From contig NZ_QFRI01000002.1 of assembly GCF_003143755.1 (NCBI RefSeq), positions 357,953 to 421,952 of the forward strand: a stretch of DNA of 64,000 nt. Reading direction: 5' to 3'. The stretch comes from Algibacter marinivivus (GTDB lineage: Bacteria > Bacteroidota > Bacteroidia > Flavobacteriales > Flavobacteriaceae). Below, in pieces: positions 1-64,000 of the stretch. The stretch's first letter is position 1, and every line of letters begins with the position of its first letter. Below the pieces are notes generated by a model, which was not told the origin of the DNA, searched no databases, and saw only the letters and a program-made list of their open reading frames with translations. The position numbers were made by a program, and so were the translations under genes.

Positions 1-133
1 CTGCTTCTGCTATTCTAGCCTGCTCTTCTTGAGCTGCCTTAGCTTGTGCTTCTTCTAATTGTTTTGCTTTAGCTTCCTCTGCTGCTTTTACTCTTGCTGC
101 TTCTGCTATTCTAGCCTGCTCTTCTTGAGCTGC
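1..133 (-). repeat. 96-bp tandem repeat coding the Ala/Glu-rich tail of the PorP/SprF protein
   Basis: Positions 1-37 recur at 97-133 with no visible change, a period of 96 bp or 32 residues. The shared stretch codes AAQEEQARIAEA, and the rest of each unit is similar in composition (AAEEAKAKQLEEAQAKA). The array is cut by the window edge, so copy number is unknown. It predicts a helical, probably coiled-coil periplasmic extension. Near-identity at the base level suggests recent duplication or copy-number change. Confidence 0.75.
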
Positions 134-1249
134 ATTAGTTGCTTCTGTAGCTTTTTCTCTTGCTGTTTCTGCATTAACTTGTGCTTTTTCCTCAGTAGTA
201 TCACTTTTAGCAACAACAGGTTTATTCTGCTTACTAGTAGATGTTTTATTTGTATTTCTTCTTTTTGAAACTGAACTTCTCTTTTTATTTGGCGAAATCA
301 ATAATGCCTCCTCATCATCTTCTCCACTATAATCATATCTATTTTTATTATTGAATTTAAAAGCCAAAGTGAAATCATGAGAATTACCAAAAGTGGAAAA
401 TCCACCAACGCCTTTTTCATAATTATATTCAATAGCAATTTGTTCAGTTACATTTAAACCAATACCAGCAGAAAACGCATACAAACTATTATATCCTGCT
501 TGTGCCCATATCCCTTTTGGAACCATAAGCATAACCATTCCTGAAACTACAGTTTGGTCTTTTTTAAACTCTGAGCTTATTAATCCAGTAAACCTACTCT
601 CATCAAAAAAACCTCTACTATTTAAATAACCCGTATACATAATATGCCCTTTTATACCTTGCTCTGGATTATCTTCTATCATTTCAGAAGATGTTAAATT
701 ATATGACACCAAATTATTTATAGACACACCAAAATCAAAAAACTCAGTACCATAATTAATCCCTGGATTAATTGTAATTATTGAGTTTGAAGGGAAATTA
801 TCTAGAGATGAATCTGGAAAATTAGTAATAACATTACCTTCATTTATACCACTTTTATAAAACCCAATGTTAGTACCAAAAGTTAAATTACTATCTCTAT
901 CAAGAACAGCATTATATGCAAAGTTTACAACGCCTCCAAAGGTAGTTAAAACACCATAATTTTGTTGAAACAAGGTAACACCTGCTCCAATATTTTCTTG
1001 AAACCTTCCAGAATATCCAAACAAATAAGTTTGTGGCGCATCATCAAATTGCACCCATTCTCGTTTATTATTAAAGCTGATATATTTATTTTGTTCTCTA
1101 ACAAAACTAAAAGTTGGATTTATAAGCTGCCTGTTAAATTTCAAAGAATTTCTAGCAGGCATATTAAACGCCACAACTCCATCCTCTTGAGAATAGAGCT
1201 GTTGTGTAATACAGAAAAATAAAACGATATGTAAAAGATACTTTTTCAT
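1..1249 (-). CDS. PorP/SprF family type IX secretion outer-membrane protein, C-terminus outside the window
   Basis: The reading frame starts at an ATG at 1249 with a clear signal peptide (MKKYLLHIVLFF, cleavage near QLYSQ) and runs off the left edge. The first 300 residues read as a PorP/SprF beta-barrel: aromatic/glycine alternation, a conserved early NPT after a run of small residues, and a final strand ending in DFTLAFKF. Proteins of this family usually end near there. This one continues with a Lys/Ser/Thr-rich linker and then an Ala/Glu/Lys-rich tail that repeats. The upstream gene (1251-2696) ends 1 bp before this start, so the two are co-transcribed. From family knowledge, SprF-like proteins assist export or surface attachment of the type B sorting-domain protein encoded just upstream. 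The function of the tail is unknown. Confidence 0.85.
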   Translation of the reverse strand, partial: MKKYLLHIVLFFCITQQLYSQEDGVVAFNMPARNSLKFNRQLINPTFSFVREQNKYISFNNKREWVQFDDAPQTYLFGYSGRFQENIGAGVTLFQQNYGVLTTFGGVVNFAYNAVLDRDSNLTFGTNIGFYKSGINEGNVITNFPDSSLDNFPSNSIITINPGINYGTEFFDFGVSINNLVSYNLTSSEMIEDNPEQGIKGHIMYTGYLNSRGFFDESRFTGLISSEFKKDQTVVSGMVMLMVPKGIWAQAGYNSLYAFSAGIGLNVTEQIAIEYNYEKGVGGFSTFGNSHDFTLAFKFNNKNRYDYSGEDDEEALLISPNKKRSSVSKRRNTNKTSTSKQNKPVVAKSDTTEEKAQVNAETAREKATEATNAAQEEQARIAEAARVKAAEEAKAKQLEEAQAKAAQEEQARIAEA

Positions 1250-1250
1250 C

Positions 1251-2696
1251 TTACCTGACGACAGTTATCGAACCTTTTTTAGTTTTACCATCAGAAGTTG
1301 TTATAATGTAATAGTAAACTGGGTTTATGGATCCAAAAGCTATTTGGTTTTCAGGCCAATTATTTTGATAGTTTTTAGTTCTTAGTGCAATTTTACCTTG
1401 TGAACTTATTAAAAGTACTTCAGTATTAGTTCCACTAACATAGTTTTGTGGAATTACCCATGTATCATTTACGCCATCACCATTAGGGCTAATTAAATTT
1501 GGAATTTTTTCAACATTTGGGAAAGCTTCTCTAACTATAAAAGCAAATTCTGTTGAGGCATTACAACCTGTAGTTTGTGTAACTACAACTTTATAATTTC
1601 CTGTTTCAGATACCTCATAACTATTATTTGTTGCACCATTTATCATAGTATCATTTAAATACCATTTAAATTCTGGGTTATTTGCTGAGGTTGTAAGTGT
1701 AGCAATTAAAGTCTCATTCTCATCAATATTATTAACATCATCAACATCAATACTACTTGTAAATCCTGTATTATCAATGTTTATTGTAGCACTGGTCATA
1801 CAATCACCTAAATCAATATTTACGGCGTACTCTCCAGATTCATTAGTTTCATACATTTGATTTGTTGCACCAGAAATAACTTCACCATCCTTAAACCATT
1901 GGTATCCATTAGCATTTATAGCACTTAAAACTGTTGGACCATCTGTGGAGCAATACGGGTTACCTAAACTAGAATTGATACTACTTGTAGATCCTGAAGA
2001 AGCTTCACTCACAGTTACCCGGTTTGAAACTGAATCTGATGTACAAGAACCATAATTTGTTTCAACAAAATAAGTCCCTGGCTGATTTACAGATAAAGTA
2101 TTTCCTTCTGATACAAAAACGGATGTTGTCTGACTTGTTTCTTTATACCATTTATAAGTTAAAGAAGGATATTGTAATGGTGAATTACCAGAAAATTTAT
2201 TAATATCATCAATAGCTAATAAATAACTACCACCAGAACAATACACAGCTGTTTCAATTAAATTGTTAATTGAAAAATCTGTGTCATGAATTTTATAATA
2301 TGCCGGAAAAGCGTTAGAACTTCCGCTAATAGAAGCTGGTGCTGTACTTTTAGCTCGCATTCTATAAGCCTCACCAGCTGTGGTGGTTGGCAATGAAAAA
2401 CTAAATTCTACTGGTGAAGTTGTAACAGCTCCTGGATTAGAAGTGTAAATTATTGTTGGATTAGAAAAACTTCCATTTTCATCAGAAAGTTCAACAATGA
2501 ATTGATTTGAAGATTCTAAATTTGACTCTGGAGAAAACGCAAAGGTTACATCAAAATTATTAAATGAAGAACTAGCACAAGCTTGAGTTATAATAGCTTT
2601 AAAACTAGGTTTACTTATTACTATTTGAGCATGAGTAGTTTCGTTTAAAGATAAAACGAAAAAAACAACAATGTAAAATAGAGTAAAGTTTCTCAT
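1251..2696 (-). CDS. Secreted Ig-repeat protein with gliding-motility type B C-terminal domain (CHU_C/TIGR04131 type)
   Basis: A 481-residue exported protein. Residues 1-23 form a signal peptide ending THAQ. The middle holds at least three Ig/PKD-like modules recognisable by the repeated pattern WYK or WFKDG, then GATN, then SGEYAV or TGNYKVVV, each with a cysteine pair. The last 80 residues, from NLISPNGDGVNDTW through KGSITVVR, match the type B sorting domain used by the type IX secretion system in Bacteroidota. The PorP/SprF gene follows 1 bp downstream, which is the standard pairing of a type B cargo with its dedicated outer-membrane partner. I infer a cell-surface adhesin-like protein. 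No enzymatic motif is visible. Confidence 0.85.
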   Translation of the reverse strand: MRNFTLFYIVVFFVLSLNETTHAQIVISKPSFKAIITQACASSSFNNFDVTFAFSPESNLESSNQFIVELSDENGSFSNPTIIYTSNPGAVTTSPVEFSFSLPTTTAGEAYRMRAKSTAPASISGSSNAFPAYYKIHDTDFSINNLIETAVYCSGGSYLLAIDDINKFSGNSPLQYPSLTYKWYKETSQTTSVFVSEGNTLSVNQPGTYFVETNYGSCTSDSVSNRVTVSEASSGSTSSINSSLGNPYCSTDGPTVLSAINANGYQWFKDGEVISGATNQMYETNESGEYAVNIDLGDCMTSATINIDNTGFTSSIDVDDVNNIDENETLIATLTTSANNPEFKWYLNDTMINGATNNSYEVSETGNYKVVVTQTTGCNASTEFAFIVREAFPNVEKIPNLISPNGDGVNDTWVIPQNYVSGTNTEVLLISSQGKIALRTKNYQNNWPENQIAFGSINPVYYYIITTSDGKTKKGSITVVR

Positions 2697-2832
2697 ATAG
2701 TTTTATTATTAAATAAAACCTCTAAAACTAGTACTAAACACTATTTATATATTATAGGAATTATAAATTCTAAGATTAAAATAGTATAAGGATAAGTGCA
2801 AAGGTTTAGGGTTTGAAATCATTTTGAATTTA

Positions 2833-4161
2833 TTAATCCATACTTCTTAAATCAGGATCAACTTCATTTGATGCTATTATTTTATTAATACGCAACCTAA
2901 AATCTGGTCTTCTAGCATTCTTTGTATCTATAAAAGTTTCGTAATTGTCACTTTTAGAGTAAACATTAAAGAAAACACTATTTCCATACCAATTTTCTAA
3001 ATCTTCATTATTTGAATTATACTCAACAAAAATATTTCCATTGCAGTTATTGAATAACATTGCATTAAAATTTATCTTTTCTAAATTCTCTTGATTTATT
3101 ATAATATTTTCGTCCAAAACTACAGCAGGATTAAACCCAGAGATTACACTTTTATTCATATCTAAAGAAGCATTTTTACCAATAAAAACAGCTTCTTGTA
3201 CCAGATTCATCTTTATATCTGATTCTAAATTTTCACTATTATTTATAAATGTTATATTTTGAACTTTAACTAACGTACCACTTTTAGTGAAATCAAATTC
3301 TTCTTTTCTATCATAAGATTTAACCTCTAAACATTTTGACCCTCCTCCGTTTGAAGCATAAGGTGATCTCACAGCTAATGAATTTGATAAAACTGCTCTA
3401 GTTCCGTAATTAAATTTAAAATCATTACCATGTGTACTATAAGATACTAACTTATTAAGTGTTGTATTACCTCCCCAGACTTCAAATGCATTTCCAGCAG
3501 AATGACTTACCATGATATTAGATAGCTCAGTTTCATTACCAACACTTGCTAGAAGCAGTCCACTAAAATATCTGTTTTCAGAAATTCTTTTACCAGCAAA
3601 TTCAATTCTAGTGTGCTTAATTACACCAGAACTCCTATTTGGATCATTTCCTCCATAATTTGCATGAACATAATCAGATGCTTTAAGGTTTGGATAAAAC
3701 ATGGCTGCTGATCCAAAACCAAACTTATTAATTGGAGCATTTCCTAATATTACTAAGCCTCCCCAATCACCTGGCCTTTTTACTGTGCGATTAGAAGAAA
3801 AAATAATAGGATCTGTTTCTGTACCATTAGCAATAATACTAGCATCTTTAGAAATTGTTAAAGACCCTTTAGTCTTAAAATCTCCAAGTATAACTGTTCC
3901 AGGTTCTATGGTAAGTGTTATACTATCAGTAACAAAAACACTACCTAATAATAGATATACCTCTCTTTTGTATAGTGTGGTGTTTTCGGTTATATTTCCG
4001 GCTAATATTTTAGAAGGCTCGCCATAATCCTGTTGGTTAGGTTTAAACTCCGTCCAATTATTAAGCCAGTTTGTCTCTCCTACTATTCCCTTTTCTTGTT
4101 GGGCAAAACTATTTGCTATTATGAAAAGAAATATGAAAATGATTTGGGTAAAGTTTTTCAT
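2833..4161 (-). CDS. Secreted right-handed beta-helix-like protein, function unknown
   Basis: A 442-residue protein with a signal peptide (cleavage near ANSFAQ) and no lipobox cysteine. The body is rich in Asn, Gly and beta-strand stretches such as LTIEPGTVI, GSLTISKDASI and DWGGLVILGNAPI, which resemble the Flavobacteriia secreted family often annotated only as hypothetical or T9SS-associated. Those repeating strand-turn units suggest a parallel beta-helix. There is no sorting domain at the C-terminus (it ends DPDLRSMD), so it may be periplasmic or surface-bound by another route. It is separated from the adhesin gene by 136 bp and may have its own promoter. I do not recognise a specific activity. 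Confidence 0.6.
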   Translation of the reverse strand: MKNFTQIIFIFLFIIANSFAQQEKGIVGETNWLNNWTEFKPNQQDYGEPSKILAGNITENTTLYKREVYLLLGSVFVTDSITLTIEPGTVILGDFKTKGSLTISKDASIIANGTETDPIIFSSNRTVKRPGDWGGLVILGNAPINKFGFGSAAMFYPNLKASDYVHANYGGNDPNRSSGVIKHTRIEFAGKRISENRYFSGLLLASVGNETELSNIMVSHSAGNAFEVWGGNTTLNKLVSYSTHGNDFKFNYGTRAVLSNSLAVRSPYASNGGGSKCLEVKSYDRKEEFDFTKSGTLVKVQNITFINNSENLESDIKMNLVQEAVFIGKNASLDMNKSVISGFNPAVVLDENIIINQENLEKINFNAMLFNNCNGNIFVEYNSNNEDLENWYGNSVFFNVYSKSDNYETFIDTKNARRPDFRLRINKIIASNEVDPDLRSMD

Positions 4162-4341
4162 AGTTAATTATTTAAATAAAATCTTCCTAGGTTTTCTACT
4201 ATTAAGAATAACCAAAAATAAATAAAAATCCATGAAATACCAATTATTTCGTTAAAATACAAATATTAAAAAGAAAAATACTACATATTTTATCGATTAA
4301 GTGTAATTTAAGTTTAAATAAAATTAAGATTTGTATAAAAA

Positions 4342-4379
4342 ATAATGTCCGTTTTAGAATATTCTAAAACGGACATTAT
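4342..4379 (-). terminator. Perfect 38-bp palindrome, terminator of the 4412-4858 gene
   Basis: Arms 4342-4360 and 4361-4379 are exact reverse complements (19 bp each, core GTCCGTTTTAGAAT) with no unpaired centre. Read on the minus strand the hairpin is followed by TTATTTTTTAT, so it works as a Rho-independent terminator 32 bp after the stop of the small secreted protein. The arms are unusually long for a terminator. Confidence 0.75.
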
Positions 4380-4411
4380 ATAAAAGTTATATTATTTATT
4401 AAATATACAAC

Positions 4412-4858
4412 TTATCTAAAATCATTATATTGATGAAGTGATTTCATTATTTCTTCATAAAATAAAATACCTGCTATCAAATTACCAGTATCAGAATAAG
4501 GCAAATATTCTTTATGAAATTCACCAGCTTTTTCCAAATAATCATCTGTAGATTCAAATTGACCATCTAATGCTTTTTTATTATCATTATTTGTAGGTAT
4601 ACCTAATGTAGCCATAGTTATACCGGGCTTTGTTGCAAAAGCAATGTAAGGTAGTGTTCTAACTAAAACTTGAATTCTTTCAGAGTATAAAGTAATTAAC
4701 TGACCTTTTTGCATAAGCTCAAGCTCGTTTTTATTATGGTACTTGCTTATTCCAACTTTCTCACTAATAAAGCTTTTTGGTCCTTTCTTTTTTTGAGCAA
4801 AACCAATGCCAGTAAAGAATAAAAGGCTAAAACTGAATAAAATAATCTTCACTTTCAT
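4412..4858 (-). CDS. Small secreted protein of unknown function
   Basis: A 148-residue protein starting with a typical signal peptide (MKVKIILFSFSLLFF, cleavage after GFAQ). The mature part is basic at first (KKKGPKS) and then mostly helical, with a hydrophobic patch around TLPYIAFATKPGITMATLGIP. I do not recognise the family. It is a single-gene unit on the minus strand, bounded downstream by the strong palindromic terminator and upstream by 113 bp of AT-rich DNA after mnmE. A periplasmic role is inferred only from the signal peptide. Confidence 0.6.
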   Translation of the reverse strand: MKVKIILFSFSLLFFTGIGFAQKKKGPKSFISEKVGISKYHNKNELELMQKGQLITLYSERIQVLVRTLPYIAFATKPGITMATLGIPTNNDNKKALDGQFESTDDYLEKAGEFHKEYLPYSDTGNLIAGILFYEEIMKSLHQYNDFR

Positions 4859-4971
4859 GTTGTAGATTTAAGGGTTTAAAAAACAAATTTATGTAATTAA
4901 TCGTTAAAAACAAGCGTTTTATCGATTTATTTTAAATACAAAACAATAATCGTATTCTTTTTATTACATAT

Positions 4972-6378
4972 TTATTTACCAATACAGAAATTAGCAAAAA
5001 TATTTCCTAATAAATCATCGTTAGTAATCTCACCTGTAATTTCCCCAAAATGATAAAGTGCTTGACGAATATCTATAGCTAATAAATCTCCTGATAAACC
5101 CGTTTCTAATCCAGATTTAACTTTATCAATCTCTTCAAAAGCTTTTAAAAGGGAATCGTAATGGCGAGAATTAGTTACAATAGTGTCGTTATTTCTAAGC
5201 GCACCAGTATTAACAAAACTTAGTAGTTTGTCTTGAAGTTTATCTACACCTATTTTATGTTTAGCAGATAATAAAATGAAATGAGATCTTTCAAAAGTAC
5301 TTAAGGATGCATCTAATTTTGATTTATCCTCATCTGAAAGTTTATCAATTTTATTAGCAATAACTAACAGTGGTTTTAATGGGTATTTGTTTTTTATTTT
5401 TTCTATTTCAACTTTAAAAGTAGCGCTGTTATTTTTAAAATCCTCAGCATCAAACAAATAAACTACTACCTGAGCTTGATCTATTTTTTCAAACGTTCTT
5501 TTAATTCCAATACCTTCAACAACATCCTTAGTATCACGAATTCCAGCAGTATCAATAAACCTAAAACCTATTCCTCCTATTGAAATTTCATCTTCAATAG
5601 TATCTCGAGTAGTTCCTGCAATGTCTGAAACTATAGCACGCTCTTCATTTAATAAGGCATTTAAAAGTGTAGACTTACCAACATTTGGTTCGCCAACAAT
5701 AGCCACAGGAATTCCATTTTTTATCACATTTCCAACAGCAAAAGAATCAATCAACCGTTTTAAAACAAATCGAATACGCTCTACTAAATCTTTAAACTGC
5801 GTTCTATCTGCAAATTCAACATCCTCTTCGGCAAAATCAAGTTCCAATTCAATTAAAGAAGCAAAATTTAAAAGTTCTTCACGAAGCTTAGCTATTTCAG
5901 AAGAAAATCCCCCACGCATTTGTTGCATAGCTATTTGGTGTGAAGCTTCATTATCACTTGAAATTAAATCTGCAACTGCTTCTGCCTGAGACAAATCTAA
6001 CTTACCATTTAAAAAAGCACGTAATGTAAACTCGCCAGCTGTAGCCATTCTACAACCTTGACGTAAAAATAACTGTATAATTTCTTGCTGAATATAATTG
6101 GAACCATGACATGATATCTCAACAACATCTTCCCCAGTATAAGAATTTGGGTTTTTAAAAACAGAGACTAAAACTTCATCAATTGTTTTTACACCATCAA
6201 CAATATGTCCTAAATGAATCGTATGTGTTTTTTGGAAGCTAAGTGATTTTCCAGAAATTACTGATTGAAAACAAGAATCTGCAATTGATATTGCTTCTTT
6301 TCCAGATAATCGGATAATAGCAATAGCCCCTGCACCAGATGGTGTTGCTAAAGCTACAATAGTGTCTTGATTAATCAT
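4972..6378 (-). CDS. mnmE: tRNA uridine-5-carboxymethylaminomethyl(34) synthesis GTPase MnmE
   Basis: 468 residues, the normal length. The N-terminal folate-binding domain (DTIVALATPSGAGAIAIIRLSG) is followed by the helical region and a Ras-like G domain: P-loop GEPNVGKST at about residues 229-237, GTTRDT, DTAG, and NKID. The protein ends with the diagnostic CIGK, whose cysteine is catalytically important in the family. With MnmG it installs the carboxymethylaminomethyl group on the wobble uridine of several tRNAs. MnmG is not in the window. The start ATG at 6378 fits the family N-terminus. It is a monocistronic housekeeping gene here. Confidence 0.97.
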   Translation of the reverse strand: MINQDTIVALATPSGAGAIAIIRLSGKEAISIADSCFQSVISGKSLSFQKTHTIHLGHIVDGVKTIDEVLVSVFKNPNSYTGEDVVEISCHGSNYIQQEIIQLFLRQGCRMATAGEFTLRAFLNGKLDLSQAEAVADLISSDNEASHQIAMQQMRGGFSSEIAKLREELLNFASLIELELDFAEEDVEFADRTQFKDLVERIRFVLKRLIDSFAVGNVIKNGIPVAIVGEPNVGKSTLLNALLNEERAIVSDIAGTTRDTIEDEISIGGIGFRFIDTAGIRDTKDVVEGIGIKRTFEKIDQAQVVVYLFDAEDFKNNSATFKVEIEKIKNKYPLKPLLVIANKIDKLSDEDKSKLDASLSTFERSHFILLSAKHKIGVDKLQDKLLSFVNTGALRNNDTIVTNSRHYDSLLKAFEEIDKVKSGLETGLSGDLLAIDIRQALYHFGEITGEITNDDLLGNIFANFCIGK

Positions 6379-6781
6379 TCGGCAAAAATAGTGAATTTGA
6401 AATGCTATTTACTACTAATTTTATTTCTAAAAACGACGTCTTCTTACTTATAATTCAACAAAAATTATTTAAATATATATTTTATCAATAAATATTAAGC
6501 AATAAAACAACCACAAACTTAATTATTTCGTATTTCTAGAATAGTAAATACAATGTTTTTTTAGTTTTTTTTCAACTAAACCAAATATTTCATAATAATC
6601 TGATTAATAGTTTTTTAACTTTTATATATTATGCTAGCATAGTATATTTGCAAGCGCAAATTTATATTTCTAAATTAAAATTTGTGACTTACTAGTCAAT
6701 AAAGTGTCAAAACTCTGGTAACCAGAAAATTAACAATAATTTGTCCCCCTAGAGCAACCGAGGCAAAGATTTGCAAAAAAA
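6379..6781 (+). promoter_or_regulatory. Structured intergenic region and leader of the 6782 gene
   Basis: A 403-bp gap with no gene. It contains a 12-bp perfect palindrome TATGCTAGCATA (6630-6641) directly followed by a Bacteroidota -7 box TATATTTG (6643-6650), which itself overlaps an inverted repeat ATTTGC/GCAAAT (6646-6661). That would put the start of transcription near 6657 and give a leader of about 125 nt. The leader holds TCTGGTAACCAGA, a near-perfect dyad, and a hairpin TTTG/CAAA plus CCT/AGG (6740-6767) close to the start codon. I recognise no known riboswitch. The promoter call is firm only for the -7 box, since no convincing -33 TTG is present. Confidence 0.45.
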
Positions 6782-7210
6782 ATGAAAATAATAGAATCTG
6801 ATTTTTCTAATCAAATTTTAAAGTTTGTACAAAACCCTTTAGGTAATATTTTTTTCTTCAATCATATAGCAGTTGTAGAACTCAATGAAGGCGTACATTT
6901 TGATACAAATAACGCACCATTAATTATAGATGAATTGGTATCTTATTTTGGAAATACACAACCTTATGGTGTTGTTGCCAACAGAGTTAATTCTTATTCA
7001 GTTAATTTAATAGACACCCAATTATATAAGCAAAAAGCTAAAAACCTATATGCGTATGGTGTAGTTGGTCACGATCTTGCTGGAAAAATGAATGCAGAAA
7101 TGGAAAATGATTTTTGCACATCAGAAAAAGTAGATTATGATAATATCTACGATGCTATAAACAAGGTATACACTAAAGTAAAAAACAGTGGTTTATTTAG
7201 CTTAAACTAA
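6782..7210 (+). CDS. Conserved cytosolic protein of unknown function, 142 residues
   Basis: No signal peptide and no membrane segment. The sequence alternates strands and helices (NIFFFNHIAVVELNEG, APLIIDELVSYFG, PYGVVANRVNSYSVN, NLYAYGVVGHDL), a pattern compatible with a small alpha/beta fold such as STAS-like, but I see no diagnostic motif and do not assign it. It is expressed from a long leader with inverted repeats. Its 3' end overlaps the end of convergent cvfB by 9 bp (7202-7210). The start ATG at 6782 follows an A-rich stretch, as usual in this phylum. Confidence 0.65.
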   Translation: MKIIESDFSNQILKFVQNPLGNIFFFNHIAVVELNEGVHFDTNNAPLIIDELVSYFGNTQPYGVVANRVNSYSVNLIDTQLYKQKAKNLYAYGVVGHDLAGKMNAEMENDFCTSEKVDYDNIYDAINKVYTKVKNSGLFSLN

Positions 7211-8032
7211 ATAAATACCATCAGGTTTTATTTCTATTAAGCGCTTTTTATAAAGTGTACCAACTGCTTTTTTGAAGTTTTTTTTACTCATTTGCAAGTG
7301 CTCTTTAATAGCCTCAGGACTTGATTTATCTGTTAAATTTAGGTACCCACTGTTATCCTGTAATTCTTGCATTATTCGGTCTGCATTAGGCTCAATATTT
7401 CTATAACCTATCTGCCCCAAAGCAATATCAAGTTTATTACCAGGTCGTATTTTTTTAACAATACCTTTCAACTTATCTCCAACACTTAAATCTCTAAAAA
7501 TACTGTCTTTATAAATTAATCCAATATGTTGCTTGTTCACAATAACATTCATCCCAATATCAGATGGATGAGATACAATCAAATCTACCTCATCAAATGC
7601 ATTAACAGTAAGTTCTCTATTGTCTAAAAATCTATTGGTTTTACTAGATGCTACCAATCTATTTGTTTTTTCATCCAAATAGCAATGCACCAAATACCAA
7701 CCTCCAGGTTTCATTTTAAAAGCCTGCTCACTAAACGGGCAAAACAATTCTTTCACCAAACCCCAATCTAAAAAAGCACCATAATCAGTTACTTGATTAC
7801 ATCGTAATAAAGCAAACTCACCACGCTTAATATAAGGCATATCAGTAGTAGCAACTGGACGCTCCTCATTATCTAAATACACAAAAACATCAAGCTTTTC
7901 CCAAATTTTAAAAGACTCAGGAACATATCTATTAGGTAACAAAACTTCATTATCATCAGCATCAATTAAATAAACCCCATGGTCGGTTTCTCTAAGTATT
8001 TCTAGCGTATTTATTTCACCTAATTTTATCAT
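7202..8032 (-). CDS. cvfB: CvfB-like S1 RNA-binding protein
   Basis: The start chosen is the ATG at 8032, giving MIKLGEINTLEIL, which is the family N-terminus. An upstream in-frame start at 8086 would add 18 residues coded inside the end of an intergenic repeat and is unlikely. The protein has three S1-like barrels (for example GVYLIDADDNEVLLPN and DYGAFLDWGLVKELFCPF) and a C-terminal winged helix (SPEAIKEHLQMSKKNFKKAV). The family (CvfB/YitL) binds RNA and in Gram-positive bacteria affects virulence-factor expression. The role in Bacteroidota is not established. The gene is convergent with the unknown gene at 6782 and overlaps it by 9 bp. Confidence 0.85.
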   Translation of the reverse strand: MIKLGEINTLEILRETDHGVYLIDADDNEVLLPNRYVPESFKIWEKLDVFVYLDNEERPVATTDMPYIKRGEFALLRCNQVTDYGAFLDWGLVKELFCPFSEQAFKMKPGGWYLVHCYLDEKTNRLVASSKTNRFLDNRELTVNAFDEVDLIVSHPSDIGMNVIVNKQHIGLIYKDSIFRDLSVGDKLKGIVKKIRPGNKLDIALGQIGYRNIEPNADRIMQELQDNSGYLNLTDKSSPEAIKEHLQMSKKNFKKAVGTLYKKRLIEIKPDGIYLV

Positions 8033-8059
8033 GCGGCAAAGGTAACATTTTATTGTTAT

Positions 8060-8140
8060 GGCGCAACCCAAGGGTCGGGCTTTCACTACTCGCTCCCTCC
8101 TATGTCGGGGAGCTCAAACATGCCGTTCAATCCCTTGCGC
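8060..8140 (+). repeat. Structured intergenic repeat, copy 1
   Basis: Begins with GCGCAACC...AGGGTCGGGCT and ends CAATCCCTTGCGC. The ends GCGCAA (8061-8066) and TTGCGC (8135-8140) are complementary, and an inner hairpin GCTCCC/GGGAGC lies at 8092-8113. It sits between the divergently placed cvfB and the lipoprotein gene at 8316. The same element recurs at 23562, 32070 and 50793. The other 175 bp before 8316 show nothing I can name. Confidence 0.75.
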
Positions 8141-8315
8141 ACTATTCCACAAAAATCATTACTAAACATAAACAATGTGTGTACTTGCAAAAAGTTTAAA
8201 TAAAAAAAACACAACCTACTCATTGCTAATTACTTAAAACACTTCAGAACTTTTTATCATATTAATTTTCAGGATTTTTAAAAATTGAATTGTTATATAT
8301 TAAAAAACAATAACC

Positions 8316-8816
8316 ATGAAAAAATTAATTGTATTACTTGTATTAGCGCTTTCATTTACAAGTTGTGAAAAAGACGAATTAAACGACGCTGAACTAAACC
8401 TTGCGGAAACAAAAGTTTTAGGAACTTGGGAAATGTATCGTGATGAAAATTTAGAATCTATAATAGATGAGTGGACAGGAACAGAATGGACCACAAAAGA
8501 TCAATGGTTTCAAAACACAAGGGAAGATTCAGAAATAATTTTAGAATTTAAGGCTGATAATACTTTTGTAGATAGGTATGCCAATGTTGAAGTTGCAAAT
8601 GGTACTTGGGGGCTTTTAGATGATGGTCGCTTTTATTTTGATTACATTCAAAATAGTGGTATCAAAAACGAACAACTAACCCAAAGAAGATATATAACTA
8701 TATATTGTGATAACACTTATTCTATTGAGATAGAAAACAATGATAGAGCTGTTTATTATTATAGAAAAATGAATACTACAGAATGCTCTGATTTGATAGA
8801 GTATAATGTTGAATAA
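8316..8816 (+). CDS. Lipocalin-like lipoprotein
   Basis: 166 residues with a lipoprotein signal peptide: a Lys-Lys start, a hydrophobic core and the lipobox SFTSC at residues 13-17, followed by acidic residues. In Bacteroidota acidic residues after the cysteine can act as a surface-export signal. The mature part reads as the small lipocalin-like lipoprotein family of this phylum: VLGTWEMYRD near the N-terminus, strands such as EIILEFKADNTFVDRY and GTWGLLDDGRFYFDY, and a late YYYRKM. A ligand is unknown. A second lipoprotein gene follows 27 bp downstream, so both are probably co-transcribed up to the terminator at 9263. Confidence 0.7.
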   Translation: MKKLIVLLVLALSFTSCEKDELNDAELNLAETKVLGTWEMYRDENLESIIDEWTGTEWTTKDQWFQNTREDSEIILEFKADNTFVDRYANVEVANGTWGLLDDGRFYFDYIQNSGIKNEQLTQRRYITIYCDNTYSIEIENNDRAVYYYRKMNTTECSDLIEYNVE

Positions 8817-8843
8817 ATATTTCTACTCTAAAAAAACACTACA

Positions 8844-9233
8844 ATGAAAAAAATATTTCTTTTATTATTACTACCTCTAATAGTAGCTACAACTTGTGAA
8901 GAAGATCATTTAAACTCTGGTTTTGAGACAGAATTTATTATACAAAATGATTCAAGCATAGATTTAATTTTACTTCAAGAAGGAGGTTTTCAAACTACAA
9001 TTGAAAACGGAACAAGTTTTCTTCTTGCCAGTGATTTAAATCAGGAAACAAATTCAATAAACCCATCTGAAACTTTTGCTTTTAATGTTATCAATTTATA
9101 CAAAACAGAAAATGATAATTTTATTTTAGCATATAAACAAGAACCCATTAATGATGATTTGTGGACGTTTGACGAACCTGTAACAAATAGATATAACTAT
9201 ACATTAATAATTACAGATGATTTATTAAATTAA
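8844..9233 (+). CDS. Small putative lipoprotein of unknown function
   Basis: 129 residues. The hydrophobic N-terminus (MKKIFLLLLLPLIV) runs into ATTC and then EEDH, which I read as an atypical lipobox because position -1 is Thr, not Ala or Gly. The mature domain is a string of beta strands (TEFIIQNDSSIDLILLQEGG, then NYTLIITDD at the end). No family is recognised. It follows the lipocalin-like lipoprotein by 27 bp and ends just before a strong terminator, so the pair forms a two-gene unit of envelope proteins. Confidence 0.6.
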   Translation: MKKIFLLLLLPLIVATTCEEDHLNSGFETEFIIQNDSSIDLILLQEGGFQTTIENGTSFLLASDLNQETNSINPSETFAFNVINLYKTENDNFILAYKQEPINDDLWTFDEPVTNRYNYTLIITDDLLN

Positions 9234-9262
9234 TAACTATTAATTATTAAATCAAGAAATAA

Positions 9263-9291
9263 AAAAAGCGTTACATATTGTAACGCTTTTT
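9263..9291. terminator. Bidirectional Rho-independent terminator
   Basis: Arms 9263-9275 (AAAAAGCGTTACA) and 9279-9291 pair perfectly around a 3-nt loop, with A and T runs at both sides. It lies between the lipoprotein pair (ending 9233, plus strand) and the DUF2853 gene (ending 9311, minus strand) and can serve both. Confidence 0.85.
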
Positions 9292-9310
9292 AATTTATAT
9301 AAATTGAGTT

Positions 9311-9649
9311 CTAGTAAACAGACTCTTTTCCAAAATGTTTAGTAAGCAAATAATAAACTACTGCTCTATATTTATTACGGTTAGATTGTCCGTATTTATC
9401 CATAACAGCTTGAATACCTTTATCTAAATCTGCACCATCTTTTAATCCTAATTTCTTGATTAAGAAATTGTTCTTAACTGTAGCCAATTCAGATTCGTCT
9501 GATCCTGAAACCGTTGATGCATCAGCATTGTAAATTGCTGGCCCACAACCAATAGTTACTTTTGTTAATAAATCCATGTCTGCGTTTACTCCGCATTTGT
9601 CTTTTAAATCTGCAGCATATTTTGCAATAAGCTCATCTCTTTTACTCAT
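9311..9649 (-). CDS. DUF2853 family protein
   Basis: 112 residues, cytosolic. The sequence matches the DUF2853 family: an N-terminal helix DELIAKYAADLKDKCG, a middle VTIGCGPAIYNADAS, and a C-terminal NKYRAVVYYLLTKHFGKE. Structures of the family show a small helical fold. The biochemical function is unknown. It is a single gene with its own terminator and about 95 bp between its start and the end of menD. Confidence 0.85.
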   Translation of the reverse strand: MSKRDELIAKYAADLKDKCGVNADMDLLTKVTIGCGPAIYNADASTVSGSDESELATVKNNFLIKKLGLKDGADLDKGIQAVMDKYGQSNRNKYRAVVYYLLTKHFGKESVY

Positions 9650-9744
9650 AATGATTTCGTTTTATGTGTTAATTAATAATTTAATAGATAACCGTTCTAA
9701 AGATACTAAATTTTAGACACAACAAAAATCAAAAAGTCACATGG

Positions 9745-11505
9745 CTATTTAATAAACTCAAAGTAGTTTAAAAGCACTTCATCATTGACTTCCTTAGGAG
9801 TAAACACTTCTAGTAATTTTGGTTGATTGTCTTCTAAATAAAAAGATGCTAAAGAAGACTTCAAACTATCTTCGTCTGAGGCAGATTCATATTTAAAACC
9901 ATACATTTTACACAAATGTTCTGCAGTTAAATCGTGATTGGTCTCAAAATAAGTATCAAAATTATCAGTGTTTTTATGTCCTGGTAAAATTCTAAAAATA
10001 CCACCCCCTTGGTTGTTTACAATAATAATTCTGAAGTTTTTTGGTATATGCTTATTCCAAAGCGCATTACTATCGTACAAAAAACTCAAATCACCAGTAA
10101 TAAAAACTGTTGGCTTACTATTGGCCACAGCACAACCAATAGCTGTAGAAGTGCTTCCATCTATCCCACTAGTTCCTCTATTACAAAACACATCAATATT
10201 CTTATTAATTTTAAATAACTGTGTGTAACGAATGGCAGAACTGTTACCCGATTGCAAAATATAATCCTCTGGTATAGATTTTAAAGCACTACTAAAAACT
10301 TTAAAATCAGAAAATGGAATTTGCTCAACATAAGCTTTATGCCTTTTTGTTCTATGCTTTTTTACTGAAGTCCAGATTGGTTTATAATCACTCTTTACAT
10401 AATGTGTAACTCTAGGCAAAAAGGTTTCAAAAAAAGCATTAGGCGATTTTTGAATATGATTATCTAAACAGAAAAACGTATCATTAGCTGTTTTGCTATC
10501 AATATGCCAATGGTGTCTTGGTTTATATTTTCTAAGAAATTGTTTTATTTTTTTTGATACAACTAAGCCACCAAAAGTTAAAAGTATATCTGGCTGCAAT
10601 TGTTGCCTTTCATCTTCAGTAAGAGGTGCTATTAATTTATCTATACTAGGAAAAAAACTTGGGTGATGTAAATTAGATGTTGTTTCAGTAAATACAATAA
10701 CACTATCATCTTTAGCCAATTCATCTAACCACTTTTGTTCAATGGTGTTGGGTCCATTAACACCAACTAATATCATTTTTTTTGAAGCCGCATTCCAATC
10801 TTCCAAACAAGATTTCAAAACATAATCTTCAATTTCCTGAGGCTTTATTTTAGCATCAACTACCCTAGGAGAAACACTCAATGTATCTACTATTTCATAG
10901 AGTGGTTCATCAAAAGGAATATTTATATGTACAGGTCCTTTTTTTAAACAAGCTAAATTAATTGCATTATTCAGGCCTTCTTCATTGTGCGTTTGGATAT
11001 CTTTTTGCAAACCTAATAAACGTTCAAACTTATCCTCTAAATTTTTAAAAATGGGTAGTTCTTCTTCTCTAGAAATGTTTTTTTCATCTTTTAAATCCAA
11101 CTTCAAATTAGCCGAATACAAAATATGATTATCAAAAACTTTTTTTTGATTAATAGTTTGCCCATCCCCAATTCCAACCAAGTGTTTTGGTCTATCTGCT
11201 GATAAAACCACTAAAGGAATATCACTGTAAAAAGCTTCAGCTACCGCAGGATAATAATTTAACAACGCACTACCAGAGGTACAAACTACTGCTGTTGGTT
11301 CTTGGATTTGTTGCGCAATGCCTAGAGCAAAAAAAGCAGCACAACGCTCATCAACAATACTATAACATTTAAAAAATGAATCGTGAGTAAAACCAATAGT
11401 TAATGGTGCATTTCTACTACCAGGAGAAATTACAATATGCTTTATACCTTTGGCTTTACAGAGTTGGATAACAGTTTGAGCAAGCGGGATTTTCGGGTAA
11501 GTCAT
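9745..11505 (-). CDS. menD: 2-succinyl-5-enolpyruvyl-6-hydroxy-3-cyclohexene-1-carboxylate synthase
   Basis: 586 residues, a ThDP enzyme of menaquinone synthesis that condenses isochorismate with 2-oxoglutarate. Seen: the N-terminal Pyr domain with the activating glutamate context SIVDERCAAFFALG, GSALLNYYPAVAEAFYS and ADRP, and a C-terminal ThDP-binding motif starting GDLSFLYDSNALW and ending with IVNNQGGGIFRIL. It is the last gene of a minus-strand operon after the isochorismate synthase (48 bp gap) and the hotdog thioesterase, so three menaquinone steps are co-expressed. Menaquinone is the normal respiratory quinone of Flavobacteriaceae. Confidence 0.96.
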   Translation of the reverse strand: MTYPKIPLAQTVIQLCKAKGIKHIVISPGSRNAPLTIGFTHDSFFKCYSIVDERCAAFFALGIAQQIQEPTAVVCTSGSALLNYYPAVAEAFYSDIPLVVLSADRPKHLVGIGDGQTINQKKVFDNHILYSANLKLDLKDEKNISREEELPIFKNLEDKFERLLGLQKDIQTHNEEGLNNAINLACLKKGPVHINIPFDEPLYEIVDTLSVSPRVVDAKIKPQEIEDYVLKSCLEDWNAASKKMILVGVNGPNTIEQKWLDELAKDDSVIVFTETTSNLHHPSFFPSIDKLIAPLTEDERQQLQPDILLTFGGLVVSKKIKQFLRKYKPRHHWHIDSKTANDTFFCLDNHIQKSPNAFFETFLPRVTHYVKSDYKPIWTSVKKHRTKRHKAYVEQIPFSDFKVFSSALKSIPEDYILQSGNSSAIRYTQLFKINKNIDVFCNRGTSGIDGSTSTAIGCAVANSKPTVFITGDLSFLYDSNALWNKHIPKNFRIIIVNNQGGGIFRILPGHKNTDNFDTYFETNHDLTAEHLCKMYGFKYESASDEDSLKSSLASFYLEDNQPKLLEVFTPKEVNDEVLLNYFEFIK

Positions 11506-11553
11506 TTAGCAATTTTGTTATACAAAAATACAAAATCACCCAATAAAAAATAC

Positions 11554-12672
11554 TTATAACACAGAATTAATAACTAACGATTTTGATACCGTTTCCTCCC
11601 ACTCCATTTCTGCATCAGAGCTTTCAGTAATTCCGCCACCAACATAAATAATTGCTTGCTGGTTTTTAAGTTGCATACATCTTAAATTAACATATAACTG
11701 GGTACTATTTCTAGTTACACTATAAGCTCTATTTTCAATATTACGTTTACTAGAACGTGGAGCAATAGTAGTTTCTAAATTTAATTCGCCTAAAAATCCA
11801 GTATAAAATTCTCTATTATAATTTTCATTTTTTAATATGAATTGTTTTGCTAATAATTTTGGCAACCCACAAACTGCTGGTGTTGGATGCAATGCTTTTA
11901 TAACTTCTTTTAAAGGTGTATCCGTTTTTAACTGGGCAGAAATCATAGTTTTTAAATGAACCAAATTACCAGCCTTTACGGTTTCAACCTCCGAAACTTT
12001 AAAGTTTTCTACTGATGGTTTTAAATTATCAACTATAAAATCGGTAACAAATTGTTGTTCTTGTTTTTCTTTGTTTTGCCAAACTACATCTAAGTTGCCT
12101 TTGTAATCTTGAGTACCTGCTAAAGCCATAATAGAAAATCGATTACCCTCAATTTTAATTAAAGTTTCAGGAGTTGCCCCAAGCCATAATCCAACTTTTG
12201 GATGATACCAGCAATAAACAAATGCAGATTTATAACTGTTTAAAAGGTTTTTAAAAATAGGAATTGGGTTAGAATTTGAAACATCTACCTTTTCTTGTCT
12301 AGACAATACCACTTTTTTTAAGCCTGAGCTATTAATAGCTTCAACGCCTTGTTTAACCAAATTTATATGAAAATCTCTTGCGCCTTCATTAGATATATTC
12401 TCATTGCTTTGAACATCTTCTATAACACTTAACGGTTCATATGAAGCAGAAAAAACTTCTGAAACCTCATTTGGAATTAAAATGGTTTGCTCTATATCAT
12501 CAAAAGGAGAAAACACAAACCCTTTTTCAACAAAGTTCTTAGTAAAATGCAAATCTTTGGTACTTTGAAGTCTTGCTTTCAATAAGTTTTCATTAGGCTT
12601 TCTGTAAGTAACAAATGGGAGTTTATTTTTAAAATGTGCTTCAATACACTTAAAAAAATCAGATGAAGTCAT
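11554..12672 (-). CDS. menF: Isochorismate synthase (chorismate-binding enzyme)
   Basis: 372 residues. The chorismate-binding fold is clear: KVVLSRQEKVDV, LAGTQDYKGN, HPTPAVCGLPK, FYTGFLGE and the C-terminal YVGGGITESSDAEMEWEE with the metal-binding glutamates. These motifs fit isochorismate synthase (MenF/EntC group) better than anthranilate or aminodeoxychorismate synthase, and the gene lies between menD and a hotdog thioesterase, which settles the pathway. It converts chorismate to isochorismate at the entry of menaquinone synthesis. It starts 2 bp after the stop of the thioesterase gene. Confidence 0.93.
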   Translation of the reverse strand: MTSSDFFKCIEAHFKNKLPFVTYRKPNENLLKARLQSTKDLHFTKNFVEKGFVFSPFDDIEQTILIPNEVSEVFSASYEPLSVIEDVQSNENISNEGARDFHINLVKQGVEAINSSGLKKVVLSRQEKVDVSNSNPIPIFKNLLNSYKSAFVYCWYHPKVGLWLGATPETLIKIEGNRFSIMALAGTQDYKGNLDVVWQNKEKQEQQFVTDFIVDNLKPSVENFKVSEVETVKAGNLVHLKTMISAQLKTDTPLKEVIKALHPTPAVCGLPKLLAKQFILKNENYNREFYTGFLGELNLETTIAPRSSKRNIENRAYSVTRNSTQLYVNLRCMQLKNQQAIIYVGGGITESSDAEMEWEETVSKSLVINSVL

Positions 12673-12674
12673 GC

Positions 12675-13097
12675 TTATTTTTTAGGTAAAGAAATGGTTG
12701 TTAACTTACATAATGAAATTAAATTTTCATTTTCATCAGTTACACGAATTTCAAATAATTGAGTTGTGCGCCCTTTATGAATAAAAACGGCTTTGGCATA
12801 AACAAACCCTTCTCTTATACTCTTTACATGGTTAGCACTAATCTCTATACCACGCACAAAAAACTGCTTAGTATCTAATAATAATTCAGCAGCAAAACTT
12901 CCAGTTGTTTCAGCTAAAGCAACTGTAGCACCTCCATGAAGCACACCGTCTGGTTGATGAACTTTAGGTGTAACAGGCATTTTTAATATTAAAAAATCAT
13001 CTCCAAAATCAACCATTTCAATCTCTAAAGTCTCGATAAGGGTATTTTTGGTCATTACTTCAAAGCGTTCTATGAGAGCTTTTTTAGGTAGTTGCAT
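12675..13097 (-). CDS. PaaI-family hotdog thioesterase, likely DHNA-CoA hydrolase
   Basis: 140 residues with the single hotdog fold of the PaaI family. The signature GVLHGGATVALAETTGSFAA carries the catalytic acidic residue on the hotdog helix and the preceding His-Gly-Gly. In menaquinone synthesis a thioesterase is needed to release 1,4-dihydroxy-2-naphthoate from CoA (MenI type). First position in the operon with isochorismate synthase and menD supports that role, but the specific substrate is inference. The next gene begins 2 bp downstream. Confidence 0.85.
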   Translation of the reverse strand: MQLPKKALIERFEVMTKNTLIETLEIEMVDFGDDFLILKMPVTPKVHQPDGVLHGGATVALAETTGSFAAELLLDTKQFFVRGIEISANHVKSIREGFVYAKAVFIHKGRTTQLFEIRVTDENENLISLCKLTTISLPKK

Positions 13098-13191
13098 AGG
13101 AAAACTGTATTTTAAAAGTAGTGCTTGTAAAAGTACAAAATGCTGTCATTTTATAATGCATTCCAAAACATATTAATTTCTTAAATTTAAC

Positions 13192-13218
13192 AAAAAACAC
13201 CTTCCGAAAATTGGAAGG
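13192..13218 (-). terminator. Terminator of the serine hydrolase gene
   Basis: CCTTCC (13200-13205) pairs with GGAAGG (13213-13218). Read on the minus strand the stem is followed by TGTTTTTTGTT. It lies about 30 bp after the stop of the gene at 13250 and ahead of the menaquinone operon, insulating the two. Confidence 0.7.
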
Positions 13219-13249
13219 CGCTTATTATAATTTAGCACTAATAGATGAT

Positions 13250-15013
13250 TTACTCCACTATACGTTTACCAGTAATCTCACGCCCGCCTTGAAAAAGTGT
13301 TACACTTTCTACAATACCCGCATCATTTTTATTAAACTTTAATTGTGCTTGGACTACTTTTAAATAAAACTCATTGTCATTTTTAGGAAAAATATCAAAT
13401 ACTGGTTGTCCTGTAGCTTGGGTTTTTAATTGGTTTCCTTCTTTTGTAACCGTTAGTACAAACCCTGGCATAAGCTCATATTTTCCAACGTAAGTTTCTA
13501 AAATAGCATCATCTACTTTTACCTCCTTTTCGAAATCACTAACATCATCCCCAAGCTTCTTTAAAAAGTCAATTCCATTTTGATTGTTAGGGTTTAATTC
13601 TACAGATTTTCTATAGTTTTTTATTGCTAAATCTTTTTTACCTAAATTCATTAATGCTTCGCCATAACTATCATAAGCATTTGATGAATTTGGGAAGGCT
13701 TCAATAATCAATTTAAATACTTTGGATGCTTCTTCGACTTTATCAGAACGCATAAGTTTATAGCCCATAGCATTCATATTGCTTTCATTTAAATCATACT
13801 TTTTTAAATCTTTTATTTTATTATAAGATGCTATTCCAGCTTCAATACCTTTTTCTTCTATAACAGAATAAAATTCATCTGCAACAGATTTTTTTGGCAT
13901 GTTATAGTCTTTACCATTTAATATACCATAAATAGCTCTAGTCATTGAATTTAGTGGTGCTCCTCCTGTATTACTAAAAAGTACAACTAACGATTTATTA
14001 GATGGTGCTCTAGAGATATTAGTATTAAATCCATTGATACCACCTCCATGACCAATAGTATAAATACTATCTTTTGACTTTCCTATTTTGTTATAACCAA
14101 CACCCCATCCATAGGCATAATGACTGTTTCCCCAAGCAGAAATATAGGGTTCAAAATACATATCCATATACTTTTGAGATAATAGCTTATTGGTATATAA
14201 AGCTTGATCCCATAAATATAAATCTTCAACTGTTGAATACATAGATCCTGCAGCATAAGGAATTGACATGTCTAAATATCTTGAATTTTCATAACCACTT
14301 CCATTTTTTTCATATCCAGTAGCACGTTTTTTTAAAATCTCACCATGGTGGTCATAACCAGTATTATTCATGCTTAAAGGCTTAAATATATTTTCATGAA
14401 GCATCTCTTCGTAAGTATTACCACTTAATTTTTCAACAAGAACACCTAATAAAAAATATCCAGAATTACTATAGCTAAACTTTTCTCCTGGCTCAAAATC
14501 TAAATCTTTGTCTTGGAATTTTTTAACAAATTCATTTGGTGTATACGGGTTTCGAGTTTCATCTTGCATAAATCTAGGAAATGAGGTGTAATTTGGTATT
14601 CCAGAAGTATGCGTTAGTAAATGATGTGTTGTAATTTTATTTCCTGTTTTTTTAGGATACTCAGTAAGGTATTTTGATATTGGAGCTTGTAAGTCTATCT
14701 TTCCTTCTTCAGCTAATTGTAAAATTAACATCGCCGTGAATTGTTTTGTAATAGATCCTAATCGATGTTTGGTATCAGAAGTATTAGGAATATCCCATTC
14801 CATATTCGCCATACCAAAACCTTTTTTATAAATCACTTTTCCATTATCTGCAACTAATGCAGAACCGTTAAACTTACCATACTCTTGGTATTTACTAATA
14901 AGTTGATCAATTTTTTCTACTTTTGATTGTGAAAAACTAAAGTTGAATACTAATAGCATTGAAAGCATAAAAATGCTTTTTTTAGAACCTAAAAATTTTA
15001 AAATTGTTTTCAT
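13250..15013 (-). CDS. Class C beta-lactamase-like serine hydrolase with TPR segment
   Basis: 587 residues with a signal peptide (cleavage near FSFSQS). The serine hydrolase domain (about 33-370) has SITK at residues 87-90 (SxxK nucleophile), YSN at 181-183 (YxN) and a GHGGG near 325 in place of the KTG box. After it come a TPR-like segment (about 425-490: ASKVFKLIIEAFPNSSNAYDSYGEA and the next helix pair) and a C-terminal beta domain with VGKYELMPGFVLTV. This layout is common in Bacteroidota periplasmic esterases or peptidases of the penicillin-binding clan. True beta-lactamase activity is unlikely. It lies 109 bp downstream of the PAS gene and could be read through from the cobalamin-controlled transcript. 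Confidence 0.85.
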   Translation of the reverse strand: MKTILKFLGSKKSIFMLSMLLVFNFSFSQSKVEKIDQLISKYQEYGKFNGSALVADNGKVIYKKGFGMANMEWDIPNTSDTKHRLGSITKQFTAMLILQLAEEGKIDLQAPISKYLTEYPKKTGNKITTHHLLTHTSGIPNYTSFPRFMQDETRNPYTPNEFVKKFQDKDLDFEPGEKFSYSNSGYFLLGVLVEKLSGNTYEEMLHENIFKPLSMNNTGYDHHGEILKKRATGYEKNGSGYENSRYLDMSIPYAAGSMYSTVEDLYLWDQALYTNKLLSQKYMDMYFEPYISAWGNSHYAYGWGVGYNKIGKSKDSIYTIGHGGGINGFNTNISRAPSNKSLVVLFSNTGGAPLNSMTRAIYGILNGKDYNMPKKSVADEFYSVIEEKGIEAGIASYNKIKDLKKYDLNESNMNAMGYKLMRSDKVEEASKVFKLIIEAFPNSSNAYDSYGEALMNLGKKDLAIKNYRKSVELNPNNQNGIDFLKKLGDDVSDFEKEVKVDDAILETYVGKYELMPGFVLTVTKEGNQLKTQATGQPVFDIFPKNDNEFYLKVVQAQLKFNKNDAGIVESVTLFQGGREITGKRIVE

Positions 15014-15122
15014 AAGATGATTTTTGATTGATTTATATTATTAATGTATGACGTTATATACCGTTTATAAGTTACATAAAAATTAAAAAATCTCAGGTTT
15101 TAATAAATAAAGTTTACTGTGG

Positions 15123-15608
15123 TTAAGTAATTTGTTTTTCTAAAGCTAAAAGATGAGTTGTTTTATTGCTTTCATCTTTTAGCGGGTATATTTTTATTTC
15201 GCATTTATAAGCATCACCATTTTTCTTATAATTGATGATTTCCTCTTTAAAGGGTTTATCTGCTTTTAAACTAACTCTAATAGATTTTACTGCTTCTTCG
15301 GAAGAGTCTTTTCCTTGTAAAAAATTAGGCTTTTTGCCTTTTGCAAAATTTGCTGGATAACCCGTCATTTTAGTAAAACCTTTACTCACCCATTTAATTT
15401 CCTGATTAAAATCTGTAAGAACCAAAGCCTCAAAATCATTTTCAGTTATTAACTTCTCAATATTCAATACCCAACCAAATTTATTCTTATAAGCCTTCAA
15501 AAAGTCAATTTCAATTTGCTTATTAAAATTTATAGATTGTTCTGCTAAATGCATCCCGTAAATATCCCAGCATAGTAAAGGGCCTCGTAATGGTTTTGAT
15601 TTATTCAT
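15123..15608 (-). CDS. Single PAS-domain protein, degenerate LOV-like
   Basis: 161 residues from the ATG at 15608. An upstream in-frame start at 15650 would lie within a hairpin and is less likely. The PAS core covers about 55-160: ALVLTDFNQEIKWVSKGFTKMTGY, then GKKPNFLQGKDSS, then EEIINYKKNGDAYKCEIKIYPL. That middle stretch is the LOV signature (G-x-N-C-R-F-L-Q) with Pro94 where the flavin-adduct cysteine should be, so ordinary LOV photochemistry is excluded. No output domain is attached. The gene is immediately downstream of a full cobalamin riboswitch on the same strand, which predicts expression when B12 is scarce. Its partner is unknown. Confidence 0.8.
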   Translation of the reverse strand: MNKSKPLRGPLLCWDIYGMHLAEQSINFNKQIEIDFLKAYKNKFGWVLNIEKLITENDFEALVLTDFNQEIKWVSKGFTKMTGYPANFAKGKKPNFLQGKDSSEEAVKSIRVSLKADKPFKEEIINYKKNGDAYKCEIKIYPLKDESNKTTHLLALEKQIT

Positions 15609-15649
15609 AGCTTCTTTTTTTATGTGCAGTGAAATAAAGAAGCAAGACA

Positions 15650-15671
15650 TACTATTAAAAAATTAATAGTA
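15650..15671 (-). other. Hairpin between riboswitch and PAS start codon
   Basis: TACTATTAA (15650-15658) and TTAATAGTA (15663-15671) pair perfectly around a 4-nt loop, 42 nt ahead of the PAS start. The minus-strand sequence after it (TGTCTTGCTTC) has no strong U run, so a classical terminator is not obvious. It may belong to the expression platform of the riboswitch. Confidence 0.45.
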
Positions 15672-15689
15672 GTATAAGAATATCTTGAC

Positions 15690-15835
15690 TTGGCTCTAAA
15701 TCGCGAAAGCACTATTTGTCTGAATTATAAAGGAAGTATCTGGCTTGTAATTTACATTACTTACAGTTGCGCGACAGCTTGTGATTTTAACACAATTCCT
15801 TTTTAGTTAGCATGATGCTAAACCTTTATAACTGT
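15690..15835 (-). promoter_or_regulatory. Cobalamin riboswitch
   Basis: Read on the minus strand. P1: TTATAAAGG (15823-15831) pairs with CCTTTATAA (15725-15733). P2: TTAGCA/TGCTAA around TCA. The core follows in the right order: AAGGAA, the GTG...AAAATCAC element, AGCTGTCGCGCAACTGTAAG, a GTAAT/ATTAC stem and AGCCAGATAC. Downstream, hairpin GCTTT/AGAGC (15693-15710) shows loop CGCGA, which is complementary to TCGCG in the L5 region (15770-15774), the expected kissing loop between L5 and L13. All required parts of the RF00174 class are present. The only gene downstream within 120 nt is the PAS protein. No cobalamin transport or B12-independent enzyme gene is adjacent. Confidence 0.93.
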
Positions 15836-15937
15836 TGCAAAGATATTGATTTTAAGTTTACAGGTATTTTAAAATTAATAATACAATTCTATGGTGATAT
15901 TTACTACAAAATAAAACGCAAGTTATTTCTAAAAAAT

Positions 15938-15945
15938 TAACTTTG
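15938..15945 (+). promoter_or_regulatory. Putative -7 box for the DUF3857 gene
   Basis: TAACTTTG fits TAnnTTTG of the Bacteroidota primary sigma factor and lies 24 bp before the ATG at 15969. No clear -33 element is visible. Confidence 0.4.
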
Positions 15946-15968
15946 TATTTTATTTGAAACTCGCCTTT

Positions 15969-18029
15969 ATGAAACAACTATGCATTGCGTTACTATTATT
16001 TATCTTACCTGCATCAACTATTTTTTCACAAGTTTTAAAAGAAAATATACCTAATTGGGTTGATTATATAGAATACGCTGATACTGAAATTAATAAAGAT
16101 GACGTTTCACAAGGTTCTTATATTTTGTTATATGATAGTCAAGTTAACGCTTCAAAAAAAGTGGCTTACACTCGATTAGCTTTAAAGATCACCAATAATA
16201 CAGGTATACAAAATGCATCTACTATTAATGTTTCTTATGACCCTACTTACCAAAATTTAAAATTTCATAGTATTAATATTATTCGTGATGGAAAAGTTAT
16301 AGATAAACTAGATGTCTCCAACTTTCAAGTAATGCGTCGGGAACTCAATGCTGAGATTTATTTATACGATGGTTCATTATCAGCAGTTATGAATATATCA
16401 GATGTAAGAACTGGAGATATTATTGACTATGCATATTCTATTTACGGCTTTAATCCACTTAATAAAAAATTTTCGGGTTCGTTTTATTTAAATGATACGG
16501 ACCCAGTTGGAAAAATAAATGTTTCTGTTTTATCAAAAAACAAATTGCATTATAAACTATTTAATACAAATGATGCACCCCAAATAACAAAAGTTAATAG
16601 CCTTTACAAATACAATTGGAGCGTATCTAATATTAAAAAACTCGATTATGAGCAAAACACACCTTCTTGGAAATTAATTTATAATACAGTTTTTTTAAGC
16701 GAGTATAATTCTTGGGAAGAAGTTGTTGATTGGGGCTTGAATTTATATGATATAAGCACAAAGATTAACACTAAATTACAGACAAAAATTAATGAAATAA
16801 ATAAAACTAACAAGACTCAAGGAGACAAAATAAAAGCTACTCTAGATTTTGTACAAAATGATGTTAGATACTTAGGGCTTGAGTTTGGTATTGGTAGTTA
16901 CAAACCTTTTTCTCCAAACACAGTATTTGAAAGACGTTTTGGAGATTGTAAAGACAAAAGTCTTTTAATGATAAAAATGCTGAATGAAATGAGAATTGAA
17001 GCTTATCCGATGCTCGTAAATACAACTTTAAAGCAAACTATAAAAGAAATTCTCCCTTCTCCAAAATTTTTTGATCATTGTGTAGTAAAAGTTATTGATG
17101 GCAATAACGAATATTATTATGATCCTACAATAACTAACCAAGGTGGTGATTACGATAGCACGCATTTTCCTGACTATAGATTTGGTTTAGTTTTAAAAAA
17201 AGGAAATTCAAACTTTGATGACATTAAACCATATTCAGAAAATAAAGTTGAAACCATTGATGAATATATTATAGATACTATAGGCAAAGGCGCAAAACTT
17301 AAGGTAGTTACAACATACTATGAATCTGAAGCAGATAATATGCGGAATTACTTTAAAAACAACAGCATAAACGCCATTAAAAAAGAATATGAGAATTTCT
17401 ATTCAAACTATTATTTTGATGTAACTTCTTCTAAGCCTCCACGTTTTAAAGATGAAAAATTAAGTAACAAGTTCAAAGTTTTTGAAGAATACCAAATCGA
17501 TAGTATTTGGCAACCTATGATTGAAAAAGAAAACCATATAGCAACCACTTTTACTGCTACAAGTCTTTTAAATTCTCTATATATTCCAACCAAAGAAAAA
17601 AGAAATTCTGAGTTAGCAATTGTATATCCCATAATCAGAGAACATAAAATTAAAATTAATTTACCAACACAATGGGGTATTGAAAATGAAAAAATATTTG
17701 TCAACTCGCCTAGTTTCTATTATGAATGGAACGTGAAGTATGACAGAAAAAAACATATTATCGATTTATACTATTATTTAGAAACTCAAAAAGATCATAT
17801 CAATACAGAAGAATACAAACAATATCTTAAGGATGTAAAAAAAGTAGATCAAACTACTGGATATTACCTTTTTATTCCCAAAAACTACTCTAATTCTAAT
17901 ACATCTACAGTTAACAATAGTGATTTTTTTGAAGGCGTTAAGTCTATTATAAAAGTTCTATTACTATTTGCAGGTATAGTCGTAATAGGGTTATTCGTTT
18001 TTTTATATTTTCAAGGAAAGAAAAGATGA
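15969..18029 (+). CDS. DUF3857 and transglutaminase-core protein, exported, with C-terminal membrane anchor
   Basis: 686 residues from the ATG at 15969, which gives a clean signal peptide (MKQLCIALLLFILPA). A TTG five codons upstream is less likely. Residues about 45-230 are DUF3857, and about 270-390 a transglutaminase-like core with catalytic Cys327 in RRFGDCKDKS, His370 in FDHCVV and Asp385 in YYYDPT. A hydrophobic segment near the end (VLLLFAGIVVIGLFVFLYF) followed by GKKR anchors the protein, leaving the rest in the periplasm. Substrates of this common Bacteroidota family are unknown. The gene is monocistronic and divergent from the PAS gene. Confidence 0.88.
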   Translation: MKQLCIALLLFILPASTIFSQVLKENIPNWVDYIEYADTEINKDDVSQGSYILLYDSQVNASKKVAYTRLALKITNNTGIQNASTINVSYDPTYQNLKFHSINIIRDGKVIDKLDVSNFQVMRRELNAEIYLYDGSLSAVMNISDVRTGDIIDYAYSIYGFNPLNKKFSGSFYLNDTDPVGKINVSVLSKNKLHYKLFNTNDAPQITKVNSLYKYNWSVSNIKKLDYEQNTPSWKLIYNTVFLSEYNSWEEVVDWGLNLYDISTKINTKLQTKINEINKTNKTQGDKIKATLDFVQNDVRYLGLEFGIGSYKPFSPNTVFERRFGDCKDKSLLMIKMLNEMRIEAYPMLVNTTLKQTIKEILPSPKFFDHCVVKVIDGNNEYYYDPTITNQGGDYDSTHFPDYRFGLVLKKGNSNFDDIKPYSENKVETIDEYIIDTIGKGAKLKVVTTYYESEADNMRNYFKNNSINAIKKEYENFYSNYYFDVTSSKPPRFKDEKLSNKFKVFEEYQIDSIWQPMIEKENHIATTFTATSLLNSLYIPTKEKRNSELAIVYPIIREHKIKINLPTQWGIENEKIFVNSPSFYYEWNVKYDRKKHIIDLYYYLETQKDHINTEEYKQYLKDVKKVDQTTGYYLFIPKNYSNSNTSTVNNSDFFEGVKSIIKVLLLFAGIVVIGLFVFLYFQGKKR

Positions 18030-18040
18030 AACAGTTAAAC

Positions 18041-18646
18041 TTACAAATCCTTTTTATAGCGTTTTACCATAGCCTCTCTAGTTTCTGGTTCATCTTCAGA
18101 TCTTAATTGGTCTTTTAACATCTGCCCCATAGTTGGAAATGAATCTCTATCAATTTGTGAAGAAGCATCCCACAATTTTGAGCGCATAAATGCTTTTGCA
18201 CAATGCAGAAAAGTTTCTTCAACTGAAATAATAACACAAGCTTTTGGAGGATTAAGTTCTTCAGTAAATAGCTTCAAATAGGTGTCATCGGTTGATAAAT
18301 ATGCACTACCATTTATACGCAAAGTTTCATCAACACCAGGAATCAAAAATAATATACCAACTCTACCAGTTTCAACAATATTAGAAATACTATCAACTCT
18401 ATTATTTCCTTTTGCATCTGGTATAACAATTGTTTGTTCATCAATTACTTTTACAAACCCCGAATTACCTCCACGAGGAGAAGCGTCCATTTTCCCATCT
18501 GTACTTGAGGTAGATATAACCAAAAAAGGCGAGTTTTCAATAAAATTCACAGCATGCTTCTCTAAAGACTTTAAAACCTTATTTTTAGCTCTCCCACTTG
18601 GGTAACCATATAATTCTCGAAGTTGAGCTTCATTTTTAATTTTCAT
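18041..18646 (-). CDS. Pyridoxamine 5'-phosphate oxidase-like FMN-binding protein
   Basis: 201 residues, cytosolic. The split-barrel FMN-binding fold is indicated by FLVISTSSTDGKMDASPRGG, VIPDAKGNNRVDSISNIV, VGILFLIPGVDETLRINGSA and the late cysteine-containing strand of the family. It fits the pyridoxamine 5'-phosphate oxidase-related group rather than true PdxH, because the PLP-specific C-terminus is missing. Proteins of this subgroup are thought to be FMN-dependent reductases or haem or F420-type redox proteins. The substrate here is unknown. It is convergent with the DUF3857 gene, with an 11-bp gap. Confidence 0.8.
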   Translation of the reverse strand: MKIKNEAQLRELYGYPSGRAKNKVLKSLEKHAVNFIENSPFLVISTSSTDGKMDASPRGGNSGFVKVIDEQTIVIPDAKGNNRVDSISNIVETGRVGILFLIPGVDETLRINGSAYLSTDDTYLKLFTEELNPPKACVIISVEETFLHCAKAFMRSKLWDASSQIDRDSFPTMGQMLKDQLRSEDEPETREAMVKRYKKDL

Positions 18647-18797
18647 ATCGTAGCGTAAAAATGTTAATCAAATTTAATGATTTTAAAATCTAAAAAATTA
18701 ATTATTCATCTTTAACCAAGTAAAAAGGTTTTTCATCAAGTATATATAGCAGAAATGAAAAATATTATTTAAAATTATACATTATACTAACTTTAAG

Positions 18798-19157
18798 ATG
18801 AAGACATTTACTCTATTAATAGCCTTATTATCCACCAGTTTATGTAGTGCACAATATATATCTGAAGATGATAAATTACACTTTGGCGCAGGTTTCTTAA
18901 TATCTGGAGGAACTTATACAATTGTTTATTCCAAAACAAAAAACAAAAAAAAGGCCTTCTGGTATAGCTTTGCAGCTTCAACTTTAGTTGGTCTTTCTAA
19001 GGAAATTTATGATGGATACATCATAGATGGTGGACGATTTGATAATGGAGAAATGGTAGCAACATCACTTGGTGGTTTAACTGCAAGTACAACTCTTCAT
19101 TTATTTGTTGGTAAGAAGAATAATGAGAAACTTAAAAATATAGCCATAGTTAACTAA
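18798..19157 (+). CDS. Small exported membrane protein, YfiM/DUF2279-like
   Basis: 119 residues with a signal peptide ending SLCSAQ. The mature part begins DDKLHFGAGFLISG and continues with a second hydrophobic helix and KEIYDGY, a pattern shared with the YfiM/DUF2279 family. One more hydrophobic stretch (MVATSLGGLTASTTLHLF) precedes a basic tail. Function unknown. The gene overlaps the end of the convergent nitronate monooxygenase gene by 8 bp (19150-19157). Confidence 0.6.
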   Translation: MKTFTLLIALLSTSLCSAQYISEDDKLHFGAGFLISGGTYTIVYSKTKNKKKAFWYSFAASTLVGLSKEIYDGYIIDGGRFDNGEMVATSLGGLTASTTLHLFVGKKNNEKLKNIAIVN

Positions 19158-20097
19158 CTAGTTTTTTTACAATATCCTTAGTTGGTAGAATTTTATTAGT
19201 ATGCTCAATACTTGGTCCTGCAACCCAAACCGTTTTATAAGTGGCTTTAGTAGCAGCGTTTTTAGTGGCATTCATTCCTATTGAAAAACGAATCATTTTC
19301 ACCCACTTTTTTAGTTTTTTGTTCTTATTCAACACAGATTCTAACCAGGTTTGTTTTGTTCCTATTTTTTGAACATATGGTGTGTTAATTACTGTACAAG
19401 GCGTTCCAGAAATACGTTCTGTCATTATAATATCATCAGCACCATAATCCACACAGGCTTGTTTGTATTCTTCAGTTACATTTGCTTCTTCAGAAGCAAT
19501 AAATGGGCTGCCAACTGAAACACCTTCAGCACCGTAGCTTAACATTTTATCAATATCTGCTTTACAACCAACGCCTCCAGCAGAAATAACAGGAATGCTA
19601 CAATTTGTACTCAATTCTCTTATTAATTCTTCAGGGGACTTATCTCCTCTATGACCACCAGCTTGATTATTAACAGCTATAATAGCATCGGCTCCCAAAT
19701 CTTCAACTTTTTTGGCAAACTTTAAATCAACTACATCACAAAATACTTTTATACCAACTTTATGAGCCTGATTTATAGTTTCCTCTGGACTTCCTAATGA
19801 AGTAATAATAAAATCGCAACCTTCTTCACAAATCACTTCTAATTGTCCCTTATATTTTACATTGGATTTATTTACAATTAAATTGAATCCAAACGATCCT
19901 CCTTCAGGCTTTGCTGCTTTTAATTCTCGTAAAGCGACTCTAAGCTCATCTAAAGTTCTATAATTTAAAGCTGGAATACAACCTGCAATTCCTCCATGCA
20001 TAGCCTCTTTAACCATGGCAATATTTGACACCAGAAACATTGGAGCTTGAATAATTGGATACTTTATATTGAGCAGTTTTGTGAGTTTCGTTTCCAT
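19150..20097 (-). CDS. Nitronate monooxygenase-like FMN oxidoreductase
   Basis: 315 residues forming a TIM barrel of the 2-nitropropane dioxygenase/NPD family: PIIQAPMFLVSN at the start, GGIAGCIPALNYR, NNQAGGHRGD with the conserved catalytic His region, VISAGGVG and VSVGSPFIAS for FMN phosphate binding. The family oxidises alkyl nitronates or acts as an enoyl reductase relative (FabK). The lack of a fatty-acid gene context favours the former. It is followed upstream by the rRNA methyltransferase gene on the same strand (61-bp gap). Confidence 0.88.
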   Translation of the reverse strand: METKLTKLLNIKYPIIQAPMFLVSNIAMVKEAMHGGIAGCIPALNYRTLDELRVALRELKAAKPEGGSFGFNLIVNKSNVKYKGQLEVICEEGCDFIITSLGSPEETINQAHKVGIKVFCDVVDLKFAKKVEDLGADAIIAVNNQAGGHRGDKSPEELIRELSTNCSIPVISAGGVGCKADIDKMLSYGAEGVSVGSPFIASEEANVTEEYKQACVDYGADDIIMTERISGTPCTVINTPYVQKIGTKQTWLESVLNKNKKLKKWVKMIRFSIGMNATKNAATKATYKTVWVAGPSIEHTNKILPTKDIVKKLVS

Positions 20098-20158
20098 ACT
20101 TAAATTGATTTCAACAAATATAATAAATATTATGCATGCATAGTAAATTAAATATTAT

Positions 20159-21391
20159 CTAATCTACAAATCGGTAATATCCACATTTTAAATAAGCCCC
20201 CTCTTGAAAACCAATAGGGTGATCTGTATCATGTCCTGTTTTCAAAATGACTTTAAAGGGTCTGTTATTTGAAGATAAAACTTTGCTATTTATATCAAAA
20301 AAAGATTGAGTTAAAACTCTAGAAGAACAAGATGCTAAAACTAACAATCCATTTTTAGCGGTTAACTTTTCACCTAATTCAGCTAATTGAGCATATTTCT
20401 TTTTAGCTAAGTCAATTTCTGAAGCTTGTTTTGCAAAACTTGGAGGGTCAATTACTACAACATCAAACGTCACTCTATTTTTAATAAGATTCTTTAACTC
20501 TACAAAAGCGTCACCTGCAATTATTTTATGCTTTCCAGAATAATTGTTCAGTTTTCCATTTTGAATAGCTATTTCTAAGGCTTGCTTACTAATATCCAAG
20601 CTAGTTACTTCTTTCGCCCCATTTGCTAATGCATGAACTGAAAATCCACCAGCATAACTAAACACATCTAACACCGTTTTTCCCTTGCTCCACTCGCCTA
20701 CTTGCTTTCTATTTGCACGATGATCTAGGAAATAGCCAGTTTTATGACCTTTAATAACGTTTGCCGAAAAGTTCACCCCATGCTCTACAAACTCAACAAC
20801 TTCATTTTGTAGAGTTCCGTAAACCACTTCTCCATTTTCAAGTTTATGCAATTTTGATTTTTCCAAACCTCTACTTAATCGAATAACAATAGTTTCAGCT
20901 CCTGATGTTTCTTGTAAGCTAGGAATAATAGCTTCCAAATAAGGCAGCCATATTTCAGAATATATTTTCACAACTAAAACTGTCGCATAAACATCAGCGA
21001 TTAGCCCGGGGAAATAATCGCTTTCACCAAAAAGTAAGCGATAACTATTGGTATTAGTTTTTAATAATGGCTGTCTTTTGGTAAAAGCATCACTGATTTT
21101 ATTTTGAAAAAATGTGCTATTAATTTCTGCCTTTTCATGACTACTGTGAAGCATTTTGATTCGAATTGGCGAATTAGCATCGTATAATCCCAAGCCAATA
21201 ACTCGATTTTTATTTTTACTAAAAACAATAGCTAAATCTCCAGATTTGGCATCATCATTAATTTTAGTAATATTATTTGAAAACACCCAAGGATGCCCTT
21301 GAACTACAAACTGTTCGCCTTTAGCATTTAGTTTTACGGCTAAGCGCTTTGGTTTGTAATTTGATTTTATTTTTGAAGAAAAGAGTATCAT
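20159..21391 (-). CDS. RlmI-like class I rRNA methyltransferase with PUA domain
   Basis: 410 residues. An N-terminal PUA domain (KGEQFVVQGHPWVFSNNI) leads to an EEHEE-type linker and a Rossmann methyltransferase domain: SAM loop VLDVFSYAGGFSVHALANGA, acidic DIS, IDPPSFAKQ as the target-base motif, and VLASCSSRV. The arrangement is that of RlmI/RlmK-type 23S rRNA cytosine-5 methyltransferases. Calling the exact site needs comparison. It may share a transcript with the nitronate monooxygenase gene downstream. Confidence 0.88.
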   Translation of the reverse strand: MILFSSKIKSNYKPKRLAVKLNAKGEQFVVQGHPWVFSNNITKINDDAKSGDLAIVFSKNKNRVIGLGLYDANSPIRIKMLHSSHEKAEINSTFFQNKISDAFTKRQPLLKTNTNSYRLLFGESDYFPGLIADVYATVLVVKIYSEIWLPYLEAIIPSLQETSGAETIVIRLSRGLEKSKLHKLENGEVVYGTLQNEVVEFVEHGVNFSANVIKGHKTGYFLDHRANRKQVGEWSKGKTVLDVFSYAGGFSVHALANGAKEVTSLDISKQALEIAIQNGKLNNYSGKHKIIAGDAFVELKNLIKNRVTFDVVVIDPPSFAKQASEIDLAKKKYAQLAELGEKLTAKNGLLVLASCSSRVLTQSFFDINSKVLSSNNRPFKVILKTGHDTDHPIGFQEGAYLKCGYYRFVD

Positions 21392-21423
21392 TTTTATTTA
21401 ATGTAAAAGTAAAGGTTTAAAAC

Positions 21424-21457
21424 AAAAAAACGCAACCAAAATTGGTTGCGTTTTTTT
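21424..21457. terminator. Terminator of dnaK, bidirectional in structure
   Basis: Arms 21424-21437 (seven A then CGCAACC) and 21444-21457 pair perfectly around a 6-nt loop. On the minus strand this yields a U-rich tail 38 bp after the dnaK stop. Confidence 0.88.
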
Positions 21458-21494
21458 ATAACTTCAAGCTTAAGTCTTCCGACTCTAGCTTTTT

Positions 21495-23402
21495 TTACTT
21501 CACTTCCTCAAAGTCAACATCCTCAACATCATTCCCTTCAGCTTGAGCTTGCTCACCTGCACCAGCATCTGGTCCTGGTTGTGCACCACCTTGAGCTTCT
21601 GCTTGTGCTTTGTACATTTCCTCAGAAGCCACTTTCCAAGCTTCGTTTATTTTATCTAAAGCAGGTGTAATAACCTCTAAATCTTTAGTTTCATAAGCTT
21701 TCTTAAGTTCTTCTAAAGCATCAACTATTGGTTGTTTTTTATCTTCTGATAATTTATCACCAAACTCTTCTAATTGCTTTTCCGTTTGGAAAATCATAGA
21801 ATCCGCTTCATTTAATTTCTGAGCATTTTCAGCTGCAGCTTTATCCGCTTCAGCATTTGCTTCAGCATCCGCTTTCATTTTCTCGATTTCCTCCTCACTT
21901 AAACCAGAAGATGCTTCAATTCTAATATCTTGTTTTTTACCAGTTGCTTTATCTTCAGCCGATACTTTAATAATACCATTGGCATCAATATCAAACGTTA
22001 CTTCAATTTGTGGTGTTCCACGTCTAGCTGGTGGAATATCGCTTAAATGGAAACGTCCAATTGTTTTGTTATCTGCTGCCATAGCGCGTTCACCTTGTAA
22101 TACGTGAATTTCTACAGAAGGCTGATTATCTGCTGCTGTTGAGAATACTTGAGATTTCTTAGTAGGAATCGTAGTATTCGCATCAATAAGCTTCGTAAAC
22201 ACATTACCCATAGTTTCAATACCAAGAGATAAAGGTGTTACATCTAAAAGTAATACATCTTTAACATCTCCAGTTAATACACCACCTTGGATACCAGCAC
22301 CTAAAGAAACAACTTCATCAGGATTTACACCTTTACTTGGTGCTTTTCCGAAGAATTTCTCAACCGCTGCTTGTACTGCAGGAATACGTGTAGAACCACC
22401 TACTAAAATTACTTCATCAATATCACTTTTACTTAAACCAGCAGCTTTTAATGCAGACTCACATGGCTCAATCGTGCGTTTTACTAAATCGTCAATTAAT
22501 TGTTCGAATTTAGAACGTGTTAATGTGCGCACTAAGTGTTTTGGTCCACTTGCAGTAGCAGTAATATAAGGCAAGTTAATCTCTGTTTGTGCAGAAGACG
22601 ATAACTCAATCTTCGCTTTTTCAGCAGCTTCCTTTAAACGTTGTAAAGACATAGGATCTTTACGTAAATCCATATTCTCATCAGCTTGAAACTCATCAGC
22701 TAACCAGTTAATAATTTTTTCATCAACATCATCACCACCTAAGTGTGTATCACCATCCGTAGAAAGTACTTCAAATACACCATCACCTAATTCAAGGATA
22801 GATACATCATGTGTTCCTCCACCAAAGTCAAAAACCACAATCTTCTGGTCCGTACCTTTTTTGTCCATACCGTATGCTAAAGCAGCAGCAGTAGGCTCAT
22901 TAATAATACGCTCAACTTTTAAACCAGCAATTTCTCCTGCTTCTTTAGTAGCTTGACGCTGAGAATCATTAAAATAAGCAGGCACTGTAATTACCGCTCT
23001 ACTTACATCAGTTCCTAAATAATCTTCAGCTGTTTTCTTCATTTTTTGAAGAATCATAGCTGATAATTCTTGTGGTGTATATAATCTACCATCAATATCA
23101 ACTCTAGGTGTATCATTATCACCCTTTACCACTTTATATGGTACACGTTCTGCTTCTTTCTTAGACTCAGAATATTTATTACCCATAAAACGTTTAATAG
23201 AATAAACTGTTTTTGTTGGGTTTGTTACCGCTTGTCTTTTCGCCGGATCACCAACCTTAATCTCTCCTCCTTCAACAAATGCAATCACAGATGGCGTAGT
23301 ACGTTTACCTTCCGCGTTCGGGATTACAACAGGCTCATTACCTTCCATCACAGAAACGCAAGAGTTGGTTGTTCCTAAATCGATTCCAATAATTTTACTC
23401 AT
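21495..23402 (-). CDS. dnaK: Molecular chaperone DnaK (Hsp70)
   Basis: 635 residues, standard length. The start [16 protein letters not shown], the phosphate loops [14 protein letters not shown] and [14 protein letters not shown], and the C-terminal EDVDFEEVK are typical. The substrate-binding domain precedes a helical lid with an Ala/Gly/Gln-rich linker near the C-terminus. DnaJ and GrpE are not in the window, so it stands alone as often in Flavobacteriaceae. No CIRCE element is found upstream. Instead there is a different palindrome at 23475-23493. Confidence 0.98.
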
Positions 23403-23474
23403 AATATATTTTAATTTTGAATGTTCATTTTTAATTTCAGGATGTATAAGTCAATCATTATGCCAACCAAAAAA

Positions 23475-23493
23475 TTATGACATAGTGTCATAA
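23475..23493 (-). promoter_or_regulatory. Candidate operator upstream of dnaK
   Basis: TTATGACA and TGTCATAA are perfect 8-bp arms around TAG, 73-91 bp before the dnaK start. A lone TGTCA half-site occurs again at 23551-23555. The site differs from CIRCE (TTAGCACTC arms). A heat-shock role is inference from position only. Confidence 0.45.
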
Positions 23494-23503
23494 TTTCTTT
23501 AGT

Positions 23504-23533
23504 TCTCAGTCTCAGTCTCAGTCTCAGTTTCAG
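23504..23533. repeat. Hexanucleotide microsatellite (TCTCAG)
   Basis: Four perfect TCTCAG units and one TTTCAG unit in tandem, in the region between dnaK and the intergenic repeat. Such arrays can vary by slippage. It lies more than 100 bp upstream of the dnaK start. Confidence 0.85.
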
Positions 23534-23561
23534 TTTTCAATATATTATTTTGTCATTTTTG

Positions 23562-23689
23562 GGGCGCAACCACAAGGGTCGGGCTATACTCATTGGTTTC
23601 TATTTTAAATTATTGAATTCGTGAATAAAAATATTTCACTACTCTCCCGATTACTATCGGGATCAAACATGCCGTTCAATCCCTTGTGC
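23562..23689 (+). repeat. Structured intergenic repeat, copy 2
   Basis: Starts GGGCGCAACCAC-AGGGTCGGGCT and ends CAATCCCTTGTGC. Terminal GCGCAA (23564-23569) pairs with TTGTGC (23684-23689) with one G-U. Inner hairpin CCCGAT/ATCGGG at 23646-23661. This copy carries about 50 bp of AT-rich extra sequence in its left half. It lies between dnaK and the NTF2-like gene. Confidence 0.75.
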
Positions 23690-23744
23690 AGGTTTACCAG
23701 CAAAAGTCAGTCATTAAAAATAAACAAGAAAAAAAACGCAAGAG

Positions 23745-24209
23745 TTATTGATTACAAGTAGAACGTCTTCTTGTATCAATTAAATAAATAATTTTCCACT
23801 GATTGCCATCTTTAAACATCTGGAAAGAATTCACACCACAATGGCTAAACGTATCATTAAACCAAAACTCATAAGGCGTCCAAGCATTAGCCATATTACC
23901 ATCCACTTGAATACTATAATCGAGTAAACGTTCATCCCATTTTTGATCATCAGGTCTATCTGCAATAGCATTTATAAGTTTATTAGGATCGTCGGTAACT
24001 AAAATATCTTTACCCTCTTTATTTCTGTAGGCAGTTTGCATCAAAATTTTATCAACCATAACTGATTTCATTAAAGCTGTATCACCTTTATGAAAACCTT
24101 CAAAAAAGGTATCAACAGTAGCTTTCACTTGAGCTTCTTCATCAATTTGCCCAAACAGTGTTGTAGAAATTAAAAGTGCTAAATAAAATATTATACGTGC
24201 CATAATCAT
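23745..24209 (-). CDS. Exported NTF2/SnoaL-like protein
   Basis: 154 residues with a short signal peptide (MARIIFYLALLISTTLFGQ, the Met-Ile before it probably not the start used). The mature part matches the NTF2-like fold found in many Bacteroidota secreted proteins: EAQVKATVDTFFEGFHKGDTALMKSVM at the start, a middle NAWTPYEFWF, then GVNSFQMFKDGNQWKIIYLID at the end. The cone-shaped pocket suggests a ligand-binding or isomerase-like role, with no substrate known. The 275 bp upstream (24210-24484) towards panB are AT-rich and show no feature I can name. Confidence 0.75.
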   Translation of the reverse strand: MIMARIIFYLALLISTTLFGQIDEEAQVKATVDTFFEGFHKGDTALMKSVMVDKILMQTAYRNKEGKDILVTDDPNKLINAIADRPDDQKWDERLLDYSIQVDGNMANAWTPYEFWFNDTFSHCGVNSFQMFKDGNQWKIIYLIDTRRRSTCNQ

Positions 24210-24484
24210 TAAATTTTCAACTAAAATAACTGATAACCAACAATCAAGACCTCACTTAAAGAAAAGTTTAACAGGAAATACTAAATAAACCTCAAAATAA
24301 TCAGTCAAATTCGTTTCTATTTCCTTTATATTTCAATATAAAATAAAACCTAACTAAGGCTATGCTTATATTTTCTATATTATTTAAAGAAAAGATAATT
24401 CAAATTTGGTACTAATCATTTTTAAAATTCATTTAGTATACTCCTTAATTTAGTATTTTTACATGCAAACTAAACAAAACAAAT

Positions 24485-25303
24485 ATGTCTGTAGCCAAAA
24501 AAGAATACAAGCGCATTACCGTAAAAACATTAGTAGATATGAAAGCTAATGGCGAAAAAATATCTATGCTTACAGCCTATGATTATACCATGGCAAAAAT
24601 TGTTGATGGGGCGGGGATAGATGTTATTCTTGTAGGCGACTCTGCCAGTAATGTTATGGCTGGCCATGAAACTACACTTCCTATTACACTGGATCAAATG
24701 ATTTATCATGCTTCTTCAGTAGTACGTGCTGCACATCGTAGCTTGGTGGTAGTAGATTTACCTTTTGGAAGTTACCAAAGTGACCCAAAAGAAGCATTGC
24801 GTTCTGCTATTAGAATCATGAAAGAAAGTGGTGGACATTCTGTAAAGCTAGAAGGAGGTAAAGAAGTAAAAGAATCTATTAAGCGTATTTTAAATGCAGG
24901 TATTCCTGTAATGGGACATTTAGGATTAACACCTCAATCTATATATAAATTTGGAACCTACACTGTTCGAGCTAAAGAAGAACAAGAAGCAGAACAATTA
25001 TTAGAAGATGCCAAAATGCTAGAGCGCATAGGTTGTTTTGCTATAGTTTTAGAAAAAATTCCAGCAGAATTAGCAAAACAAGTTGCAGAAAGTGTAAGTA
25101 TTCCTATTATAGGAATTGGAGCTGGTCCGCATGTAGATGGTCAAGTTTTAGTTCTTCATGATATGCTTGGTATGACACATGAATTTAATCCAAGATTCTT
25201 AAGAAGATATCTCAGTATGTATGATGAAATGACTACTGCAATTTCACAATATGTTGATGATGTGAAGTCTCAAGATTTCCCTAATGAAAGTGAACAGTAT
25301 TAG
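24485..25303 (+). CDS. panB: 3-methyl-2-oxobutanoate hydroxymethyltransferase
   Basis: 272 residues, the usual size. Motifs: [38 protein letters not shown] for magnesium and ketoacid binding, [17 protein letters not shown] and [15 protein letters not shown]. The enzyme makes ketopantoate with methylene-THF in pantothenate and CoA synthesis. panC is not adjacent. An RluA-family gene follows 85 bp downstream on the same strand. Confidence 0.97.
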
Positions 25304-25340
25304 TCTTCAGTAACAGTACCTAGTTATACTCATTCGCTAA

Positions 25341-25372
25341 AAAACTTTGCGTCTTAGCGCCTTTGCGCGATA
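25341..25372. repeat. Putative dispersed intergenic repeat, single copy here
   Basis: AAAACTTTGCGTCTTAGCGC followed by CTTTGCGCGATAAA contains the direct units CTTTGCG and TTAGCGC and is clearly richer in G+C than the surrounding DNA. From memory, sequences of this CTTTGCG type are scattered through Bacteroidota genomes. No second copy is in this window, so the call is weak. Confidence 0.4.
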
Positions 25373-25388
25373 AAAAAAAATATAAATC

Positions 25389-26090
25389 GTGTCACAAAAA
25401 ATCCTTTCAAATAAAAATAACCTTCTGGTACTTTTTGAAGATAACCACATAATCATCGTAAACAAACGCGCTGGTGATATTGTACAAGGCGATAAAACAG
25501 GAGATAAACCGCTTAGCGATGTTGTAAAAGAATATATTAAAGACAAATACAACAAACCAGGGAACGTTTACCTAGGCATTGTACATCGCTTAGATAGGCC
25601 AACAACTGGTCTCGTTATTTTCGCAAAAACAAGTAAAGCGCTTCCAAGATTAAATAAATTATTCCTCTCCAAAGACATAAAAAAAACCTATTGGGCTATT
25701 GTAAAAAACGAGCCGCCAAAGCATGAAGACACACTTATTCATTGGCTGAAAAAGAATCCTAAAAACAACAAATCTAAAGCATATATAAAGGAGGCTTCAG
25801 GTAGCAAAAAAGCAATTCTTCATTATAAAGTCATAAAAAAACTAGATAACTATTTTTTACTTGAAGTTAATTTAGAAACTGGGAGACATCATCAAATTCG
25901 CGTGCAATTATCTTCTATTGGTTGCCCGATTAAAGGAGATTTAAAGTACGGTTTCGATAGAAGTAACAAAGACGCTAGTATCAGTTTACATGCCAGACAT
26001 ATAGAATTCATTCATCCAGTTAAGAAAGAAGCAGTTTCTATTAATGCACCTTTACCTGAAGATGCTATTTGGAATGCTTGTTTGGTATAA
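25389..26090 (+). CDS. RluA-family RNA pseudouridine synthase
   Basis: 233 residues from a GTG start. An ATG alternative is not available near the conserved N-terminus. The catalytic loop GIVHRLDRPTTGLVIFAKTS with the active aspartate, the strand EVNLETGRHHQIRVQLS and the C-terminal SLHARHIEFIHPV are diagnostic for RluA-type synthases. There is no S4 domain. Short members without S4 such as TruC or RluA modify tRNA or 23S rRNA; the exact target cannot be read here. Confidence 0.92.
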   Translation: MSQKILSNKNNLLVLFEDNHIIIVNKRAGDIVQGDKTGDKPLSDVVKEYIKDKYNKPGNVYLGIVHRLDRPTTGLVIFAKTSKALPRLNKLFLSKDIKKTYWAIVKNEPPKHEDTLIHWLKKNPKNNKSKAYIKEASGSKKAILHYKVIKKLDNYFLLEVNLETGRHHQIRVQLSSIGCPIKGDLKYGFDRSNKDASISLHARHIEFIHPVKKEAVSINAPLPEDAIWNACLV

Positions 26091-26120
26091 TTTGAATATC
26101 TTTAAAAAAATACTATTATT

Positions 26121-27500
26121 TTGAGTCGCATCCCAAGTATTATAAAAGAGCAGCAACAGTTTTTTAAATCTCAAAAAACTAAAGATATTGATTATAGATT
26201 ATCACTTTTAAAAGCATTAAAGCTTGAAATCTTATCAAAAGAACAAGCCATTTTTAATGCATTAGAAAAGGATTTCAAAAAATCAGAATTTGAAGGATAT
26301 CTTAGTGAGATAGGTTTAGTAATGAACTCATTAAACTTGGCAATAAAGAATTTAAAAAGGTGGGCTAGACCAAAACGCATTAAATCCTCATTATTAAACT
26401 TTCCTTCCAAAGATTATATTTATAGTGAACCTTATGGTAATGTTCTTGTAATAGCGCCTTGGAATTATCCATTCTTATTAGCTTTGGAACCCTTAATAAT
26501 GGCCATATCTGCTGGAAACACTGTAGTTTTAAAACCAAGTGAATTAACAAAACATACTTCCAAAATAACAACTGAAATCATTCAAAATGTATTTTCTGAG
26601 AACTTTGCAGTTTCCATTGAAGGCGGTATTGAAACATCTACGGCTTTATTAGCTCAAAAATGGGATTATATTTTCTTTACAGGAAGCACAAAAGTGGGTA
26701 AAATTGTTGCTGAAGCTGCAGCAAAACATTTAACGCCTGTTGTACTAGAACTTGGTGGTAAATCACCTTGTATAATTGATGATTCTGTAAATCTAAAACT
26801 TATAGCTAGAAGATTAGTTTGGGGCAAACTTTTAAATGGTGGGCAAACCTGTATTGCAGCAGATTATGTTATAGTAAAAAATAACATTAAAGAAAACCTT
26901 ATAGAAGTTTTAAAAGCCGAAATTATTAAACGCTATGGCAGCAACCCAAAAACATCACCAGATTTTCCACGAATAATAAATAAGAATAATACCAAACGCA
27001 TTGAAACTTTACTAGAGGGTCAAAACATCATATTTGGAGGAGATATACAAATAGAAGATTGTTATATATCTCCAACATTAATTGATGAACCGAGTTTAGA
27101 TAGCAAGATTATGCAAGAAGAAATATTTGGTCCTGTATTGCCTATTTTAACTTACGAAACTGAACTTGATATTGAAACTATTATCTGGAATACAGAAAAA
27201 CCATTATCGTTTTATGTATTTTCAGAGCACTCAGATTTTATTGAAAGTATTATAAAAAAATACAGTTTTGGAGGGGGTGTTATTAACGATTTATTGATTC
27301 ATTTTGGTAATCACAGATTGCCTTTTGGAGGTGTTGGCGATAGTGGAACCGGAAGCTATCATGGTAAACATGGATTTGATACTTTCTCAAATAAAAAATC
27401 AATTATTAAACGAGGCAATTGGTTTGACCCTTCGTTTAGATATGCACCTTACAAGGGAAAAATGAGTTTATTAAAAAAGGTATTTAAGTACTTAGGGTAA
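26121..27500 (+). CDS. Class 3-type aldehyde dehydrogenase
   Basis: 459 residues from a TTG start (no ATG nearby). NAD(P)-dependent aldehyde dehydrogenase with APWNYPFLLALEPL, catalytic glutamate in VVLELGGKSPCIID and nucleophile Cys244 in NGGQTCIAADYV. It has the short N-terminus and C-terminal basic/hydrophobic tail (KMSLLKKVFKYLG) of membrane-associated fatty aldehyde dehydrogenases such as AlkH and human ALDH3, so lipid-derived aldehydes are the likely substrates. It sits 30 bp after the RluA gene and abuts the stop of the convergent histidine kinase gene with no gap. Confidence 0.92.
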   Translation: MSRIPSIIKEQQQFFKSQKTKDIDYRLSLLKALKLEILSKEQAIFNALEKDFKKSEFEGYLSEIGLVMNSLNLAIKNLKRWARPKRIKSSLLNFPSKDYIYSEPYGNVLVIAPWNYPFLLALEPLIMAISAGNTVVLKPSELTKHTSKITTEIIQNVFSENFAVSIEGGIETSTALLAQKWDYIFFTGSTKVGKIVAEAAAKHLTPVVLELGGKSPCIIDDSVNLKLIARRLVWGKLLNGGQTCIAADYVIVKNNIKENLIEVLKAEIIKRYGSNPKTSPDFPRIINKNNTKRIETLLEGQNIIFGGDIQIEDCYISPTLIDEPSLDSKIMQEEIFGPVLPILTYETELDIETIIWNTEKPLSFYVFSEHSDFIESIIKKYSFGGGVINDLLIHFGNHRLPFGGVGDSGTGSYHGKHGFDTFSNKKSIIKRGNWFDPSFRYAPYKGKMSLLKKVFKYLG

Positions 27501-28301
27501 TTAAGATAAAGGATAATTTAGTACTAATTCTACGCCTTCACCTAATTTAGAATTCAAATTTAAATTGGCTCCAATCAAAGCAGCTCTACTTTTCATATTA
27601 ATTAAACCAGAACCTTGTTCAATTTCATTTATATCAAAGCCCTTTCCATCATCTGTTGCTGTAATAATCACTTGTTCGACTTGATAATCTAAAGTAATAC
27701 TTATATTTTTTGCTTCAGAATATTTAACCGAATTGGATAAGAATTCTTGAAGAATTCTGAAAATAATGATTTCATGTTTTCGATCATTAAAATCTACTTT
27801 ATTACCAATAATTTTAAGTTCAGCAGAGGTGAATTTCATCTTTTTCATTCTATCCAACTCATTAGTTATAGATTTCTCAAAACCAATGTTTAAAATCACA
27901 TCATTATTAAGTGTTCTTGAAAGTGCTCGCACTTCTTTTAAACCATTACTGAGGGCCTCAGAAGTATCTTTAAACTTATCTCTAACATCATCTGCAACTT
28001 GCATTTTTAAAATACTTAATTGCATACTAGCAAAAGACAAAAGTTGACCAACATTATCATGTAACTCCCAGCCAATATTTTTTAAAGTTTGCTCTTGAGC
28101 TTCAGTTTGAGCTTGTATAATTTCTGCTTCAAAGGCTTGTTGCTGCTTTATTCTATCCTGAAGTAATTTATTTTTCCGTTTTTGAAACACAACAAAAAAC
28201 ACAATAACTAATGATGTAATGATAATTAATACTAATATCATATACACCAATAAATAACGCTCGGAAGCTGTACTAGCTAATCGTTCTCCGGTTTGCACCA
28301 T
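27501..28301 (-). CDS. HisKA_3 sensor histidine kinase without sensory domain
   Basis: 266 residues: one membrane helix (about 18-40, YMILVLIIITSLVIVFFVVF), a coiled coil rich in Gln, the HisKA_3 dimerisation motif with phospho-acceptor His81 in WELHDNVGQ, and a HATPase_c domain with ATDDGKGFD. The group pairs with NarL/LuxR-type response regulators, but none is encoded next to it. Its first 25 bp overlap the end of the seven-helix membrane protein gene, so that protein is likely its sensory partner. Confidence 0.92.
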   Translation of the reverse strand: MVQTGERLASTASERYLLVYMILVLIIITSLVIVFFVVFQKRKNKLLQDRIKQQQAFEAEIIQAQTEAQEQTLKNIGWELHDNVGQLLSFASMQLSILKMQVADDVRDKFKDTSEALSNGLKEVRALSRTLNNDVILNIGFEKSITNELDRMKKMKFTSAELKIIGNKVDFNDRKHEIIIFRILQEFLSNSVKYSEAKNISITLDYQVEQVIITATDDGKGFDINEIEQGSGLINMKSRAALIGANLNLNSKLGEGVELVLNYPLS

Positions 28302-28984
28302 ATTAAAGCAAATGTAAAAGTTAAATACATAACAATGTTAGCAAATAAATAGATTTGCCATTTTAAAAAAATAAAATTCCAATCTTTATTTGAATTGTAA
28401 ATATCATAAAAAACTAAGGGCGTAATAATAAGCCACCAAATAAAGATAGCTGCACTAATGTAAAAATTTAGAGATTTATAAAAAGTAAGGATTTTATCGC
28501 TCTGTAAAATTTCAATAAAATAAAAAACAGTACAAAGAAATATGATTAATGCCCCTAAAATACTAATAATAGGAAAAAAACGAATAAAATAATCACTCCA
28601 ATTAAAAACTACATATGTAAGGGAAAAAAACAAAAAACTATAACTAGTATATTTAACTATAATTTTAAATAAATTTTCACTTAGAATTTTAAAATAAAAG
28701 AATGCAAAAAAAATTGGAGCACCTATCTTCCAATATATGGTATATAACCAAAAGTTTTTAACAAAAACAGAATCTTCTAAAAAACTTAAAAAACCATTAT
28801 TAAAAATATGCTTAACATAATTAGATCCGATAAAGTCAAAAATAGTCAGGTAAGCCAAAAACCATATAAAATATTTAGCAGCTGTTAATTTATACTTTTT
28901 ATAAAGTATTAAACCTGTAACAGCTGCTAAGATTTCTACACTAAAAGTAATAGTGCTATAGTATTCTAATAAAAAGTCATTCAT
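28277..28984 (-). CDS. Seven-helix membrane protein, putative sensory partner of the histidine kinase
   Basis: 235 residues, about seven hydrophobic helices and a very aromatic composition (Phe, Tyr, Trp). No retinal-binding lysine motif or enzyme signature is seen. The topology of a short out-facing N-terminus and seven helices resembles membrane sensory modules. It lies between a small membrane-anchored protein gene (5-bp gap) and the histidine kinase gene (25-bp overlap), which argues for a single functional unit. Assignment as receptor is inference. Confidence 0.7.
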   Translation of the reverse strand: MNDFLLEYYSTITFSVEILAAVTGLILYKKYKLTAAKYFIWFLAYLTIFDFIGSNYVKHIFNNGFLSFLEDSVFVKNFWLYTIYWKIGAPIFFAFFYFKILSENLFKIIVKYTSYSFLFFSLTYVVFNWSDYFIRFFPIISILGALIIFLCTVFYFIEILQSDKILTFYKSLNFYISAAIFIWWLIITPLVFYDIYNSNKDWNFIFLKWQIYLFANIVMYLTFTFALIWCKPEND

Positions 28985-28989
28985 TAATG

Positions 28990-29508
28990 TTATTGTGGAT
29001 ATCCACCATTACCGTTACCCCCTTCGTTTAACGGAGGCGTAGGTATATCATTGTCAGTTGGCGGTAAAAACACATTTAAACTACTTGCTTTCGATGTTTT
29101 TCTTGGTCCTGTAGGTACAATAAACATGGTATTTCTGTTCTTTTTTATTGGATTTTTTACATTGCCATAATTACCCAAATACACACGAACTCCCGTCATA
29201 GTATATCCTAAACTATCTGATTTTGCCTTGGCATAGGTTAGATATTCATTAACCTCATCTAATGACCACCATACGGAACGTGTTTTCTTTTTAGAACCTT
29301 CTACTTCTATTATAGAATCTATTTCAGTTTGATTATTCTTTTCCCAATTATTGCTTAATATTTTAGCTTGCGCAACAGAAATAGTGTCTTTAGGTATTTT
29401 GTTTTCAGCGTGCATTGTTGGCATATCTCCTTCTGGTCGTGGACAAAAGTAATACGTTAATACTGCTCCAATAATAAATCCTAAAATAATTGATCCTAAT
29501 TTTTTCAT
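28990..29508 (-). CDS. Membrane-anchored periplasmic protein of unknown function
   Basis: 172 residues: an N-terminal anchor (GSIILGFIIGAVLTYYF) then a soluble part with a conserved-looking helix-strand block (ISVAQAKILSNNWEKNNQT, TRSVWWSLDEVNEYLTYAKA, YTMTGVRVYLGNYG) and a low-complexity Pro/Gly/Asn tail. I know similar uncharacterised Flavobacteriaceae proteins but no function. It is the first gene of the three-gene unit with the seven-helix protein and the kinase and could bind the ligand sensed by them. Confidence 0.65.
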   Translation of the reverse strand: MKKLGSIILGFIIGAVLTYYFCPRPEGDMPTMHAENKIPKDTISVAQAKILSNNWEKNNQTEIDSIIEVEGSKKKTRSVWWSLDEVNEYLTYAKAKSDSLGYTMTGVRVYLGNYGNVKNPIKKNRNTMFIVPTGPRKTSKASSLNVFLPPTDNDIPTPPLNEGGNGNGGYPQ

Positions 29509-29588
29509 GTCTTAAATATGGTTTTTTTGATTAGTAATAGCTCCTTAAAAATAGTAAAAAAAAAGACATACAAGATTTTATATAAATT

Positions 29589-30215
29589 TTAAGTTGGAAA
29601 TCCTAACATAGATCCCATACCAACGGTAAAAAGCCAACATCCATAAATAGCATGCTCTATAGATACTAATAGTGTTGACTCTGTTTTTTTAAATGTTAAT
29701 GCAAATAGCGCCCCTCCTAAAAAAGTTAAAAAAAGTACTAAGCCACTATTAAACAGTAAATGAGCTAAAGAAAACAATATGGCATTTATAAAAATAAGCA
29801 AACCAGTATTCTTAAATAATGGTCTATATCTTTTAAAGAAAAAGGTTCTATAAATTAATTCTTGTGGGTACACAGAAAAAAAACTGTAAACAAACAGTAT
29901 AAACAACCATTTAATGGGTTTATTTAAAAGCACATTAAAAAGTTGAGTCTTATCAGTTATCCAAACGAAAACTGTTGTGATAATACCAATAATAAAGAGT
30001 TTTAAAATTGTGCTTTTCCAAAATGTTTTCCAATCTATTTGCTTAGATAATTTAAATTTTAGTTTTTCAATTTTCAACAAAACATAAATCACATAAGTAA
30101 AACCAATAAAACCAATTCCAAGTTTAATCCAAGGCGAATAGTTTAAAACAAAACTAATTGGCACTAAAACAAAAATAATAAACAGTTCGAAACCTTTGTA
30201 AAGAGTTGATTGCAT
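29589..30215 (-). CDS. CPBP family intramembrane metalloprotease
   Basis: 208 residues, five to six membrane helices. The CPBP (CAAX protease/bacteriocin-processing) motifs are present as QELIYRTFFF for the EExxxR box (first Glu replaced by Gln) and FSLAHLLFN for the second (HxxxN) box. The loss of one glutamate leaves activity uncertain. The stop of the upstream Lrp gene (30216) directly abuts the start of this gene (30215), so the two are co-transcribed. Confidence 0.82.
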   Translation of the reverse strand: MQSTLYKGFELFIIFVLVPISFVLNYSPWIKLGIGFIGFTYVIYVLLKIEKLKFKLSKQIDWKTFWKSTILKLFIIGIITTVFVWITDKTQLFNVLLNKPIKWLFILFVYSFFSVYPQELIYRTFFFKRYRPLFKNTGLLIFINAILFSLAHLLFNSGLVLFLTFLGGALFALTFKKTESTLLVSIEHAIYGCWLFTVGMGSMLGFPT

Positions 30216-30674
30216 CTAGAAATTTATTGCTGTACTGTGTTTAACTTCATTAATTACAAACATACTGTGTGTACTACCAATATGATTAATACTAGTTAAT
30301 TTATTAACCATAAATTCTCTAAAGGCAGTCATATCTTCCACAATAACTTTTAACAAATAATCATAGTCACCACTTAAATGATAACACTCCAGCACTTCAC
30401 TTAATTGTTTTACTTCTTTTTCAAATTTAATAACAAACTCTTGACTGTGCTGAACCAGTTTAACATGACAAAACACTACAAAGTTTCTGTTAACCTTTTC
30501 TTTATTTACTATAGCTATGTAACCATCTATAAACCCTTCCTTTTCAAGTTTTTTTATTCTTTCGTATACCGCAGTAACTGACAAACCTAGTTTATTTGAA
30601 AGCTCTTTATTCGTCTGTTTACTATCCTGCTGAATGTATTCTAAGAGTTTTTTATCTGTAGCATCAAAAGTCAT
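30216..30674 (-). CDS. Lrp/AsnC family transcriptional regulator
   Basis: 152 residues: N-terminal winged HTH (DKKLLEYIQQDSKQTNKELSN, then VYERIKKLEKEGFI) and a C-terminal RAM domain (GDYDYLLKVIVEDM). It lies divergent from the PLP-dependent lyase gene at 30832, with a 157-bp AT-rich intergenic region. In Pseudomonas a similar regulator controls methionine gamma-lyase from a divergent position, so I infer that this protein senses an amino acid and controls that gene and itself. The operator is not resolved. Confidence 0.93.
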   Translation of the reverse strand: MTFDATDKKLLEYIQQDSKQTNKELSNKLGLSVTAVYERIKKLEKEGFIDGYIAIVNKEKVNRNFVVFCHVKLVQHSQEFVIKFEKEVKQLSEVLECYHLSGDYDYLLKVIVEDMTAFREFMVNKLTSINHIGSTHSMFVINEVKHSTAINF

Positions 30675-30831
30675 AATCGAAATAATTTCATTAAAAAGAC
30701 TTTAAGCGAAACTAAATTAAACTTAAAATCTATAATTATATAAATATATAGTTTTATTTTCTAAATAAATAATATTACATTGTTTTTAAGTCTAAAATTA
30801 TTAAATTTTGCATAACAAAATATATTATAAA

Positions 30832-32061
30832 ATGGCTTTTAAACCCGCAAACAATATTCAAGATTTACAGTACTTTGGTGAATTTGGAGGTGTTAATCCT
30901 TCAATTTCAGATTCATCAACCTATACTTTCTTATCTGCAAAAACGATGTTTGACACTTTCGAGGGTAATTCAGATGGCTGTTACTTATACTCAAGACACT
31001 CTACACCTTCAAATTTGTATTTAGGTGAAGCCTTAGCTGCAATGGAGGGTACAGAAACTGCCAATGTATCAGCTTCTGGAATGGGTGCTATAACACCTGT
31101 TATTATGCAGTTATGCAGTGCTGGAGATCATATTATTTCTAGTAGAACCATTTATGGTGGCACATACGCCTTTTTGAAAAACTTTACACCAAAATTTAAT
31201 ATTGAAACTAGTTTTATAGATATTACAAAACTTGATGTTGTAGAAGCTTCGATAACCAAAAACACAAAGATTATTTATTGCGAGTCTGTGAGTAATCCGC
31301 TTTTGGAAATAGCTGATATAAGAGGGTTAGCTAAAATTGCCAAAAAACACAACTTAAAATTAGTAGTTGACAATACGTTTTCGCCATTATCAATCTCTCC
31401 AGCTACTTTAGGTGCAGATATTATAATCCACAGTTTAACTAAATTTATAAACGGGTCTAGTGATACTGTTGGTGGTGTGGTTTGTGGTACACAAGATTTT
31501 ATAGATGAATTACGAAATGTAAACGATGGCGCATCTATGCTTTTAGGGTCTACTATGGATAGTTTACGTGCTGCTTCTGTTTTAAAAAACCTAAGAACAT
31601 TACATATAAGAATGCAGCAGCATAGTAAAAATGGCTTGTTTTTGGCTGAAAAGTTTGAAGCAGATGGCTTAAAAACAGTATATCCTGGTTTAAAATCGCA
31701 TCCGTCTCATGAATTATTTAAAAGCATGATGAATGAAGCTTACGGCTTTGGTGGGATGCTTACTATAGATGTAGGTTCTTTAGAAAAAGCTAACGAACTT
31801 ATGGAGCTTATGCAAAACAAAAACCTTGGTTATTTAGCTGTTAGTCTTGGATTCTACAAAACACTATTTAGTGCTCCTGGAAGCTCTACTTCTTCTGAGA
31901 TTCCAGAAGATGAGCAAAAGGAAATGGGTTTAAGCGATGGATTGATTCGTTTTTCTATTGGTTTAGATGCAGATATAGAGCGTACTTATAACATGATGAA
32001 AGAATGTATGGTTGAGTTAGATATTTTAAAGCATATACCTGAGCTTGCAAAAACGCTTTAA
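30832..32061 (+). CDS. Cys/Met metabolism PLP-dependent enzyme, probably methionine gamma-lyase-like
   Basis: 409 residues from the ATG at 30832. A TTG eight codons upstream gives a poor extension. Fold type I PLP enzyme: NVSASGMGAITPVIMQL, SRTIYGGTYAF, VVDNTFSPL, and HSLTKFINGSSDTVGG with PLP lysine about Lys204, then SLGFYKTLFSAPGSSTSSEI at the substrate site and LIRFSIGLD. The sequence belongs to the trans-sulfuration family (cystathionine synthase/lyase, methionine gamma-lyase). Placement beside a divergent Lrp regulator favours an amino acid-degrading lyase, but the exact reaction cannot be read. Confidence 0.88.
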   Translation: MAFKPANNIQDLQYFGEFGGVNPSISDSSTYTFLSAKTMFDTFEGNSDGCYLYSRHSTPSNLYLGEALAAMEGTETANVSASGMGAITPVIMQLCSAGDHIISSRTIYGGTYAFLKNFTPKFNIETSFIDITKLDVVEASITKNTKIIYCESVSNPLLEIADIRGLAKIAKKHNLKLVVDNTFSPLSISPATLGADIIIHSLTKFINGSSDTVGGVVCGTQDFIDELRNVNDGASMLLGSTMDSLRAASVLKNLRTLHIRMQQHSKNGLFLAEKFEADGLKTVYPGLKSHPSHELFKSMMNEAYGFGGMLTIDVGSLEKANELMELMQNKNLGYLAVSLGFYKTLFSAPGSSTSSEIPEDEQKEMGLSDGLIRFSIGLDADIERTYNMMKECMVELDILKHIPELAKTL

Positions 32062-32069
32062 ATTAAATC

Positions 32070-32169
32070 GCGCAAGGGATAGAAGTGGATAGCCCACAGC
32101 CCGATCCCGATAGCTATCGGGAGAGGTACGAGGACTTGTAACGGATAGCCCGACCCTTGGGTTGCGCCC
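32070..32169 (-). repeat. Structured intergenic repeat, copy 3 (inverted orientation)
   Basis: On the minus strand it reads GGGCGCAACCC-AGGGTCGGGCT to ATCCCTTGCGC. End stem GCGCAA (32070-32075) with TTGCGC (32162-32167). The inner hairpin is a perfect 16-bp palindrome CCCGATAGCTATCGGG (32106-32121). It fills the gap between the convergent lyase and YdjM-like genes, so it may also end both transcripts. Confidence 0.78.
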
Positions 32170-32177
32170 AAAAAAAA

Positions 32178-33200
32178 TTAAATGCCTTTAATACGCTCCC
32201 ATAAAGATGCCATAATATCAGCTAAACTATCAAATTTAGGTTCGAATGGCTTCATGTTTAGCCTGTTATTTTCTTTGTATAACAACAAACTAAATACGGA
32301 AGTATTAGGGTTTTCTATATCTAGAAGTGGATAACGTAAATCGTTATATTGATATTCGTTTTCTTTGATTTTATAAACACTATAATACTGATTGCTAAAC
32401 CAAGCTAAATCTTTAATATCTTTAAATTGAGAAGGTTTTAAATCACGTTGTTTTGGTACTTTTCTAAAATTTAAAAATCTATTTTTTGTATCTAATAAAG
32501 AGTAATCTGAAACAAAATACGATGCTTCAGTTTCCACAATTCCATACCATAAAACATTATTAAAAATAGCAGGCTGGGTACTGAATCTCAATTCACTAAT
32601 ATTACTGTCTTTTAAAGACTTTCTAAAAACAGAATCTATGTAAAGCTTATTCCCTAATGTAAAAAACATATAAACTGAACTGATACCAATTCCTAATTTT
32701 AACCACAACGTTCTTCTATTTGATGTTCTTTTAAAAAACATAAGCACAATCATGCTTATCAAAAAAGGAAAGGTGTAGGCAGGATCAGCTACAGCAATAT
32801 TATTTAATGCGACTCTGTAATTGCTAAAAGGGGCAAATAATTGCGTACCATATGGCGTAAAACAGTCTAAAATAGGATGTGTAAATAATGACCAAAAGAA
32901 TAAACTAATCCAATCTTTTTGGGTAGTTGAATCTAATCGTTTACCAGTATTATAAAGCTTAAAAAACAACCATCCTAATAGAAGTGCAGCAATAACTGAA
33001 AACAATATGGAATGCATAAACCCTCTATGGAATAACATGGCATCAATTTCGTTACCATAAAGCCATCCTCCAACCAAAACATCTAAATCAGGAATAGTAC
33101 CTCCAATGGCGCCAAATAATAACGCTTTGTTTCCTATTTTCTTTCCTAATACCGCTTCACCACAAGCGGCTCCTAATACAATTTGGGTTAATGAGTCCAT
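32178..33200 (-). CDS. Membrane-bound metal-dependent hydrolase of the YdjM/DUF457 type
   Basis: 340 residues. The N-terminus MDSLTQIVLGAACGEAVLG followed by GTIPDLD and HRGFMHSI is diagnostic for the DUF457 (YdjM, LexA-regulated inner membrane protein) family. A second His/Asp motif HPILDCFTPYG follows, suggesting a metal site in or near the membrane. Four to five helices are followed by a periplasmic or cytosolic beta-rich tail of about 150 residues. The function of the family is unproven. Confidence 0.85.
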   Translation of the reverse strand: MDSLTQIVLGAACGEAVLGKKIGNKALLFGAIGGTIPDLDVLVGGWLYGNEIDAMLFHRGFMHSILFSVIAALLLGWLFFKLYNTGKRLDSTTQKDWISLFFWSLFTHPILDCFTPYGTQLFAPFSNYRVALNNIAVADPAYTFPFLISMIVLMFFKRTSNRRTLWLKLGIGISSVYMFFTLGNKLYIDSVFRKSLKDSNISELRFSTQPAIFNNVLWYGIVETEASYFVSDYSLLDTKNRFLNFRKVPKQRDLKPSQFKDIKDLAWFSNQYYSVYKIKENEYQYNDLRYPLLDIENPNTSVFSLLLYKENNRLNMKPFEPKFDSLADIMASLWERIKGI

Positions 33201-33221
33201 TTATTATTTTAAAATGAAATG

Positions 33222-33229
33222 CAAATGTA
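33222..33229 (-). promoter_or_regulatory. Putative -7 box for the YdjM-like gene
   Basis: TACATTTG on the minus strand, 22 bp before the start at 33200. The box lies in one arm of an inverted repeat ATGCAAAT (33219-33226) / ATTTGCAT (33243-33250), which spans the divergent region shared with nhaC and could be an operator. Confidence 0.45.
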
Positions 33230-33295
33230 AGCATCTCAAAGGATTTGCATACCATTAACGAAAATCGTAACATTACATAACTAAAAAACCTATAG

Positions 33296-34765
33296 ATGCA
33301 AGACGACAAGAATATTTCTGAATTCAAAGCCCACGATCAAAACATTATAGAAAACAAAGAACTTAACTTTTTAGAAGCTCTTATACCTGTTGTACTTCTA
33401 ATGGCATTACTTTTTTACAATATAATATTTGCTGATGGTGAACTTTTAGGGGAATATTCTAATCAATTTATTTTACTTATTGGTGGTGCAATTGCAGCCA
33501 TAGTTGGTTTTTTTAATAAGGTTTCAATTAACAGAATGCTTACTGAGATTTGGGAAAATTTAAAAAGCGTATTTGTTCCCATAATGATTTTATTTTTAGT
33601 TGGTGCTCTTGCAGGCACTTGGTTGGTTAGTGGTGTTATTCCTGCAATGGTTTACTATGGTTTACAAGTTTTAAGCCCTGAGATATTTCTACCTGCATCA
33701 GTTATAATTTCAGCTGTTATATCAATAGCTACAGGAAGTTCCTGGACAACTTCGGCTACTGTTGGTATTGCACTTGTTGGTATTGGTACAGCTTTAGGAA
33801 TAAACCCCGGTATGATTGCCGGAGCCGTTATTTCTGGAGCTTATTTTGGAGATAAAATGTCGCCATTAAGTGATACAACTAACCTTGCTCCTGCTATGGC
33901 TGGAACTGATTTGTTTACGCACATACGTTATATGAGTTTTACAACTGTACCAACAATAATTGTAACACTTATTGTTTTTGGAATATTAAGTTTTACAATT
34001 ACAACTTCTGGCTCTGCAGATGTTAGTAATTTGTTAGAAACTATAGATAACACATTCAATATTTCGCTTTGGCTGTTTTTAGTTCCTTTAGCTGTTATTG
34101 GATTAATTCTTTTAAAAACTAAACCATTAATAGCATTAAGTGCTGGTGTTTTATTAGCTGCTATTTTTGCATTTATTTTTCAACCAGATATTTTGAATAG
34201 TTTGGGAGATTCTAAATTATCATCAGTTATAACTTCTGTCTTTACAGACACTCAGATAACTACTGAAAACGAAAAATTAAACGACCTCTTTTCTGCAGGA
34301 GGAATGAAAGGCATGCTTTGGACTATTTATCTAATTCTCTGCGCTATGGTGTTTGGAGGTATTATGGATGGTATTGGAGCATTATCAAGAATTACAAGTG
34401 CACTACTTTCTGTTGCTACATCTGTTTTTGGGTTATTTGCTAGTACAGTAATTAGTTGTTTAGGATTAAATACCATTGCTTCAGATCAATATTTAGCTAT
34501 TGTTATCCCAGGGAAAATGTTTAAAAAAGCTTTTGAAGACAAAGGTTTAGCTCCAGAGAATTTAAGTAGAACTCTTGAAGATTCTGGAACTGTAACTTCT
34601 GTTTTAATTCCTTGGAATACATGTGGTGCATACCAATCTGGTGTTTTGGGTGTAGGTGTTGCTGAGTATTTCTTTTACGCCATTTTTAATTGGTTAAGCC
34701 CGTTTACAACATTACTATTCGCTGCATTTTCAATTAAAATAAAACAATTAAAATCTTCAAAATAA
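33296..34765 (+). CDS. nhaC: NhaC family Na+/H+ antiporter
   Basis: 489 residues, about twelve membrane helices. Matches to NhaC: SGVIPAMVYYGL, ATGSSWTTSATVGIALVGIG, GAVISGAYFGDKMSPLSDTTNLAPA (the cation-site region), and DSGTVTSVLIPWNTCGAY near the C-terminus. The protein exchanges protons for sodium, in line with a marine life style. It is divergent from the YdjM-like gene, with 95 bp between them. Confidence 0.93.
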   Translation: MQDDKNISEFKAHDQNIIENKELNFLEALIPVVLLMALLFYNIIFADGELLGEYSNQFILLIGGAIAAIVGFFNKVSINRMLTEIWENLKSVFVPIMILFLVGALAGTWLVSGVIPAMVYYGLQVLSPEIFLPASVIISAVISIATGSSWTTSATVGIALVGIGTALGINPGMIAGAVISGAYFGDKMSPLSDTTNLAPAMAGTDLFTHIRYMSFTTVPTIIVTLIVFGILSFTITTSGSADVSNLLETIDNTFNISLWLFLVPLAVIGLILLKTKPLIALSAGVLLAAIFAFIFQPDILNSLGDSKLSSVITSVFTDTQITTENEKLNDLFSAGGMKGMLWTIYLILCAMVFGGIMDGIGALSRITSALLSVATSVFGLFASTVISCLGLNTIASDQYLAIVIPGKMFKKAFEDKGLAPENLSRTLEDSGTVTSVLIPWNTCGAYQSGVLGVGVAEYFFYAIFNWLSPFTTLLFAAFSIKIKQLKSSK

Positions 34766-34861
34766 CCTAGTAAGGTTCTCATTTTCAACACCCATAAATA
34801 AATACTATTAATCAATAGGTATTTAAAATTTTGTGATGTTTTATTTTCTTTAGTTGTAATC

Positions 34862-34869
34862 TATTTTTG
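34862..34869 (+). promoter_or_regulatory. Putative -7 box for the peroxiredoxin operon
   Basis: TATTTTTG, 42 bp before the peroxiredoxin start, fits TAnnTTTG. No -33 box at the right distance is clear. Confidence 0.35.
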
Positions 34870-34911
34870 CACACTGAAAAACGAATCTTAATTATAAAAT
34901 TTTAAATAAAA

Positions 34912-35556
34912 ATGGCATTAGTAGGAAAAAAATTTCCAGATTTAAACGTTGACGCAATGAACGACATGGGCGATACTTTTAAAGTAAACGTTCTAGAAGA
35001 AGCAGTTAACAATAAGAAAAAAGTAGTATTGTTTTGGTACCCAAAAGATTTCACTTTTGTATGTCCAACAGAATTGCATGCATTTCAAGCAGCTTTAGGT
35101 GAGTTTGAAAAAAGAAATACCATTGTAATTGGTGCCTCTTGTGATACACCAGAAGTACATTTTGCATGGTTAAGTACTGCAAAAGATAACGGTGGTATAG
35201 AAGGTGTAACATATCCAATTCTTGCAGATAGCAACAGAAACTTATCTAGTGTTTTAGGCATCTTAGATATTACTAACGAAACTTACGACGAAGAAACAGG
35301 AACAGTTCAAGTTGAAGGTGATAATGTGACTTACAGAGCTACTTATATTATTGATGAAAATGGTGTTGTACAACACGAAAGCATTAACAACATGCCTTTA
35401 GGGAGAAATGTTGATGAGTATTTACGTTTAGTTGATGCGTTAACACACGTTCAAGAAAAAGGAGAAGTTTGTCCTGCAAACTGGGAAGAAGGTAAGAACG
35501 CTATGAGTGCTAATGCTAAAGCTACTGCAGAGTATTTAGCTGCTCATGCTAACTAG
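34912..35556 (+). CDS. Typical 2-Cys peroxiredoxin (AhpC/Prx1 group)
   Basis: 214 residues. Peroxidatic Cys51 in FTFVCPTEL and resolving Cys187 in GEVCPANWEEGK, then a C-terminal helix ending YLAAHAN. It reduces hydrogen peroxide and organic peroxides. The gene is followed at 8 bp by a thioredoxin-like gene and then by an overlapping small gene, so the operon brings its own reductant. AhpF is absent, so the thioredoxin-like protein is the probable electron donor. Confidence 0.95.
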   Translation: MALVGKKFPDLNVDAMNDMGDTFKVNVLEEAVNNKKKVVLFWYPKDFTFVCPTELHAFQAALGEFEKRNTIVIGASCDTPEVHFAWLSTAKDNGGIEGVTYPILADSNRNLSSVLGILDITNETYDEETGTVQVEGDNVTYRATYIIDENGVVQHESINNMPLGRNVDEYLRLVDALTHVQEKGEVCPANWEEGKNAMSANAKATAEYLAAHAN

Positions 35557-35564
35557 TTAGTATT

Positions 35565-35879
35565 ATGGTAAAAGAATTAGATCAAGATAATTTACAAAGC
35601 TTAGTTTCAGATAACGATACTGTAGTTGTTCAATATTCTGCAACTTGGTGCGGTAATTGTCGTATCATGAAACCGAAAGTAAAAAAGTTAGCTTCTGAAT
35701 TGGAAGACGTTACTTTTATTATAGCTGACGCGGAAAAGTTTCCAGAAAGTAGAAAATTAGCAACTGTTGATAATTTACCAACGTTTGCTACTTTTAAGAA
35801 TGGTGCATTTGTAAACCAAGTGCAGACTAACAAGTTTGATGTTTTAAAAGATTTAGTAAATGAAGTTACCAGTAATTAA
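35565..35879 (+). CDS. Thioredoxin-like protein with CGNC active site
   Basis: 104 residues, cytosolic thioredoxin fold with ATWCGNCRIMKPK, cysteines at 29 and 32, and the cis-proline in DNLPTFATF. The CGNC site differs from the CGPC of general thioredoxins and suits a dedicated partner. Gene order peroxiredoxin - thioredoxin - small protein, with the last two overlapping by 20 bp, indicates that it recycles the peroxiredoxin. Confidence 0.9.
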   Translation: MVKELDQDNLQSLVSDNDTVVVQYSATWCGNCRIMKPKVKKLASELEDVTFIIADAEKFPESRKLATVDNLPTFATFKNGAFVNQVQTNKFDVLKDLVNEVTSN

Positions 35880-36117
35880 ACACTTAACGCAGTTTATTGA
35901 AGACAACGATGAAGATTTTATTGTTGAAACCATTGAAACTTTAGAAGCTTTAACAGAAGTACCTTCATTAAAAGATGAAGAATTAGATGTTATAGGTGAA
36001 TTGATTTCTAACATGTATGGTGCTATTGAAGTTAATAAAATGACTAAAGATGGTACACCTAAAAAAGAAGCTTTAAACAGTTTTATGGGGCGTGTTATGG
36101 GTTCTATTGACACCTAA
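35860..36117 (+). CDS. Small conserved protein of the peroxiredoxin operon (DUF6952-like)
   Basis: 85 residues, acidic, helical, no cysteine. MKLPVIKHLTQFIEDND at the start and GRVMGSIDT at the end fit a small Flavobacteriaceae family that I remember as DUF6952, found after thioredoxin-peroxiredoxin pairs. The start overlaps the thioredoxin gene by 20 bp, implying translational coupling. Function unknown. Confidence 0.75.
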   Translation: MKLPVIKHLTQFIEDNDEDFIVETIETLEALTEVPSLKDEELDVIGELISNMYGAIEVNKMTKDGTPKKEALNSFMGRVMGSIDT

Positions 36118-36139
36118 TTGAAAGAGAAAAATGAGTATT

Positions 36140-36167
36140 AAAAACCACTTCAATAGAAGTGGTTTTT
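36140..36167 (+). terminator. Terminator of the peroxiredoxin operon
   Basis: AAAACCACTTC (36141-36151) pairs with GAAGTGGTTTT (36156-36166) around AATA, then TTTG and more T. It ends the operon 23 bp after its last stop. Confidence 0.88.
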
Positions 36168-36212
36168 TTGTTTTTATTGAAACTTGATATTGTAAAAAAT
36201 TTCAGCTACCTT

Positions 36213-37275
36213 CGTTTAACACCGGATATAAGGCATTAAAACGACGCATATCAGTAAAACATTGTAAAACATTTACCCAAACTAACAAAATGAGCAAATA
36301 CAAATTAAACTTTTTGACAATTTTACTTCTGATTCCAATGTTTGCGATTGGACAAATTCCGAAAGGACATTTTTTAGACGCAGATGATTCGGCTGAAAAA
36401 GGATATAAATTAAAACCTTTCAAACAGAAAAAAGAAGGAATTTATCATTATGCAATTCTGACGGAATTGCCATTTGAAAATGATTGTGAAAATGGAATTT
36501 CGGAAAAAGAACAAATTGCTTGTGCTGAAAAAAATCTAAATGGATTGATAAACGAAAAACTGAATTCTGAAACGGAATTTAATGGCAACGTTTATGTTTA
36601 TCTGACTGTAACTGAAAAAGCGGAAATAATTGACATAAAAGTTAAATCATATCCACAATCAGATGAAATTGATAAATTAATAAAGCAAGCAACGGAACAA
36701 ATAAAAGTTCGACCAGCAAAATATAAAAAGAAAGTAGTTACATCTCGATTATGGACGAAATTAGAATTTAATTCTAATGAAAATGATAAAGGAAAATTCA
36801 TTGGAAAGTGGATTGGAGAAGATGAAAAAGATATAGGATACTTGAACTTTGATTCGGAAGGTTATGCATACTTCGAAATACAAGGACAAATAATGGGCGG
36901 AAAAGAGTTTGTCCAAAATGGAAAAAAAGGAAGTATGACCTATGAAATAAATAGCGAAACAAAACCTATACAAGTAGATTTAATAGTAACGATGTTTGAG
37001 ACTAAAAAACAAAAGAAACTACTCTGTATCTCGAATTTTATTGATGATGACACAATGGAATTTGCTATCGGCTTTGAAGGAATACGTCCGACCGAATTTG
37101 ATTCTGAAGACTCAATAATTTTGAAACGTGATAAATAAAAACGTTTTACAACACCGTGTATAATTCATTGCTGGTTATAGCCTACTTACGAAAGTCCTCG
37201 CGGACTTTCTATCTGTGATTTAATTGCTAACTTTAGTGCTTAAACACAACTAACCATACACAAAACCGTTAAACG
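36213..37275 (+). mobile_element. Cassette-like unit with attC-like right end
   Basis: One gene (36290-37138) lies between related sequences: left CGTTTAACACCGGATATAAGGCATT (described by positions 36213-36236) and right 37142-37169, which share CGTTT, AACACCG, TATAA and CATT in order. The right end extends into an imperfect dyad to 37275 with outer CGTTTTAC/GTTAAACG, inner GTGTAT/ATACAC and an apical perfect stem GAAAGTCC-TCGC-GGACTTTC (37190-37209). GTTTAAC at 36214 and GTTAAAC at 37268 fit the inverse-core and core consensus of integron attC sites (RYYYAAC, GTTRRRY). No integron integrase is in the window. Mobility is inference. Confidence 0.45.
36290..37138 (+). CDS. Exported protein with TonB C-terminal-like domain, in a cassette-like unit
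   Basis: 282 residues with a signal peptide (cleavage near AIGQ). Residues about 70-160 resemble a TonB C-terminal domain: CAEKNLNGLINEKLN, then GNVYVYLTVTEKAEIIDIKV, IDKLIKQATEQIKVRPAKYK and RLWTKLEF. Unlike true TonB it lacks the N-terminal membrane anchor and Pro-rich linker. The C-terminal 110 residues form a separate beta-rich domain (KFIGKWIGEDEKDIGYLNFD). Codon use looks different from neighbours, with more GGA and CGG-type codons. The flanks carry inverted repeats, so acquisition by transfer is likely. Function unknown. Confidence 0.7.
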   Translation: MSKYKLNFLTILLLIPMFAIGQIPKGHFLDADDSAEKGYKLKPFKQKKEGIYHYAILTELPFENDCENGISEKEQIACAEKNLNGLINEKLNSETEFNGNVYVYLTVTEKAEIIDIKVKSYPQSDEIDKLIKQATEQIKVRPAKYKKKVVTSRLWTKLEFNSNENDKGKFIGKWIGEDEKDIGYLNFDSEGYAYFEIQGQIMGGKEFVQNGKKGSMTYEINSETKPIQVDLIVTMFETKKQKKLLCISNFIDDDTMEFAIGFEGIRPTEFDSEDSIILKRDK

Positions 37276-37292
37276 AACCTCCCAAATTCAAA

Positions 37293-37763
37293 CTAATTCA
37301 AAAACTCTACAATACTTTTAAAACCTTTTTCCTCAGCATAATCTATAGCTGTTTTTCCATCTTTATCTTTCAAAGAGACATCAGCATCATGTTTCAAAAG
37401 CATTTCAATCATTTTTACTTGATTATACATTGAAGCAAAAATTAAAGGTGTTACACCATTTTTATTTTTAGCATTTACATCTGCGCCATGTTTCATTAAT
37501 AAAGTTGCTAAACCTATGTTGCCTTTAAAAGCAACACCAATTAGTGCTGTATTACCTTGAGCATCTGTATCGTCAACTGGAGCTTTATGCTGCAATAAAA
37601 CCTTAACAATAGCTTCTTTATCAAAATAAGATGCGAAAATTAAAGGCGTAAAACCTCTAGCGTCTTTTACATTCACTAATTCTGGGTTTCTTTCTAGTTG
37701 TGCTTGAATATTACCTGCAATACCTTGCTGAATAGTATAAAAAAACAATTCTGTTTCGTTCAT
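37293..37763 (-). CDS. Ankyrin-repeat protein
   Basis: 156 residues made of four to five ankyrin repeats with the usual GFTPLIFASYFDKEAIVKVLL, GNTALIGVAFKGNIGLATLL and GVTPLIFASMYNQVKMIEML units. In bacteria such proteins next to catalases are known (for example AnkB beside katB in Pseudomonas), and here the gene lies just downstream of katG on the same strand. A terminator at 37782-37808 separates the two, so joint expression is not assured. Binding partner unknown. Confidence 0.9.
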   Translation of the reverse strand: MNETELFFYTIQQGIAGNIQAQLERNPELVNVKDARGFTPLIFASYFDKEAIVKVLLQHKAPVDDTDAQGNTALIGVAFKGNIGLATLLMKHGADVNAKNKNGVTPLIFASMYNQVKMIEMLLKHDADVSLKDKDGKTAIDYAEEKGFKSIVEFLN

Positions 37764-37781
37764 AGTTCTATTTTAAAAAAT

Positions 37782-37808
37782 AAAAAGGATGAGCATAAAA
37801 ACTCATCC
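37782..37808 (-). terminator. Terminator of katG
   Basis: GGATGAG (37787-37793) pairs with CTCATCC (37802-37808). On the minus strand it is followed by TTTTTATTTTTT. It lies 64 bp after the katG stop and before the ankyrin gene. Confidence 0.75.
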
Positions 37809-37828
37809 CTTCTAAATTAATTTTCAAT

Positions 37829-37863
37829 GTCAGGTTGAGCCTTTCGTCTACGCTCAAGGAGAC
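37829..37863. repeat. Inverted-repeat element between katG and its terminator, single copy
   Basis: GTC-AGG-TTGAGC and GCTCAA-GGA-GAC form an interrupted stem around an 11-nt loop. The wording GTCAGGTTGAGC resembles a dispersed Flavobacteriaceae repeat I know from other genomes. Only this copy is present. Confidence 0.35.
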
Positions 37864-37871
37864 AACTATCA

Positions 37872-40079
<2,208 letters not shown>

Positions 40080-40191
40080 TTATCGTTTTGTGTTATATTC
40101 AGTTATTAATTAAGATTTATTGATTTACTAAAATTACTGATTTAATAGCTTCAAAAAACATGTGCCATATTTTTTAAAATTATATTCTAAT

Positions 40192-40206
40192 TGATAAAAT
40201 TTATCA
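40192..40206. promoter_or_regulatory. Candidate peroxide-stress operator between katG and tpx
   Basis: TGATAAA-A-TTTATCA is a perfect 7-1-7 dyad in the 265-bp divergent region. The form GATAAnnTTATC is close to Fur/PerR-type boxes. Function is inferred from the position between two peroxide-detoxification genes. Confidence 0.45.
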
Positions 40207-40341
40207 TTTAATAATACCTAATAGCTTTTGAATATAACTAACAAGTTTTATTCACTTAAAAAAATCAAAAAATAGTAAGATTAAACTATTGAACTCATTT
40301 AAATATTGCTATTTTAGATGCTCAAATTAAAATACAAAAAA

Positions 40342-40848
40342 ATGGCTTCAATTACATTAAAAGGAAACCCAATTAATACATCAAGTAACTTACCAGAAGT
40401 TGGTACAAAAGCACCTGACTTTTTACTAACTACAACAGATTTAGATGTTCATAGCTTAACAAATTACAAAGGCAGTAAGGTGGTTTTAAACATTTTTCCT
40501 AGTATAGATACAGGAACTTGTGCACAATCAGTTAGAACGTTTAATCAAGAAGCAAGTGAGTTAGAAAACACAAAAGTACTTTGTATTTCTCGTGATTTAC
40601 CTTTTGCTCAAGGTCGTTTTTGTGGTGCTGAAGGATTAAAAAACGTAGTTAATTTATCTGACTTTAAAGATGGAAGCTTTGGAAAAGCATATGGTTTAAA
40701 CATTGTTGATGGGCCTCTAGAAGGATTACATTCACGTTGTGTTATTGTATTAGATGAAAACGGCATTGTAAAATATACTGAACAAGTGGGAGAAATTGTT
40801 GACGAACCAAACTATAAGGCTGCTTTAGAAGCGTTGCAGGATGCCTAA
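40342..40848 (+). CDS. tpx: Thiol peroxidase
   Basis: 168 residues from the ATG at 40342. A start at 40318 would add an odd lysine-rich extension. Atypical 2-Cys peroxiredoxin with peroxidatic Cys60 in SIDTGTCAQSV and resolving Cys94 in GRFCGAEG, the same spacing as in E. coli Tpx. It reduces lipid and alkyl hydroperoxides using thioredoxin. The last 8 bp overlap the diacylglycerol kinase gene, though these two functions are unrelated. Confidence 0.95.
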   Translation: MASITLKGNPINTSSNLPEVGTKAPDFLLTTTDLDVHSLTNYKGSKVVLNIFPSIDTGTCAQSVRTFNQEASELENTKVLCISRDLPFAQGRFCGAEGLKNVVNLSDFKDGSFGKAYGLNIVDGPLEGLHSRCVIVLDENGIVKYTEQVGEIVDEPNYKAALEALQDA

Positions 40849-41209
40849 AAAAGAATCCTTTATAAAAAACCGATTGAAAAGTGTGGGTTACGCCTTTAAA
40901 GGTGCACTATTACTTTTAAAAACTGAAGCTAGTATCAAAATTCAGTTTGTAATTGCTATCATAGTAACTATAGCAGGCTTTTATTTTGAAATTTCTTCAA
41001 ATGAATGGATCGTTCAATTATTAGCTATTGGTTTAGTTATGAGTATTGAAGGTATTAATACAGCAATTGAAGAAATTGCTAACTTTATTCATCCAGAACA
41101 GCATCCTAAAATTGGTTTAATAAAAGATATTGCAGCTGGAGCAGTTTTTATAGCTTCAGTTTTTGCCAGTATTGTTGGTTTAATTATATACCTCCCAAAG
41201 ATTTTTTAA
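40841..41209 (+). CDS. dgkA: Diacylglycerol kinase / undecaprenol kinase family protein
   Basis: 122 residues, three membrane helices. The DgkA signature is seen as SIEGINTAIEEIANFI and IKDIAAGAVFIAS with the conserved acidic residues. Many Bacteroidota and Gram-positive members phosphorylate undecaprenol rather than diacylglycerol, so the substrate is open. It overlaps tpx by 8 bp and precedes ftsK by 101 bp; a weak hairpin (CACTCC/GGAGT) near 41267-41286 lies in that gap. Confidence 0.9.
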   Translation: MPKKESFIKNRLKSVGYAFKGALLLLKTEASIKIQFVIAIIVTIAGFYFEISSNEWIVQLLAIGLVMSIEGINTAIEEIANFIHPEQHPKIGLIKDIAAGAVFIASVFASIVGLIIYLPKIF

Positions 41210-41310
41210 AATACTAATACGCTTAGGATAAACGTTAGTAATTTGTATTTTTGTTACAACCCAAAAAAACACTCCTTTTGGAGTTTAAATTCTGAAACAA
41301 CAAACCATTA

Positions 41311-43701
41311 ATGGCCAAAAGTAAACCCAAAACTAAAAAAACACCTATAAAAAAAGTTAGAACATTTAGTTTTAAGTTATCTAGTCAGCAAAAACTGGTT
41401 CTGGGTAGCTTGTTAATCATACTTGGCTTTTGGTTGTTTATAGCATTTATTTCTTATTGTTTTACTGGAAATGAAGATCAAAGCGCTATAAGTTCTTTTC
41501 CATCTAGAACATCAGAAACTCAAAATTGGGTTAGTCAAGTTGGAGCATGGTTTGGAGAACTTTTTATTCACCGAGGTTTTGGTATTGCATCTTTTATATT
41601 TTCTGGTCTAATTTTTCTATCTGGTGTTTATACTTTAATGAACATCAACAAAGCAAAACTAAGAAAGCATTGGTTTTGGGGTATATTAATTATTATTTGG
41701 CTGTCAATTCTTTTTGGATTCTTCGGAAACACAAAAGATATTCTTGGGGGAACTATAGGTTTTGAAATTAATAGCCTTCTTCAGGATTACATAGGAAAAA
41801 TTGGTGTATCACTTTTATTAGCATTTGGATTAATAACCTATTTAGCTATGCGTTTTAAAGTGACTTTTGAAAGCATTACTAATATTTTTAAATCTGCAAA
41901 AAAGGATATCAAAGATGAACTTTCTAATATGAAAGAAGATGTTGTTGTTCCTTTTGACAATAATTTATCTGAAGAAGCTGAAGCTATAAAGTCAGCTTTT
42001 GAAATTCCATTAGAAAATAAAGAGACTGAACCTAAAAAAACAATCAAACCTAAATTAGAACCTGCGCCTTTAGAAGTTAAAATACCAGAACCAGAAATTG
42101 AAAAAGAGCCAGAACTAGAAATAAAAGTTGAAGAAGTAAAAGAAGAAAAATCCGAAACTGATAATTTAGCAGACAAACTTGTTGAAGATTTTGGGCAGTT
42201 TGATCCTACACTAGAATTAGCTAAGTATCAATTTCCAACCCTTGATTTATTAAAAAAATATGATACTGAAGGTATTACTATAAATCAAGAAGAATTAGAA
42301 GAAAATAAAAATAGAATTGTTGATACTTTAAACAATTATAAAATTGGAATTTCAAGTATAAAAGCAACTATTGGACCAACCGTAACACTTTATGAAATTG
42401 TTCCAGATGCTGGTATTCGAATTTCAAAAATTAAAAACCTTGAAGATGATATTGCTTTATCACTTTCTGCTTTAGGAATTAGAATTATTGCTCCTATTCC
42501 AGGAAAAGGGACTATAGGTATTGAAGTCCCAAATAAAAATTCAACAATTGTATCAATGCGTTCAGTAATTGCTTCAAAGAAATTTCAAGCCTCAGAAATG
42601 CAATTACCAATAGCTTTAGGTAAAACTATTAGCAATGAAACTTTTGTAGTCGATTTAGCAAAAATGCCTCACTTACTTATGGCTGGTGCTACAGGTCAAG
42701 GTAAATCGGTTGGACTAAATGCGGTTTTAACATCTCTACTTTATAAAAAGCACCCTGCAGAAGTAAAGTTTGTATTAGTTGATCCTAAGAAAGTTGAGTT
42801 AACACTTTTTAATAAAATTGAACGTCATTATTTAGCAAAACTTCCAGATAGTGAAGACGCGATAATAACAGATAACACAAAAGTAATCAATACATTAAAC
42901 TCATTATGTATTGAAATGGATAACCGTTACGAACTTCTAAAAAATGCATTCTGTAGAAATATTGCTGAATATAATGTGAAGTTTAAAGCTAGAAAATTAA
43001 ATCCTAATGATGGGCATCAATTCTTACCATACATTGTTTTGGTTGTTGATGAGTTTGCAGATTTAATAATGACTGCTGGAAAAGAAGTAGAAACACCTAT
43101 AGCTCGTTTAGCGCAATTAGCTCGTGCTATTGGAATCCATTTAATTATCGCAACGCAACGACCATCTGTAAACGTTATCACTGGTATAATAAAAGCTAAT
43201 TTCCCAGCACGAATAGCCTTTAGAGTAACTTCAAAAATAGATTCACGTACTATTTTAGATGGTTCTGGAGCTGATCAACTTATTGGTCGTGGAGATATGC
43301 TTTACACACAAGGAAATGATTTAATACGTGTACAATGTGCTTTTGTTGACACACCAGAAGTTGAAAAAATAACAGATTTTATTGGTTCTCAAAAAGCATA
43401 TCCAGAAGCTTATTTACTTCCTGAATATGTTGGTGAAGAAAGTGGCACAAGTCTTGATATAGACATCTCAGACAGAGACAAACTATTTAAAGATGCTGCC
43501 ATAGTTATTGTAACCGCACAACAAGGTTCAGCTTCGTTATTACAACGAAAACTAAAACTAGGTTATAATAGAGCAGGCAGATTAATTGACCAGTTAGAAG
43601 CCGCTGGAATAGTTGGTCCTTTTGAAGGCAGTAAAGCGAGACAAGTTTTAGTCCCAGATTTAACTGCTTTGGATAAACTTTTACAAGACGAATTATTATA
43701 A
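41311..43701 (+). CDS. ftsK: DNA translocase FtsK
   Basis: 796 residues. An N-terminal membrane domain with four helices (first at LVLGSLLIILGFWLFIAFIS), an acidic Pro/Glu/Lys linker (about 230-290), the alpha-beta motor with Walker A GATGQGKS near 460-467 and Walker B VLVVDEFADLIM, and a C-terminal gamma winged helix (NRAGRLIDQLEAAGIVGPF) that reads oriented chromosomal sequences. It pumps DNA at the septum and activates dimer resolution. The gene order ftsK - lolA - lptF/G is conserved in many Flavobacteriaceae. Confidence 0.97.
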   Translation: MAKSKPKTKKTPIKKVRTFSFKLSSQQKLVLGSLLIILGFWLFIAFISYCFTGNEDQSAISSFPSRTSETQNWVSQVGAWFGELFIHRGFGIASFIFSGLIFLSGVYTLMNINKAKLRKHWFWGILIIIWLSILFGFFGNTKDILGGTIGFEINSLLQDYIGKIGVSLLLAFGLITYLAMRFKVTFESITNIFKSAKKDIKDELSNMKEDVVVPFDNNLSEEAEAIKSAFEIPLENKETEPKKTIKPKLEPAPLEVKIPEPEIEKEPELEIKVEEVKEEKSETDNLADKLVEDFGQFDPTLELAKYQFPTLDLLKKYDTEGITINQEELEENKNRIVDTLNNYKIGISSIKATIGPTVTLYEIVPDAGIRISKIKNLEDDIALSLSALGIRIIAPIPGKGTIGIEVPNKNSTIVSMRSVIASKKFQASEMQLPIALGKTISNETFVVDLAKMPHLLMAGATGQGKSVGLNAVLTSLLYKKHPAEVKFVLVDPKKVELTLFNKIERHYLAKLPDSEDAIITDNTKVINTLNSLCIEMDNRYELLKNAFCRNIAEYNVKFKARKLNPNDGHQFLPYIVLVVDEFADLIMTAGKEVETPIARLAQLARAIGIHLIIATQRPSVNVITGIIKANFPARIAFRVTSKIDSRTILDGSGADQLIGRGDMLYTQGNDLIRVQCAFVDTPEVEKITDFIGSQKAYPEAYLLPEYVGEESGTSLDIDISDRDKLFKDAAIVIVTAQQGSASLLQRKLKLGYNRAGRLIDQLEAAGIVGPFEGSKARQVLVPDLTALDKLLQDELL

Positions 43702-43710
43702 ATTAGAACA

Positions 43711-44346
43711 ATGAAAAGATTAATTGCAGTATTATTAATAACATTATCTTTTAACGCTTTTGCCCAAAACAAAGCCAAAAGTTTATTGAATGAAGTTTCA
43801 GTAAAGGTAAAAAGCTATGACAATATTTCTTTAGACTTTAAATACACATTAGAAAATATTTCAGAAAACATAAAGCAAGAAACCAAAGGAGATGTAGTGA
43901 TGCAAGGTGATAAATACAGATTAAATATACTTGGAGTAACACGCTTATTTGATGGTAAAACGCTATATTCTATTAGTGCTGAAGATGAAGAAGTGACTAT
44001 TTCATCAGATAACGACGATGAAAATGATGCCATAACACCAAGTAAAATGTTGTCTTTTTATGAAGACGGATATACTTACGAGTTAGATATTACACAAAAT
44101 ATAAAAGGAAGAAAAATTCAATATGTAAAGCTAACGCCTATTGATTCTAATTCTGAAATAAAAAGTATTCTTTTAGGTATTGACGCGCAAACAAAAAACA
44201 TTTACAACTTAATTCAGGTAGGTAAAAACGATACAAAAACCACACTCACTGTTAATTCTTTTAAAACTAATGCGCCTTTATCAAAAACCTTATTTACCTT
44301 TGATGCCAATAAATACAAAGATTATTACATCAATAAATTAGATTAG
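43711..44346 (+). CDS. LolA-like outer-membrane lipoprotein carrier
   Basis: 211 residues with a signal peptide (cleavage after NAFAQ). It has the LolA pattern: AKSLLNEVSVKVKSYDNIS, GDVVMQGDKYRLNILGVTRLFDGKTLYSIS and a half-barrel series of strands ending in LFTFDANKYKDYY. It would shuttle lipoproteins, or in Bacteroidota perhaps other lipidated cargo, across the periplasm. It follows ftsK by 9 bp and precedes lptF/G by 9 bp, so these three genes form an envelope and cell-division operon. Confidence 0.85.
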   Translation: MKRLIAVLLITLSFNAFAQNKAKSLLNEVSVKVKSYDNISLDFKYTLENISENIKQETKGDVVMQGDKYRLNILGVTRLFDGKTLYSISAEDEEVTISSDNDDENDAITPSKMLSFYEDGYTYELDITQNIKGRKIQYVKLTPIDSNSEIKSILLGIDAQTKNIYNLIQVGKNDTKTTLTVNSFKTNAPLSKTLFTFDANKYKDYYINKLD

Positions 44347-44355
44347 GTTCTTCGT

Positions 44356-46737
44356 TTGAAAATTCTTGACCGCTACATACTAACCACATACCTTAAAACT
44401 TTCCTCAGTGTGTTTGTTATACTCATGCTGATTTTTGTTTTACAGACTATTTGGCTTTACATAAAAGAACTTGCTGGAAAAGATCTTGACATTGTAGTTA
44501 TTGTTAAGTTTCTAGCTTATTTTATGCCAAAACTTATACCTTTAGTTTTGCCACTTACCATTCTTTTGGCATCTATTATGGTGTTTGGTAGTTTTGCAGA
44601 AAACTATGAATTTGCTGCAATGAAATCAACTGGTATTTCATTACAACGCGCCATGTCTGGTTTAAGTGTTTTTATAGTTATTCTTGGTATCGTAACTTTC
44701 TTTTTTTCCAATAATGTTATTCCATGGGCAGAACTTAATTCTTATAATTTAAGAAAAAACATAGCAAAGCTTAAACCCGCTATGTTACTTGCTGAAGGTC
44801 AATTTAACCCAGTTGGAACTTACAATATTAAGTTTGTTGACAAATATGGAGACCGTGATCAATTTCTAAAAGATGTAACCATACATGTAAAAGATAAAAC
44901 TGGCAGAAAAAATGCTACGGTTATAAAATCCAAAATTGGAGAACTTGCTAGTGAAAAAGACTCAAATGTATTAAAGTTAATTTTGAGTGATGGCCATTAT
45001 TATAGTGATGTTTCTCCACAAGATAGAAAAGCATTAAAAAGAAAACCTTTTGCAAAAAGCACTTTTGAAACCAAAATCATCAACATTGATTTATCAAACT
45101 TGAACAATGTTGATTTTGATGAACAGTCCCAAACTGATAAATATAACATGCTAAATGTTAGTGGTTTAAACAAAACCATAGATTCTCTCGTTACAAAATA
45201 TGGTAACGAAAATAAAACGTTTGCTGAAAATTTACATCTTAGATCTGGACTTAATAGAAATTACCCTGTAGACAGAAAGGTAATTGATTCTTTAAGCTAC
45301 ACTGGTCCTATTCTTGATCTTTTTGATACCAAACAAAAAATAGATTTAGTAGATGTAGCGTCAAAATCAATGATTAGTTCTAAGCAACTTATTATCACAA
45401 AAGATGCTACCATGAAAAACTCTAAAGCGTGGCTTAACAAGCATGTTATATCACTTCATGAAAAATTTGCCTTAGGCTTTGCATGTGTTATACTATTTTT
45501 TGTTGGCGCACCACTTGGTGCCTTAATCCGTAAAGGAGGTATTGGATTACCTATGGTTATTGCCATACTTTTATTTTTAACCTATCATTTTATTGGAATA
45601 TTTGCAACAAATAGCGCAAAAAACGGAGGATTCAATCCAATTATTGCACCGTGGTTTTCAACCTTAATTATGCTTCCTTTAGGTATTTTCTTAACTAGAA
45701 GAGCTACAGCTGATAGAGGTCTTATTGAAGGAGAAGGGCTTTTCGAATTCTTAAAGAAATTATTTGGAATCAAGAAAGCAACTATAGATGAAGACACTAC
45801 AGTATTTGAATCAAAATCTTCAGAATACATAGATTTACTAGCTTATGATAACAATAGGTTAATTGATATAATTAAAAATTATAGAGAGTATAGTTATTCA
45901 TCAAAATATAGAAATACAGCACTATCAATAATTAACACAAGAGGTATTTCAACACAACAATTAAAATTTTCTGGTAATCTTTTTAATGAAAAATATGAAG
46001 AAGCAATTCGTCTAAAAAATAAATTTGAAGAAGACTCTAAATTAGCTTTTATATTATACATTATATTCTATTCATTAACCTTGATAGGTCTTGTTTTAGA
46101 AAATAATAAGTTTGAACTTATTGGAAGTGTTTTATCAATTACTGGAATTATATCAGGAATATTTTATTTGTTTTCACTAGTAAAATCCTTTATTAGTAGC
46201 TCTAATTTTTATAAACATCTTGAAAAAGCATCTTTTTCAAATGCACTTATATTTCTACTAGTAGGTTTTCCTTTATACTTCCTAATTTATCTTTTCCAAA
46301 AGAAAAAAATGAATGAAGAATTAAATATAAATGTAAAAGCAAAAACCGAACAACAATCTCCAATTACTTCTGAAAATTGTAATGAACTTCAATTTTCAGC
46401 CAATAATTATAATGAACATTCAAAATTTGCTATAACTCTCTACATTATTGGCGTAGTTTTATTGATATTATTCTTTGTCTTTAAAAACAATGAGTTACTA
46501 CCACTAGCAACAGCTTCAATACAACTAAGTATAGTTTCATTAGTTTTATTTTTGGTTTATTTTATCAAATCGATAATCAACACATTCCAATTTTATAATC
46601 ATATTGGGAAAAAGCAAAAAACACCAAATGTATTTCTTCTAATACTTGGCATACCATTCTACTTCATAACTTATCTTTTTTTAAACCAAAAAATGAAAGA
46701 TGACTTAAAGACAAATTGTTTAGAATCTTTAAAATAA
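44356..46737 (+). CDS. LptF/LptG family permease with a duplicated membrane extension
   Basis: 793 residues from a TTG start (KILDRYILTTYLKTFLSVFV is the family N-terminus). Residues 1 to about 460 are a complete YjgP/YjgQ permease: helices, a periplasmic beta domain and a second helix set ending PLGIFLTRRA. Family members normally stop near 480. Here another 320 residues follow, holding two similar units at about 560-655 and 690-788, each with a YII-rich helix pair, a segment SFIxxxNFYKHL or SIINTFQFYNHI, and GFPLYFLIYLF or GIPFYFITYLF before a KKMN or QKMK tail. Lipopolysaccharide export is inferred for the core. The extension is unexplained. Confidence 0.88.
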   Translation: MKILDRYILTTYLKTFLSVFVILMLIFVLQTIWLYIKELAGKDLDIVVIVKFLAYFMPKLIPLVLPLTILLASIMVFGSFAENYEFAAMKSTGISLQRAMSGLSVFIVILGIVTFFFSNNVIPWAELNSYNLRKNIAKLKPAMLLAEGQFNPVGTYNIKFVDKYGDRDQFLKDVTIHVKDKTGRKNATVIKSKIGELASEKDSNVLKLILSDGHYYSDVSPQDRKALKRKPFAKSTFETKIINIDLSNLNNVDFDEQSQTDKYNMLNVSGLNKTIDSLVTKYGNENKTFAENLHLRSGLNRNYPVDRKVIDSLSYTGPILDLFDTKQKIDLVDVASKSMISSKQLIITKDATMKNSKAWLNKHVISLHEKFALGFACVILFFVGAPLGALIRKGGIGLPMVIAILLFLTYHFIGIFATNSAKNGGFNPIIAPWFSTLIMLPLGIFLTRRATADRGLIEGEGLFEFLKKLFGIKKATIDEDTTVFESKSSEYIDLLAYDNNRLIDIIKNYREYSYSSKYRNTALSIINTRGISTQQLKFSGNLFNEKYEEAIRLKNKFEEDSKLAFILYIIFYSLTLIGLVLENNKFELIGSVLSITGIISGIFYLFSLVKSFISSSNFYKHLEKASFSNALIFLLVGFPLYFLIYLFQKKKMNEELNINVKAKTEQQSPITSENCNELQFSANNYNEHSKFAITLYIIGVVLLILFFVFKNNELLPLATASIQLSIVSLVLFLVYFIKSIINTFQFYNHIGKKQKTPNVFLLILGIPFYFITYLFLNQKMKDDLKTNCLESLK

Positions 46738-46753
46738 GCCATATCTTTGCATT

Positions 46754-47914
46754 ATGATGGCAACTACTATGACACAAAAAGTAAATCAAGAGTTTAAGCT
46801 CAATACTATCCACGAAGCAATAGATGATATAAGAAACGGAAAAGTTATTATTGTTGTTGATGATGAAAATCGTGAAAATGAAGGTGATTTTTTGGCAGCT
46901 GCCGATAAGGTAACACCAGAAATGATAAACTTTATGGCTACTCATGGTAGAGGACTTATTTGTGCACCATTAACTGAAGGTAGATGCAAAGAGCTTGAAC
47001 TAAACATGATGGTTCGTAACAATACCGACCCTATGGAAACTGCATTTACAGTTTCTGTTGATTTAAGAGGAAATGGTGTTACTACAGGTATTTCTGCAAG
47101 TGATAGAGCTAAAACGGTACAAGCACTCATAAATGATGATACTAAACCTTTTGAGTTAGCAAGACCAGGGCATATTTTCCCTTTAGTTGCTAAAGAAGGT
47201 GGTGTTTTACGAAGAACTGGACATACTGAAGCTGCTATAGATTTTGCAAGATTAGCAGGATTAAACCCTGCTGGTGTGATTGTAGAAATCATGAATGAAG
47301 ATGGTACCATGGCACGCTTACCAGAGCTATTTAAGGTAGCAAAGAAACTAGATTTAAAAATTGTTTCAATTGAAGATTTGGTAGCTTATAGAATGCAACA
47401 CGACTCTTTAATTGAGAAAAAAGAAGATTTCCAAATAGAAACTAGATTTGGAAGTTTTAGATTAAGAGCCTACAAACAAACCACTAATAATCAGGTTCAT
47501 ATAGCTTTAACCAAAGGGCATTGGAAAGATAATGAAGACGTACTTACCAGAATAAATTCTACATTATTTAATAATGACATTTTAGGCACACTTACCAATA
47601 ATGCTGATAAGCAATTGGATGCTATGTTTAAAGTAATAAATGATGCAGGTAAAGGAGCGATTATATTTATAAATCAAGAGTCTCAATCTATGAATATATT
47701 GAGTCGTTTATCGTTTTTAAAAGAAAATCAAACTCCCGAAAAAGTAGCTCGTGCACCTAGAATTCATATGGACAATAGAGACTTTGGGATTGGAGCTCAA
47801 ATTCTTCATGACTTAAACATTCATAAACTACAACTCATTTCTAATACTAAACAAACCAAACGTGTAGGTTTAATAGGTTATGGTTTAGAGATTGTAGACT
47901 ATGTTAAATACTAA
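46754..47914 (+). CDS. ribB: 3,4-dihydroxy-2-butanone-4-phosphate synthase with degenerate GTP cyclohydrolase II domain
   Basis: 386 residues. Residues about 15-205 are an intact DHBP synthase (DDENRENEGDFLAAAD, HGRGLICAPLTEGR, GHTEAAIDFARLAGL), which makes the four-carbon unit of riboflavin. The second half aligns with GTP cyclohydrolase II but lacks its key residues: RINSTLFNND stands where the zinc-binding HSECLTGD belongs, TNNADKQL replaces the RCDCG motif, and NQESQSM replaces RQEGRGIG. It cannot be an active RibA. The start may be the ATG at 46754, 46757 or 46769. It follows the lptF/G gene by 16 bp. Confidence 0.92.
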   Translation: MMATTMTQKVNQEFKLNTIHEAIDDIRNGKVIIVVDDENRENEGDFLAAADKVTPEMINFMATHGRGLICAPLTEGRCKELELNMMVRNNTDPMETAFTVSVDLRGNGVTTGISASDRAKTVQALINDDTKPFELARPGHIFPLVAKEGGVLRRTGHTEAAIDFARLAGLNPAGVIVEIMNEDGTMARLPELFKVAKKLDLKIVSIEDLVAYRMQHDSLIEKKEDFQIETRFGSFRLRAYKQTTNNQVHIALTKGHWKDNEDVLTRINSTLFNNDILGTLTNNADKQLDAMFKVINDAGKGAIIFINQESQSMNILSRLSFLKENQTPEKVARAPRIHMDNRDFGIGAQILHDLNIHKLQLISNTKQTKRVGLIGYGLEIVDYVKY

Positions 47915-47925
47915 AAATCTAAGTA

Positions 47926-49473
47926 TTAATATTGGATTATTAGTTTCTTTACTAATGTTCTATTATTTGAGTTTATTCTTAAAAGATATAAACCATTACT
48001 CAAATTAGATACATTAAACTTATTATTAGTATTTTTTTTGTTCATAACAATATTACCTAAAGTATCAAATATTTGAACTGAATTTATATGCATATTCGAA
48101 TCTATATAAACAATGTCTTTAGTCGGATTCGGATATAATTTAAATGAATTTGCGTTAAATTCTGCATTACTTAAAGCATTGTTTTGATATACCCTTACAT
48201 AATCAATTACCATTGAACTACTTGTAAAACCTGAGTCTGGAGTACCTGAAAACCCTCCCATAGCTACATTTAACAAAAGAAATTGTTCTAGATCAAAAGG
48301 CCATGTTCCAATATCTCTAATAGCAGGATTATAGGTGTAGTAAGCCACGTCATCAACTAAAAAAGTAATTTGATTTGGTGACCAATTCACAGAATACACA
48401 TGGAAATTTGCAGAGACATCACTTATTAATTGTGATGCCTTATTTTTTGTATCACCAGAACACCCATCACAACCTGTATGCAATGCGCTAGAGGTATGAT
48501 TTACTGCTCCTAAACCATGTTCCATAATATCAATTTCCCCACACCAAGGCCATCCTGTATTACCAAAACCTTGAGTTTGCCAATAAGCTCCTACCTCGCT
48601 TACATTTTTACCCAAAGTCCAAATAGCTGGCCATGTACCATTACCGCTAGGTAATTTAGCTCTAACATCTACTCTTCCATAAGTAAAAGCAAATTTAGAA
48701 TTCAATCTTGCAGATGTAAATTGCAAAGTTTTACCTCCATGAGTATAGCTTTCTCTTTTAGCTACAATATTTAAAAACCCATTTTCAACAAAAGAATTAT
48801 CTAGTCTATCTGTATAGTGTTGCAGTTCATTATTAAACCATTGTCCACCATTAGGACCTATAGTTTGGTGGTACCATTTAGATGCATCAATTGTAGCAGG
48901 CGTAGTACTATCAAATTCATCAGACCATACTAAATCTGTATATAAAACATCTAGAGCGTTAGGATCAGTTGGTGTAGAACCATCATGTATATCATCAATT
49001 AAAAACCCTCCAGACACAGATTTACCATCATCAAACCTAAAAACTAATCTATCATATTTACCACTACCACCAATAGTTGAAAAATCAAAAGTTAATGCTG
49101 TCCATCTATTAAATGAAGATGCAGTAACTGCAAGTTCAATATTTGGATTTGTTCCATTCTCCAACTTAATTATAATGGTATGAGAAATAGGATCAAATGC
49201 ATAAAATAGTAATGTTATAGTATCATTAGAATCTAAATCAATAGACCTTATCAAATCTATATATTGTCCTTGTTCAGATGAAGAATTTGAACGCACAAAT
49301 TCTCCTACTATGTTTCCTGAATCTGTTGGAGATGTTCTTGTAGTAAACGTACTTCCTCCCCAAACACTAAAAACATCTGAATTATCAGAAAAGTCAATTG
49401 GCATTTGCTGTGAGAAGCTAACTTGTGAAACCAATATGAGAAGTACAAAAACGTTAAAGCATTTTCTAAACAT
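47926..49473 (-). CDS. Secreted GH16 glycoside hydrolase with type IX sorting domain
   Basis: 515 residues. Signal peptide 1-22, then a carbohydrate-binding-like beta sandwich (about 25-170, with YIDLIRSIDLDSND and YDRLVFRFDDG), then a GH16 domain (about 178-430) with catalytic EIDIME at 313-318 and WPAIWTLG, and a type A sorting domain (about 443-515, FKLYPNPTKDIVYID to LVKKLIIQY) for T9SS export. GH16 of this sort splits beta-1,3-glucans such as laminarin. Marine Flavobacteriaceae feed on laminarin, but no SusC/D pair is near, so it stands alone. It is convergent with ribB. Confidence 0.93.
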   Translation of the reverse strand: MFRKCFNVFVLLILVSQVSFSQQMPIDFSDNSDVFSVWGGSTFTTRTSPTDSGNIVGEFVRSNSSSEQGQYIDLIRSIDLDSNDTITLLFYAFDPISHTIIIKLENGTNPNIELAVTASSFNRWTALTFDFSTIGGSGKYDRLVFRFDDGKSVSGGFLIDDIHDGSTPTDPNALDVLYTDLVWSDEFDSTTPATIDASKWYHQTIGPNGGQWFNNELQHYTDRLDNSFVENGFLNIVAKRESYTHGGKTLQFTSARLNSKFAFTYGRVDVRAKLPSGNGTWPAIWTLGKNVSEVGAYWQTQGFGNTGWPWCGEIDIMEHGLGAVNHTSSALHTGCDGCSGDTKNKASQLISDVSANFHVYSVNWSPNQITFLVDDVAYYTYNPAIRDIGTWPFDLEQFLLLNVAMGGFSGTPDSGFTSSSMVIDYVRVYQNNALSNAEFNANSFKLYPNPTKDIVYIDSNMHINSVQIFDTLGNIVMNKKNTNNKFNVSNLSNGLYLLRINSNNRTLVKKLIIQY

Positions 49474-49559
49474 AGAAATTATTTTTTCACAAAGTTAAGC
49501 ATGGAAAAACTCATCAACAGTGTTTTAAACCCATACAAAAACAATACAAAACAAATTCC

Positions 49560-50753
49560 TTAAATGCACGCTCTTATAATCTGGGACATTTTAGTAGCAC
49601 GCTCTCTTACCTCTTGCTCTGTCCAAGATAATTTTATTAAGCAAGACATATTTCTTGCGATGTAATGGTCAGATTTAGAGAAGTCTCTATTTTTAAGATT
49701 TTCTAAACCTTTTCTCACTTCCGTAGAAATTGGGTAAAGTGATTTTAAATCTTTTAAATGATGCCATTCTCTGATGTAATGCCAGTTGTTATTATAATAA
49801 TTCCAAAATGCATCAACTCCATTTTCTTTAAAGGCTTTTGAAACTTTATTTACAGTTTCTAAATCTGGTAAAAAGAAATTTAAAAAAGCACAGCTTTCTA
49901 CCCCACCATCTGGAACAGTTCTGAACGTTACTTCCGGAATTTCTGCTAAGGCTTCTCTAATAATATTGAAGTTACGCTTTTGTATTTCCAAAAATTCTGG
50001 CAAGCGTTTTACTTGGGCTAATCCTACTGCAGCATGCAATTCTGAAATGCGAAAATTATACCCTAAGAATGGATGTGTTTCTGCACCTCTATCATTACCA
50101 ACATGATCATGACCATGGTCGCTATAATGGTCAGCATTTATGTAATATTCTTTATTGTTTGTTATTACTGCTCCACCTTCTCCACAAGTTATAGTTTTTA
50201 CAAAATCGAATGAGAAACATCCCAAATCTCCGATGCTTCCTAAAGGTTTACCTTTATATGTTCCGCCAATGGCTTGACATGCATCTTCTACTAATAATAC
50301 GTTATGTTTGTTGGCAACTGCCTGCAACGCATCCATATTAGCCATACTACCGCACATTTGCACCACCATAATGGCTTTTGTTTTTGGTGTGATAGCTTTT
50401 TCAACTGCATCAGGGTTTAAGCCTAAAGTATCGTCAATATCTGTTAATACGGGGATGGCTCCTAACATCATTATAGCTTCAAAACTGGCTACAAAGGTAA
50501 AGGTTGGCATAATAACCTCATCGCCTGCACCAACACCTGCTGCTGCAAGTGCAACGGAGACTGCTGCGGTTCCGGAGGATACTAATTGCACGTGTTTGGA
50601 TTTAAATGTGCTTTGAAGTTCTGATTCTAATGCTTTCGCTTTCCAATGTCCTTTACGCATACCATCGAAGCCGTAGCGCATTAAAACACCATTATCTAGT
50701 ACATCGTTTACTTCTTTTCGTTCTAAATCTCCAAATAATTCAAATCCTGGCAT
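49560..50753 (-). CDS. DegT/DnrJ/EryC1/StrS family aminotransferase
   Basis: 397 residues. PLP enzyme with VSSGTAAVSVALAAAGVGAGDEVIMP, the pocket VEDACQAIGGTYKGK, and FSFDFVKTITCGEGGAVITN holding the PLP lysine. The family transaminates keto-sugars for surface polysaccharides or acts on cyclitols. No sugar-nucleotide genes are close, so the pathway is open. The C-terminal half (HYIREWHHLKDLK) is less typical. An intergenic repeat lies directly upstream. Confidence 0.9.
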   Translation of the reverse strand: MPGFELFGDLERKEVNDVLDNGVLMRYGFDGMRKGHWKAKALESELQSTFKSKHVQLVSSGTAAVSVALAAAGVGAGDEVIMPTFTFVASFEAIMMLGAIPVLTDIDDTLGLNPDAVEKAITPKTKAIMVVQMCGSMANMDALQAVANKHNVLLVEDACQAIGGTYKGKPLGSIGDLGCFSFDFVKTITCGEGGAVITNNKEYYINADHYSDHGHDHVGNDRGAETHPFLGYNFRISELHAAVGLAQVKRLPEFLEIQKRNFNIIREALAEIPEVTFRTVPDGGVESCAFLNFFLPDLETVNKVSKAFKENGVDAFWNYYNNNWHYIREWHHLKDLKSLYPISTEVRKGLENLKNRDFSKSDHYIARNMSCLIKLSWTEQEVRERATKMSQIIRACI

Positions 50754-50792
50754 AATTGTATGGTCTTTTCTGTTGAAACGGACGCTGGCTAC

Positions 50793-50879
50793 GCGTTAGG
50801 GATTGAGGCATTTGTTGAAGCTCTCCCGATTTTTCATCGGGAAGCGACTGCCGAAAGCCCGACCCCTGTGGTAACGCCC
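50793..50879 (-). repeat. Structured intergenic repeat, copy 4, with changed end stem
   Basis: Same element as at 8060, 23562 and 32070, in the orientation of copy 3. The ends are GCGTTA (50793-50798) and TAACGC (50872-50877), so both sides differ from GCGCAA/TTGCGC in a compensatory way. Inner hairpin CCCGAT/ATCGGG at 50825-50841. It lies between the aminotransferase start and the nitroreductase stop. Confidence 0.75.
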
Positions 50880-50886
50880 AAATATT

Positions 50887-51516
50887 TTATATTTTTATTA
50901 CGGTTTCTTCTATAGGTTTTCTAACTTTTTTGAAACTTGAAAACATATCATCTTCGGCACGATAACCTACAGGAAGAAGTAAAACTGATTTTAGTCCGTA
51001 TTCGTTTAGTTTAAGGATTTCGTCAAACTTATTTGGTAAAAAACCTTCCATAGGGCAAGCGTCTATACCTTCAATGGCGCAAACAGTCATTAAATTACCT
51101 AGCGCTATATAAGCTTGGTTGGTGGACCATTTTTGTCGCTCTTCTATGGATTTTCTTTCCATCATTTTAATAAGGTCTTCACGATAGGGTTTTAATATGG
51201 TTTCTGGGGTGTTTCGGATGGTTTTTATGTTGTTATAATAGGTTGTAATATCTGTGTTTTCAATGTTATCTTGAATACATATTACCAATAAATGAGACGC
51301 ATCTAATACTTGTTTTTGGCCGTAAGAGGCTTCTACAAGAGGAATTCGAGTTTGCTTATTTTCTACAACAACTAACTTGATGGTTTGTAACCCAAATGAG
51401 GTTGCAGTTAGGTTAAATGCTTGTGATATAATATCTAACTTAGGTTTTGGTAGTGTTTTAGATGCATCGAATTTTTTTGTTGCATACCGCCACTTAAGCT
51501 GTTTTATTGTGTCCAT
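50887..51516 (-). CDS. Nitroreductase family NAD(P)H oxidoreductase
   Basis: 209 residues from the ATG at 51516, giving MDTIKQLKWRYATKKFDAS, the usual NfsB-like start. An upstream in-frame ATG at 51555 is less likely. FMN-binding features: YATKKFD, SFGLQTIKLVVVEN, and a late GIDACPMEGFLPNKFDEIL with VLLPVGYRAEDD. Enzymes of this group reduce nitro compounds and quinones with NAD(P)H. It is the last chromosomal coding gene before the island. Confidence 0.92.
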   Translation of the reverse strand: MDTIKQLKWRYATKKFDASKTLPKPKLDIISQAFNLTATSFGLQTIKLVVVENKQTRIPLVEASYGQKQVLDASHLLVICIQDNIENTDITTYYNNIKTIRNTPETILKPYREDLIKMMERKSIEERQKWSTNQAYIALGNLMTVCAIEGIDACPMEGFLPNKFDEILKLNEYGLKSVLLLPVGYRAEDDMFSSFKKVRKPIEETVIKI

Positions 51517-51635
51517 TATAATATCTGAGTGTTTGTACAAAAATAAGGTTTGCAATTTTGTTTTTGCTCTATTGACAAATAAAATAATTGTATTGAAAAA
51601 TACATAAAATTTATTACTAAAAAGTTAAGTTTTTA

Positions 51636-51666
51636 TTTGATAGAATGAAAAAGGACGTTATATTTG
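51636..51666 (+). promoter_or_regulatory. Promoter of tRNA-Ser
   Basis: TTTG (51636-51639), 19 bp, TATATTTG (51659-51666): a full match to the Bacteroidota -33/-7 promoter, 38 bp ahead of the tRNA. It is the best promoter in the window. Confidence 0.8.
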
Positions 51667-51704
51667 CACCCGCATTCAGGCAAATAGCTTGATGAGGCAC
51701 TCAA

Positions 51705-51789
51705 GGAGAAATGGCAGAGTGGTCGAATGCGGCAGTCTTGAAAACTGTTGAGGGTCACACCTCCGGGGGTTCGAATCCCTCTTTCTCCG
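51705..51789 (+). tRNA. tRNA-Ser (anticodon TGA)
   Basis: Acceptor arms GGAGAAA (51705-51711) and TTTCTCC (51782-51788) with discriminator G, D-arm start TGGCAGAGTGG, anticodon loop CTTGAAA with TGA, a long variable arm as needed for serine, and the T-loop GTTCGAATC. CCA is encoded at 51790-51792. The 3' end is the likely integration target of the island that follows. Confidence 0.97.
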
Positions 51790-51812
51790 CCAAGATTTAT
51801 TCAAAATCGACG

Positions 51813-51850
51813 AAAGTCCTGTAAACTCAATGTTTATGGGACTTTTTATT
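51813..51850 (+). terminator. Terminator behind tRNA-Ser
   Basis: AAAGTCC..TAAAC (51813-51826) pairs with GTTTA..GGACTTT (51832-51845), with two unpaired or mismatched bases inside, and is followed by TTATTTTA. Confidence 0.65.
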
Positions 51851-51891
51851 TTACCCAAAACATTAAAATATGTATTAAAAACCATTCTGTT

Positions 51892-52024
51892 GGTGACCTA
51901 TTAGGTGACCTTTTTTAAACCTTAATTAGGTCACCTAATTGTTTATAACTGTTTATAAATCAGTACAATATATCAATTAAAAGACCTCGAAATTTTGTAA
52001 ATTAATGTATAATTAAAGGTCACC
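51892..52024 (+). promoter_or_regulatory. Cluster of four GGTGACC/GGTCACC sites before the integrase gene
   Basis: GGTGACC at 51892-51898 and 51904-51910 is repeated in inverse form as GGTCACC at 51929-51935 and 52018-52024. The second and third sites form an 11-bp inverted repeat TTAGGTGACCT/AGGTCACCTAA. A direct repeat GTTTATAA stands at 51941 and 51951. The last site is 4 bp before the integrase start. I read these as arm-type or autoregulatory sites of the recombinase or its HTH partner. Confidence 0.6.
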
Positions 52025-52027
52025 AGA

Positions 52028-53278
52028 ATGAACAAAACATTTGGATTATTATTCTACTTAAAAAAGAGTAAAGTAGATGCACAGGGCAAATGCCCTATTT
52101 ACCTACGTATTACCATAGATGGTAAGCGTACAGAGATTAGTACAAAACGTACCATTGAGATTGAGAAATGGAGCGTTGAAGCCAATAAAGCTATTGGAAG
52201 AACAGAAAATATACGAGAACTAAATGCCTATTTAGATTCACTTACTACAAAAGTATATCAAAGCCAAAGAGACTTAATTCAAGATAACAAGGAGGTTACA
52301 ACCGAAACCCTTAAAAACAAGTTTTTAGGTGTTGAGGAAAAACAAAGAACACTCATAACCATCTTTAATAATCACAACAAGCAAGTTGAAAAATTAGTTG
52401 GTAGAGAGTTTTCAGCAGGAACTTTAGAACGTTATAAAACAGTATGTAAGCATCTGCAAGAGTTTATGCAACATCAATACAATGTAAGTGATATACCTGT
52501 AAACAGAATAGACCACAAGTATATTACAGATTTTGAGTTCTATTTAAAAACGGTTAGAAACTGCGGACATAACAGTACAATTAAGTATATCAAGAATTTT
52601 AAAAAGATTGTACGTATTGTAATAGCAAACGATTGGATTAAAAAAGACCCATTTCTAAATTATAAAGTCCGTTTAAAAGAAGTGGAACGTCAATTTCTTT
52701 CAGAAGAAGAAATACAAACAATGCTCGAAAAAGAGTTACACACTAATAGATTAGAGCAAGTAAGAGACATTTTTATATTCTGTTGTTTTACAGGTTTAGC
52801 GTATAGCGACGTTAAGAAACTATCAAAAGATAATTTGGTATTTGGTATTGATGGAGATAAGTGGATAAAGACAAAGCGTACTAAAACAGATACACGTAGT
52901 AACATTCCCCTACTTCCGACTGCTTTAGAGATTATAAAGAAATACGAGAACCATCCAGAGGCAGTTACAAAAGATGTATTGCTTCCTGTATTGAGCAATC
53001 AAAAGTCTAATGCCTATTTAAAAGAGATAGCAGATTTGTGTGGTATCAATAAAAACTTAACCACCCATTTAGCTCGTCATACGTTTGCAACTACGGTAAC
53101 ATTGTCTAATGGTGTGCCAATGGAATCAGTTAGTAAAATGTTAGGTCATAAATCACTAAAAACAACGCAACACTATGCTAAAATATTGGATAGAAAAGTA
53201 AGCGATGATATGGCAATTTTGAAACAAAAATTTGCTGATAAAAGTAATGTTGATGCTTCCAAAAGAATCGCTAATTAA
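52028..53278 (+). CDS. int: Tyrosine recombinase (integrase) of the island
   Basis: 416 residues with the Bacteroidota architecture: an arm-binding N-terminus (LFYLKKSKVDAQGKCPIYLRI), a SAM-like core-binding domain (SAGTLERYKTVCKHLQEFM) and a catalytic domain. Seen in the catalytic part: CCFTGLAYSDVKKL (the first Arg box with Ala in place of Arg, as in many Bacteroidetes integrases), HLARHTFATT and LGHKSLKTTQHYAKI with the tyrosine. It lies 236 bp after tRNA-Ser and is followed by a terminator. Confidence 0.95.
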   Translation: MNKTFGLLFYLKKSKVDAQGKCPIYLRITIDGKRTEISTKRTIEIEKWSVEANKAIGRTENIRELNAYLDSLTTKVYQSQRDLIQDNKEVTTETLKNKFLGVEEKQRTLITIFNNHNKQVEKLVGREFSAGTLERYKTVCKHLQEFMQHQYNVSDIPVNRIDHKYITDFEFYLKTVRNCGHNSTIKYIKNFKKIVRIVIANDWIKKDPFLNYKVRLKEVERQFLSEEEIQTMLEKELHTNRLEQVRDIFIFCCFTGLAYSDVKKLSKDNLVFGIDGDKWIKTKRTKTDTRSNIPLLPTALEIIKKYENHPEAVTKDVLLPVLSNQKSNAYLKEIADLCGINKNLTTHLARHTFATTVTLSNGVPMESVSKMLGHKSLKTTQHYAKILDRKVSDDMAILKQKFADKSNVDASKRIAN

Positions 53279-53310
53279 CATATATAAACAAAGAACAAAA
53301 GTATATGCTT

Positions 53311-53337
53311 AAACCCTTGATTATTCAAGGGTTTTTC
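53311..53337 (+). terminator. Terminator of the integrase gene
   Basis: AAACCCTTGA (53311-53320) and TCAAGGGTTT (53325-53334) pair perfectly around TTAT, then TTT. Confidence 0.85.
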
Positions 53338-53417
53338 TGTTAAAAGATAGTGCATAAATGTTAATAAGTTTGTTTTATGTAAAGGTCAAAATATCGTAAA
53401 TTAACACAATATAAATC

Positions 53418-53431
53418 AGGTGTTTACACCT
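53418..53431 (+). promoter_or_regulatory. Small dyad before the HTH gene
   Basis: AGGTGT-TT-ACACCT is a perfect inverted repeat 22 bp upstream of the HTH gene. The half-site GGTG is shared with the cluster before the integrase gene, so one regulator may bind both. Confidence 0.4.
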
Positions 53432-53452
53432 TTTAATACGTTTTAATAAAAA

Positions 53453-53716
53453 ATGACATTTGAAGTAATTACAAAGGATGATTTAAAGACTCTTAAACAG
53501 GAAATCATCACAGAACTGAAGACAATTTTAGGAAGCCAAACAGAGCAAAAAAAGTGGTTAAAATCAGCAGACGTACGTGAGCTATTAAATATTTCAGCAG
53601 GCACGTTGCAGAATTTACGAATCAACGGAACATTACCTTATACAAAAATGGGTAAAACTATGTACTATGAATATGATGATGTAATCGGAATTTTAATCCA
53701 AAACAAAAGTGCATAA
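53453..53716 (+). CDS. Small helix-turn-helix protein, excisionase-like
   Basis: 87 residues: an N-terminal coiled coil (DDLKTLKQEIITELKTIL) and a MerR-like winged HTH (KWLKSADVRELLNISAGTLQ, then NGTLPYTKMGKTMYY). Such proteins follow integrases in Bacteroidota mobile elements and act as excision factors or regulators. Its TAA overlaps the ATG of the next gene by one base (TAATG), so both are translationally coupled. Confidence 0.85.
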   Translation: MTFEVITKDDLKTLKQEIITELKTILGSQTEQKKWLKSADVRELLNISAGTLQNLRINGTLPYTKMGKTMYYEYDDVIGILIQNKSA

Positions 53717-55212
53717 TGAGAATATACATACCTGAAAACTTGGATATATTCGAGTTAACGCACAATAATCCGCCAAGTTTTAAACCTTATAAGTTAGACA
53801 AGCTATGTTATATCCTGCATTTAATAAATGCTATTCCATTAATGGATAAGAATATTCAGGGCGAAGATTTTGTGCCTATCAACGCAAAAAAATTGCAGGA
53901 TAAAATACAGAACTATAAAAAGTATCTTAACTATTTAGAAAGCGATTTACAAATTATTGAGTCCGATAATCATTATGTGGTTGGAGAAAAATCAAAAGGA
54001 TTTCGATTTATTGAGAGATACAGAACACCTGTAAAATCAATGCAAGTTGAAGACTTCACTTTTAGAAACAAATTAAAAGCCCATAAAAATCGTAAAATAG
54101 AGTCGGTTAAACATCTTGGCTTTTTAACAAAGTGGTTTAATGATAAACTACGAATTGATTATGATTACATAGATGACTTTTTAGTTCAAGAGCATAATTT
54201 AAAAATAAAAGATAAAGCACTTTGGGAGTACGACAGAGTAAGAAAAAAATATAAGCATCCAACAAATCAAATGGTACACGCTCAAATGAGCGCACAAAGG
54301 TTAAAATGGCAAGATTATAATTTGATGTTGGATGATAATGTATATCGCTTTCATACCAATTTGACCAATATGCCAAGTCGAATTAGAAATGCTGTTACGT
54401 ATGATGGCCAAAAATTAATTTCGTTAGATATTAAAAACAGTCAACCCTATTTAAGTACTATTTTGTTGAGTCGTGATTTTTGGATAGTGCAAAAATTTGA
54501 GCGAAATAAGAATAACTCATTGTCGATTGCTTTTGATGAACCGCAGAGTCGCTATTTTTCTTATCTTAATAAAATAAATAAGGTTTTCAATGAAATAAAG
54601 AGTGATACATTAAATATTTCACATATAAATATTCATAACAATGATTCTTACATTATGTTAGGAGAAATCCCCCAATCCCTTATAAATAATGAGTTTCAAG
54701 ACTATATTGATTTAGTAGTATCTGGAAAGTTATATGAGTTTTTAGAGGATGCCTTTTTACAGGAATTAGGTATTGAATTAAAAGACCGCAAAGAAGTTAA
54801 AGCAGCAGTTTTTCAAGTGTTGTTTACATCCAACCAATTTAAGGGGCAAGCAGAAGCAGCACCCAAAAGGTTATTTGAGCAAAAGTTTAAAGCGGTGTTT
54901 GATGTATTTGCTAAAATAAAAAGTAAGGACAAATCTTTACTTCCAAGATTATTACAGAGCATAGAGAGTCATTTAATGATTAACATCATAGCAAAGCGTG
55001 TTTCAGAAGGATATCCATTAGCACCTATATACACTATTCACGATAGCATATCTACTACTGAAGAATATGTAGAAGTAGTTGAGCAGATTATGATGGAAGA
55101 GTTAACCAAGGCTATTGGTCATCCACCAACAATAAAACAAGAGGTATGGTGTAAAAGCAATATGGTAAAGCATCTTGAAACTTTAAAGGAGAAAGCAAAG
55201 GTTGTCGCTTAA
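53716..55212 (+). CDS. Putative family A polymerase-like protein of the island
   Basis: 498 residues. The N-terminal 200 are unfamiliar and basic. From residue 210 I read the palm order of family A DNA polymerases and single-subunit RNA polymerases: RFHTNLTNMPSRIRN, motif A LISLDIKNSQPYL with Asp238, a motif B-like helix RKEVKAAVFQVLF with Lys362, Phe366 and Phe370 (K+4 and K+8, as in the O helix of Taq, whose next residue Gly is Thr here), and motif C IYTIHDSI with His442-Asp443. No 3'-5' or 5'-3' exonuclease domain is seen. It is coupled to the HTH gene, so it probably serves replication, priming or copying of the element. Template and substrate are unknown. Confidence 0.6.
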   Translation: MRIYIPENLDIFELTHNNPPSFKPYKLDKLCYILHLINAIPLMDKNIQGEDFVPINAKKLQDKIQNYKKYLNYLESDLQIIESDNHYVVGEKSKGFRFIERYRTPVKSMQVEDFTFRNKLKAHKNRKIESVKHLGFLTKWFNDKLRIDYDYIDDFLVQEHNLKIKDKALWEYDRVRKKYKHPTNQMVHAQMSAQRLKWQDYNLMLDDNVYRFHTNLTNMPSRIRNAVTYDGQKLISLDIKNSQPYLSTILLSRDFWIVQKFERNKNNSLSIAFDEPQSRYFSYLNKINKVFNEIKSDTLNISHINIHNNDSYIMLGEIPQSLINNEFQDYIDLVVSGKLYEFLEDAFLQELGIELKDRKEVKAAVFQVLFTSNQFKGQAEAAPKRLFEQKFKAVFDVFAKIKSKDKSLLPRLLQSIESHLMINIIAKRVSEGYPLAPIYTIHDSISTTEEYVEVVEQIMMEELTKAIGHPPTIKQEVWCKSNMVKHLETLKEKAKVVA

Positions 55213-55220
55213 ATAAAATA

Positions 55221-55237
55221 ATTGCACAACCATTGCA
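55221..55237 (+). promoter_or_regulatory. Predicted Fur-family operator 1
   Basis: ATTGCA-CAACC-ATTGCA: two direct ATTGCA units 11 bp apart. It stands 12 bp before the -7 box. A near-identical site is found at 58238-58254. Confidence 0.65.
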
Positions 55238-55249
55238 TCATTAAATTTT

Positions 55250-55257
55250 TATCTTTG
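55250..55257 (+). promoter_or_regulatory. -7 box of the receptor operon
   Basis: TATCTTTG fits TAnnTTTG. It ends only 5 bp before the GTG at 55263, so the mRNA would start at or within a few bases of that codon. Confidence 0.55.
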
Positions 55258-55262
55258 TACTT

Positions 55263-55583
55263 GTGAAATTTGTAACAATCATATTATCATTAATTATACT
55301 ATTGCTTTCAGCAAAGCCTTGTTCTGATGGGCAAAATATAGAAGACCAGCAGCATCAAGACGAGATAAGTACAAATCATAATCATCAAGAAGATAGCGAC
55401 GATTCTTGTCCTGTAACTTGTATTTGTAATTGTTGCGGTATGACAATTACTTACGAACCCATCAAGACATTTGATTTAAAACTTAATATTGAAATCTCAA
55501 CGGATTTAATTTCTACATATCAACCTATTTACGGGTTTAATTTCCTTTCCAATATTTGGCATCCGCCACAAGTAATCAGCTAA
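55263..55583 (+). CDS. Small exported His/Cys-rich protein (DUF6660-like)
   Basis: 106 residues from GTG. A signal peptide (MKFVTIILSLIILLLSAKPC) is followed by a run of His, Glu and Asp (QQHQDEISTNHNHQEDSDD) and a cysteine block CPVTCICNCCGM, both suited to metal binding. I recall this small family, DUF6660, in front of TonB-dependent receptors in Bacteroidota. It starts the operon with the receptor (49-bp gap) and the Fur regulator. A periplasmic metal-binding role is inference. Confidence 0.75.
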   Translation: MKFVTIILSLIILLLSAKPCSDGQNIEDQQHQDEISTNHNHQEDSDDSCPVTCICNCCGMTITYEPIKTFDLKLNIEISTDLISTYQPIYGFNFLSNIWHPPQVIS

Positions 55584-55632
55584 AACAAATCGATTTTAAA
55601 TCAATTATTTAGTTAATTACAAATACAATTCA

Positions 55633-57819
55633 ATGAATAAATACCTATTGAGCATAAAGCTCATATTAATACTTTGCCTATCGTTACAGGCACAAACATC
55701 AGACATACAAATAAAAGTCCTAACAGAAGCTGAAAACGAGCCTTTATTGGGCGCAACGGTTTATTTTGAAGCATTAGAAAAAGGAGCAGTAACCGATTTT
55801 GATGGTATTGCAACTTTTACAGAAATACCAGATGGTCAGCATCAAATAATAATTTCCTTTTTAGGCTTTGAAGCATTTGAGACAACAATTCAAATTCCAA
55901 GTAATACAGCGTTAGTCTTTAAATTAAAAGAAGGTGGTAATCAATTAGATGCTGTAGTACTGCAATCTTCAAGAAGTACGAGAACCGTTAGAAAAATACC
56001 GACACGTATAGAGTTTATAGGTGCAGAGGAATTAGGAGAAAAAGCAATAATGAATCCTACTAATATTTCTATGGTGCTTCGTGAAAGCACAGGAATACAA
56101 ATGCAACAAACATCATTAAGTAGTGGGAGTACCAATATTCGTATTCAAGGTTTAGATGGTAGGTACACACAGCTTTTAAGAGATGGATTTCCATTATATG
56201 GTGGTTTCTCAAGTGGGTTAAGTATTTTACAAATACCACCTTTAGACTTACAACAATTTGAAATTATTAAAGGAAGTTCGTCAACACTTTATGGTGGAGG
56301 TGCTATTGCAGGATTAGTAAATATGGTATCTAAAACACCAGATGAAGAACCTGCATTAGATATTATGCTAACTCAAACCCAAGCGTTAGGAAGTACTGCC
56401 AATGTATTTTATAGCAAACGAAATGAAAAATTCGGTGTATCACTTTATGGTTCTGGTCATTACCAAAAAGCATACGACCCAGAAGATGATGGCTTTAGTA
56501 ACCTACCAAAAACAACATCAATTTCATTCAATCCAAAATTATTTTATTATCCATCAGATAAAACAACACTTTGGTTTGGATTAAACGGAACGTACGATGA
56601 TAGAATTGGTGGAGATATTACCAAAATTGAAAGTGGTGAAGAAGGTATTCATCAATATACAGAAGAAAACAATTCAAAACGATTAAGCAGTCAATTGGTA
56701 TATCAAACACAATTAGATTCCGTTAGTTCAGTAGAGTTTAAAAATAGTGTCTCTTTTTTCGATAGGAATTTAACCGTTCCGGATTTCAATTTTGATGGCA
56801 AACAGACAAATACGTTTACTGAAATCACATATAATACAGCATCAGAAAAAACGGATTGGATAGTTGGAGCTAATCTTTATACCTCAAATTTCGATGAAAA
56901 TGATAACGCACCACTACAGAGAGACCAAAAAGATGTAACCTTTGGCGCATTTGCAAATAATATTTATGATTTATCAGATAATTGGATATTAGAAACAGGA
57001 TTAAGAGCAGATTATAATACGGATTTCGGTTTCTTTCCACTTCCAAGAATTTCATTACTTTATAAAAACAATAGTGGATTTTCAAGTAGAATTGGTGGAG
57101 GTTTAGGGTATAAGATTCCTGATATTTTTACAGAAGAAGCAGAGTATATCAATTTTGAAAATGTGCTTGCTATAGATAAATCTACAGTAGATGCAGAACG
57201 TTCTTATGGTGTTAATTTCGATGTGAATTATCAAACACGATTATCGGATGAGATTGGTTTTTCCATAAACCAATTATTCTATGTGACTGCTATTAATGAT
57301 GGACTGCTTTTAAATTCTACAGATAACGGTTTATTTCAGTTTGAAAATGCACCAGATGAAATCTTTAGCAAAGGAGCAGAAACCAATATTAAGTTTACTT
57401 ACAAAGACTTTAGATGGTTTTTAAACTATGCGCTTATTGATACCAAACTAAATTATTTACCTGGCAATCCACAAAAGCCATTAACAGCAAAGCATAACGC
57501 AGGTAGTGTTTTAATGTACGAATCTGAAAAATGGCGTATTGGTTATGAAACCTTTTATACAGGAAAACAATTCTTATCCAATGGTACAGAAACTACAGAC
57601 TTTGTAACTATGGGTTTATTGGTGATGCGTAATTTTAAATTAGGAAGTGTATTTGTGAATTTTGAGAATTTTACAGATAGAAGACAAAGCAGGTTTTCAC
57701 CTTTGGTTTTACCACCTCACGAAAATCCTGTTTTCCCAGAAATATATGCGCCAACAGATGGTTTTATATTTAGTGTAGGACTTATTATTAAACCATTTGG
57801 AAACGAACACCACGATTAA
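55633..57819 (+). CDS. TonB-dependent outer-membrane receptor of the metal island
   Basis: 728 residues. Signal peptide 1-20, a carboxypeptidase-regulatory-like beta domain (about 22-110: ENEPLLGATVYFEA, DGQHQIIISFLGFEA), a plug (IRIQGLDGRYTQLLRDGFPLYGG, SSSTLYGGGAIAGLVNMVSK) and a beta barrel ending NFENFTDRRQSRFSPL to FSVGLIIKPFG. Single-protein receptors without a SusD partner normally take up siderophores, cobalamin or metals. Placement between a metal-binding small protein and a Fur gene suggests import or sensing of a metal chelate. Confidence 0.92.
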   Translation: MNKYLLSIKLILILCLSLQAQTSDIQIKVLTEAENEPLLGATVYFEALEKGAVTDFDGIATFTEIPDGQHQIIISFLGFEAFETTIQIPSNTALVFKLKEGGNQLDAVVLQSSRSTRTVRKIPTRIEFIGAEELGEKAIMNPTNISMVLRESTGIQMQQTSLSSGSTNIRIQGLDGRYTQLLRDGFPLYGGFSSGLSILQIPPLDLQQFEIIKGSSSTLYGGGAIAGLVNMVSKTPDEEPALDIMLTQTQALGSTANVFYSKRNEKFGVSLYGSGHYQKAYDPEDDGFSNLPKTTSISFNPKLFYYPSDKTTLWFGLNGTYDDRIGGDITKIESGEEGIHQYTEENNSKRLSSQLVYQTQLDSVSSVEFKNSVSFFDRNLTVPDFNFDGKQTNTFTEITYNTASEKTDWIVGANLYTSNFDENDNAPLQRDQKDVTFGAFANNIYDLSDNWILETGLRADYNTDFGFFPLPRISLLYKNNSGFSSRIGGGLGYKIPDIFTEEAEYINFENVLAIDKSTVDAERSYGVNFDVNYQTRLSDEIGFSINQLFYVTAINDGLLLNSTDNGLFQFENAPDEIFSKGAETNIKFTYKDFRWFLNYALIDTKLNYLPGNPQKPLTAKHNAGSVLMYESEKWRIGYETFYTGKQFLSNGTETTDFVTMGLLVMRNFKLGSVFVNFENFTDRRQSRFSPLVLPPHENPVFPEIYAPTDGFIFSVGLIIKPFGNEHHD

Positions 57820-57821
57820 TT

Positions 57822-58235
57822 ATGGAAACAATAGAACAATTATTAGAGTCAAAAGATATTCGCATAACGGCAATGCGTTTGCTTATATATAAGTTTCTTG
57901 CAGAAAAAGAGATAGCAGTAACATTGAGTGACATTGAAAATGCTTTTGAAAAAGCAGATAGAACTACCTTATACAGAACTATTAAAACTTTTGAAGAAAA
58001 GGATATTGTACATCAAATTGATGATGGCACAGGAATTACTAAATATGCATTGTGTGAACAAGGTTGTAGTTGTGATATAAAAACAGATTTACACTTACAC
58101 TTCCATTGTAACAATTGCAATGAAACCATTTGCCTAACAAACCATAAAATCCCTCAAATTAAAGTGCCTGATGGCTTTGTTTCGGAAAATGTAAACTTGG
58201 TTGTAAAAGGTATATGTGATAAGTGTAGTGGATAA
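57822..58235 (+). CDS. Fur-family metal-responsive repressor
   Basis: 137 residues. Winged helix (LLESKDIRITAMRLLIYKFL, ADRTTLYRTIKTFEEKDIVHQ) and C-terminal dimer domain with metal ligands: CEQGCSCD, HLHFHCNNCNE and GICDKCSG as structural zinc sites. Whether it senses iron, zinc or another metal cannot be decided, but the many His and Cys and the neighbours favour zinc or copper-type ions. It starts 2 bp after the receptor stop. Matching operators lie before this operon and just after this gene. Confidence 0.88.
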   Translation: METIEQLLESKDIRITAMRLLIYKFLAEKEIAVTLSDIENAFEKADRTTLYRTIKTFEEKDIVHQIDDGTGITKYALCEQGCSCDIKTDLHLHFHCNNCNETICLTNHKIPQIKVPDGFVSENVNLVVKGICDKCSG

Positions 58236-58237
58236 CA

Positions 58238-58254
58238 AATGCACTTCCATTGCA
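58238..58254 (+). promoter_or_regulatory. Predicted Fur-family operator 2
   Basis: AATGCA-CTTCC-ATTGCA, the same layout as at 55221-55237 (11-bp period, CC before the second unit). A -7-like TACTTTTA follows after 13 bp. It begins 3 bp after the regulator's stop codon and precedes the DUF3703-merTP-ATPase operon. Confidence 0.65.
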
Positions 58255-58291
58255 CTTACTATTAAATTACTTTTATCCAAAATTAGTGGAT

Positions 58292-58654
58292 ATGAAGTTT
58301 AATACTAAAATACCTAAACATCTTAAACAGGCTTATAACGAAGAAATAAAACAATACAGTTTATGTTTAGAAAATAAACAGTTTGGTTATGCTTGGTTTC
58401 ATTTAGAGCGTAGTCATATAATAGGACAGTCTTATCCTATAGAACATACCTATTCACATTGGCTAATGCTAAAATTTGGATTTAGACAAAAAGATACTAA
58501 AGAAGTAATAGGTCAAATAGTTAGGTTGTTTGTGGGTGGCTGGAAATCATTTATAAATCACGTTCCACTTGGTAATACTGGTGGCGCAAACGTACCACCA
58601 TTAAAACGTATGCCTATTCCAAAAGACATTGAAAAATTATTAGATATAGAATGA
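58292..58654 (+). CDS. DUF3703 family protein
   Basis: 120 residues from the ATG at 58292. An upstream frame to 58250 would overlap the operator. HLERSHIIGQSYPIEHTYSHWLML and GQIVRLFVGG, with GNTGGANVPPLKRMPIP near the end, mark DUF3703, which is found in Gram-negative metal and mercury clusters. No enzyme activity is known. The stop overlaps the merTP start by 4 bp (ATGA). Confidence 0.85.
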   Translation: MKFNTKIPKHLKQAYNEEIKQYSLCLENKQFGYAWFHLERSHIIGQSYPIEHTYSHWLMLKFGFRQKDTKEVIGQIVRLFVGGWKSFINHVPLGNTGGANVPPLKRMPIPKDIEKLLDIE

Positions 58655-59244
58655 AAAATAAATTAGCGGTTACAAGTATCCTAACAGCAATCACAGCTTC
58701 ATTGTGTTGCATCACACCTGTTTTGGCATTAATTGCAGGAACAAGTGGTGTAGCTTCAACTTTTTCTTGGATAGAACCATTTAGACCTTACTTAATAGGG
58801 CTAACTATATTAGTTCTTCTCTTTGCTTGGTATCAAAAATTAAAACCAGAAAAAGAAATCGACTGTGAATGTGAAACGGATAAAGAACCAAAATTTATGC
58901 AGTCAAAAACCTTTTTAGGCATTGTAACAGCTTTTGCAATTGTGATGTTGGCTTTCCCATACTACTCAAGTATGTTATATCCAAAAACCGAAAAACAAAT
59001 CATAATAGTTGATAAATCAAATATAAAAACAATAGAGTATAAAATAAGTGGAATGACTTGTGCCAGTTGTGAAGCACACGTTAACCACGAAGTAAATAAA
59101 CTTAACGGAATTGTAAACTCAAAAACATCATACGAAAATGGTAACGCAATCATTGAGTTTGACGAAACTAAAACCAATGAATTGGAGATTGAGAAAGCAA
59201 TTAACGCAACAGGTTATAAAGTAACTAACAAAAAAGAAAATTAA
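58651..59244 (+). CDS. merTP: Mercuric transport fusion protein MerTP
   Basis: 197 residues. Three membrane helices of MerT type with the ion-binding pair SLCCITP at residues 18-22, a cytosolic Cys segment CECE, and a C-terminal heavy-metal-associated domain with GMTCASC (cysteines 137 and 140) that stands in for MerP. The fused form is common in Bacteroidota. It brings Hg(II) into the cytoplasm for MerA, yet no merA is in the window. Another ion (for example zinc) may be the substrate in this context. Its stop and the start of the next gene share one base. Confidence 0.9.
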   Translation: MKNKLAVTSILTAITASLCCITPVLALIAGTSGVASTFSWIEPFRPYLIGLTILVLLFAWYQKLKPEKEIDCECETDKEPKFMQSKTFLGIVTAFAIVMLAFPYYSSMLYPKTEKQIIIVDKSNIKTIEYKISGMTCASCEAHVNHEVNKLNGIVNSKTSYENGNAIIEFDETKTNELEIEKAINATGYKVTNKKEN

Positions 59245-59450
59245 TGAAAACCATATTAAAATCGGAAATCACTTGCCCTAACTGCGGACATAAAAAAGTA
59301 GAAGATATGCCAACAAATGCTTGTCAATTCTTCTACGAGTGTGAGCATTGTAAAACGGTTCTAAAACCAAACGAAGGTGATTGTTGTGTGTATTGTTCTT
59401 ATGGAACAGTTCCCTGTCCACCAATTCAAGAAAATAAAAGTTGTTGTTAA
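59244..59450 (+). CDS. GDCCVxC small zinc-ribbon-like protein
   Basis: 68 residues with eleven cysteines: TCPNCGHKK, CEHCK, GDCCVYCSYGTVPCPP and a final SCC. The GDCCVxCSYG motif defines a small protein family found near mercury and other metal genes in Bacteroidota and Proteobacteria. It overlaps the merTP stop by one base and ends 10 bp before the ATPase. A metal-chaperone or buffering role is inference. Confidence 0.85.
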   Translation: MKTILKSEITCPNCGHKKVEDMPTNACQFFYECEHCKTVLKPNEGDCCVYCSYGTVPCPPIQENKSCC

Positions 59451-59460
59451 AACTAACTTG

Positions 59461-61413
59461 ATGAAAAAAAAGAAAGTCAATTTAAGAGATTTAAAACCAA
59501 ATTCAGAAGAACAACATTCTCACGATGATGGTCACGACCACGGAAATGGAAGTGCATTCAAAACATACATTCCAGCACTTATAAGTTTTGTGATGCTAAT
59601 CGTAGGAATTGCTGTAGATTATTTTGATGCCATTCCTCAATTTGAAGGATGGATTCGAGTAGTTTGGTACACTTTAGCATATATTCCAGTTGGGTTTCCT
59701 GTAATTAAAGAAGGATGGAAAAGTCTTATAAAAGGCGATGTTTTTACCGAGTTCTTTTTAATGTCTATTGCCACCATTGGTGCGTTTATCATTGGTGAAT
59801 ATCCTGAAGGTGTGGCAGTAATGCTATTTTATGCAGTAGGAGAATTATTTCAAAACGCAGCAGTTAATAGAGCAAAAGGAAATATTAAAGCCTTATTAGA
59901 TGTTAGGCCAAAAGAAGCCAATGTATTTCGTGATGGTGATTATATAAGTGTATCGCCCGAAGCTGTAAATATTGGCGAGAAAATACAAATTCGAGTAGGT
60001 GAAAAAATTCCATTGGATGGTATTTTATTATCCGAAAAAGCATCTCTAAACACCGCAGCATTAACAGGAGAAAGCAAACCAGATTCTATTCAGAAAGATG
60101 CAAAGGTTTATGCAGGTAGTATTAATTTAGAAAGCGTTATTGAAGTTGAGGTAACCAACATCTTTGAAGATAGTTCTATTGCGAGAATATTAGACTTGGT
60201 TCAAAATGCAACAGCTCGTAAGTCTAAAACAGAATTGTTTATCAGACAGTTTGCTCGTATCTACACACCAATTGTAGTGTTTTTAGCTATTGGTGTTACT
60301 TTTATACCTTACTTTTTTGTAGATGATTATGTATTTAGAGATTGGTTATACAGAGCATTAATTTTCTTGGTAATATCTTGTCCTTGTGCGTTAGTGATTT
60401 CAATACCATTAGGTTATTTCGGTGGTTTGGGAGCAGCTTCAAAAAATGGAATTTTATTTAAAGGTGCTTCATTTTTAGATGCAATGACCAAGATAAATAC
60501 TTTGGTAATGGACAAAACAGGAACCGTTACCAAAGGTGTTTTTAAAATCAAAGAAGTAAAAGCAATCGGTTGGAAAGAAACCGAATTTATGCAATATTTA
60601 ATGGCGATGGAAGAACAATCCACGCATCCAATAGCTAAAGCCATAATGGTATATAAAGGAACTGAAAATAGCTATGAAGCAAAAGAAGTTTCTGAAATTG
60701 CTGGTAAAGGATTAAAAGGTATAGTAAACGATAAAACTGTTTTAGTAGGTAACAAAGCCTTGATGACTACCAATAGTATTGATATTCCAAGTGAAACGGA
60801 AACTATTGTAGAATCTATAGTATTAGTTGCAATCGATAATCAATTTGCAGGTTATGTAGTAATAGCGGATGAATTAAAAGAGGATGCAAAAGAAACTATT
60901 ACAGAATTACACAAAGTAGGCATTAAAAATATTATGATGCTTTCCGGTGATAAAGATTCCATTACGCAACAAGTCGCTAAAGAGTTGAATATCGAAAATG
61001 CTAAAGGTGGTTTACTACCAGAAGATAAATTAAACGAAGTTGAAATTTTAAAGAAAAATCCTGAAAACAAAATAGCCTTTATAGGTGATGGTATTAACGA
61101 TGCACCAGTTTTAGCAGCGAGTAACGTTGGTATTGCAATGGGTGGTTTAGGTAGTGATGTAGCTATTGAAACAGCAGACGTTATAATTCAAACAGACCAG
61201 CCTTCAAAAGTAGTTAGAGCCATTAAAATAAGTCGTTCTACAAGAAAAATTGTTTGGCAGAATATCATTTTAGCGTTTGGAGTTAAAGTTATTGTATTGA
61301 TATTAGGAGCAGGTGGTTTAGCCACAATGTGGGAAGCAGTTTTTGCAGATGTAGGAGTAGCATTATTAGCAATTTTAAATGCAGTTAGATTACAACGAAT
61401 GAGTTGGGATTAA
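59461..61413 (+). CDS. Heavy-metal P1B-type ATPase (Zn/Cd/Pb group)
   Basis: 650 residues from the ATG at 59461; frames upstream read across the GDCCVxC gene. Features: a His-rich start (HSHDDGHDHG) instead of an HMA domain, actuator TGES, membrane CPC at 307-309, phosphorylation DKTGT with Asp351, the HP motif STHPIAKAI and hinge GDGINDAPVLA. The CPC context and lack of HMA fit the ZntA/CadA group. It exports divalent ions. With MerTP and the small Cys protein it forms one operon under predicted operator 2. Confidence 0.93.
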   Translation: MKKKKVNLRDLKPNSEEQHSHDDGHDHGNGSAFKTYIPALISFVMLIVGIAVDYFDAIPQFEGWIRVVWYTLAYIPVGFPVIKEGWKSLIKGDVFTEFFLMSIATIGAFIIGEYPEGVAVMLFYAVGELFQNAAVNRAKGNIKALLDVRPKEANVFRDGDYISVSPEAVNIGEKIQIRVGEKIPLDGILLSEKASLNTAALTGESKPDSIQKDAKVYAGSINLESVIEVEVTNIFEDSSIARILDLVQNATARKSKTELFIRQFARIYTPIVVFLAIGVTFIPYFFVDDYVFRDWLYRALIFLVISCPCALVISIPLGYFGGLGAASKNGILFKGASFLDAMTKINTLVMDKTGTVTKGVFKIKEVKAIGWKETEFMQYLMAMEEQSTHPIAKAIMVYKGTENSYEAKEVSEIAGKGLKGIVNDKTVLVGNKALMTTNSIDIPSETETIVESIVLVAIDNQFAGYVVIADELKEDAKETITELHKVGIKNIMMLSGDKDSITQQVAKELNIENAKGGLLPEDKLNEVEILKKNPENKIAFIGDGINDAPVLAASNVGIAMGGLGSDVAIETADVIIQTDQPSKVVRAIKISRSTRKIVWQNIILAFGVKVIVLILGAGGLATMWEAVFADVGVALLAILNAVRLQRMSWD

Positions 61414-61484
61414 GCAGATTATTCAATTAAACTTCTGTTAAACAAAATCAATAGTTGTTAAAATTTCGTAACTTCGCAATCAAT

Positions 61485-61898
61485 ATGAAGCAGTTTTTCC
61501 ATAAAATAATGTCTTTAGCAATGGCTTTTGTAGTGTTATGCTCTACAATGTCATTTACTGTGAATATACATTATTGTGGAGATACTTTAGTAGAAACTGC
61601 TATCTTTCAAAAAGCCAAAGGGTGCGGAATGGAAATGGAAAAGCCTTCAACCGAAGGATGTTCTATTACCAAGAAAAATTGTTGTGATGATGAACAATTA
61701 GCAATTGAAGGTCAAGACGAATTACAATTGCAAGTTGACAAAATCTCATTTGAGCAACAGGTATTCATCGCTTCATTTGTTTATACTTTTATTAACCTTT
61801 TTGAAGGTTTAGACAATAATGTATCTACTTACGAAGAATATAAACCGCCACTCGTCGTCAGGCAACTCTACAAGATTGACGAGACATACTTAATTTGA
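61485..61898 (+). CDS. HYC_CC_PP family exported protein
   Basis: 137 residues from the ATG at 61485 (an in-frame start at 61455 gives a longer, less typical N-terminus). Signal peptide, then NIHYCGDTLVE, a C-x-M pair, KKNCCDDEQ and YKPPLVVRQ, which are the HYC, CC and PP features after which the family is named. These small proteins occur next to CusA/CzcA pumps in Bacteroidota and may hand metal to them. It lies 71 bp after the ATPase and 109 bp before the pump gene. Confidence 0.88.
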   Translation: MKQFFHKIMSLAMAFVVLCSTMSFTVNIHYCGDTLVETAIFQKAKGCGMEMEKPSTEGCSITKKNCCDDEQLAIEGQDELQLQVDKISFEQQVFIASFVYTFINLFEGLDNNVSTYEEYKPPLVVRQLYKIDETYLI

Positions 61899-61918
61899 TT
61901 TTTAAACAATAGACTCTT

Positions 61919-61978
61919 TTATCCTATGACTGCAATGTCGTAAGGATAATTTGCTGTATTCGGTGTTTTTCAAACACC
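61919..61978 (+). other. Two hairpins between the HYC_CC_PP and pump genes
   Basis: TTATCCTATGAC (61919-61930) pairs with GTCGTAAGGATAA (61937-61949) with one bulge, and GGTGTTT (61962-61968) pairs with AAACACC (61972-61978). The latter may act as a weak attenuator or mRNA-stability element 29 bp before the pump start. There is no strong U tail. Confidence 0.4.
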
Positions 61979-62007
61979 AATGTCTAATTGTTTAATTATC
62001 AAAGCCA

Positions 62008-64000
62008 ATGCTAAATAAAAGCATCAAATTTTTAATAGAAAATAAACTCGTAGCAGTTTTATTATTAGTTCTCTTTATAGGTTGGGGAACAGTCAACGCA
62101 CCTTTCAATTGGGATACAGGATTCTTACCAAGCAATCCTGTTGCTGTAGATGCCATACCAGATATAGGTGAAAATCAACAAATCGTTTTTACCAAATGGG
62201 ATGGTCGCTCACCACAAGATATAGAAGACCAAATAACGTATCCATTAACCACATCCTTGTTAGGGATTCCTGGAGTAAAAACCATTCGTAGTTCCTCTAT
62301 GTTCGGCTTTTCAAGTATCTATATCATTTTTGAAGAAGACATAGAATTTTACTGGAGTAGAAGTCGTATTCTCGAAAAACTTAATTCCTTACCAAGTGGT
62401 TTATTACCCGAAGGTGTTAATCCTGCATTGGGTCCAGATGCCACAGGATTAGGACAAATATTTTGGTACACGCTTGAAGGTCGTGATGAAAACGGTAATG
62501 TAACTGGTGGTTGGGATTTACAGGAATTACGAAGTATTCAGGATTACTATGTAAAGTATGCGTTGTCCTCTGCAAGTGGTGTTTCAGAGGTTGCTTCTAT
62601 TGGTGGCTATGTTCAAGAATATCAAGTGGATGTAAATCCAGAACTAATGCGTCAGTATAATATTGGATTGCATCACGTTGTAAAAGCGGTTAAGGAAAGC
62701 AATAAAGATATTGGTGCACAAACTTTGGAAATTAACCAAGCCGAATATTTAGTGCGTGGTTTGGGTTATGTGAAATCCATTTCAGACATCGAAAATGCAG
62801 TAGTCACTTCAGAAGACTATACAGCGATTAAAATTAAGGATATTGGAAAAGTCTCTTTAGGTCCTGCAACACGTAGAGGGCTTTTAGATAAGGAAGGTGC
62901 AGAAGTTGTTGGTGCTGTTGTGGTTGCTCGTTATGGTGCAAATCCAATGGAAGTCATCAATAACGTAAAAGAAAAAATTAATGAATTAAGTGCAGGATTA
63001 CCTTCAAAGGTATTGGCGGATGGTAGAACTTCCCAAGTAACCATAGTACCCTTTTATGACAGAACAGAATTGATACAAGAAACTTTAGGTACACTCAATG
63101 AGGCATTGACTTTAGAAATACTTATAACCATTCTGGTCATAATCATTATGGTGTTTAATCTTCGAGCGTCCGTATTAATTTCTGGACTACTGCCAGTAGC
63201 AGTTTTAATGGTATTTATAGCGATGAAACTCTTTGGTGTCGATGCTAATATTGTCGCATTATCTGGTATTGCTATTGCTATTGGTACAATGGTCGATGTT
63301 GGTGTTATACTATCAGAAAATATAATTCGACATTTAGATGAAGATGATGGCACACAATCCATTAACACGGTAGTTTACAACGCAACAGCCGAAGTATCTG
63401 GTGCAATCGTAACCGCAGTAATGACCACCATTATTAGTTTCATTCCTGTATTTACGATGATTGGTGCAGAAGGAAAACTATTCAGACCATTGGCTTTCAC
63501 AAAAACCTTTGCATTAACAGCTTCTATAATTGTAGCGCTATTTTTAATTCCGCCTTTCGCTGCATTTTTATTCCGAAAGAAAAGCATTAATAACACTTTT
63601 AAATATGTTTTAAATGGCGTTTTAATAGCATTGGGAATTGTAGCAATAGTCTATGGATATTGGTTAGGATTGATTTTGATAGCGTTTGGAATTACAGCAC
63701 TTCTCAATCTTCAAAGTAAGATAACAGACAAGCAAGCTAATCTTATCAATATCATTATTTCGGTATCAGCTATTGTATTCTTGTTAGCAGAATACTGGAG
63801 ACCATTAGGCATTGATAAAAGCATTTTTTGGAATCTCATTTTTGTGAGTGTTATTTGCTTTGGTTTATTAGGTGTTTTCTCATTATTTATAAAATACTAC
63901 ACACGTATTTTAAAGTGGTGTTTAGATAATAAGTTGCTCTTTTTGTCTGTCCCAACAGCTATTGTCATTGCAGGATTTTTCATTATGAAAAATACAGGCA
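62008..64000 (+). CDS. CusA/CzcA family heavy-metal RND efflux pump, C-terminal part outside the window
   Basis: 664 residues are visible from the ATG at 62008. It opens with a membrane helix (VAVLLLVLFIGWG), then VDAIPDIGENQQIVFTKWDG and GRSPQDIEDQITYPLT, which are highly conserved in CusA/CzcA, and the porter subdomains. The first helix bundle contains SGIAIAIGTMVDVGVILSENI with the RND charged-helix residues. After LFRKKSI the usual second set is preceded by an inserted stretch of helices (VLNGVLIALGIVAIVYGYW and INIIISVSAIVFLLAEY), as in other Bacteroidota members. It exports Cu/Ag or Zn/Cd/Co through a CusB-type adaptor that should follow. Confidence 0.95.
   Translation, partial: MLNKSIKFLIENKLVAVLLLVLFIGWGTVNAPFNWDTGFLPSNPVAVDAIPDIGENQQIVFTKWDGRSPQDIEDQITYPLTTSLLGIPGVKTIRSSSMFGFSSIYIIFEEDIEFYWSRSRILEKLNSLPSGLLPEGVNPALGPDATGLGQIFWYTLEGRDENGNVTGGWDLQELRSIQDYYVKYALSSASGVSEVASIGGYVQEYQVDVNPELMRQYNIGLHHVVKAVKESNKDIGAQTLEINQAEYLVRGLGYVKSISDIENAVVTSEDYTAIKIKDIGKVSLGPATRRGLLDKEGAEVVGAVVVARYGANPMEVINNVKEKINELSAGLPSKVLADGRTSQVTIVPFYDRTELIQETLGTLNEALTLEILITILVIIIMVFNLRASVLISGLLPVAVLMVFIAMKLFGVDANIVALSGIAIAIGTMVDVGVILSENIIRHLDEDDGTQSINTVVYNATAEVSGAIVTAVMTTIISFIPVFTMIGAEGKLFRPLAFTKTFALTASIIVALFLIPPFAAFLFRKKSINNTFKYVLNGVLIALGIVAIVYGYWLGLILIAFGITALLNLQSKITDKQANLINIIISVSAIVFLLAEYWRPLGIDKSIFWNLIFVSVICFGLLGVFSLFIKYYTRILKWCLDNKLLFLSVPTAIVIAGFFIMKNTG

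Follow-up and report, generated by a model that had tools for sequence, protein, structure and literature searches.

Known cobalamin riboswitches mostly control genes for B12 uptake, B12 synthesis or B12-independent isoenzymes. Those of class I (RF00174) have a core with a four-way junction, a B12 box and a kissing loop between L5 and L13, together with a P8-P12 arm. Class II riboswitches (IIa of the env8 type, IIb and M. tuberculosis ppe2) have no P8-P12 extension, show GGAA at J3/4 and keep the kissing loop; class IIa is marked by a preference for MeCbl/HOCbl over AdoCbl. Regarding expression platforms, the metE riboswitch of P. megaterium has been dissected by mutagenesis: the 3' strand of P13 competes with a downstream stem, and the switch represses, with a terminator as its output (PMC10653944). 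Here we describe a locus of Algibacter marinivivus in which an aptamer related to these systems precedes a gene for a stand-alone PAS protein. Coordinates refer to the window, which is the whole stretch of 64,000 nucleotides that was analysed. Taken as a whole, the locus is quite probably a compact cobalamin OFF switch acting on the start codon of a stand-alone, LOV-derived PAS protein.

On the minus strand, positions 15843-15714 match the full RF00174 model (1-189) with 57.0 bits (E=1.7e-11), the gathering cut-off being 31.5 bits. The aptamer (15714..15843) is a compact form without the P8-P12 arm, with around 60 model positions of this peripheral region absent in the RF00174 alignment. The 5' strand of P1, AGTTATAAAGG (15823..15833), pairs with 15723-15733 over 11 bp and is followed by the P2 hairpin TTAGC..GCTAA (15807..15821). 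P4, a short P6 and the B12 box AAGCCAGATAC are also present, and then comes the P13 hairpin (15693..15712), with GTGC at its base and the loop CGCGA (L13, 15701-15705). L5, TCGCG (15770..15774), is complementary to L13 at 5/5 positions and invariant in 14 sequences. The sequence-only reading had proposed a riboswitch of this class on this strand; the core strings that it quoted, as well as L5 (15774-15770) and L13 (15705-15701), are present as given, and the covariance score, a check set beforehand, is above threshold.

The pairing of P1 is kept despite sequence change between genera (examples being TATAAAGG/CCTTTATA, TTTAAAGG/CCTTTAAA, AATAAAGG/CCTTTATT, CTATTAA/TTAATAG and CAGGA/TCCTG). On the alignment (A2), 97.0% of the cells of the named structure were paired and 3 pairs showed double changes; its covariation score was 0.100, compared to 0.078 in shuffles (0/500), while slid versions of the structure all scored <=0.057. 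The L5-L13 kissing loop gives no covariation because it is invariant. From genus to genus, core, L5 and L13 hardly change, in contrast to the diverging flanks; judging from these comparisons, the aptamer is under purifying selection.

The window form shares the core, four-way junction, B12 box and kissing loop of class I, but it lacks the P8-P12 arm, has GAUAC for GGAGAC at P6/J6/3 and has a PAS gene as its target. With class II it shares the missing extension, the GGAA at J3/4 and the kissing loop, but unlike standard class IIb it has no UCU in J6/3; M. tuberculosis ppe2, which lacks UCU there too, is a published parallel (PMC11260477). Hence, by the definitions of that study, it is neither class I nor standard class IIb. 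Since GAUAC replaces the GGAGAC of class I in the J6/3 region, ligand affinity or preference may be altered. Among the PAS leaders of relatives, that of genome G251 is a full class I form with its arms, including P8-P12 (99.7 bits, CCAGGAGAC), that of G021 is intermediate (61.8 bits, 176 nt, CCAGGATAC, by eye without a recognisable class I arm), and the riboswitches of the other members of the clade described below span 127-137 nt, nearly all with CCAGATAC. Compared to G251, the window form shows a deletion of one G before J6/3, a changed J6/3 and the loss of the P8-P12 arm. A tree of the riboswitches joins the PAS forms to some of the flavobacterial metE forms (support 0.94) and sets them off from the btuB forms (0.98), so the compact form is likely a reduction from class I in its own right. 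The simplest reading seems to be that it shrank from a class I, metE-type switch within the PAS gene lineage, and the riboswitch tree hints at a possible origin by loss of metE from a riboswitch-metE-PAS arrangement. The series G251, G021 and window would offer a natural case of a class I aptamer losing its peripheral arm.

The first cistron 3' of the riboswitch is a 161-aa ORF (15608-15123, minus strand) that matches PAS_9 (PF13426) with 44.5 bits (cut-off 27). Its ATG lies approximately 114 nt 3' of the end of P1, and the interval contains no other ORF of >=60 aa. An alternative in-frame start at 15650 would give 175 aa, and relatives start at 15608. A hidden B12 gene as the true downstream cistron was rejected, since the gene that follows PAS encodes a beta-lactamase-family/DUF3471 protein. 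The locus thus has the gene order described from the letters alone, a 161-residue PAS gene with no gene intervening, and the view of PAS as a non-classical target of this riboswitch class is supported. On the other side of the riboswitch, a DUF3857 gene on the opposite strand (15954-18029) separates it from the PNPOx gene, here and in L045; in most relatives PNPOx lies directly upstream of the riboswitch, without a DUF3857 gene between them.

A conserved promoter -7 element of the TANNTTTG type, TATCTTTG (15838..15845, minus strand), adjoins P1 on its 5' side. Within a 50-nt segment ending 20 nt upstream of the GGAAT core, we found TANNTTTG in 16 of 18 riboswitch-PAS leaders, compared to 7% of shuffled segments; the motif is known for Flavobacterium (PMC6847099). 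Given the position of this element just before P1, transcription most likely begins at P1, with the PAS gene served by a promoter of its own. Between P13 and the start codon, the RNA of the window can adopt two mutually exclusive folds, in which the switch strand GCTTCTTT (15636..15643) pairs either with the 3' strand of P13, as an anti-sequestor, or with 15610-15617, as a start-codon hairpin. In the minimum-energy fold, the GUGC of the P13 base pairs with GCAC (15624..15627), a pairing kept as ATGC/GCAT in L020 (by eye), the P13 3' strand pairs with the GCUUC segment, and the region 5' of the AUG is single-stranded. P13 formation releases the GCUUCUUU strand for pairing around the start codon, its simplest partner being the sequestering strand AAAGAAGC (15610..15617) directly before the AUG. 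The P13-constrained minimum-energy fold of the window uses the same strands with a slightly different pairing, and the simple GCUUCUUU/AAAGAAGC-type hairpin appears in the constrained folds of L003, L004, L005 and L008.

We then compared the accessibility of the start region with P13 forced and in the unconstrained ensemble, using 40 sets of shuffled leaders as a control. Forcing P13 lowered the unpaired fraction by 0.197 on average in 15 leaders, versus 0.002 in the shuffles (0/40 sets). Individually, eight of the 15 leaders, including that of the window, were beyond all 40 shuffles and seven were within the shuffle range; in the G212 leader the computation gave no P13-dependent closing. The energy gap that the ligand and the kissing loop would have to pay in the window is 3.8 kcal/mol. 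No intrinsic terminator that could serve as expression platform was found in 14950-16000, and there may be read-through into the 13250-15013 gene. In PMC6847099, Bacteroidetes are described as lacking Shine-Dalgarno sequences, with initiation depending on mRNA structure. Since translation in flavobacteria does not depend on Shine-Dalgarno pairing, concealing the start region would suffice, and it is a plausible switch output. The computed direction is that cobalamin turns the gene OFF, so the modelling supports the earlier expectation that PAS expression rises without B12.

We propose that a dedicated promoter yields an mRNA that would start at the compact cobalamin riboswitch and carry one conserved cistron, the LOV-derived PAS gene. 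When cobalamin is scarce, both P13 strands would pair with the downstream GCUUC...GCAC segment, leaving the pre-AUG region open, and PAS would be made. When cobalamin is bound, L5 would kiss L13 and P13 would form; the released GCUUCUUU strand would then close a hairpin with AAAGAAGC immediately 5' of the AUG, and translation would stop. Because translation would be open under scarcity and closed upon binding, PAS would be a member of the B12-shortage regulon with BtuB, MetE and class I RNR. Most likely it works as a sensor or adaptor that stands alone, its LOV pocket being repurposed and non-photocycling. As in P. megaterium metE, the P13 3' strand competes with a downstream stem and a formed P13 means OFF; in contrast to it, the proposed output is a start-codon hairpin instead of a terminator, and both P13 strands are involved. 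As a start-codon switch, this platform lends itself to tests in a phylum that initiates translation without Shine-Dalgarno sequences.

The pair is kept across genera. We found the riboswitch just 5' of the PAS gene in L003-L007, L012, L014, L017-L021, L008/L015 and L013, and also in genomes G393, G266, G261 and G251. No riboswitch above the cut-off was detected upstream of PAS relatives L009, L010, L016, L022 and L023, or within 1.5 kb of the more distant L024-L040. Using genome-wide coordinates in a family sample of 399 genomes, around 90 carry a stand-alone PAS protein, 15 of them with a riboswitch directly upstream; as most family homologues do without it, B12 control is not essential to the role of the protein. 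A tree built from 49 PAS proteins contains a clade (support 96/94) in which 17 of 20 members bear the riboswitch, and two of the three riboswitch-free ones are identical. Most clade members share the neighbourhood DnaK-RlmI-nitronate monooxygenase-PNPOx-riboswitch-PAS-...-MenF-MenD (names partly from ORF reading), while in G021 and G251 the pair is found elsewhere, followed by a YciA-like hotdog thioesterase. Besides, G212, from another PAS clade, has a full-size, class-I-like RF00174 match of 88.4 bits directly upstream of PAS; none lies directly upstream in its closer orthologues, and its genus is represented by one genome. The riboswitch-PAS pair is thus a conserved regulatory link in a clade, broader than the single-locus claim made before, and we hold with good confidence that the association is real, conserved and regulatory. 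Within the open-access literature searched, we found no earlier link of a PAS gene to a cobalamin riboswitch, and this target is an unexpected addition to the genes that bacteria control with B12.

Other arrangements of riboswitch and PAS gene were examined and set aside. In G214 (riboswitch-btuB-PAS, 92 nt gap) a hairpin followed by a T run lies between the genes, and in G144 (riboswitch-metE-PAS, 42 nt gap) there is a hairpin between them (both by eye), so these terminator-like hairpins separate PAS from btuB or metE and the cases were considered adjacency only. In G145, G258 and G330, PAS lies about 7 kb upstream of a metE riboswitch and was judged unrelated.

In LOV domains, two Asn and one Gln have flavin-contact roles. 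AlphaFold predicts the 161-aa protein (15123..15608, minus strand) with confidence (mean pLDDT 91.2) as a PAS fold whose N-terminal helix is long. LOV domains are its best matches in the PDB, both by sequence profile (YtvA LOV, E 5.9e-23) and by fold (DsLOV and others). With the short LOV proteins B. subtilis YtvA LOV and DsLOV it has in common the fold and the FLQG motif, the LOV sequence GRNC(R)FLQG corresponding to GKKP(N)FLQG, but it differs from them by a 34-residue N-terminal helix and by its pocket. The alignment confirmed the earlier statement that the adduct-forming cysteine is replaced by Pro94 in a non-canonical pocket: almost every listed member has Pro here, L032 has Ala, and Cys was seen in none. 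Aligned to YtvA, only one of the three flavin-contact residues is kept, the first Asn (N126). The other two are replaced by invariant residues, the FWN Asn by Cys136 and the final Gln by Glu157. From its sequence, the protein is not an ordinary blue-light receptor; a residue set that is different and yet strictly kept suggests a LOV-derived pocket with a new use. By analogy, it may still hold a flavin, since LOV proteins without the cysteine, which can signal by photoreduction (PMC4682037), and without the glutamine (PMC9098866) have been reported to signal.

A cobalamin- or corrinoid-related function of the PAS protein, which the sequence-only reading had also considered, found no support: a domain search gave no match to a B12-binding domain, and the pocket is LOV-derived. 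A CarH/light regulon was likewise set aside, as the only three B12-binding frames found in the A. marinivivus genome have 718-1148 residues and none is of CarH size. Many riboswitch-free homologues (L022-L038) have an extra N-terminal segment, M..LDIYLS, resembling the conserved PLLSWDIY as if duplicated.

The only other RF00174 site of the A. marinivivus genome, 208 nt long and scoring 107.9 bits, precedes the gene for a 623-aa TonB receptor. Among NCBIfam models this receptor matches TonB-B12/BtuB best, with a score under the curated cut-off. After scanning the family with a covariance model (R1) of the compact form, we observed that the riboswitches read in detail mostly precede metE, nrdB/nrdA (class I RNR) and BtuB-like receptors. 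In G127 (L144:1241-3583) a compact B12 riboswitch is followed by an NAD-dependent-epimerase-like gene and a MetE-C-terminal-like methionine synthase, and in G135 (L134, G135:C5:519552-519757) one lies 5' of an uncharacterised lipoprotein-like protein of at least 440 residues. Riboswitch targets in the family are thus largely the expected B12-shortage set, with PAS as the odd member.

One could argue that the switch is activating, with PAS made when cobalamin is plentiful, for instance as the partner of a B12-dependent process, since activating corrinoid riboswitches exist (PMC10653944). We regard this as quite unlikely: P13 formation closes the start region in the window and seven other leaders, and the other targets in the family are genes expected to be needed without B12. 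The lost arm, the deleted G and the changed J6/3 could also mark a relic that no longer binds cobalamin and is merely a conserved leader. Against this very improbable reading stand a core, L5 and L13 that barely vary while the flanks diverge, the P1 pairing maintained through sequence change, and the fact that other natural switches without P8-P12 bind B12 (PMC11260477). That the pairing arose by chance in one local rearrangement and was inherited without functional meaning would fit the concentration of cases in one PAS clade and the synteny common to many of them, but it is improbable given the different locus in G021 and G251, the separate case of G212 and the purifying selection on the aptamer. 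Assuming round numbers (around 1.4 riboswitches per genome, 3300 genes and 90 PAS lineages), roughly 0.04 first-gene pairings are expected by chance, so two independent lineages have p ~7e-4 and G212 alone ~0.04.

A further alternative concerns the protein and is compatible with the proposed OFF switch: PAS could be a flavin photoreceptor or redox sensor that works without the cysteine and responds to light or redox state independently of B12. The closeness to LOV folds, the retained FLQG and Asn126 and the signalling of LOV proteins lacking Cys or Gln speak for it. The changes of the GRNC Asn to Lys, of the FWN Asn to Cys136 and of the last-strand Gln to Glu157, together with the genome having no CarH-sized B12-binding frame, make it rather doubtful, though the least improbable of these alternatives.

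Returning to the compact OFF switch, a wider reading can be put forward tentatively. The Flavobacteriaceae PAS family might be an output of B12 shortage, a signalling protein whose new pocket chemistry (Pro94, Cys136 and Glu157) would relay the shortage to other proteins, under a natural minimal riboswitch that derived from class I in the gene lineage and hides a Shine-Dalgarno-free start codon. If such a conserved, sensor-type target is true, flavobacteria would signal B12 shortage to other proteins, beyond replacing enzymes.

Regarding the neighbours of these riboswitches, several Flavobacteriaceae have B12-riboswitch operons in which a YciA-like hotdog thioesterase is placed between nrdB and nrdA (L150:3725-4111, minus strand; L152:2726-3118, plus strand; L153 and L157, reverse strand), and in other genera a homologue of this thioesterase adjoins the PAS gene at its 3' end or overlaps it there. 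These thioesterases might be a lead to acyl-CoA handling when methylmalonyl-CoA mutase is without B12. Finally, two tandem cobalamin riboswitches were observed 5' of metE in L092 (around 6996-7358; G021:C1:1441014-1441364).
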